Shown here: piece by piece, positions 1 through 34,158 of the stretch
Layout: every line of letters starts with the position of its first letter
How positions within the stretch are numbered: position 1 is the first letter of the stretch
Assembly (NCBI GenBank): GCA_018240295.1
Contig: JAFEGB010000079.1
Location: forward strand, 1-34,158
Direction: 5' to 3'
Length of the DNA: 34,158 bases
DNA from: Pseudomonadota bacterium
Lineage (GTDB): Bacteria; Pseudomonadota; Gammaproteobacteria; Competibacterales; Competibacteraceae
Program-made: the position numbers and the translations under genes
Notes under the pieces: generated by a model
Told to the model about the DNA's origin: nothing
Databases searched by the model: none
What the model saw: only the letters and a program-made list of their open reading frames with translations

Positions 1-35
1 CGACGGCAAGAGGTTGATGAACAAGCCCCTCCCCC

Positions 36-376
36 CTCGCGGGGGAGGGGTTGGGGAGAGGGGGACAAGGTCCGGGCGCAGTGCCGGCGTCTCCCCCTCT
101 CCCCCGGCCCCTCTCCCGCAAGGGGCGAGGGGAGATCGACGCGCGGCCGGCGGTGTTCGATTCATCCTGCCCGCGGAACCGCTGACTTGTGTAGATACCA
201 ATGCTCGCGGGGGAGGGGCTTGGGGAGAGGGGGGGCAGCGTCCGGGCGCAGTGCCGGCGTCTACCCCTCTCCCCCGGCCCCTCTCCCGCAAGGGGTGAGG
301 GGAGATTGACGCCCGGGCGTTGATCGGTCGATCCATCCGGCCCGCGGAAGCGCTGACTTGTGTAGATACCAATGCT
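36..376. repeat. Two tandem copies of a GC-rich hairpin-forming intergenic repeat
   Basis: Two direct copies with a period of about 168-171 bases. Unit 1 runs from about 36 to 203 and unit 2 from about 204 to 376. Each unit starts with a G-rich arm, then a spacer shared by both copies (71-92 and 241-262), then a C-rich arm that is nearly the reverse complement of the first. This can fold into a long imperfect hairpin. Each copy ends with the same 25-base tail (181-205 and 352-376). The second copy ends 21 bases from the chemoreceptor stop codon, so a hairpin there could act in transcript termination or stability. Similar GC-rich intergenic repeats are common in high-GC proteobacteria. No protein-coding content is credible here. 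Confidence 0.85.
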
Positions 377-397
377 GCACGACGGCGGGATTCGGCG

Positions 398-2176
398 TCA
401 TTCGGCGTTGAGGCGTCCGAGGAAGCGCGCCATCTCGCTGCGCAGCATCGTCGCCTGCTCCCCGAGCCGGCCGGCGGCACCGAGCACCTGGGCGGCAGCC
501 GTGCCGGTATCGGCCGCGGCGAGGTTCACCGCCCCGATGTCGGCCCCGACCGCCTGCGTGCCGGCCATGGCCTGCTGCACCTGCTCGTCGATGGTCTGCA
601 TCGCGTGCTGCTGGGCCTCGATGGCCGAGGTGATGCTGTCGGCGATGCGCGACAGGCCGCCGATGGTGTCGGCGATGCGCGTGATCGCCAGCACCGACTC
701 GCCGGCGATCTGCTGCACGGTACCGATCTGCTCGGAGATCTCGTCGGTGGCCTCGGCGGTCTGGTGGGCGAGCGCCTTGACCTCGTTGGCGACCACTGCA
801 AAGCCCTTGCCGGCCTCGCCGGCGCGGGCCGACTCGATCGTCGCGTTCAGCGCCAGCAGATTGGTCTGGTCGGCGATCGTGTTGATCAGATCGACGATGC
901 GGCCGATCGTGCGCGCCGCGTCACTGAGCCCGGAAACCGTACGCTGGGTTGCGGCGGCCTCGTCGACGGCGAGGCGTGTGGTCTGGGCGGACTGTCCGGC
1001 CTGCGCGGCGATCTGGCTGACGGCGACCGCCATCTGCGCACTGGCCTCGGCCATGCGCCGGACGCTGTCGGCCGCCCCCGAGGAAGCCTTGCCGACCGCT
1101 TCGGCGCGCTGCTGCGTGCGTTCGGCGCCACCGGCCAGCCCCTGCGCGGTGCGGGTCAGGTCCTGGGCCGCGTTCGTGACCGCCTGCAGGCTGCTGTTCG
1201 ACTGGCGCTCGAAGTCCGCGGCCAGCTGCGCGACGCGCTCGGCCCGCCGCTCGCGCTCGCGCTGGCGCTGTTCGCGGGCTTCGGCCTCGACCTGGCGGCG
1301 CTGCTCGCGCTCGGCTTCGGCAGTCAGGCGCGCCTGTTCATCGGCGAGGCGCACGCGCTCGCGCTCGGCCTCGACCGCCGCATGCTCGGCCGCCCGGGCA
1401 TTGGCCAGCGCCTCGGCGCGCACCGCGGTTTCCTCGAACACCAGCAGCGCCCGCGCCATCTCGCCGATTTCATCGGGGCGCGCGCAGTCCGCGCGATCGA
1501 GTCCGCGCTCGCCGGCAGCGAGCCGGCGCATGCCGTCGGCCAGGCGCAGCAGCGGCATGCTCACGTCACGCGCCAGCCGCCGCCCGCCGAGCAGGGCGGC
1601 ACTGAGCGTGCCGATCCCGACCAGCAGCAGCAGGCCGGCCGCGAGCAGGGCCGCCCGGTTGCCGGCGGCTTCGGTGTCGGCGGCATTGGCGCTGACCGCC
1701 TCGCTGACGCGCTCCATCGCATCTTCAAGGTGGTTGAACTGCGTGATGAATCCCGGCAGATCGCCGGACTGGCCGCCGAGCACGGCGGCGACCTCCTGCT
1801 CGGCGCTGGCGATGTAGCGCTCGGCCTGCGGCGCGACGGCAGCGAACGCGTCAGCCAGTACCTTCGGCACATCGAGGCTGCGGTTGGCGGCCAGCAGGTC
1901 CCGGAAACGCGTGGCGTGATCGCGCAGTTCCTCCTGCACCTCGGCCGGCGTGAACCCCGGCGTGCGCGCCATCAGCACGTCGCCGCGCAGCGCGTCGTGC
2001 ATCATGTCGGCTTCGAGGTGGTTGCGCAGCGCCTGCGCGGCGGTGCGCGCCGCCTGCAGCTGCAGCGCAAGGAAGGTGACCGCGGACAACGCGACGGCCA
2101 TCAGCACGAGCGCCTGCAGCACGGCATAGACGCCGGTCCTGCGCAGGCGATCGCCGAGCAAGTGGGTGGGCTGCAT
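398..2176 (-). CDS. Methyl-accepting chemotaxis protein (transmembrane chemoreceptor)
   Basis: 592 residues. A chemoreceptor that senses a stimulus outside the membrane and controls CheA/CheW. The first membrane segment is at about 16-38, a periplasmic sensor of about 135 residues follows, and the second membrane segment is at about 174-198. A HAMP-like region (about 199-250) leads into a long charged Glu/Arg-rich helix (about 250-320). The signalling hairpin tip is clear at about 433-470 ([20 protein letters not shown]). There is no C-terminal NWETF-type CheR/CheB tether. The start at 2176 was chosen because GGAG lies 6 bases upstream and the protein then begins just before the membrane segment; an upstream in-frame ATG at 2272 would add 32 unlikely residues. 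The ligand cannot be predicted. It is probably transcribed alone. Confidence 0.93.
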
Positions 2177-2220
2177 CGGAGTCTCCGCAATTCCGTGGAC
2201 GAGCCTCGTATGCCCGACAG

Positions 2221-2247
2221 GCATCGGCAGGAATCGGCAAGACTGAA
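2221..2247 (-). promoter_or_regulatory. Possible sigma-28 (FliA) promoter of the chemoreceptor
   Basis: Read on the minus strand, TTCAGTCT (2247-2240), an 11-base spacer and GCCGATGC (2228-2221) match the flagellar sigma-28 consensus TAAAGTTT-N11-GCCGATAA at 5 of 8 and 6 of 8 positions with exact spacing. It would start transcription about 38 bases before the chemoreceptor ATG. Chemoreceptor genes are common sigma-28 targets. The -35 match is modest. Confidence 0.35.
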
Positions 2248-2323
2248 GCCGGCAGACGCGACGGCGCTGCACGGTGCGCAGCCGCCGCCGAGCCGGTCAC
2301 GCGGCGCCGGCAGCGGCCTGCGG

Positions 2324-2674
2324 CTAGAGCAGGTTCAGCTCCAGCCGTGCCCGCGCCGAGATCATCTCCTGCGTCCACGGCGGGTCCCAGACCAGCTCGA
2401 CGGTCACGTCGTCGATGCCGTCGACGCCGCGCACGGCGTTCTCGACCCACTCGGGCATCGAGCCGGCCACCGGGCAGGCCGGGGCGGTCAGCGTCATGTA
2501 GATGTGCGCGCTGCGATCGCCGAGGTTGACATTGACGCCGTAGACGAGGCCGAGCTCCCAGATGTCGACCGGGATCTCGGGGTCGTAGACGGTCTTCAGC
2601 GCCCTGACGATCTGCTGTTCGACCTCGACCTGTTCGGGGGTCACGTCTGCGGATGGCTGGGCGGCATCGTTCAT
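2324..2674 (-). CDS. sufT: SufT / MIP18-type (DUF59) Fe-S assembly protein
   Basis: 116 residues. A DUF59 protein of the SufT family, which helps mature Fe-S proteins at the end of SUF operons. The conserved core DPEIPVDIWELGLVYG is near residues 30-45, followed by the T-A-P-A-C-P segment with the family cysteine, and V-W-D-P-P-W near the C terminus. The start at 2674 has GGAG 8 bases upstream. An alternative ATG at 2695 overlaps the sufU stop as ATGA and would add 7 residues; either is possible and both imply translational coupling with sufU. It is the last gene of the SUF operon; 147 bases separate it from the chemoreceptor start. Confidence 0.88.
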   Translation of the reverse strand: MNDAAQPSADVTPEQVEVEQQIVRALKTVYDPEIPVDIWELGLVYGVNVNLGDRSAHIYMTLTAPACPVAGSMPEWVENAVRGVDGIDDVTVELVWDPPWTQEMISARARLELNLL

Positions 2675-2691
2675 CGCGGACTCTCCGGGCT

Positions 2692-3135
2692 TCATTCGGT
2701 CGCCACCGGCGCGCTGCGGTGATCGAGCGCGGCCTTCAATGCGTGCCAGGCGAGCGTCGCGCACTTGACGCGGCTCGGGAACTCGCGCACGCCGGCGAGC
2801 ACGCCGAGCTTGCCGAGGCCGGGTGGCGTCGGGCCGTCGGTGGTGACGAGATCATGAAACTTCGCGAACAGCGGCTCGACCTCGGCGACCGGCCTGCCCT
2901 TCAGGGCCTCGGTCATCAGCGAGGCCGACGCGGTCGAGATCGCGCAGCCCTGGCCCTGGAAGGCGAGGTCGCGGATCACGCCGTCGGCCACGTCGATGAA
3001 CACGGTCAGCCGGTCGCCGCAGAGCGGGTTGAAGCCCTCGGCGTGATGCGAGGCCGGGTCGATCACGCGGAAGTTCCGGGGGCGCTTGTTGTGATCGAGG
3101 ATCACTTCCTGGTACAGCTCGCGCAGGTCACTCAT
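2692..3135 (-). CDS. sufU: SufU-type Fe-S scaffold / sulfur-acceptor protein
   Basis: 147 residues. An IscU-like protein that, in SufU systems, accepts persulfide sulfur from SufS (zinc-dependent) or acts as a scaffold. The three conserved cysteines are C39 (N-P-L-C-G-D, with D41), C64 (Q-G-C-A-I-S) and C125 (K-C-A-T-L). The long C64-C125 interval is the insertion that marks SufU rather than IscU. The start at 3135 begins M-S-D-L-R-E-L-Y and has AAGGTG just upstream; an upstream ATG at 3231 lies inside sufS and is rejected. It lies 43 bases after the sufS stop and overlaps the extended sufT reading. No SufE gene is seen, consistent with SufU doing that job. Confidence 0.93.
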   Translation of the reverse strand: MSDLRELYQEVILDHNKRPRNFRVIDPASHHAEGFNPLCGDRLTVFIDVADGVIRDLAFQGQGCAISTASASLMTEALKGRPVAEVEPLFAKFHDLVTTDGPTPPGLGKLGVLAGVREFPSRVKCATLAWHALKAALDHRSAPVATE

Positions 3136-3178
3136 CGCAACACCTTGAAGGAATTCGGTTTCTGAGGTCCGAGGTGTT

Positions 3179-4432
3179 TCAGCCGAACCAGTGGCGGACC
3201 TTGTCGAGCGCGGCGGCGAGCGCATCGACATCGGCGGACGTGTTGTAGACGCCGAACGAGGCGCGGGCGGTCGCCGGCACCGCGAAGCGCTCCATCAGCG
3301 GCTGCGCGCAGTGGTGACCGACGCGCACGGCGACGCCTTCGCCGTCGAGGATCGTGCCGATGTCGTGCGGATGCACGCCGTCCATCACGAAGGACACGAC
3401 CCCGGCCTTGTCCGCTGCGGTGCCGATCAGGCGCAGGCCCGGGATGTCGGCAAGACGCGCCATCGCGTACTGCGTCAGTTCGTGCTCGTGCGCGGCGATG
3501 GCATCGAGCCCGAGCGCGCGCGTCCACTCGACCGCGGCGCCGAAGCCGATGACGCCGGCGACATCCGGCGTGCCGGCCTCGAAGCGCTCCGGCGGATCGG
3601 CGAAGGTCGTGCCCGAGAAGCTCACGCGCCGGATCATGCCGCCGCCGCCCTGATACGGTGGCATCGCCGCCAGCAGCTCGGCACGCGCCCACAGCGCGCC
3701 GACGCCGCTCGGCCCGTAGACCTTGTGCGCCGAGAACGCATAGAAGTCGCAGCCGAGGGCCTGCACGTCGACGGCCAGATGCGGCACGCCCTGCGCGCCG
3801 TCGACCAGCACCGGCACGCCCTGCGCGTGCGCCAGACGCACGATGTCGGCGATCGGGTTGATCGTGCCGAGCACGTTCGAGACGTGCGTGACCGCAACGA
3901 GCTTCGTGCGGCCGCTGATCAGCCGCGTCAGTCCGTCGAGGTCGAGCTCGCCGCGGTCGGTGACCGGAGCGGCGACGACCTTCGCGCCATAGCGGTCGGC
4001 CACCAGCTGCCAGGGCACGATGTTGGAGTGGTGCTCCATCTCGGTGACGAGGATCTCGTCATCGGGCCCGAGCTGCGGCTCCAGAAAACTGTTCGCGACC
4101 AGGTTGATCGCCTCGGTCGTGCTGCGCAGGAACACGATCTCGCGCGGCGACGGCGCGTTGACGAAGCGTGCAACCTGCTCGCGCGCGCGCTCGAAGGCGG
4201 TGGTCGAGCGCTCGGACAGCGCATGCACGCCGCGGTGGATGTTCGAGTAGTAGCCGCGGTAGCAGTCGGCGACCGCCTGCACGACGACCTCGGGCTTCTG
4301 CGCCGAGGCGCCGCTGTCGAGGTATACGAGATGCTTGCCGCGGATCTGCTGTGCGAGCACCGGGAACTGCGCGCGCACGGCCTCGACATCGAAGGCCGCT
4401 GCGGGTACTGGGGTCACGATCGGGGCGCTCAT
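3179..4432 (-). CDS. sufS: Cysteine desulfurase SufS
   Basis: 417 residues, normal for group II cysteine desulfurases. A PLP enzyme that takes sulfur from L-cysteine, forming alanine and an enzyme persulfide for Fe-S assembly. The PLP lysine is K237 in S-A-H-K-V-Y-G-P. D211 (V-D-G-A-Q) and the H133-H134 motif line the cofactor site, and the catalytic cysteine is C375 in R-V-G-H-H-C-A-Q-P, in the short loop typical of SufS rather than IscS. The start codon overlaps the sufD stop (ATGA at 4429-4432), indicating translational coupling. The downstream partner is sufU. Confidence 0.96.
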   Translation of the reverse strand: MSAPIVTPVPAAAFDVEAVRAQFPVLAQQIRGKHLVYLDSGASAQKPEVVVQAVADCYRGYYSNIHRGVHALSERSTTAFERAREQVARFVNAPSPREIVFLRSTTEAINLVANSFLEPQLGPDDEILVTEMEHHSNIVPWQLVADRYGAKVVAAPVTDRGELDLDGLTRLISGRTKLVAVTHVSNVLGTINPIADIVRLAHAQGVPVLVDGAQGVPHLAVDVQALGCDFYAFSAHKVYGPSGVGALWARAELLAAMPPYQGGGGMIRRVSFSGTTFADPPERFEAGTPDVAGVIGFGAAVEWTRALGLDAIAAHEHELTQYAMARLADIPGLRLIGTAADKAGVVSFVMDGVHPHDIGTILDGEGVAVRVGHHCAQPLMERFAVPATARASFGVYNTSADVDALAAALDKVRHWFG

Positions 4433-5742
4433 GCGGCCACCTCCATCCAGGCATCGAGTCGGGTTTCGAGCGCGGCGCGCATGGCCTCGTCGGTCAGCGC
4501 GTCGAGGAATTCACCGGCGAAGGCGCGCACCAGCAGCGTGCTCGCCTCGGCCAGACCGATGCCGCGCGCGCGCAGGTAGAACAGCGCATCCTCATCGAGC
4601 GCGCCGACCGTCGCGCCGTGCGCGCACTTCACGTCGTCGGCGAGGATTTCGAGGCGCGGGATCGCAACCGTCAGCGCCTGCTTCGACAGCAGCAGGTTGC
4701 GGCACTGCTGCTGCGCGTCGGTCTGCTGCGCATCCGGATCGACGCGGATCAGGCCGTCGAACACGTGCTTCGCCTTGCCGGCGAGCACGCCGCGGAAGGT
4801 CTGGCGACTCGTGCAGCGCGCCACGGCATGACGCAGTTCGAGGTGGTGATCGAGCAGCTGCGTGCCGCCGGCCAGCACCAGACCGTCGAGTTCGGCCGCG
4901 GCGCCCTCGCCTTCGAGCGTGAGCGCGAGATCCATCCGCCCGATGCGCCCGCCGCCGACCCAGCGGCGCAGCGAAAACTTCGCGTCGGCGGCGAGCTGCG
5001 CGCGCAGGCCGCCGAGCTGGAAGGCCTCGGCGGATTCGTCCTGCACCGTGCTCAGCGCCAGCTGCGCGCCGCGTCCGAGCCGGACCTCGGTCAGCGCCGT
5101 CGACAGATAGGTCCCCTGCCCGCCCTGCCACTCCAGCAGCCCGGCCCCGGCTCCGTCTTCGAGCACCAGCAGCAGGCGCGGATGCACGGCCGTGCCGTCA
5201 CCGCTGCTCCAGTGCGCGAGCGTCAGCGCGTCGAGCCGCGCACCGGCGGCGACGTGCACGAGCACGCCGTCCTCGAACAGCGCCGAGTTGAGCGCGGCGA
5301 AGGCATGCGCATCGAGGCCCGGCAGCGTGTCGAGTGCGGCCAGCACCTGCGGCAGCCGGCGAGCGGCCTCGGCGAAGCCGAGCACGCTGACGCCTGCCGG
5401 CAGTTCACCGGTTTCGATCGCGTGCACCCGGCCATCGACCAGCACGACGCGCGGCCCGGCCGGCAGCCCGGCCAGCCAGCCGGCGTCGGGCGCACGCCCG
5501 GTGCCGGCACGCCGCGGTTCGAGCCCGCGCAGCGGCGCGATGTCGGTCGTGCGCCAGGCCTCCAGCGTGCGCGACGGCAGGCCGAGACGCTCGAAACGCG
5601 TGCGCGCCGCGGCGCGCAGTTCGGGCAGCGCCAGCTCCGGCGGCAGGCCGGCGGCGGTCTCGGTCGCCGCGGCCAGCCAGTGCGCGCGCGGATCGGTCAC
5701 GGCAGTGACGGCTACGGGATTCACGGTACTCACGCCGCCCAC
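4429..5742 (-). CDS. sufD: Fe-S cluster assembly protein SufD
   Basis: 437 residues. A beta-helix subunit of the SufBC2D scaffold complex that builds Fe-S clusters and engages SufC. The C-terminal core carries the conserved K-C-A-H-G-A-T-V-G motif, whose histidine corresponds to H360 of E. coli SufD. The N-terminal third is weakly conserved, as usual in this family. A GTG start at 5742 is given; another GTG at 5733 is equally possible. The gap to the sufC stop is only 5 bases and the 3' end overlaps the sufS start, so expression is tightly coupled. Confidence 0.93.
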   Translation of the reverse strand: MGGVSTVNPVAVTAVTDPRAHWLAAATETAAGLPPELALPELRAAARTRFERLGLPSRTLEAWRTTDIAPLRGLEPRRAGTGRAPDAGWLAGLPAGPRVVLVDGRVHAIETGELPAGVSVLGFAEAARRLPQVLAALDTLPGLDAHAFAALNSALFEDGVLVHVAAGARLDALTLAHWSSGDGTAVHPRLLLVLEDGAGAGLLEWQGGQGTYLSTALTEVRLGRGAQLALSTVQDESAEAFQLGGLRAQLAADAKFSLRRWVGGGRIGRMDLALTLEGEGAAAELDGLVLAGGTQLLDHHLELRHAVARCTSRQTFRGVLAGKAKHVFDGLIRVDPDAQQTDAQQQCRNLLLSKQALTVAIPRLEILADDVKCAHGATVGALDEDALFYLRARGIGLAEASTLLVRAFAGEFLDALTDEAMRAALETRLDAWMEVAA

Positions 5743-5747
5743 CCCGC

Positions 5748-6518
<771 letters not shown>

Positions 6519-6604
6519 GGTTCGTTCCGGTTTCCGGGGAGCCGGCGCAGGGCCGGTCGATCGGGTCAGTAGAGGAGGAATCGGGTGCGGGCGCGCGACG
6601 GCGA

Positions 6605-8043
<1,439 letters not shown>

Positions 8044-8047
<4 letters not shown>

Positions 8048-8514
8048 GCGGACGGACTCCCCGGCACGGCGTGATGGATGACGAAGGGCACGGTCACGAC
8101 CGCGGGCGCCTGCGGGCGCAGCAGGTCGGCGAGCGTGACACCTTCGAGGGCGGTGCTGATCGCGCGGCTGATCGGCCCCCAGTGGCCGCTGACCTGACAG
8201 TGGCCCTGATAGCCGCAGTCACCGTGGCCGCCCGGGCTGCAGTCGGTCAGCGCGATCGGGCCGTCGATGACGGCGATGATCTCGGCAACCGTGATCTCGC
8301 GCGGCGGGCGCGCCAGAGCGTAGCCGCCACGTGCGCCGCGCTGCGAGACCAGCAGCCCGCCGCGTGCCAGCAGTTTCAGCACCTTGCTGACGGTCGGCAG
8401 CGGCAGCCGGCCGCGTTCGGCGAGCGCACTGGCACTGAGGGAAGCGTCCGCGGCCTGCGCGAGACAGGACAGCAGCACGATGCCGTAGTCGGTCTCCTTG
8501 CTGATGCGGATCAT
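8044..8514 (-). CDS. Rrf2-family Fe-S sensing regulator of the SUF operon
   Basis: 156 residues. An IscR-like winged-helix regulator, first gene of the SUF operon. The N-terminal helix-turn-helix is at about 28-50, with the wing R-G-A-R-G-G-Y at 59-65. Three cysteines at C92, C100 and C106, with a nearby histidine, match the spacing of the [2Fe-2S] ligands of IscR (C92, C98, C104, H107), so it probably senses Fe-S status. The arrangement matches the SUF-associated Rrf2 regulators of Xanthomonas-like bacteria, where it is expected to repress its own operon. A GACT-N5-AGTC palindrome at the promoter is the likely binding site. The Shine-Dalgarno (GGGG before the ATG) is weak. Confidence 0.93.
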
Positions 8515-8529
8515 GGACGCCCCGTAATC

Positions 8530-8546
8530 AGCACCGGAAAGGTGCT
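8530..8546. promoter_or_regulatory. Palindrome between the SUF promoter -10 and the regulator start codon
   Basis: AGCACC-GGAAA-GGTGCT, perfect 6-bp arms around 5 bases. It overlaps the downstream edge of the predicted -10 (8544-8549). It has the same 6-5-6 geometry as the palindrome at 8574-8590 but a different sequence. It could be a second operator or a small hairpin in the 5' leader. Confidence 0.5.
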
Positions 8547-8571
8547 ATATGGGCGCAGCATACGACTGCAA
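8544..8571 (-). promoter_or_regulatory. Likely sigma-70 promoter of the SUF operon
   Basis: On the minus strand, TTGCAG (8571-8566), a 16-base spacer and TATAGC (8549-8544). The -10 is a fair match and the -35 keeps the TTG. It lies 30-57 bases before the regulator ATG and directly abuts the IscR-type palindrome, as expected for a regulated promoter. Confidence 0.5.
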
Positions 8572-8573
8572 GC

Positions 8574-8590
8574 AGGACTAGGGAAGTCCT
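8574..8590. promoter_or_regulatory. IscR/Rrf2-type operator upstream of the SUF operon
   Basis: Perfect palindrome AGGACT-AGGGA-AGTCCT. The core GACT-N5-AGTC has the same half-sites and spacing as the E. coli IscR type 1 consensus. It lies 2 bases upstream of the predicted -35. A likely binding site for the Rrf2 regulator encoded just downstream. Confidence 0.65.
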
Positions 8591-8725
8591 CATTTCGGGG
8601 AAGACGCGGCAGACGCATGGAGCAGCCCGGAAAACGGGCCGCTGCGTCCGGCATCGATGCCCGCGGGCGCGGGCGAAGGAAGGCAGGAAGTGCGCGGGCT
8701 CAGGCCCGCGGCAGCGCGGTGTCGT

Positions 8726-8842
8726 TCAGTGGCGCAGCCAGCTCCAGCACTGGCGCAGCAGTCCCCACAGACTCTGGCGGGCATGGGCAGGACCACCGTG
8801 CCGGCGCAGCGAGGCAAGCTGGTTGCGGGTCGCGTAACTCAT
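8726..8842 (-). CDS. Candidate 38-residue Fur-controlled small protein
   Basis: ATG at 8842 and TGA at 8726-8728. GGAG lies 7 bases before the ATG and a strong Fur box starts 29 bases upstream. The peptide begins M-S-Y-A-T-R-N-Q-L-A-S-L-R-R and ends L-R-Q-C-W-S-W-L-R-H: very basic, with a Trp/Leu-rich tail and one cysteine, and no signal peptide or full membrane segment. I do not recognise it. The ORF is too short for most gene finders. Evidence for translation is only the ribosome-binding site and its placement behind the Fur box; a chance ORF cannot be excluded in GC-rich DNA. Confidence 0.45.
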   Translation of the reverse strand: MSYATRNQLASLRRHGGPAHARQSLWGLLRQCWSWLRH

Positions 8843-8870
8843 CTCTCGGCTCCGGCAGGCTGAACAGGGA

Positions 8871-8889
8871 GCCGATGATAATCATTATC
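8871..8889. promoter_or_regulatory. Fur box
   Basis: GCCGATGATAATCATTATC matches the 19-base Fur consensus GATAATGATAATCATTATC at 16 of 19 positions, with the 13 right-hand bases perfect. It lies 28 bases from the 38-codon ORF (minus strand) and 95 bases from the L,D-transpeptidase start (plus strand). AT-rich sequence is very rare in this window, which makes a chance match unlikely. Proximity favours the minus-strand micro-ORF as target. Confidence 0.85.
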
Positions 8890-8984
8890 GAATACGAATC
8901 ACAGCCGGATCTTTGCCGCTGTCCGCAGCGCCGCGGACTGCGCACAATGCCTGCGACACCCGCTCCTCCGGAGGAAACCGGCCG

Positions 8985-9512
8985 ATGCGCCCCGCCCTGC
9001 CGCGCCGCCTGGCCCTGCTCGCCGCCCTGGCCACGGCCCTCGTCGCCTGCACGCCGGAAGCCCCGCTGCGGCCGCGTCCGCCTTTCGAGCCCGCCGACCG
9101 CATCCTGGTCGAGAAGGCCGCACGGCGGCTGACGCTGTATTCGGGCGAACGGACGCTGCGCAGCTACCGCGTCTCGCTCGGCTTCGCGCCGGTCGGCCCG
9201 AAGCGCCAGGAAGGCGACGGCAAGACCCCCGAAGGCCATTACCGGATCGACTGGCGCAACCCCGACAGCCGCTTCCACCGCTCGCTGCACGTGTCGTATC
9301 CGGACGCCGGCGATGTCGCGCGAGCCGCGGCGCGCGGCGTGTCGCCGGGCGGGCTGATCATGATCCACGGTCTGCCGAACGGCTTCGGCGCGCTCGGTGA
9401 CTGGCACCGGACACGCGACTGGACCGACGGCTGCATCGCCGTCACCAATGACGAGATGGACGAAATCTGGGCACTGGTCGCCGACGGCACGCCGATCGAG
9501 ATCCGGCCGTGA
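8985..9512 (+). CDS. Lipoprotein L,D-transpeptidase (YkuD domain)
   Basis: 175 residues. Predicted to be exported, lipidated and active on peptidoglycan in the periplasm, forming 3-3 or protein-attaching crosslinks. The signal peptide ends in lipobox L-V-A-C (cysteine 22). The YkuD domain covers about 38-173, with H128 (M-I-H-G) and the catalytic cysteine C150 in W-T-D-G-C-I. It is a short, YafK-like member. The start at 8985 has GGAGG about 10 bases upstream and leads directly into the signal peptide; an in-frame ATG at 8913 would bury the signal sequence. Its stop lies 12 bases from the convergent yaiI stop. A Fur box lies upstream, but control by it is uncertain. Confidence 0.88.
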   Translation: MRPALPRRLALLAALATALVACTPEAPLRPRPPFEPADRILVEKAARRLTLYSGERTLRSYRVSLGFAPVGPKRQEGDGKTPEGHYRIDWRNPDSRFHRSLHVSYPDAGDVARAAARGVSPGGLIMIHGLPNGFGALGDWHRTRDWTDGCIAVTNDEMDEIWALVADGTPIEIRP

Positions 9513-9524
9513 AGCGCGGCCGCT

Positions 9525-9989
9525 TCAGCCGCGCAGCGCCTGCGTCAGCACGCGATCGAGGGCCGAGGCGAACTGCTGGCGGTCGCGCTCGCCGTACGGG
9601 GCGCTGCGCGACTGCGCGAGCCCGGCGCTGCGCATGCCGTCCATGAAGTCGCGCAGCGACAGCGCCTCGCCGATGTTGGCCGGCGTGTAGAGCGTGCCGC
9701 GCGGGTTGATCGCATGCACGGCCTTCGCGACCAGCCGCGCCGCGAGCGGAATGTCGGCGGTGACGACCACGTCGCCGGCCCCGGCCGCTTCCACCAGCCA
9801 GTCGTCGGCGGCATCGAAGCCGGCGGCGACCGTCACGACGCGCGCCCGCGCGAGCTTCGGGCGCGGCAGCGGCTGATTGGCGACCAGCAGCAGTTCGAGT
9901 TCGAGCCGCCGCGCGGCGCGCACGCAGATCTCGCGCACCGGCACCGGACAGGCATCGGCGTCGATCATCAGCTTCGGCAGCGGCTTCAT
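9525..9989 (-). CDS. yaiI: YaiI/YqxD family protein (DUF188, UPF0178)
   Basis: 154 residues, the normal family length. A conserved protein of unknown function with a PIN-like nuclease fold suspected from the acidic motif I-D-A-D-A-C-P-V at about 9-16 and V-V-T-A-D-I-P-L-A near residue 77; this fits the family but activity is not shown. The ATG overlaps the ampD stop (ATGA at 9986-9989), so it is translated with ampD. The pairing with cell-wall recycling genes may be only positional. Confidence 0.87.
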   Translation of the reverse strand: MKPLPKLMIDADACPVPVREICVRAARRLELELLLVANQPLPRPKLARARVVTVAAGFDAADDWLVEAAGAGDVVVTADIPLAARLVAKAVHAINPRGTLYTPANIGEALSLRDFMDGMRSAGLAQSRSAPYGERDRQQFASALDRVLTQALRG

Positions 9990-10552
9990 GGTGCCGCCAG
10001 CAGCGCATGCAGGCGCGGCCAGTCGAAGGCCGGCCCCGGATCGGTCTTGCGGCCCGGCGCGATGTCGCAGTGACCGGCGAGCGCATCGGCGCCGATCTGC
10101 GGACAGGCGCGGCGCAGCGCCGGGATCAGCGCTGCCAGCGCCGTGTACTGGGCATCGGTGTACGGCGTCGTGTCGCTGCCTTCGAGCTCGATGCCGATCG
10201 AGAAATCATTGCAGCGCGTGCGCCCGCGCCACTGCGAGGCCCCGGCGTGCCAGGCGCGTTCGCCGCAGGGCACGTACTGCACGAGTGTGCCGTCGCGCCG
10301 GATCAGGAAATGCGCCGACACCCGCAGCGCCGCGATGTCGCGGAAATACGGGTGGGCATCGGCCGGCAGCGTGTTCGTGAACAGCGCATCGATCCACGGC
10401 CCGCCGAACTCGCCCGGCGGCAGCGAGATGCCGTGAATGACGATCAGCTCGACCGGCATTGCCTCCGGGCGCGCATCGTGATTCGGCGAAGGACAGCGGC
10501 GCGCGGCCGCACACCAGCCATCGGCCCCGATGCGCAGGCTTTCCGCCGTCAT
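9986..10552 (-). CDS. ampD: 1,6-anhydro-N-acetylmuramyl-L-alanine amidase AmpD
   Basis: 188 residues. A cytosolic zinc amidase that cleaves the stem peptide from anhydro-muropeptides during peptidoglycan recycling; in bacteria with AmpR/AmpC its loss induces beta-lactamase. The zinc ligands are H40 (V-I-H-G-I-S), H161 (A-G-H-C-D-I-A-P) and D171, with E122 and K169 at the catalytic positions, aligned with E. coli H34, H154, D164, E116 and K162. No signal peptide, so it is the cytosolic type rather than AmiD. It overlaps murI upstream and yaiI downstream by ATGA junctions. Confidence 0.94.
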
Positions 10553-11406
10553 GCCCTCGCCACCGCCGCCGGCAGCGCATCGAGCCGCGCCGCAGTCCCC
10601 CGGAGCCGCGCCAGCACCGGTCCGAGCCGGGCCGGTTCGCCGCTGGTGAAGAAGGCTTCGCTACCCGGTCGCGGCCCCGGCGCCAGCCGGCCTTCGGCCG
10701 TCAGCACGGCACGCGTGTGCCGCGCGACCGCCGCGCCGGTATCGATCAGCGCCACGCCGGGACCGGCGACCTCGGCAATCAGCGGTTTCAGGAACGGGTA
10801 ATGCGTGCAGCCGAGGATCAGCGTGTCGGCGCCCTGCGCGAGCAGCGGCTCGACGTGGCGGGCGACCGCCGCGCGCGCGGCCGGGCCGCTGCAGTCGCCG
10901 CGCTCGACCAGATCGACCCAGCCCGGGCAGGGCTCGGTCAGCACGCGCACGTCGCGCCCGAAGCGCGCCAGCAGTGCCGCGAACTTCGCGCTCGCCAGCG
11001 TGCCGGTGGTCGCGAGCACGCCGACCGTGCCGCTGCGCGTCGCCGCCGCCGCCGGCTTCACGGCCGGCTCCATGCCGACCACCGGCACCGGGCAGCCGGC
11101 GCGCAGCTCGCGCACGGCCGCGGCGGTCGCGGTGTTGCAGGCGACGACCAGCAGCTTCGCGCGCCGTTCGAGCAGGAAGCCGGCGATCGCGAGCGTGCGG
11201 GCGCGGATGAAGGCGTCGGACTTCTCGCCGTACGGGACGTGGCCGGAATCGGCGACGTACAGGAAATCCTCATGCGGCAGCTGCGCGCGCAGCTCGCGCA
11301 GCACCGACAGGCCGCCGAGGCCGGAATCGAACACGCCGACCGGCGCGGCTGCCTCGCCGGTGCCCGGCGGCGGCGGCGCCCCGGGCGCAAGTGTCGTGCC
11401 GTCCAG
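10549..11406 (-). CDS. murI: Glutamate racemase MurI with a non-canonical start
   Basis: About 285 residues. It makes D-glutamate for peptidoglycan. The motifs are intact: V-F-D-S-G-L-G-G near the N terminus, V-A-C-N-T-A-T (first catalytic cysteine) and L-G-C-T-H-Y-P (second). No ATG, GTG or TTG occurs in frame between the fbp stop (11412-11414) and the first motif. Candidates are CTG at 11406 (used here), ATT at 11409 and CTG at 11415, which overlaps the fbp stop. GAAGG at 11416-11420 is 9 bases from the 11406 codon and 6 from the ATT. The only common start is GTG at 11334, inside V-F-D-S-G, which would remove the first beta strand. The 3' end overlaps the ampD start. Confidence 0.85.
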
Positions 11407-11411
11407 AATGC

Positions 11412-12419
11412 TCAGCCTTCGCGGTGATAGGCGACGATGCGCTCGACTTCGTGCTTCGAACCGACGATGACCGGCACGCGCTGGTGCAGGCCGACCGGCT
11501 GCAGGTCGAGCAGGCGCTCGCGACCGGTGCTCGCCGCACCGCCAGCCTGCTCGATCAGCATCGCCACCGGATTGGCCTCGTACATCAGCCGCAGCTTGCC
11601 GCCCTTCTTGGCGGTCTTGGCGTCGGCCGGGTACAGGAACACGCCGCCGCGGCAGAGCACGCGGTAGACATCGCCGACCATCGCCCCCATCCAGCGCATG
11701 TTGAAGTCGCGTCCGCGCGGGCCGTCGCTGCCGGCCAGACATTCGTCGATGTAGCGCTGCACCGGCGGCTCCCAGTGGCGCTGGTTCGAGGCGTTGATCG
11801 CGAACTCGGCGCTGTCCTCGGGCACGCGCATCTCGGGATGCGTCAGCACGAACTCGCCGATCGTGTCATCGAGCGTGAAGCCGTTGACGCCGTAGCCGGT
11901 GGTCAGCACGAGGATCGTCTGCGGACCATAGACCGCCATGCCGGCGGCGACCTGCTGCGAGCCGGGCTGCAGGAAGTGCTCGGCGCTCGGCTCGGTGACG
12001 CCGTCCGGGCAGCGCAGCACCGAGAAGATCGTGCCGATGATGCCGTTCACGTCGGTGTTCGAGGAGCCGTCGAGCGGATCGAACAGCAGCAGGTAGCGGC
12101 CGCGCGGATACACGGCCGGCAGGTTGTAGACGTCGTCCATTTCCTCCGACGCCATCGCCGCCACGCGCCCGCCCCATTCGTTGCAGCGCAGGAAGGCTTC
12201 GTTGGCGAGCACGTCGAGCTTCTTCTGGTCCTCGCCCTGCACGTTCTCGGTGCCGGCGTGGCCGAGCACGCCGGCGAGCGATCCGCGGCTGACGGCGTTC
12301 GCGATCGCCTTGCAGGCGATGACGATATCGTTGATCAGCGAGGTGAAATCGCCGGTCGCATGGGCGTGCCGGCGCTGCTCCTCGATGATGAACTGCGTGA
12401 CGGTGGTTCCGACTTGCAT
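11412..12419 (-). CDS. fbp: Fructose-1,6-bisphosphatase, class I
   Basis: 335 residues. It hydrolyses fructose 1,6-bisphosphate to fructose 6-phosphate in gluconeogenesis, using Mg2+. The class I metal motif [10 protein letters not shown] is present, as is the C-terminal substrate motif [15 protein letters not shown]. The start at 12419 has AAGGA 7 bases upstream and begins M-Q-V-G-T-T-V; in-frame sequence further 5' is not conserved. It is followed immediately by murI, which probably depends on fbp translation. Functionally it is unrelated to the cell-wall genes behind it. Confidence 0.95.
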
Positions 12420-12653
12420 GGGGGATTCCTTCGACACGGTGCCGCTGCCGGAAGAGTTCCGGTCCGGAAACCAGGAGCACGGTATGCGACACGGGCACCC
12501 TGCCCCCGGGCCGACGGCGGGACTGAAAACTTTACCACAAGGTCTGCGCCCCGCCGCCCGGGACCACCGGGATGCGGCACGGCCCGGAACCGGCGCCGGG
12601 ACACGGACGGCCGGCATGGCCCGGATGCGCGATCGCCGGCCATCGTTGCGATT

Positions 12654-12701
12654 TTGTGCCGCTTCATTGCGCGAACGTCACGTTGTGCCGCAAACCGTGA
12701 C
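12654..12701. promoter_or_regulatory. Repeat cluster in the fbp upstream region
   Basis: The 396-base gap from 12420 to 12815 separates divergent genes and must hold both promoters. It contains a 9-base direct repeat TTGTGCCGC (12654-12662 and 12683-12691), an odd palindrome AACGT-C-ACGTT (12674-12684) and an inverted pair GTCACG/CGTGAC (12677-12682 and 12696-12701). These overlap each other as operator clusters often do. I cannot name a regulator and see no convincing -35/-10 pair. Confidence 0.35.
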
Positions 12702-12815
12702 TTCCCGCCGCCGGCGTTCTGTCCCACACTCGCCGCATGACCTCCGGCAGGGAGCCCGGAACTGCATCTGGCACGACCCCCCGTGCCCACCGCTGCCGCA
12801 TCTGGTACCGCCGCC

Positions 12816-13139
12816 ATGCCCCTCACTTCACGCAACCGACGCTCGATCCGCTCGCTCGGCATCCTGACCCTCGTGCTGTTCGTCGTCGCCCTGACCGTCT
12901 CGATCGGGCCGGCCTGGCTGATCAACCCGTACATCTACGACACGGCGCAGATCTCGTTCATGAGCATCCCGCTGTGGATCGCGACCGTCGGGCTGGCGCT
13001 GTGGGTCAACCAGATGACGCTGGACCGCCGCCGGCCGCTCGACCTGCTGACGCTGACGCTCGGGCGGGCGCCGCTGCTGGCGATTCCGATCGTGCTGGCG
13101 CTGCTGCTGGTGCTGACGATCGCCGGCGTGCGGCTCTGA
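12816..13139 (+). CDS. Small inner-membrane protein of unknown function
   Basis: About 107 residues. Not recognised. It shows a short basic N terminus (S-R-N-R-R-S-I-R), then three hydrophobic stretches at about 14-36, 49-67 and 84-105, separated by a loop with W-L-I-N-P-Y-I-Y and a basic loop D-R-R-R-P-L-D. This predicts an integral membrane protein with three spans. The ATG at 12816 is used; an in-frame GTG at 12783 would add 11 residues and cannot be ruled out because neither has a strong Shine-Dalgarno. It converges with dnaB, the two stops being 6 bases apart. Codon use looks like its neighbours. Confidence 0.65.
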   Translation: MPLTSRNRRSIRSLGILTLVLFVVALTVSIGPAWLINPYIYDTAQISFMSIPLWIATVGLALWVNQMTLDRRRPLDLLTLTLGRAPLLAIPIVLALLLVLTIAGVRL

Positions 13140-13145
13140 GGAGCT

Positions 13146-14552
13146 TCAGACGTACTCGTCCGCCGCGTACACGTCGGGCATGAAGTTCTCGAAGCGCGTG
13201 TACTTGCCGAGGAAGGTCAGGCGCACCGAACCGATCGGACCGTTGCGCTGCTTGCCGATGATGATCTCGGCCGTGCCCTTGTCGGCACTGTCCGGGTGGT
13301 AGACCTCGTCGCGATAGATGAAGCAGATCAGGTCGGCATCCTGCTCGATCGCGCCCGATTCGCGCAGATCCGACATCACCGGCCGCTTGTTCGGCCGCTG
13401 CTCCAGCGAGCGGTTGAGCTGCGACAGCGCGATCACCGGCACGTGCAGCTCCTTGGCGAGCGCCTTCAGCGAGCGCGAGATTTCCGAGATCTCGGTCGCA
13501 CGGTTCTCGGAGTTGCCCGGCACCTGCATCAGCTGCAGGTAATCGAGCATCACCAGCCCGAGCTGGCCGTGCTCGCGCGCCAGGCGCCGGCAGCGGGCGC
13601 GGACTTCGGTCGGGCTCAACGCCGCCGTGTCGTCGATGAACAGCTTGGCCTCGGCGAGCAGGCTGACGGCCGAGGTCAGCCGCGGCCAGTCCTCGTCCTC
13701 CAGCTTGCCGGTGCGGATGCGGTGCTGGTCGATGCGCCCGAGCGAGGACATCATGCGCAGCGCCAGGTGATCGGCCGGCATTTCCATCGAGAACACCGCG
13801 ACCGGGCGGTTCTCCTTGATCGCCGCGTGCTCGACGATGTTCATCGCGAAGGTCGTCTTGCCCATCGACGGGCGGCCGGCCACGATGATCAGCTCGCCGG
13901 ACTGCAGGCCGGCGGTCATCTCGTCGAATTCGCTCCAGCCGGTCGGCACGCCGGTGATCGGGTCGTCGCGCTCGAACAGCGTGTCGATGCGATCGACCGC
14001 CCTGGTCAGCAGATCCTTGATCGGCTGGAAACCCTGGTTCTGGCGGCTGCCCTGCTCGGCGATCGCGAACACCTCGCGCTCGGCCTCGTCGAGCAGTTCC
14101 TTGCTGCTGCGCCCCTCGGGCTGATAGGCGCGCCCGGCGATGTCGGTGCCGACGCGGATCAGCTGCCGGAGCACCGAACGCTCGCGCACGATGTCGGCAT
14201 AGGCGCGGATGTTGGCCGCGCTCGGCGTGTCGCGCGCGAGCGTCGCGAGATACGGCAGGCCGCCGGCGTCGTCGAGCAGCGCACTGCGCTCCAGCCATTC
14301 GGCGAGCGTGACCACATCGAGCGGCGAGCCCTGCTCGGCGAGCGTGCGGATGGCGCGGAAGATCAGCCGGTGATCGCCGCGGTAGAAATCCTCCTCGACC
14401 ACGCGATCGGCGACCGTGTCCCAGGCGGCGTTGTCGAGCATCAGGCCGCCGAGCACGGCCTGCTCGGCCTCCAGCGAATGCGGCGGCACGCGCAGGGCCT
14501 CGGTGCCGGCATCGGCAACGGCGGCAGCGTCGGACGGATACGGCAGGAACAC
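13146..14552 (-). CDS. dnaB: Replicative DNA helicase DnaB
   Basis: 468 residues, normal length. The hexameric 5'-3' helicase that unwinds DNA at the replication fork. The N-terminal DnaB domain (about 22-125) begins with P-P-H-S-L-E-A-E-Q-A-V-L-G; the C-terminal RecA-like domain has Walker A G-R-P-S-M-G-K-T-T at 226-234, Walker B V-M-L-D-Y-L-Q-L-M, and S-Q-L-N-R-S-L-E-Q-R. No intein is present. The start is GTG at 14552 with GAGG about 9 bases upstream. It follows rplI, a common arrangement, but a hairpin lies between them. Confidence 0.96.
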   Translation of the reverse strand: MFLPYPSDAAAVADAGTEALRVPPHSLEAEQAVLGGLMLDNAAWDTVADRVVEEDFYRGDHRLIFRAIRTLAEQGSPLDVVTLAEWLERSALLDDAGGLPYLATLARDTPSAANIRAYADIVRERSVLRQLIRVGTDIAGRAYQPEGRSSKELLDEAEREVFAIAEQGSRQNQGFQPIKDLLTRAVDRIDTLFERDDPITGVPTGWSEFDEMTAGLQSGELIIVAGRPSMGKTTFAMNIVEHAAIKENRPVAVFSMEMPADHLALRMMSSLGRIDQHRIRTGKLEDEDWPRLTSAVSLLAEAKLFIDDTAALSPTEVRARCRRLAREHGQLGLVMLDYLQLMQVPGNSENRATEISEISRSLKALAKELHVPVIALSQLNRSLEQRPNKRPVMSDLRESGAIEQDADLICFIYRDEVYHPDSADKGTAEIIIGKQRNGPIGSVRLTFLGKYTRFENFMPDVYAADEYV

Positions 14553-14656
14553 TCGGCGCGACCTCGCAAGTCAGGCAGGCAGCGGATCGGCCCGGCGCGA
14601 CCGGGCGGCTCGCGAATCTAGCACAGGCCTGCACCGGCGGTGCCGCAGACGACGAA

Positions 14657-14700
14657 CGGCCCCGGCCACCGGCGTCGCAGGACACCGGCGGCCGGGGCCG
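14657..14700 (-). terminator. Strong hairpin downstream of rplI
   Basis: Perfect 11-bp arms (14657-14667 and 14690-14700) of pure G/C around a 22-base loop, 52 bases after the rplI stop. There is no clear U-run on the minus-strand side, so it may act as a Rho-assisted terminator, a 3' stabiliser or a processing point between the ribosomal genes and dnaB. Confidence 0.5.
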
Positions 14701-14752
14701 CGTGCGGGAGGACTTCGGCGACGACTGCGTCGGAGCCGGTCCTGCCCGGTGA

Positions 14753-15199
14753 TTACTCGGCGATGATGTTGACGTGCAGCTTGAAGTTCACGTCGGTGTG
14801 CAGGTGCACGTCGACCTCGACCTCGCCGACGTGGCGGATCGGGCCTTCCGGCATGCGCACTTCGGACTTCTTCAGCTCGTAGCCGGCGTGGGTGACGACA
14901 TCGGCGATGTCGGCCGGGCCGATCGAGCCGAACAGCCGGCCTTCGGCGCCGGCCTTGGCGGCCATGGTCACCAGCAGGTCGGCGAGCTGGTCGCGGCGGG
15001 CCTGGGCCTTGGCGAGCATGTCGGCCGCAGCGGCCTCCAGCTCGGCCCGGCGGGCCTCGAAGCGGGCGACGTTGGTCGGCGTGGCCTCGGTGGCCTTGCC
15101 GCGCGGGATCAGGAAATTGCGGCCGTAACCGGACTTGACGGTGACACGGTCACCGAGGTTGCCGAGGTTTTCGACCTTCGAGAGCAGGATGACTTCCAT
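14753..15199 (-). CDS. rplI: 50S ribosomal protein L9
   Basis: 148 residues, typical. Binds 23S rRNA near the L1 stalk base. The N-terminal domain begins [13 protein letters not shown] and includes [13 protein letters not shown]; a long central helix joins it to the C-terminal domain. The start at 15199 is fixed by this motif; the in-frame ATG at 15295 is not conserved. Last gene of the rpsF-rpsR-DUF2232-rplI run. Confidence 0.97.
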
Positions 15200-15275
15200 C
15201 GTCGGAACTCCGAATGCGTGGACAGTGCGTGAATGTACGGTTGGGCGGATCAGGCGATTCGTTCGGTACGGGCAT

Positions 15276-16181
15276 TCATCCCGGGGGCGCGGCACGGGCG
15301 CGCAGGTTCATCCAGGTATCGATCAGTCCGAGCAGGCAGAGCAGCGCGACGGCCTGCGGCAGCAACAGCAGCAGCAGCACGTACACGAGCACCAGCGCCC
15401 ACGGCGACCAGCCGCGCAGCAGCGCCAGCCCATGCAGCACCGCGAGCCCCTGCAGCAGCCAGACCACCGCCAGCGGCAGTGCCAGGCACTGCAGCCAGAG
15501 CGCGCCGCTCGCGAAGGCCGCCGCGCCGGTGACGATCGTCAGCAGCGCCAGCCCGCGTCCGAGGCGCAGGCCGTGGAACTCGCTGCGGAAACCGCCCGGG
15601 TTGTACAGCCGCGCCTGCCACCAGCGCCCGATCAGCAGCGCCACCAGCGCCGAGAACACGACGTTGGCCGCGATCATCCCCGGCATCAGCGGTGCGACCC
15701 AGGCGATCAGCCGGTCGAGCGCCTGCACCGCATCACCGCCGGCACCGGCCTGTTCGAAGGCCGGCTTCAGCAGTTCGGCGAGCCAGCCCTGCCACCAGTC
15801 GGCCGGATCGTCGAGCAGCGCATAAAAGCCGGTGACCACCAGCCAGCCGAGGCCGGCCGCGACCGCGAACGCCGCCGCGAGCGACACCGTCGCACGCAGC
15901 ACCGCCGCCAGTCCCCAGACCGGCAGCCAGAAGCCCGGCAGCACGCCGGCGAGCGGCCCCGGATGGCCGAACAGCAGCCAGCCGAGCACGAAGGCCGCGA
16001 CGCTGGCCGCGCCGAGGATCAGCGCCCCCTCGTACGGCCCGCGCCTGAGCGTCACCAGCGCCAGCGCCGCGCCCGAGAGCAGCAGCACCGGCGGCAGCAG
16101 CAGCGATACGAACATCGTCGCGACGACGATCAGCACGGCCGGCAGCCGTCCTGCCATCACCCGCGACGCGATACCTGTCAT
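15276..16181 (-). CDS. DUF2232 multi-spanning membrane protein
   Basis: 301 residues. A polytopic inner-membrane protein with about eight hydrophobic segments, in pairs separated by short charged loops. The position between rpsR and rplI, and the L-Y-N-P-G-G-F-R-x-E-F loop before the last spans, match the DUF2232 (YybS-like) proteins found at this locus in Pseudomonas and relatives. Function is not established; the fold resembles small-molecule transport S-components, but that is only suggestive. The start at 16181 is likely; an ATG eight residues later is possible. Gaps of 70 and 76 bases to its neighbours leave it in the same transcript. Confidence 0.83.
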
Positions 16182-16251
16182 GAATGAACCCGCCCGCAGG
16201 CCGCGACCGCCCGGAACCGGATCAACCCGGTACCGGCGTTCGCAGCGCCGC

Positions 16252-16476
16252 TCAGTGACGGTCGGTGTAGGGCAGCAGCGCGAGGAAACGCGCGCGCTTG
16301 ATCGCCGTGGCGAGCTGGCGCTGGTAGCGCGCCTTCGTGCCGGTGATGCGGCTCGGCACGATCTTGCCCGTCTCGGTGATGTAGTTCTTCAGCGTGCCGA
16401 GATCCTTGTAATCGATCTCGGTGACGCCTTCGGCGGTGAAGCGGCAGTACTTGCGGCGACGGAAGAAGCGGGACAT
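16252..16476 (-). CDS. rpsR: 30S ribosomal protein S18
   Basis: 74 residues, normal. Binds S6 on the platform of the 30S subunit. The hallmark basic N terminus ([13 protein letters not shown]) is followed by I-D-Y-K-D and the conserved [10 protein letters not shown] and [12 protein letters not shown]. It lies 36 bases after rpsF in the ribosomal operon. The S6:S18 complex often represses this operon through the mRNA leader. Confidence 0.98.
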
Positions 16477-16512
16477 GGCGGATTCGATCCTGGTGCGTGG
16501 AAGGCGGACGGC

Positions 16513-16902
16513 TTATTCGTCGTCGGAGGCGTCGACTTCGGCGGCGACGTCGTCGTGACGCGACTCGCGCTCCTCGCGGCCCTCGCGGGACTTGGCGAGC
16601 GGCGAAGCCTCGGTGTCCGGACCCGGACGGCTGATGATCAGGTTGCGCAGCACCGCATCATTGAAGCGGAACGCGCTCTCGATCTCGTCGAGCACGGCCT
16701 GGCTGCACTCGACGTTCATCAGCACATAGTGCGCCTTGTGCACCTTGTTGATCGGATAGGCCAGCTGGCGGCGGCCCCAGTCCTCGAGACGGTGGATCGC
16801 ACCGCCGTCGGTCTCGATCATCGACCGGTAACGATCGATCATCGCCGGCACCTGCTCGCTCTGGTCCGGGTGGACCAGGAAGACGATTTCGTAGTGACGC
16901 AT
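16513..16902 (-). CDS. rpsF: 30S ribosomal protein S6
   Basis: 129 residues. Binds S18 and 16S rRNA on the 30S platform. Starts [14 protein letters not shown], with R-R-L-A-Y-P-I-N-K at about 46-54 (R-R-Q-L-A-Y here). The C-terminal tail beyond residue 100 is charged and acidic at the end, as in E. coli S6, which is glutamylated there. AAGGAG lies 5 bases before the ATG. It is first in the operon and is preceded by a structured leader and a good sigma-70 promoter. Confidence 0.97.
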
Positions 16903-16920
16903 CGAAGCTCCTTACGGATG

Positions 16921-16979
16921 AAAAACAGCCGCCCGGCGGTCCGGTGCGGCAAGGAGTCGGCCCTGTCGGACCGGAAAAG
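16921..16979 (-). promoter_or_regulatory. Structured rpsF leader with a terminator-like hairpin
   Basis: On the minus strand the leader holds a hairpin: GCCG (16950-16947) pairs with CGGC (16931-16928) and CCGG (16944-16941) with CCGG (16936-16933), then TG and five U (16925-16921). Upstream, CGGTCCG (16973-16967) can instead pair with CGGACCG (16943-16937), which would break the inner stem. So two exclusive folds are possible. rpsF leaders in many bacteria bind S6:S18; this may be that element. Structure is from inspection only. Confidence 0.5.
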
Positions 16980-16985
16980 CCGCGC

Positions 16986-17014
16986 AGTGTATGGAGTTGT
17001 CCGCGCCCGGGCAA
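16986..17014 (-). promoter_or_regulatory. Sigma-70 promoter of the rpsF operon
   Basis: On the minus strand, TTGCCC (17014-17009), a 17-base spacer and TACACT (16991-16986). Transcription would start near 16979, giving a leader of about 77 bases before rpsF. It lies in the 128-base gap after rlmB. Confidence 0.65.
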
Positions 17015-17030
17015 GCCGCGGCGCCGGCTT

Positions 17031-17780
17031 TCAGCGCCGCGCGCGGCGCTGGCGCAGCGCCTCGAACAGGAACACGCCGGTCGCGACCGAGACGTTCAGG
17101 CTCTCGACCGTGCCGGTCATCGGGATGTGCGCCAGGTAGTCACATTCCTCGCGCGTCAGCCGGCGCAGGCCTTTTTCCTCGGCCCCGAGCACCAGCGCCA
17201 CCGGCCCGGCGAGATCCATCGCATACAGATCGGCCTCGGCCTCGCCGGCGGCGCCGACCAGCCAGATGCCGCGCTGCTTCAGCTCGCGCAGCGTGCGCGC
17301 GAGGTTGGTGACCGGGATGAACGGCACGTGCTCGGCCGCGCCGCAGGCCACCTTGCGCGCGGTCGGCGTCAGGCCGGCGGCGCGGTCGTTCGGGGCGAGT
17401 ACCGCGTGCACGCCGGCGGCGTCGGCCGAGCGCAGGCAGGCGCCGAGGTTGTGCGGGTCCTGCACGCCGTCGAGCACCAGCAGCAGCGCCGGCCCCTCGA
17501 TGGCATCGAGCAGCGCGTCGAGTTCGTCCTCGCGCCACTGGCGTTCGGCGACCTTCATGCGCGCGAACACGCCCTGGTGGCGCTCGCCACCGCACTGGCG
17601 ATCGAGCGCTTCGGCGTCCTCGGCGTAGACCCGCACGCCGGCGGCTTCGGCCAGCGCCAGCAGTTCCCTGATGCGCGCATCGCGCCGGCGCCGGTCCACC
17701 CACAGACCGCGCAGCCGCTGCGGCTCGTGACGCAGCGCCGCACCGACCGCATGCAGGCCGTAGATCAGTTCCTCGCTCAT
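17031..17780 (-). CDS. rlmB: 23S rRNA (guanosine-2'-O-)-methyltransferase RlmB
   Basis: 249 residues, normal. A SPOUT-class S-adenosylmethionine methyltransferase that modifies G2251 of 23S rRNA in E. coli. The N-terminal substrate-binding domain (about 1-80) begins I-Y-G-L-H-A-V; the SPOUT knot carries D-G-V-Q-D-P-H-N-L-G-A-C-L-R near 103-116, L-V-L-G-A-E-E-K-G-L near 197 and S-L-N-V-S-V-A-T-G near 226. It lies between rnr and rpsF, the same neighbourhood as in many gammaproteobacteria; the 68-base gap after rnr suggests cotranscription. Confidence 0.95.
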   Translation of the reverse strand: MSEELIYGLHAVGAALRHEPQRLRGLWVDRRRRDARIRELLALAEAAGVRVYAEDAEALDRQCGGERHQGVFARMKVAERQWREDELDALLDAIEGPALLLVLDGVQDPHNLGACLRSADAAGVHAVLAPNDRAAGLTPTARKVACGAAEHVPFIPVTNLARTLRELKQRGIWLVGAAGEAEADLYAMDLAGPVALVLGAEEKGLRRLTREECDYLAHIPMTGTVESLNVSVATGVFLFEALRQRRARR

Positions 17781-17848
17781 GTCGGCAGGACTCCGGGCCG
17801 CGTGCCAACGGCACGCAGCGGTTCATCGTTCAGGGATCGGCTCCGGCT

Positions 17849-20176
17849 TCAGCGCCGGCGCTTGCGGTACGGCCCGCCCGCGCCCCCGCGCGCCGGCGGC
17901 TTGCCGCCGTCATCCCGGGCGGCACGCGACGGGCGCCCCGCCGGCTTGCGCGGCGTCGGCGGCAGGCCGATGCCGACGCCGGCGACATCGGCCGGCATGA
18001 AATCGATCTTGCGCTCGTCGAGATCGACGCGCGCCACCTGCACGCGCAGCGCATCGCCGAGCCGGTAGCAGCGTCCGAAGCGCTCGCCCTCCAGCCGGTG
18101 GGCCAGCGGATCGAAGTGGTAATAGTCGCCGGGCAGGTTGGAGATGTGCACGAGCCCCTCGACGAAGACCTCCTTCAGCAGCACGAACAGCCCGAAGGCC
18201 GTGACCGCCGACACCGTGCCGTCGAAGGTCTCGCCGACCTTGTCGCGCATGTATTCGCACTTCAGCCATTCGACGGCATCGCGGGTCGCGTCGTCGGCGC
18301 GCCGCTCGGTCATCGAGCAGTGCTCGCCGAGTTCGGTCATCTTCTCGTGCGAGTAGCCGTAGCCCCGGGCCTTGCCGCCGTGGTGGATCAGGTGCTTCAG
18401 CGCGCGATGCACGAGCAGGTCCGGATAGCGGCGGATCGGCGACGTGAAGTGCGCATAGGCCGCGAGCGCGAGGCCGAAGTGACCGGCGTTGTCGGGGCTG
18501 TACACGGCCTGCGCCAGCGAGCGCAGCATGACGGTCTGGATCAGCGCGAAGTCCGGCCGGTTCTGGATGGCCTCGAACAGCCGCGCGTAATCCTCCGAGC
18601 CCGGCGTGTCGCCGCCGCCGAGATACAGCCCGAGCCCCTTCAGGAAGCCGCGCAGCTTTTCGAGCTTCGCAAGCCGCGGACCTTCGTGGATGCGGAACAG
18701 CGCCGGGATCTTCTTCGCTTCGAGGTGCTGCGCGGTCGCGACATTGGCCGCGATCATGCATTCCTCGATCAGCTTGTGCGCATCGTTGCGCTGCGAGGGC
18801 ACGATGCGCTCGATCTTGCGCTCCGGCCCGTATTCGATCTCGGTTTCCTGGGTTTCGAAGTCGATCGCCCCGCGGCGCTCGCGCGCCGCGCGCAGCACGC
18901 CGTACAGCGCGTACAGACGTTCGAGATGCGGCACGAGGGCGGCGAACTCCGCGCGCAAGGCCTCGTCGCGATCGACCAGCATCGCGGCCACCGCGTCGTA
19001 GGTCAGCCGCGCGTGCGAGCGGATCACGCCTTCGTGAAAGCGCGCGCGCCCGAACTCGCCGTCGGCGCCGATGTTCAGCTCGCAGACCATCACCAGCCGC
19101 TCGACCTGCGGGTTCAGCGAGCAGAGCCCGTTCGACAGCGCCTCGGGCAGCATCGGGATGCAGCGGTCCGGGAAGTACACCGAGGTGCCGCGCGCCTGCG
19201 CCTCGGCATCGAGCGGCGTGCCGGGGCGCACGTAATGCGCAACGTCGGCAATGGCAACGAACAGCCGGAAGCCGCCGCCGCGCTTCTTCTCGCAGTAGAC
19301 GGCGTCGTCGAAGTCGCGGGCGGTGAGACCGTCGATGGTCACGAACGGCTGCTCGCGCAGGTCGAGCCGGCCTTCGAGCGCCGATGCGGGCACGCTCGGG
19401 CCGAAGGCTTCGGCCTCGGCGACGACCTCGGGCGGGAACTCGTGCGGAATGCCGTGATTGACGATGGCGATCTGCACTTCCATGCCCGGCGCCATGTGAT
19501 CGCCGAGCACCTCGCGCACGCGCGCGATCGGCATCGCCTGCTTCGAGGGCTGCTGGATCAGCTCGGCGACGACGATCTGCCCGGGGCGCGCACCGCCCTT
19601 CTCGGCCGGCGGCACCAGGAAGTCATGCGCGCCGAGCCGGCGGTTGTCGGGCAGCACGAAACCGATGCCGTTGTCCTCGACGTAGCGCCCGACCAGCCGC
19701 GTCGTGCCGCGTTCGAGGACCTCGACCACCGAGCCCTCGCGCCGGCCGCGGCGGTCGATGCCGGTCACGCACATCAGCACGCGGTCGCCGTGCAGCAGCT
19801 GGCGCATCTCGTGCGGCGGCACGAACAGATCCTCGCCGCCCTCGTCCGGCACCAGGAAGCCGAAGCCCTCGGGGTGACCGATGATGCGCCCGCGCACCAG
19901 ATCCATCTTCGCGACCGGCCCGTAGCCCCCGCGGCGGTTGCAGACGATCTGGCCGTCGCGCGTCATCGCCTGCAGGCGGCGCAGCAGCGGTTCGGTTTCG
20001 TCCTGGGCGTGGATGCCCCAGTCGGCGCACAGCCGTTCGAGCGTCAGCGGCTCGGGCGCGGCTTCGAGCGTCTGCAGGATGAATTCGCGGCTCGGTACGG
20101 CGCGGCCGTATTTTTCCTGCTCGCGCGCGAAGAACGGGTCGAGCCGGTGCCAGGGACGTCGGGAACGGGCAGTCAT
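17849..20176 (-). CDS. rnr: Ribonuclease R
   Basis: About 775 residues. A processive 3'-5' exoribonuclease that degrades structured RNA and takes part in rRNA and tmRNA-linked quality control. Domains in order: N-terminal winged helix (about 25-90), two cold-shock domains, the RNB catalytic domain with T-I-D-G-L-T-A-R-D-F-D-D-A-V-Y (acidic metal ligands), then an S1 domain near 625-710 and a basic, low-complexity tail typical of RNase R rather than RNase II. The start at 20176 (M-T-A-R-S-R-R-P-W) is preferred; an in-frame ATG at 20245 would add 23 residues with no better ribosome-binding site. Divergent from the tRNA operon. Confidence 0.94.
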   Translation of the reverse strand: MTARSRRPWHRLDPFFAREQEKYGRAVPSREFILQTLEAAPEPLTLERLCADWGIHAQDETEPLLRRLQAMTRDGQIVCNRRGGYGPVAKMDLVRGRIIGHPEGFGFLVPDEGGEDLFVPPHEMRQLLHGDRVLMCVTGIDRRGRREGSVVEVLERGTTRLVGRYVEDNGIGFVLPDNRRLGAHDFLVPPAEKGGARPGQIVVAELIQQPSKQAMPIARVREVLGDHMAPGMEVQIAIVNHGIPHEFPPEVVAEAEAFGPSVPASALEGRLDLREQPFVTIDGLTARDFDDAVYCEKKRGGGFRLFVAIADVAHYVRPGTPLDAEAQARGTSVYFPDRCIPMLPEALSNGLCSLNPQVERLVMVCELNIGADGEFGRARFHEGVIRSHARLTYDAVAAMLVDRDEALRAEFAALVPHLERLYALYGVLRAARERRGAIDFETQETEIEYGPERKIERIVPSQRNDAHKLIEECMIAANVATAQHLEAKKIPALFRIHEGPRLAKLEKLRGFLKGLGLYLGGGDTPGSEDYARLFEAIQNRPDFALIQTVMLRSLAQAVYSPDNAGHFGLALAAYAHFTSPIRRYPDLLVHRALKHLIHHGGKARGYGYSHEKMTELGEHCSMTERRADDATRDAVEWLKCEYMRDKVGETFDGTVSAVTAFGLFVLLKEVFVEGLVHISNLPGDYYHFDPLAHRLEGERFGRCYRLGDALRVQVARVDLDERKIDFMPADVAGVGIGLPPTPRKPAGRPSRAARDDGGKPPARGGAGGPYRKRRR

Positions 20177-20263
20177 CGGGAATGCGGAAACCTCGCGAAA
20201 AATGAAGGAATGACACGATAACACCGCCCCGTCCGGAGCATGCACAAAACGTGCGGAGGGCGT

Positions 20264-20292
20264 TTGACAGCCCCCGGGGCCGTGCGTATAGT
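20264..20292 (+). promoter_or_regulatory. Strong sigma-70 promoter of the tRNA-Leu operon
   Basis: TTGACA (20264-20269), a 17-base spacer and TATAGT (20287-20292): a perfect -35 and a 5 of 6 -10. It is the best promoter in the window and sits 63 bases before the first tRNA. A GC-rich stretch follows the -10, as in stringently controlled stable-RNA promoters. Confidence 0.88.
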
Positions 20293-20355
20293 GCGCCCCA
20301 CTTCGCGACCCCCTCCCCTGCGGACCGGGATCGTGGCGTGAAATGCAGCAGCCTT

Positions 20356-20440
20356 GCCGAAGTGGCGGAACTGGTAGACGCGCTAGTTTCAGGTACTAGT
20401 GGGGCGACCCGTGGAGGTTCGAGTCCTCTCTTCGGCACCA
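20356..20440 (+). tRNA. tRNA-Leu (anticodon CAG), copy 1
   Basis: 85 bases including encoded CCA. The acceptor stem GCCGAAG pairs with CTTCGGC. The anticodon stem CTAGT/ACTAG encloses TTCAGGT, giving anticodon CAG, which reads CUG. It has a long class II variable arm and a T loop TTCGAGT. All features are those of a bacterial tRNA-Leu. Confidence 0.97.
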
Positions 20441-20456
20441 CGCGCTGCAGCAAGAT

Positions 20457-20541
20457 GCCCAGGTGGCGGAACTGGTAGACGCGCTAGTTTCAGGTACTAG
20501 TAGGGAGACCTGTGGAGGTTCGAGTCCTCTCCTGGGCACCA
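20457..20541 (+). tRNA. tRNA-Leu (anticodon CAG), copy 2
   Basis: 85 bases including CCA, 16 bases after copy 1. The D arm, anticodon arm and T arm are identical to copy 1. The acceptor stem differs at paired positions (GCCCAGG/CCTGGGC) and the variable arm differs with pairing kept, so the second copy also folds fully. Same anticodon CAG. Confidence 0.97.
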
Positions 20542-20544
20542 CTC

Positions 20545-20560
20545 CATCATGATCATGATG
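20545..20560. repeat. Perfect 16-bp AT-rich palindrome after the tRNA pair
   Basis: CATCATGATCATGATG equals its own reverse complement. It begins 4 bases after the CCA end of the second tRNA and precedes the terminator. It could be a 3'-processing feature, a protein site or chance; nothing more can be said. Confidence 0.5.
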
Positions 20561-20584
20561 ATGAGTGTCTCTCCCGAGAAAACG

Positions 20585-20608
20585 GCCCCGAAAGGGGCTT
20601 TTTCTTTT
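20585..20608 (+). terminator. Rho-independent terminator of the tRNA-Leu operon
   Basis: GCCCC (20585-20589), loop GAAA, GGGGC (20594-20598), then TTTTTCTTTT. A compact GC stem with a tetraloop of the GNRA type and a long T-run: a textbook terminator 43 bases after the second tRNA. Confidence 0.93.
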
Positions 20609-20687
20609 CCGGCTTCCGGCGAACGCCCGCGTGCTGTTCCGGCACCGTCCGCTGGCCGCTGCAACGGCCAGCGGCGGGCGCGCATGG

Positions 20688-21485
20688 CTATTCCAGCACC
20701 TCCACGCGCATGCCGGCCTGCAATTCCCCCGGACCGGCATGGATGAGGTTCTGGCCGAAGTAGGTCTTCTGCCCTTCGCGGCGGTACTTCAGCAGCGTTG
20801 CCATCGGTTCGCGCCCGCGCGCGGCCGTTGCCGGATCGATGGTCGGAATCGGGCAGCGCGAGCACGGCTTGACCACGTGCAGCTCGATGCCGCCGATGCG
20901 CAGCCGCTTCCAGCCATCCTCGGCGAAGGGCGCGCAGCCGCTGACCACCAGATTCGGCCGGAAGCGGATCATCTCGACCGGGCGCTCCATGCGGCTGTTG
21001 AGGTCGGCCAGCGAAGCCTCCGAGATCAGCAGCAGCGGGAAGCCATCGGAAAAGCCGGTCTCGGCGCCGATGCGATCGTAGGCCGGATCGACCGGCCGCC
21101 GGTGCGCGGGGCCGCATTCGACCAGGCGCACGGCGAGCCCGAGGTACTCCGACAGCCAGGCCGCGGCCTCGTCGCCAGCATCGAGCGCCTGCACGACCTC
21201 GCCCCAGACCTCGACCGTGCGCGGCTCGCCGATGCCGCTGGTGACCTCGACGCCACCGGCACCGGCCACCGACAGGCCGAGCGTGTCGCCATGCCACTGC
21301 GTGTCGATCAGCGCCATGCGCGCGTGCTGGCGCTGCGTGACGAAGCGGCCGCTCGCGGCCTCGACCAGCATCCAGTGCCGGTCGCCGGCGATGCCGTAGC
21401 GATCGAGCATCGCGGCATCGAGGCGCGCGCCGCGGCAGGACTTCACGGGGTAGCGGTACAGCGCGCTCAGCAGCACGTCGGTCAT
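20688..21485 (-). CDS. MOSC domain protein (YcbX-like)
   Basis: 265 residues. An N-terminal MOSC beta-barrel (about 1-105), starting L-Y-R-Y-P-V-K-S-C-R-G, is followed by a MOSC domain (about 115-265) with the expected cysteine motif V-K-P-C-S-R-C and the closing F-G-Q-N-L-I. Such proteins bind the molybdenum cofactor; YcbX and mARC relatives reduce N-hydroxylated compounds. E. coli YcbX has an extra C-terminal 2Fe-2S ferredoxin domain, which is absent here. The start at 21485 precedes the barrel motif; the in-frame ATG at 21521 only adds 12 poorly conserved residues. Confidence 0.87.
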   Translation of the reverse strand: MTDVLLSALYRYPVKSCRGARLDAAMLDRYGIAGDRHWMLVEAASGRFVTQRQHARMALIDTQWHGDTLGLSVAGAGGVEVTSGIGEPRTVEVWGEVVQALDAGDEAAAWLSEYLGLAVRLVECGPAHRRPVDPAYDRIGAETGFSDGFPLLLISEASLADLNSRMERPVEMIRFRPNLVVSGCAPFAEDGWKRLRIGGIELHVVKPCSRCPIPTIDPATAARGREPMATLLKYRREGQKTYFGQNLIHAGPGELQAGMRVEVLE

Positions 21486-21557
21486 CGGGCAGCCTGCCTG
21501 TGGGTGGTCCGGGAAAAACATCCGGCGCGACTGTAGCGAATGCCGCCGGCACGCGCC

Positions 21558-22550
21558 TCAGGGCGGGAGCGGTACGGGATGGGCGTGCGCGGCGGCCAGC
21601 GCCTCGCCAAGCCTTGCGGCATCGGTTTCGGTGCGCACGCGCGCAAACAGCGCCTGTGCTTCCGGATAGGCGTTGCGCAGATAGGACAGCCACTGCTTCA
21701 GCCGCCCCGGCGCGTGCCGCGGCAGCAGCTGCGCACGCACGCCGGCATAAAAGGTATCGAGCAGCGCCAGCAGTCGCTGCCAGGGCAGCGGCAGCGGTTC
21801 GTGGCCGGCGCGCTGGCTGCGGATGTTCAGCGCCAGCCCCGGACGCGTCACCAGCCCGCGCCCGAGCATCAGGTCGCGGCAGCCGGAAACGGCGAGGCAC
21901 CGGGCGGCATCGGCCGGGCTCCAGACCTCGCCGTTGGCGATGACGTTGACGGCGACCGCCTCGCGGATGCGGGCGATCCAGTCCCAGTGCGCCGGCGGCC
22001 GGTAGCCGTCGAGCTTCGTGCGGGCATGCACGGTGATTTCGGCCGCCCCGCCGTCGGCGAGCGCCCGTGCGCAGTCGAGGGCGCGCGCGGCATCGCGGAT
22101 GCCGAGGCGCATCTTGGCGGTCAGCGGCACCGCCGGCGGCAGCGCCGCGCGGCAGGCAGCGACGATGCGCGCGAGCAGTTCCGGCTCATCGAGCAGCGCC
22201 GCGCCGCCGCGGTGACGGTTCACGGTCGGGGCCGGGCAGCCGAAGTTCAGATCCACGCCCGGCGCGCCGAGCCCGGCGACGCGCGCGGCGTTGTCGGCGA
22301 GGCACTGCGGATCGGAGCCGAGCAGCTGCACGACCACCGGCACGCCCGCGGGCGTGCGCCCGCCGTGCGCGAGTTCCGGCACGCGCCGCAACCACACCGC
22401 GCGCGGCAGCAGCGTGTCGGTGACGCGCACGAACTCGGTCACGCAGCCGTCGATGCCGCCGACCGAAGTCAGCGCGGCGCGCAGCAGCGCATCGGCGAGC
22501 CCCTCCATCGGCGCCAGCAGCAGCCGGCCGCCGGCGGCGGCGGCCGTCAA
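21558..22550 (-). CDS. dusC: tRNA-dihydrouridine(16) synthase DusC
   Basis: 330 residues. An FMN enzyme that reduces uridine 16 in the D loop of tRNA using NADPH. The TIM barrel starts L-L-L-A-P-M-E-G-L; the catalytic cysteine is C105 in [16 protein letters not shown], whose N-R-H-R-G-G variant marks DusC rather than DusA or DusB. I-A-N-G-E-V-W binds phosphate, and a helical recognition domain follows. It starts at a TTG that overlaps the gloA stop (TTGA at 22547-22550), so translation is coupled to gloA. The next gene downstream is the MOSC protein after a 72-base gap. Confidence 0.92.
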
Positions 22551-22942
22551 GCGTCGGCGCGCTCGATCAGTTCGATCTGGTAGCCGTCCGGATCGACGAT
22601 GAAGGCGATCGCGGTGCGGCCGTTCGGGGCCTTGCCCGGGCCCCAGCTGAAGTCGTGGCCGCGGGCACGCAGGTTTTCAGCGAAGGCGTCCATCGACTCG
22701 ACCTTGAACGCGACGTGGCCGTAGCCCTTGCCAAGGTCGTAGGACGACACGCCCCAGTTGTAGGTCAGTTCCAGCATCGGGCCGTCGTTGCCGCTATCGC
22801 CCGGTGCCTGGAGGAAGGCGAGCGTGAATTCGCCGTCCGGGTAATCGCTGCGCGACACCAGCCGGAAGCCGAGCACGTCACGGTAGAAGGCGATCGAGCG
22901 GTCGAGATCGCCGGTGCGGATCATCGTGTGCAGGTAGCGCAT
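22547..22942 (-). CDS. gloA: Lactoylglutathione lyase (glyoxalase I)
   Basis: 131 residues. It converts the methylglyoxal-glutathione hemithioacetal to S-lactoylglutathione. The four metal ligands are present: H5, E58, H76 and E124, matching E. coli GloA H5, E56, H74 and E122. The short length without the insertions of the zinc enzymes fits the nickel-dependent class. The start at 22942 has GAGGG about 8 bases upstream; further upstream in-frame codons overlap the ccdB gene. It is coupled to dusC by a stop/start overlap. Confidence 0.95.
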
Positions 22943-22986
22943 GGCAGATGCCCTCGGGGGTACGCCGGTCAGGGGAAGGACCGGAT

Positions 22987-23304
22987 TCAGATGCCGGTGA
23001 ACAGCAGCTCGAGTGCGGCGAGCAGTTCCGCGCGCTGGCCAGCCAGCGCGGCGACGGCGGGACCGGGCGTGCGCGCCGGCCGGCCGGTGATCGATTGCGG
23101 CATCCGCACCAGTCGTCGATCGATGATCGTGAAGACCGGCAGCCGCCGCTGCACGAGCTTCTCGCGCACGAGCGCCGGATCGACCAGCGGCACGATGGCG
23201 CGCGACTCGAAGACAGCGATCAGATCGTGCTGCACGTCGAGGAGGTACGGCACCCGCGTGGCCGTGCCGGCATTCGGATTGCGGCAGACATCGAACTGCG
23301 CCAT
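22987..23304 (-). CDS. ccdB: CcdB-family toxin
   Basis: 105 residues; F-plasmid CcdB has 101. In that family the toxin poisons DNA gyrase GyrA. Similarity to CcdB runs the full length: M-A-Q-F-D-V near the start, Y-L-L-D-V-Q-H-D-L-I, I-V-P-L, P-V-F-T-I, and the C terminus L-L-F-T-G-I, comparable to F-W-G-I in CcdB. The tryptophan that contacts gyrase in F CcdB is a threonine here; from memory some chromosomal CcdB proteins share this, so activity cannot be judged. It lies 9 bases after ccdA. The pair sits between gloA and argG as a chromosomal toxin-antitoxin locus. Confidence 0.88.
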   Translation of the reverse strand: MAQFDVCRNPNAGTATRVPYLLDVQHDLIAVFESRAIVPLVDPALVREKLVQRRLPVFTIIDRRLVRMPQSITGRPARTPGPAVAALAGQRAELLAALELLFTGI

Positions 23305-23313
23305 CGCCGTGAC

Positions 23314-23559
23314 TCAGAAGCTCCGGTATTCCTCGCCGAAACAGCCATGCTCGGCAATCCAGGCGTTGTATGCCTCGATCCACGGACGGTTCTCTTCCTG
23401 CCACGCCCGCATGCGCGCCGCGCGCACGGCCTCGGCCAGTGCGCGTTCGCAGCTATCGTCGAGCGGGACGCCGAACTCGCGGACCTGGCGCAGCAGGCCG
23501 GTGCTGACGCCCAGTCCGGTCGCGGTACGCGGGACATCGGGGTCGAAGACGGCGGCCAT
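23314..23559 (-). CDS. ccdA: CcdA-family antitoxin
   Basis: 81 residues. Neutralises CcdB and usually represses the operon. A ribbon-helix-helix-like N terminus (about 10-45) is followed by the toxin-binding tail typical of CcdA: A-R-M-R-A-W-Q-E-E-N-R, then I-E-A-Y-N-A-W-I-A-E-H-G and the end Y-R-S-F, comparable to the end of F-plasmid CcdA. The start at 23559 is preferred; in-frame sequence further upstream is argG in another frame. An inverted repeat at 23579-23594 may be the autoregulatory operator. Confidence 0.87.
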   Translation of the reverse strand: MAAVFDPDVPRTATGLGVSTGLLRQVREFGVPLDDSCERALAEAVRAARMRAWQEENRPWIEAYNAWIAEHGCFGEEYRSF

Positions 23560-23578
23560 CGGGGGATTCCTCGGCGCA

Positions 23579-23594
23579 GGCAGGAGATTCTGCC
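23579..23594. promoter_or_regulatory. Possible ccdAB operator
   Basis: GGCAG-GAGATT-CTGCC, perfect 5-bp arms, 20 bases upstream of the ccdA start in the 68-base gap after argG. Toxin-antitoxin operons are normally autorepressed at such sites. It could also be part of an argG terminator, but no T-run follows. Confidence 0.4.
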
Positions 23595-23627
23595 GGCGAG
23601 TATGACCCGAAAGCCGCCGGGCGCGAC

Positions 23628-24833
23628 TCAGCGGCCCTTGTTGGCAGCGATGCGCATGCGCAGGGCGTTGAGCTTGATGAAGCCCTCGGCGTCCTTCTGA
23701 TTGTAGGCGCCGCCGTCGTCCTCGAAGGTCGCGATGGTCGGGTCGAACAGCGAATCGTCCGACTTGCGACCGGCGACCATGACGTTGCCCTTGTAGAGCT
23801 TCAGGCGCACGACGCCGTTCACCGGGGCCTGCGAGGCATCGATCATGGCCTGCAGCATCCGCCGCTCCGGCGACCACCAGTAGCCGTTGTAGATGATGCT
23901 CGCGTAGCGCGGCATCAGCTCGTCCTTCAGGTGCGCGACCTCGCGATCGAGGCACAGCGATTCGATCGCACGGTGCGCCTTCAGCAGGATCGTGCCGCCG
24001 GGGGTTTCGTAGCAGCCGCGCGACTTCATGCCGACGTAGCGGTTCTCGACCAGATCCAGCCGGCCGATGCCGTTGTCGCCGCCGATGCGGTTCAGCGTCG
24101 CGAGCACGGTCGCCGGGCTCATCTCGACGCCATCGATCGCGGTCACGTCACCGGCGCGGAAGGTGAGTTCGAGATAGGTGGCCTTGTCCGGCGCGGCCTC
24201 GGGCGCGACCGTCCAGCGCCACATGTCCTCCTCGGCCTCGGCCCAGGGGTTTTCGAGCACCTGGCCTTCGTAGGAGATGTGCAGCAGGTTGGCGTCCATC
24301 GAGTACGGCGACTTCTTGCCGTAGCGATCGACCGGGATGCCGTGCTTTTCGGCGTAGTCGAGCAGGGTCTCGCGCGAGGTCAGGTCCCATTCGCGCCACG
24401 GCGCGATGACCTTGACGCCGGGCTTCAGCGCATAGGCGCCGAGCTCGAAGCGCACCTGGTCATTGCCCTTGCCGGTCGCGCCGTGCGAGATCGCATCGGC
24501 GCCGGTCTCGTTGGCGATCTCGATCAGGCGCTTGGCGATCAGCGGCCGGGCGATCGAGGTGCCGAGCAGGTACTCGCCTTCATAGAGGGTGTTGGCGCGG
24601 AACATCGGGAACACGAAGTCGCGCACGAACTCCTCGCGCAGATCGTCGATGTAGATCTGCTGCACGCCCATCGCCAGCGCCTTGGCGCGTGCCGGTTCGA
24701 GCTCCTCGCCCTGACCGATGTCGGCGGTGAAGGTCACCACCTCGCACTGATAGGTCTCCTGCAGCCACTTCAGGATCACCGAAGTGTCGAGACCGCCGGA
24801 ATAGGCCAGCACGACCTTGTTGATTTCGGACAT
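23628..24833 (-). CDS. argG: Argininosuccinate synthase
   Basis: 401 residues. It joins citrulline and aspartate with ATP to form argininosuccinate in arginine synthesis. The ATP pyrophosphatase motif A-Y-S-G-G-L-D-T-S is at 9-17; citrulline and aspartate site motifs follow, including [14 protein letters not shown] and Y-S-M-D-A-N-L. The approximately 400-residue length is the normal short bacterial form, not the longer E. coli type. No other arginine genes are adjacent. The start at 24833 ([10 protein letters not shown]) is unambiguous. Confidence 0.97.
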
Positions 24834-24920
24834 GAACTTCCCCAGCGCGCGTCGGCGGCGGATACGGATGGAACGGTCGGCCCTGCACGCCAGTCGCGAT
24901 GCCGGCCGTGGAAACGCGCC

Positions 24921-24948
24921 AGCTTACGCGCCGGTCACGGCCGGTCAA
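24921..24948 (-). promoter_or_regulatory. Possible argG promoter
   Basis: On the minus strand, TTGACC (24948-24943), a 16-base spacer and TAAGCT (24926-24921), in the 134-base gap between argG and corA. The -10 is poor. No ArgR-type box was recognised. Confidence 0.35.
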
Positions 24949-24967
24949 GGCAGCCGGCAAGCCCGCT

Positions 24968-25966
24968 TCACAGCCAGCCGGTGCGCTTGAGCCGCAGGTA
25001 CAGCCACACGCACACCAGAAAGGTCGCCACGACGATCGCCGGATAGCCGTAGTGCCAGTGCAGCTCCGGCATCTTGTCGAAGTTCATGCCGTACAGGCCG
25101 AACACCACGGTCGGCACCGCCAGGATCGCCGCCCAGCCGGCCAGCGCCTTCGTGACCTCGTTCTGGCGCACCGAGGCGAGCGCGAGGCTCACCTGCAGCA
25201 CGGTCGCGAGCATTTCGCGCATCGTGTCGAGCGTGTCGTTGATGCGCTTGAGGTGATCGAGCACGTCGCGGAAGTACGGACGGATCGAGTCCGGCACCAG
25301 CGCCACGCGCAGCGACATCAGGTCCGAACAGACATCGACCAGCGGCAGCGACGCGCGCCGCAAGGTCACGAGTTCGCGCTTGAGGCGGTAGATCTCCTCG
25401 GTCGAGTCGCGGTCCGCCCCGCCCGAGAAGATGTCGGCCTCCAGCTCGTCGAGCCGGTCCTCGTAGGCCGAGAGCACCGGGAAGTAGTTGTCGACGACGA
25501 AATCCATCAGCGCGTACAGCGCGAAGCTCGGTCCGTGCGCGAGCAGCTGCGGCTGGCGCTCGCTCGCCAGCCGCGCCGGCCGGTAGGTCTGCGAGGCGCC
25601 GTGACGCACCGAGACCAGATAGTTGTGGCCGAGGAACACGTGCGTCTCGCCATAGGCGGCAGTCTCGGCCGAGTCATCCCAGCGCGCGGTGCGCAGCACG
25701 ATGAACAGCGAATCCCCGTACGCCTCCATCTTCGGACGCTGGTGGGCCTTGTGCGCATCCTCGACCGCCAGATCATGCAGGTCGAAGCACTGCTGCACGC
25801 GCTGCATCAGGGCTTCGTCCGGCTCGTAGAGGCCGAGCCAGACGAAGGCACCGTCGCGGCGCAGCATCTGCGGGATGTCGTCGAGCTTGATGTCGCCGAT
25901 GCGGCGGCCATCGGCATAGGCCGCGCAGATGACGATGCCGGCACATTCCTCTTTCGCTGGTGTCAT
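24968..25966 (-). CDS. corA: CorA-family magnesium/cobalt transport protein
   Basis: 332 residues. A pentameric divalent-cation channel of the inner membrane. A large cytosolic domain (about 1-265) precedes two C-terminal membrane spans (about 268-291 and 306-325), joined by the signature Y-G-M-N (G-M-N at 293-295) and an acidic periplasmic loop M-P-E-L-H-W. The basic C terminus is standard. The start at 25966 has GGGGGA 5 bases upstream; the far longer in-frame extension runs antisense into pyrC and is rejected. Divergent from pyrC with about 100 bases between them. ZntB-type zinc export cannot be excluded. Confidence 0.92.
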
Positions 25967-26020
25967 GTTCGTCCCCCCGTCCGCCGGCCGGGCGTCGGCG
26001 CCCGTGCCTTGAGTGCTCGT

Positions 26021-26026
26021 TATACT
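26021..26026 (+). promoter_or_regulatory. Possible -10 element of pyrC
   Basis: TATACT (5 of 6 to consensus), 43 bases before the pyrC ATG, in the corA/pyrC divergent region. No matching -35 hexamer is seen at 16-18 bases. It would start transcription near 26032, in a C-rich stretch. Confidence 0.4.
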
Positions 26027-26068
26027 GCCCTGCTGCTGATCGTTCCGTTCCCCGCCGGAGTGCTGCCG

Positions 26069-27103
26069 ATGCGCCTGACCCTGACCCGCCCCGATGACTG
26101 GCATCTGCACGTGCGCGACGGCGCCGCACTCGCGACCGTCGTGCCGCACACGGCACGGCAGTTCGCGCGGGCGATCATCATGCCGAACCTGAAGCCGCCG
26201 GTGACGACGACCGGACAGGCGCTCGCCTACCGCGAGCGCATCCTCGCCGCGGTGCCGGCCGGACTCGATTTCGAGCCGCTGATGACGCTGTACCTGACCG
26301 ATCGCCTCGATCCGGCCGAGATCGCCAGGGCGCGCGCCTCGGGTTGCATCGTCGCCTGCAAGCTGTATCCGGCCGGCGCGACGACGAATTCCGATGCCGG
26401 CGTCACCGACATCCGGCTGATCCACCCGGTGCTCGCCGAGATGGAAAAGCACGGCCTGCTGCTGCTCGTGCACGGCGAGGTCACCGATGCCGACATCGAC
26501 CTGTTCGATCGCGAGGCGGTGTTCATCGACCGCGTGCTGGCGCCGCTGCTGCGGGACTTCCCGGGCCTGAAGGTGGTCATGGAACACATCACGACCCGCG
26601 AGGCCGTCGACTTCGTCGCCGGCGCCGGTCCGCACCTGGCCGCGACCCTCACCGCGCACCACCTGCTCTACAACCGCAACGCCATTTTCCAGGGCGGCAT
26701 CCGTCCGCATTACTACTGCCTGCCGGTGCTCAAGCGCGAAACCCACCGTCAGGCCCTGCTCGCCGCCGCGACCTCCGGCAACCCGAAGTTCTTCCTCGGC
26801 ACCGACAGCGCCCCGCACGCCCGCCACACCAAGGAAGCCGCCTGCGGCTGCGCCGGCTGCTATACGGCGCCGTTCGCGCTGGAACTCTATGCGGAAGCCT
26901 TCGAGTCCGCCGGCGCGCTCGATCGGCTCGATGCGTTCGCGAGCCGCTTCGGACCGGCGTTCTACGGGCTGCCGGTCAATGCCGGGACGGTGACGCTGGA
27001 GAAGACAGCCGTGGAGGTGCCGGCGGGCTACCCGTATCCGGAAGGCGAGACGCTGGTGCCGCTGCGGGCGGGGGAAAGACTCGCGTGGCGTCAGATCGCC
27101 TGA
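26069..27103 (+). CDS. pyrC: Dihydroorotase, class II (PyrC)
   Basis: 344 residues. A cytosolic zinc enzyme that cyclises carbamoyl aspartate to dihydroorotate in pyrimidine synthesis. The metal ligands are all present and aligned with E. coli: H12 and H14 (W-H-L-H), the lysine for carboxylation K98 ([12 protein letters not shown]), H135 (V-H-G-E), H173 (M-E-H-I-T) and D246 (G-T-D-S-A-P-H). The start at 26069 has GGAG 8 bases upstream; longer in-frame sequence upstream lies antisense in corA. It heads a plus-strand cluster with the pseudouridine synthase and editing gene. Confidence 0.97.
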
Positions 27104-27203
27104 ACCCTGCTTCCCGGCCCGGCCGTCCGGACCGCCAGTGCCGCCGGCGGCCCGCCGCCGGTGCCCCGGATGCCGCTGCCCGCCCCCGCTCCCGCTGGCA
27201 TCC

Positions 27204-28118
27204 ATGAAAGCCCGCTCATCCCCCGCGTCGCGGCCGCCGCTGCCTGCGCGCGATGGCGTCGATCCCTGCTCGCTGCGCCTGCCGGCCGGCGACTGGAAGG
27301 AGCTGCTCGGCTTCCTGCAGGAACGCTTTCCCGATGACGGCTACGTGCCCTGGACAGCGCGGCTGGCGCGCGGCGAGGTCGTCAGCGAGGACGGCGAAAC
27401 CCTGACGACGGCCAGCGCCTACCGCCAGGGGCTGCGCATCTGGTACTACCGCGAGCCGGGGCCGGAAGCAGCGCTGCCGTACGTCGAGACCGTGCTGCAC
27501 CGGGATGCGCACCTGCTGGTCGTCGACAAGCCGCACTTCCTGCCGGTCGTGCCCGGCGGGCCGTGGCTGCGCGAGACGCTGCTGGTGCGCCTGCGCGTGC
27601 GGCTCGGGCTGCCGGGGCTGACGCCGCTGCACCGGCTCGACCGGCTGACCGCCGGGCTGGTGCTGTTCTCGGTCGATCCGGCCACGCGCGCGGCCTATGC
27701 GGCGCTGTTTCCCGAACGGCGCATCACCAAGACCTACGAGGCGCTGGCCCCGGCCTTGCCGGAAGTGCCCGCTGTGCGCCGCAGCCGCCTGGTCGCCGGC
27801 GAGCCGTTCTTCCGGATGTGCGAGGTCGAGGGTCCGCCGAACACCGAGACGCGGATCGGGCTGATCGAGCGACGTGGCGCCCTGGGCCGCTACCGGCTGC
27901 GGCCGCTCACCGGCCGCAAGCACCAGCTGCGCGTGCACATGGCCGCGCTCGGCGCGCCGGTCCTGAACGATCCGCTCTACCCGCAGCTGCAGGCCGGTGC
28001 GTCCGACGATCCGGCCCGGCCGCTGGCGCTGCTGGCGCGCGAGCTGCGCTTCACCGATCCGCTGAGCGGCGAGCCGCGCTGCTATCACAGCCGCCTGCAC
28101 CTGGACTTTCCTGCCTGA
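27204..28118 (+). CDS. RluA-family pseudouridine synthase
   Basis: 304 residues. It isomerises uridine to pseudouridine in RNA; the exact target is unclear. The catalytic motif is P-L-H-R-L-D-R-L-T-A-G-L, with D146 as catalytic aspartate. L-V-V-D-K-P-H-F-L-P-V (about 105-115) and the C-terminal L-T-G-R-K-H-Q-L-R-V-H are standard. An N-terminal region of about 85 residues replaces the S4 domain of RluC/RluD. The start at 27204 is not well supported by a Shine-Dalgarno; an in-frame ATG at 27138 would add 22 proline-rich residues. It follows pyrC by 100 bases and precedes the editing gene by 10. Confidence 0.9.
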   Translation: MKARSSPASRPPLPARDGVDPCSLRLPAGDWKELLGFLQERFPDDGYVPWTARLARGEVVSEDGETLTTASAYRQGLRIWYYREPGPEAALPYVETVLHRDAHLLVVDKPHFLPVVPGGPWLRETLLVRLRVRLGLPGLTPLHRLDRLTAGLVLFSVDPATRAAYAALFPERRITKTYEALAPALPEVPAVRRSRLVAGEPFFRMCEVEGPPNTETRIGLIERRGALGRYRLRPLTGRKHQLRVHMAALGAPVLNDPLYPQLQAGASDDPARPLALLARELRFTDPLSGEPRCYHSRLHLDFPA

Positions 28119-28128
28119 GACCACCGCC

Positions 28129-28773
28129 ATGACCCGCAAGCTGTTCTGGGACGATCCGTACCGCAGCGCGCTCGATACCGTGGTCGCGAGCGTCGACGGC
28201 GAAACCGTGAGGCTCGCCGAAACCATCTTCTATGCGTTCTCGGGCGGACAGGAGAGCGACCACGGCTGCATCGGCGGCCTGCCGGTGCTCGAAGCCCGCA
28301 GGCAGGGGCACGACATCGCCTACACGCTGCCGGCCGGACATGGCCTGCAGGGCGGCATGCCGGTCACGGTCGAGATCGACTGGCCGCGGCGCTACCGGCT
28401 GATGCGGCTGCACTTCGCGGCCGAACTGGTGCTGGAACTCGTCTGCGCGCGCTGCCCGGGCATCGACCGGATCGGCGCGCACATCGGCGCGGACAAGGCA
28501 CGCATCGACTTCGCGTGGCCGCAGCCGCTGACGCCGCTGCTGCCGGACCTCCACGGGCAGGTCAGCGCGCTGATCGAAGCCGACCGGCCGATCATCAGCG
28601 CCTTCAGCGATGCCGCGAACGAGCGGCGCTACTGGGAGGTCGAGGGGATCGCGCGCGTAGCCTGCGGCGGCACGCACCTGCGCCGCACCGGCGAGGTCGG
28701 CGTCCTGGCACTGAAGCGGCGCAACGTCGGCAAGGGCAAGGAGCGAGTCGAGATCCTGCTGGCCGATGGCTGA
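28129..28773 (+). CDS. Alanyl-tRNA editing protein (AlaX-like)
   Basis: 214 residues. A free-standing relative of the AlaRS editing domain that hydrolyses mischarged tRNA-Ala, or a related activity. The zinc motif C-x-x-x-H is present in A-C-G-G-T-H-L. The first motif, normally H-x-x-x-H, reads R-L-H-F-A-A-E-L, so the second histidine is a glutamate. The N-terminal part carries Y-A-F-S-G-G-Q, typical of AlaX and the AlaRS editing region. It lies 10 bases after the pseudouridine synthase and is probably cotranscribed with it. Both act on RNA. Confidence 0.88.
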   Translation: MTRKLFWDDPYRSALDTVVASVDGETVRLAETIFYAFSGGQESDHGCIGGLPVLEARRQGHDIAYTLPAGHGLQGGMPVTVEIDWPRRYRLMRLHFAAELVLELVCARCPGIDRIGAHIGADKARIDFAWPQPLTPLLPDLHGQVSALIEADRPIISAFSDAANERRYWEVEGIARVACGGTHLRRTGEVGVLALKRRNVGKGKERVEILLADG

Positions 28774-28921
28774 TCTCGCCGGAACGCGCGGACTGCCGCA
28801 TCAAGGGCCGGCCTCCGCAAACGACGACGCACCGCATGCGCCAGGGCAGTACGGTGCGTCGCGAGACCGCTGCGGCAGCGGCGGGCGGGAGCGGAAGGCT
28901 CCGTCCCGGAGAACTGCGGTT

Positions 28922-29281
28922 TCAGCCGGCCGCGCGGCGGCGCAGCGGCACGATCGGGTTCACCGGCTGGGCGGCGGCCAGCGAGCCGAGGCGGTCGCTG
29001 GTTTCCAGCAGCGTCGCCATCCACAGGCGCATGTCGTGGCGCACGCGGCGCTGCCAGTCCTCGTTCAGGCGCTGCACGCATTCGCTGACCGTGTCGGGGC
29101 TGCGGGCTTCGAGCAGGCGCCCGACGAAGCCGAGCCAGATCATCAGGTAGGCGCCGCTGGCCGCGATGCCGATGCCCGACAGCTCCTCGCCTGCGCGCAG
29201 CGCCGCCCGCTGCGAGCTGATGGCCAGACCGAGACTGGCCATGCCCATTCGCTCCAGATCCTCGGCGTTCAGCGCATACAT
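28922..29281 (-). CDS. Phasin-like small PHA granule protein, PhaR-controlled
   Basis: 119 residues. Not certain by sequence. It starts M-Y-A-L-N-A-E-D-L-E-R-M, is mainly helical with an amphipathic N-terminal half and a short hydrophobic patch (A-Y-L-M-I-W-L-G-F-V), and ends R-R-R-A-A-G. Size, amphipathic helices, location next to phaR and phaA, and a PhaR-type operator over its promoter all point to a granule-coating phasin. GAGG lies 9 bases before the ATG at 29281. It faces the alanyl-tRNA editing gene across a 148-base gap in which I see no clear terminator. Alternative: another small PHA-regulated protein. Confidence 0.68.
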   Translation of the reverse strand: MYALNAEDLERMGMASLGLAISSQRAALRAGEELSGIGIAASGAYLMIWLGFVGRLLEARSPDTVSECVQRLNEDWQRRVRHDMRLWMATLLETSDRLGSLAAAQPVNPIVPLRRRAAG

Positions 29282-29314
29282 GACGGCTACCTCTTGATGG
29301 TGCGTCGCAACATT

Positions 29315-29355
29315 TGTTGCAGTGCAATATAGGGTTTTCCCTGATGAGAAGTCAA
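29315..29355 (-). promoter_or_regulatory. Phasin-like gene promoter with PhaR-type operator
   Basis: On the minus strand, TTGACT (29355-29350), an 18-base spacer and TATATT (29331-29326): a strong sigma-70 promoter. Overlapping the -10 and the start point is TGTTGCAGTGCAA (29315-29327, plus strand), which fits the motif TG[N]TGC[N]3GCAA that I recall for the PhaR homologue PhbF of Herbaspirillum. Inverted repeats TTGCA-G-TGCAA and GCAACA-TT-TGTTGC overlap here. The placement predicts direct repression by PhaR. Confidence 0.75.
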
Positions 29356-29435
29356 CGGGCTCCAGATATGCAAAAGCCGCCCGAAGGCGGCCCTGACAGT
29401 CCGAAACAGACCGGAACTCCGGAATCCCTGCCTGC

Positions 29436-29990
29436 CTACTTCTTGCCGTCCGGCTTGTCGGTGCGCGCGGTTTCCGTTTCCTGTGCACGCCCCGGCTGCA
29501 GTGCCCGCGGCAGCTCGACGCCCTGCTTGTACAGGCGTTCGTTCATCTTCTGCCAGATCGACAGATTGTGCTCGGCGAGGTCCGAGATCACCTGCAGCGG
29601 GTTGGCGCCCATCAGGTTGCGCAGCTGCTCGCGCACCAGATGCTGCTGGTCGACGAAAGCCTGCAGGCTCTTTTCGAGGTAGCTGCCCATCATCCCCTGC
29701 AGCGTGTCGCCGTAGAAACGGATGATGTGTGCGAGCACCTCGGTCGTGAAGATCGGGTTTCCCTGCTCCTCCTGCTCGCTGATGATCTGCAGCAGGATGC
29801 CGCGCGTGATGTCATCGCTGGAGCGGGCATCGACGACGCGGAAGTCCGCCCGTTCCAGCACGAGCCGCTTGACGTCTTCGAGGGTGATGTAGCTGCTGAT
29901 CGCCGTGTCGTAGAGCCGGCGATTCGGATACTTCTTGATGATGCGCGCTTCGCTCATCGGTTCCGACCGGTTGGGGGACGCCAGGGCCAT
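29436..29990 (-). CDS. phaR: Polyhydroxyalkanoate synthesis repressor PhaR
   Basis: 184 residues. A regulator that binds DNA and PHA granules, releasing phasin and synthesis genes when polymer appears. The PHB/PHA accumulation N-terminal domain is unmistakable: I-I-K-K-Y-P-N-R-R-L-Y-D-T at about residues 16-28, then S-S-Y-I-T-L-E-D-V. The second domain follows with F-Y-G-D-T-L-Q-G-M-M and S-Y-L-E-K-S-L-Q-A-F. The C-terminal tail is charged and low complexity. The start at 29990 has AAGGGCGAG upstream; ATG at 29957 (M-S-E-A-R-I-I-K-K) is the alternative. It is downstream of phaA and upstream of the phasin-like gene. Confidence 0.95.
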   Translation of the reverse strand: MALASPNRSEPMSEARIIKKYPNRRLYDTAISSYITLEDVKRLVLERADFRVVDARSSDDITRGILLQIISEQEEQGNPIFTTEVLAHIIRFYGDTLQGMMGSYLEKSLQAFVDQQHLVREQLRNLMGANPLQVISDLAEHNLSIWQKMNERLYKQGVELPRALQPGRAQETETARTDKPDGKK

Positions 29991-30143
29991 CCGCTCGCCC
30001 TTGCGCCGGGTCCTGCAGGGGACCGCAGTGGGAATGAGGACCACGGTCTGACGCCGCAGTCCGGTTGGGTCCGGCATTTCCTCCCGGGCAGTCGCCTGCC
30101 GTCATGCCGCCGTGCAGTCCCGCCGTCGGGACCGCGAAACGTC

Positions 30144-30175
30144 CGGGGCGGCGTGCCTCGCGACACGCCGCCCCG
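30144..30175 (-). terminator. Hairpin after phaA
   Basis: Perfect 12-bp GC-rich arms (30144-30155 and 30164-30175) around an 8-base loop, 7 bases after the phaA stop. No U-run follows on the minus strand, so it may terminate with help from Rho or stabilise the phaA message. Confidence 0.55.
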
Positions 30176-30182
30176 ACCGGGA

Positions 30183-31364
30183 TCAATCGCGCTCGATCGC
30201 GAGCGCCACACCCATGCCGCCGCCGATGCAGAGCGTCGCGACGCCCTTCTTGGCGTCACGGCGACCCATCTCGTGGACGAGGTCGGTCAGGATGCGGGCG
30301 CCGGAGCAGCCGATCGGGTGGCCGATGGCGATCGCGCCGCCGTTGACGTTGACCTTGGACAGATCCCAGCCCAGGTCACGGTTGACCGAGATCGCCTGCG
30401 CGGCGAAGGCCTCGTTGGCCTCGATCAGGTCGAGCTGGTCGAGCGTCCAGCCGGTCTTCTGCATCAGCTTGCGCACGGCCGGGATCGGGCCGGTGCCCAT
30501 GATCTTGTGATCGACACCCGACTTCGCGTAGCCGGCGATGCGCGCCAGCGGCTTCAGGCCCAGCTCGGCCGCCTTGCTCGCGGTCATCAGCACCAGCGCC
30601 GCGGCGCCGTCATTGACGCCCGAGGCGTTGCCGGCGGTGATCGTGCCGTCCTTCTTGAACGCCGGCTTCAGCTTGGCGAGCACTTCGGGCGTGGACTTGC
30701 GGTTCGGGAACTCGTCGGTGTCGAACACCAGCGGCTCACCCTTCTTCTGCGGGATCTGGATGCCGACGATCTGATCCTTGAACCGGCCGCTGTCGATCGC
30801 GGCGATCGCCTTCTGCTGCGAGGCATAGGCGAAGGCATCCTGCTCCTCGCGCGAGATGCCGTACTTCTCGGCGATGTTCTCGGCGGTGATGCCCATGTGG
30901 TAGTTGTTGAACGCGCAGACCAGACCGTCGAGCAGCAGGGTGTCCTGCAGCTTCCAGTCGCCCATGCGCGCACCGGTGCGCGAGTTCGCCAGCACGTGCG
31001 GCGCCAGGCTCATGTTCTCCTGGCCGCCGACGATGACGATCTGGTTGTCGCCGTCGACGATCGACTGGTAACCGAGATGCACGGCCTTCAGGCCGGAACC
31101 GCACAGCTTGTTGATCGTGAAGGCCGGGACCTCGACCGGCAGGCCCGAGTTGACGGCGACCTGACGCGCGGGGTTCTCACCGCAGCCGGCCGTCAGCACG
31201 TGACCGAGAATGACTTCGTCGATCTGGTTCGGCTGCAGGCCGGTGCGGGCGAGCAGCGCCTGCACGACCTTGGCACCGAGGACCGCCGCCGGCGTGGTGG
31301 ACAGCGTGCCCATGAACGAACCGATCGCGGTACGGGCGGCGGCAACGATTACGACGTCTTCCAT
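30183..31364 (-). CDS. phaA: Acetyl-CoA acetyltransferase (thiolase) PhaA
   Basis: 393 residues. It condenses two acetyl-CoA to acetoacetyl-CoA, the first step to polyhydroxybutyrate; it can also work in reverse. Catalytic residues: C88 in N-K-L-C-G-S-G, H349 in I-G-H-P-I-G and C379 in L-C-I-G-G-G-M-G, matching the Zoogloea enzyme. The start at 31364 has GGAGG 6 bases upstream. Neighbouring phaR supports a PHA role; no phaB or phaC is present in the window. Confidence 0.94.
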
Positions 31365-31552
31365 TTTCAACCTCCGATAGGAGCTCTTGCTGACTTTCAC
31401 GGATCGGGCGATCCGCCGATTTCCGCGTAGTCATGATTTGGGACCGGTCCGGAATGCTCGTTCTCCCCCTCCGGCACTTGCAGCGCCGGAAATTTCCGGA
31501 CAGGGCGCCTGTTTGACGAGCGCGGGGCGATACTGCGGGCCGGGTCAAAGCT

Positions 31553-31598
31553 TGTCAACTTTGCCCGGCAGTGCAGCAGCGTGGTCTGCAAGGTGCAG
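31553..31598 (-). promoter_or_regulatory. phaA upstream region with possible -35 and TGC/GCA half-sites
   Basis: The 439-base gap from 31365 to 31803 has no convincing gene. On the minus strand TTGACA (31558-31553) is a good -35, but the -10 at 17 bases (CAGTAT) is poor. Just upstream is the palindrome CTGCA-AGG-TGCAG (31586-31598) among several TGC/GCA half-sites, which resembles PhaR sites loosely. A second possible short hairpin lies at 31770-31786. Confidence 0.35.
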
Positions 31599-31769
31599 CA
31601 AACGCAGGCCGGACGGCAGCTTGGCGAACTGCCTCCCCGTCGCCGCCGCACAGTGTACCGCGACGTATCGCGGCGCAGCACGACCGGTTCAAACGGGCGG
31701 ATGACGCAAATCATTCCGCCTGCCGATCACCGGCATGGTCGATGCTTCCAAAGAGTGCCGGAAGCGGCA

Positions 31770-31786
31770 CCGGCAGAGACTGCCGG
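31770..31786 (-). terminator. Hairpin downstream of the thioesterase gene
   Basis: CCGGCAG-AGA-CTGCCGG, perfect 7-bp arms with a 3-base loop, 17 bases past the thioesterase stop on the minus strand. No T-run follows, so terminator function is only possible. Confidence 0.4.
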
Positions 31787-31803
31787 CCGGTGCCGGCCAG
31801 CCT

Positions 31804-32235
31804 CTATTCCTGCGGTCTCAGGGTTTCCCAGGCGCGCACGCGCTCGCGCAGGGAATCCGGCAGCGGCGCCGGTTTCTGCGCGCGGAAATCGAACCAGACG
31901 ATGACACCGCGCGACGTGGCGGCCGGGGCCTCCGCCCCTTGGCGCCAGATCGCCGCGTGCACGTCGAAGCTGCTGCGCCCGAGCCGGGCGATGCGGGTGC
32001 CGACCTCGACCGTGACCGGGTATTCGAGCTGGCTGCGGAACGCGCACTGCAGGTCGGCGAGGATCACGCCCTCGCCGTCGGCGCGCACCGGCAGTCCGAA
32101 CACGGTTTCGACGTAGGCGACCCGGGCACTTTCGAGATAGCGGAAGAACTGCACGTTGTTGACGTGGCCGAGGGCGTCCTGATCGCCCCAGTGCACCGGC
32201 AGTTCGATGAAATGACGGAATTCGCTGCGCTGCAT
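31804..32235 (-). CDS. 4-hydroxybenzoyl-CoA thioesterase family acyl-CoA thioesterase
   Basis: 143 residues, normal for single hotdog-fold enzymes that hydrolyse acyl-CoA thioesters. The active-site region reads H-W-G-D-Q-D-A-L-G-H-V-N-N with the catalytic aspartate D18 or D20, followed by F-F-R-Y-L-E-S-A-R. Such motifs mark the 4HBT/YbgC-FadM group; the substrate chain cannot be told. ATG at 32235 is used; the in-frame ATG at 32271 adds 12 basic residues. It lies 90 bases after msrB, with a very strong hairpin between them, so it may have its own promoter. Confidence 0.9.
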   Translation of the reverse strand: MQRSEFRHFIELPVHWGDQDALGHVNNVQFFRYLESARVAYVETVFGLPVRADGEGVILADLQCAFRSQLEYPVTVEVGTRIARLGRSSFDVHAAIWRQGAEAPAATSRGVIVWFDFRAQKPAPLPDSLRERVRAWETLRPQE

Positions 32236-32287
32236 GCGTGGGCTCCGGCGGCGGTGACGGGGACGCACCACCGGTCCCGGCCCGGTG

Positions 32288-32319
32288 GCGCACGGCAGGC
32301 GCCAGCGCCTGCCGTGCGC
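32288..32319 (-). terminator. Very strong hairpin after msrB
   Basis: GCGCACGGCAGGCGC and GCGCCTGCCGTGCGC are perfect 15-base inverted arms separated by two bases. They begin 7 bases after the msrB stop. No U-run follows, so it is probably a Rho-linked terminator or an RNA-stabilising end. Confidence 0.6.
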
Positions 32320-32325
32320 GCAGCA

Positions 32326-32730
32326 TCAGCCTTTTCCGGCAGCCTCGAAATCCAGCGACACCGAATTGATGCAATACCGCAATCCGTCCGGTCCGGGACC
32401 GTCGTCGAACACATGGCCGAGGTGCGCACCGCAGTTCGAGCACATGACCTCGGTGCGCACCATGCCGTGGCTTCGGTCGGTCTCCTCGGCGATCGCCGCC
32501 TCGTCGAGCGGCAGCGAGAAGCTCGGCCAGCCGCAGCCGGCGTTGAACTTGCTGCGGCTCGCGAACAGCGGCTGGCCGCAGCAGACGCAGCGGTAGGTGC
32601 CGGCGGCCGAATGCTCGTTGTAGCGACCGGTGAACGGCCGCTCGGTCGCCTTCTGGCGGCAGACGGCGAACTGCTCGGGCGACAGCTGCGCCCGCCACTC
32701 GGCTTCGGACTTGACGACGCGGAATTTCAT
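32326..32730 (-). CDS. msrB: Peptide-methionine (R)-S-oxide reductase MsrB
   Basis: 134 residues. It repairs R-methionine sulfoxide in proteins, using thioredoxin. The structural zinc is held by C48/C51 and C97/C100 (C-V-C-C and C-S-N-C); the catalytic cysteine is C120 in R-Y-C-I-N-S-V-S-L, and C66 lies in G-C-G-W-P-S-F. No signal peptide, so it is cytosolic. AGGAGG lies 5 bases before the ATG. It is followed by a strong hairpin and the thioesterase gene. Confidence 0.96.
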
Positions 32731-32900
32731 GGAGACCTCCTGCTGGACTGCCGTGACGACCGGTGCGGACCGGCGGGGAACGACGGCCGCCGGTGCCGCC
32801 GGCGACCGGGCCGATATGGCGGTGGCGCGGGCCGATTACCAGCCGCCCGCGCGCGACGGGCTGCCTACACTGGCCGAAGACCGCTGCCGGAGACCCGGGG

Positions 32901-33440
32901 ATGACCGAACTGCTTGCCGCCCGCGTGCTCGCCGTGCCCGATCACCCGCAGCCCGGCATCGTGTTCCGCGACGTGACGCCGCTGCTCGCCGATGCCGGTG
33001 CGTTTCGCGCCGCGATCGACGGCCTCGCCGCCGCCGTGCGCGCCGCCGGCTGGAGTCCGCAGTATCTGCTCTGCCCCGAGGCGCGCGGTTTCCTGTTCGG
33101 CGCGCCGCTTGCGCTCGCGCTCGGCGCCGGCTTCGTGCCGGTGCGCAAGCCCGGCAAGCTGCCGCGCGCCACCGCCCGTGCCGATTACGCGCTCGAATAC
33201 GGCACGGATGCGCTCGAAGTGCACCGCGATGCCTTCGTCGCCGGCAGCCGCGTGCTGCTGGTCGATGACGTGCTCGCCACCGGCGGCACGCTCGCCGCCG
33301 TGCACGCGCTGGCCGGACAGCTCGGGGCCGAGGTGCTCGGGGCGCTCTGCCTCATCGAGCTGCCGGCCCTCGGCGGCCGCGCCCGCCTGGCGCCGCTGCC
33401 GGTGCAGGCGCTGCTGCGCTGCGGGCCGGCGCCGGACTAG
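32901..33440 (+). CDS. apt: Adenine phosphoribosyltransferase
   Basis: 179 residues, typical. It converts adenine and PRPP to AMP in purine salvage. The PRPP motif [13 protein letters not shown] is at 118-130; R-K-P-G-K-L-P is at 82-88 and [13 protein letters not shown] at 17-28. The start at 32901 has GGAG 8 bases upstream; the in-frame ATG at 32763 is not conserved. It overlaps the convergent rluE gene by 89 bases at its 3' end. Confidence 0.96.
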
Positions 33441-33990
33441 GCAGATGCACGGTCTCGGCCCGCCACGCGCCCGGCGCGAGTCCGGCGAGCGTCCAGTCGC
33501 CGATCGCGCTGCGCAGCAGCCGCAGCGTCGGCAGGCCGACGGCGGCGGTCATGCGCCGCACCTGACGGTTGCGGCCCTCGCGCAGCACGATCTCCAGCCA
33601 CGCGGTCGGGATCGTCGCGCGCATGCGGATCGGCGGCGTGCGCGGCCAGAGCCAGTCCGGCGCCGGCACGCGCCGCACGCCGGCCGGCAGCGTCGGCCCG
33701 TCCCTGAGCACGACGCCGCGGCGCAGGGCCTCGAGCGCGGCCTCCTGCGGCTCGCCTTCGACCTGCACCAGATAGGTCTTCGCCAGCTTGTGGCGCGGAT
33801 CGGCGATGCGCGCCTGCAGCCGGCCGTCGTCGGTCAGCAGCAGCAGGCCCTCACTGTCGCGATCGAGCCGGCCGGCGACGTGGACGCCGGGCAGATCGAT
33901 GAAATCCGCGAGCGTCGTGCGCCCGTGCTCGCGGTCGGTGAACTGCGAGAGCACGTCATAGGGCTTGTTGAACAGGATCAGTCTCGCCAT
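33352..33990 (-). CDS. rluE: RluE-type 23S rRNA pseudouridine synthase
   Basis: 212 residues, close to E. coli RluE (217), which makes pseudouridine 2457 of 23S rRNA. The catalytic motif is [13 protein letters not shown] with D43; [12 protein letters not shown] begins the enzyme, and [10 protein letters not shown] is the conserved C-terminal motif. There is no S4 domain, which separates it from RluB/RluF. The C-terminal tail beyond about residue 185 is Ala/Pro-rich low-complexity sequence and contains the antisense overlap with apt. The start at 33990 is preferred over 34023. Confidence 0.93.
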
Positions 33991-34158
33991 CGTCCGCCGC
34001 CGGGTTCGTCGTATCCGCCGCAACCGCCCTGGCGCAGGCCTGTGGGTCTTCGTGCAGCCGGGCGGTCACGCCGTGCAGCATACCGGCCCGCTGACGCAAG
34101 GCTCCGTGCGACCGGCCCGGGCAGGACGGGAATGTTTCGATGCCGCTGACGCCATCCC

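Follow-up and report, generated by a model that had tools for sequence, protein, structure and literature searches.

Tandem PhaR-type operators on the promoter of a lineage-restricted phasin-like gene in Competibacteraceae

Results

A small gene behind phaR carries its own promoter and two abutting operators

The window (the whole 34,158-nt stretch of DNA analyzed here) contains phaR and, directly behind it, a small gene whose control region holds the features below.

29436 to 29960, minus strand: phaR, 174 residues, the presumed binder (TIGR01848, 155 bits versus a cut-off of 109; PF07879 and PF05233)
29372 to 29391, minus strand: possible short intrinsic terminator GCCGCC-TTCG-GGCGGC-TTTT between phaR and the small gene (sequence; stem in RNA fold)
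29350 to 29355, minus strand: -35 hexamer TTGACT (promoter scan; TTGAC also in both orthologous promoters)
29326 to 29331, minus strand: -10 hexamer TATATT (promoter scan; identical in both orthologous promoters)
29314 to 29330, no strand assigned: operator 1, 17-bp site ATATTGCACTGCAACAA as read on the minus strand (matrix score 26.8; kept at two orthologous loci)
29297 to 29313, no strand assigned: operator 2, 17-bp site ATGTTGCGACGCACCAT as read on the minus strand (matrix score 23.1; exact TGNTGCN3GCAA match; kept at two orthologous loci)
29290 to 29294, minus strand: Shine-Dalgarno sequence AGAGG (seen in the sequence; kept in orthologues)
28922 to 29281 with the stop codon, minus strand: phasin-like gene, 119 residues (open reading frame; homologues in two genomes; coding-type codon conservation; hairpin model)

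The minus strand reads TTGACT-N18-TATATTGCACTGCAACAAATGTTGCGACGCACCATCAAGAGGTAGCCGTCATG, and the two hexamers with their 18-bp spacer form the single sigma-70-like promoter that the scan found between 28600 and 30400 (mean of 0.1 in shuffles). The initial annotation had reported this promoter to be overlapped by TTGCACTGCAA, an exact fit to TGNTGCN3GCAA, and both are present as described: the operator 1 13-mer TGTTGCAGTGCAA (plus strand, 29315 to 29327) matches TGNTGCNNNGCAA exactly. The same annotation had placed the site over the -10 and the start point. The site does overlap the end of the -10, although its 13-mer reaches only the last two bases of the hexamer, and we infer a start point at about 29319, inside operator 1. 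A second operator escaped that annotation despite being an exact match to its own pattern. This site (GTGCGTCGCAA, with the 13-mer TGGTGCGTCGCAA at 29298 to 29310) directly abuts operator 1 on the downstream side, in the leader. Both sites are palindromic, of the form TGC-R-N-Y-GCA with a conserved outer T and A, and a matrix scan found no strong PhaR-type site upstream of the -35 of the small gene. The observation of a promoter with an operator is confirmed, and is stronger than first stated.

With the possible terminator behind phaR in place, transcription of the small gene would depend on the gene's own promoter, a point to which we give little weight because the terminator contains too few T residues for the terminator scan. 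No strong PhaR-type site was found between the thiolase gene and phaR (29961 to 30182), and the window therefore gives no hint that phaR regulates itself, as has been described elsewhere.

Both operators stand far above background

Exact matches to TGNTGCN3GCAA occur twice in the 34-kb window, both on the small-gene promoter, compared to 0.31 expected; at least two matches arose in 6 of 100 shuffles, and the bare 13-mer count is only suggestive. Both operators also fit the published Ralstonia eutropha 17-mer with two mismatches each. However, allowing up to two mismatches, that 17-mer has six matches in the window where about 4.7 would be expected, and we therefore rejected it as proof of a site on its own.

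We then scored the window with a 17-bp weight matrix trained on phasin promoters from nine other Competibacteraceae genomes, excluding the window's own genome. While the two operators scored 26.8 and 23.1, 3 Mb of second-order Markov sequence produced no site of 20 or higher. Adding the phasins of the own genome gave 26.5 and 23.4, compared to 6.4 for the next-best place in the window. This matrix evidence is decisive for both sites.

The motif marks phasin promoters across the family

Phasin_2 matches were located in ten Competibacteraceae genomes (the window's own and nine others), and 35 loci were examined; one of them (L122) scores below threshold and does not look like a phasin. Of these 35 phasin hits, 32 have YTGC-N3-GCAA or its complement in the 260 bp upstream, where TGNTGCN3GCAA is about 143 times as dense as in the remainder of these loci. 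We aligned 52 sites. Positions that had played no part in site selection show a T at -7 and an A at +7 in every case, and a purine at -1 and a pyrimidine at +1 in 95%; all four positions match the PhaR consensus of R. eutropha, YTKNTGCRNYGCANMAR (PMC12849132). In the window's own genome, one or two such sites are present at each of the five Phasin_2 genes.

Operator pairs on phasin promoters (L049, L050, L104, L107, L108, L110, L111, L117, L120 and L121; L048 and L096 to L103) adopt two fixed spacings, 26 to 29 bp (mostly exactly 27) and 59 to 62 bp. With 16 to 17 bp, the small gene adds a third layout that falls short of 27 bp by one helical turn. Few other pairs at 17-bp spacing came up in the family (L158 to L160, inspected at sequence level), and a search of the genomes concerned returned no homologue of the small gene.

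The control region is conserved in three species and the protein much less so

The small protein has homologues in two further genomes, at loci that correspond to Plasticicumulans acidivorans DSM 23606 and to P. lactativorans DSM 25287; the window's genome belongs to the same genus group as P. acidivorans. All three species place the small gene directly behind phaR and keep the -10 TATATT, both dyads (16 to 17 bp apart) and the Shine-Dalgarno sequence. Across them PhaR is 86 to 89% identical and the small protein 35 to 42%, so the initial annotation's description of the gene as poorly conserved holds for the protein but not for its control region. In the alignment of the small gene the second codon position is the most conserved and the third the least, as is typical for coding DNA.

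Known members of this protein family come from three genomes. Homologues turned up in only 3 of 39 family genomes, and 369 genomes drawn from the class yielded none beyond the two Plasticicumulans species, nor did a seed-based scan, limited in reach, that took one genome from each species. In P. acidivorans and P. lactativorans the small gene adjoins a PhaC-like gene, which in the window's genome lies on another contig. In many other family members the stretch behind phaR leads to a PhaC-like gene in convergent orientation, which alignment verified in three of them, and the small gene therefore looks like a lineage-specific insertion.

The predicted shape of the encoded protein is compatible with a phasin

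Family searches with the small protein gave no match over cut-off, and Pfam returned only an unrelated sub-threshold match. Against Phasin_2 (PF09361, gathering cut-off 24.9 bits) the window protein has no match and the P. acidivorans homologue reaches 15.9 bits (E 0.015); because this is below the Pfam cut-off, we call the protein phasin-like and do not file it under Phasin_2. When the scores of all three homologues against phasin profiles were added up, the total exceeded all 2000 column permutations, and those for the window protein alone were not significant (P 0.17 to 0.19); the underlying alignments are weak and mostly colinear. With hhalign, the small-protein alignment gave a probability of 24 against all phasins and fell within the permuted range against a tested subset. 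Searches of PHROGs and PDB sequences with the protein or the alignment returned nothing useful, and a plasmid search returned no match.

AlphaFold2, run on the three sequences, predicted a helical hairpin with helices at 6-58 and 62-103 (mean pLDDT 79.6, pTM 0.57), and the model of the P. acidivorans homologue is the same hairpin. When the top Foldseek structures were compared, Aeromonas PhaP (5ip0_A) came out on top with one model (Z 10.7, rmsd 6.7 Å over 104 residues) and in second place with the other (Z 9.0), tying with unrelated hairpins; since unrelated helical hairpins reach similar Z, the models are only compatible with a phasin fold. A. hydrophila PhaP (PDB 5ip0) likewise consists of two long helices (17-60 and 66-109) joined by a short linker (PMC5180188), but is only 12% identical to the model. 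Like phasins as a class, the window protein is small and mostly helical with amphipathic helices: two helices are predicted, with 18-residue hydrophobic moments of up to 0.58. It also has a hydrophobic mid-helix segment. The gene product is probably a granule protein, a reading that the predicted hairpin and the weak phasin-profile signal of the homologues strengthen.

PhaR-type sites elsewhere in the genome

Our view of the regulon in the window's own genome rests on pattern searches. Two of the highest site scores among the own-genome loci examined belong to a site of 28.4 near a sodium/calcium exchanger gene and a deoxyribosyltransferase-family gene (L037:1500, contig C233) and one of 27.4 upstream of a gene for a family 2 glycosyltransferase (L007:1498, C7). 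A strong site scoring 25.2 precedes a PhoU-domain gene by about 50 bp (L020:1500-2255, C49), a possible link of PHA storage to phosphate control. A strong palindromic site of 24.6 and, about 45 bp further along, another CTGCACTGCAG both lie upstream of a GNAT acetyltransferase gene (L003:1500-2225, C2). Near the starts of genes for a patatin-like lipase (L039:402-1520, C252) and a tannase/feruloyl esterase family protein (L022:1-1472, C50) are sites of 27.3 and 19.1, respectively, and either product could be a PHA-degrading or granule enzyme.

Discussion

PhaR represses phasin genes, binds nascent PHA and quits the promoter once granules form (PMC12849132, PMC12542648). The initial annotation had read the site as a PhaR-type operator on a small phasin-like gene, and this reading is supported by sequence comparison: nearly every phasin promoter in the family has the motif, phaR is adjacent, the arrangement is conserved in three species, and the sites follow the published PhaR consensus even at positions outside site selection. 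We propose, with a probability of about 0.72, that PhaR represses this lineage-restricted phasin-like gene through two operators until granules titrate PhaR away, and that the product is an accessory phasin. In cells without PHA, PhaR bound to operator 1 (at the -10 end and start) and to operator 2 would block RNA polymerase at the separate promoter behind phaR. As PHA granules form, PhaR would shift onto them and free the operators, and the 119-residue helical-hairpin protein would then be made and coat the granule. PhaR would thus be the binder, repression the effect and the granule the site of the protein, which is probably a coat protein made only during plastic storage.

The layout resembles known PhaR targets in its parts and differs in its arrangement. 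At phaP1 of R. eutropha (Cupriavidus necator), PhaR binds degenerate palindromes with the same TGC-R-N-Y-GCA centre, including a site around the transcription start (PMC12849132). However, the other sites there lie upstream of the -35 and inside the gene, whereas here two predicted 17-bp sites abut, one at the -10 and start and the other directly downstream. Palindromes are likewise paired at the phasin promoters of Sinorhizobium meliloti (phaP1 and phaP2) and Rhodobacter sphaeroides (phaP), with the forms CTGCNNNGCAG and NYGCRNYGCRN (PMC12542648), but the S. meliloti pairs flank the -35 while the pair here runs downstream from the -10. The Phasin_2 proteins of Competibacteraceae are of similar length (103 to 138 residues) and carry the operator motif on their promoters; unlike the small gene, they use the two wider operator spacings and score as family members.

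The most probable alternative, though an unlikely one, is that the operators are real PhaR sites and the protein is another PhaR-controlled helper and not a structural phasin. It could, for example, work with the PhaC-like synthase whose gene is adjacent in the relatives, or attach granules to the membrane or nucleoid. The sub-cut-off Pfam score, the hydrophobic mid-helix segment, the PhaC-like neighbour in both Plasticicumulans species and the PhaR-type sites near non-phasin genes of the own genome are all consistent with such a role. However, the predicted hairpin and the weak phasin-profile signal in the homologues argue for a phasin, and phasin genes are the commonest carriers of the motif seen here.

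It is far less probable that a regulator other than PhaR uses these sites, or that PhaR acts on them as an activator. PhaR is named as the binder from sequence, and R. eutropha PhaR does activate phaP3, from upstream sites (PMC12849132). Against another regulator stand the adjacent phaR and the match to the published consensus outside the selected positions; against activation stands the position of the sites, which fits steric repression because one operator lies on the -10 and start, the other just downstream, and none upstream of the -35. That the sites are chance matches and the reading frame functionless is scarcely credible: the bare 13-mer is not rare enough by itself and homologues are few, but the conservation data already contradict this idea, since promoter, both operators, Shine-Dalgarno sequence and reading frame are kept in three species with coding-type codon conservation. 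The Markov null also contained no comparable site.

The regulatory mechanism proposed for the accessory phasin is already known; what is new is the gene, which encodes a lineage-restricted candidate granule protein. Conservation is far higher in the operator than in the protein under its control, so the gene was identified by its regulation and not by homology. These data point to a candidate granule protein overlooked by sequence-family searches, in a group that contains P. acidivorans, a bioplastic producer at record level; an enrichment dominated by that species reached 89% PHA (PMC7878175). We suggest tentatively, as a possibility we consider doubtful, that the Plasticicumulans lineage alone acquired a new phasin-like family, inserted between phaR and the gene of the PhaC-like synthase with its own tight tandem PhaR operator, and that this family adds to the very high PHA content of the lineage. 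More broadly, a well-defined 17-bp PhaR-type motif for Competibacteraceae makes the PhaR regulon of these storage bacteria predictable.
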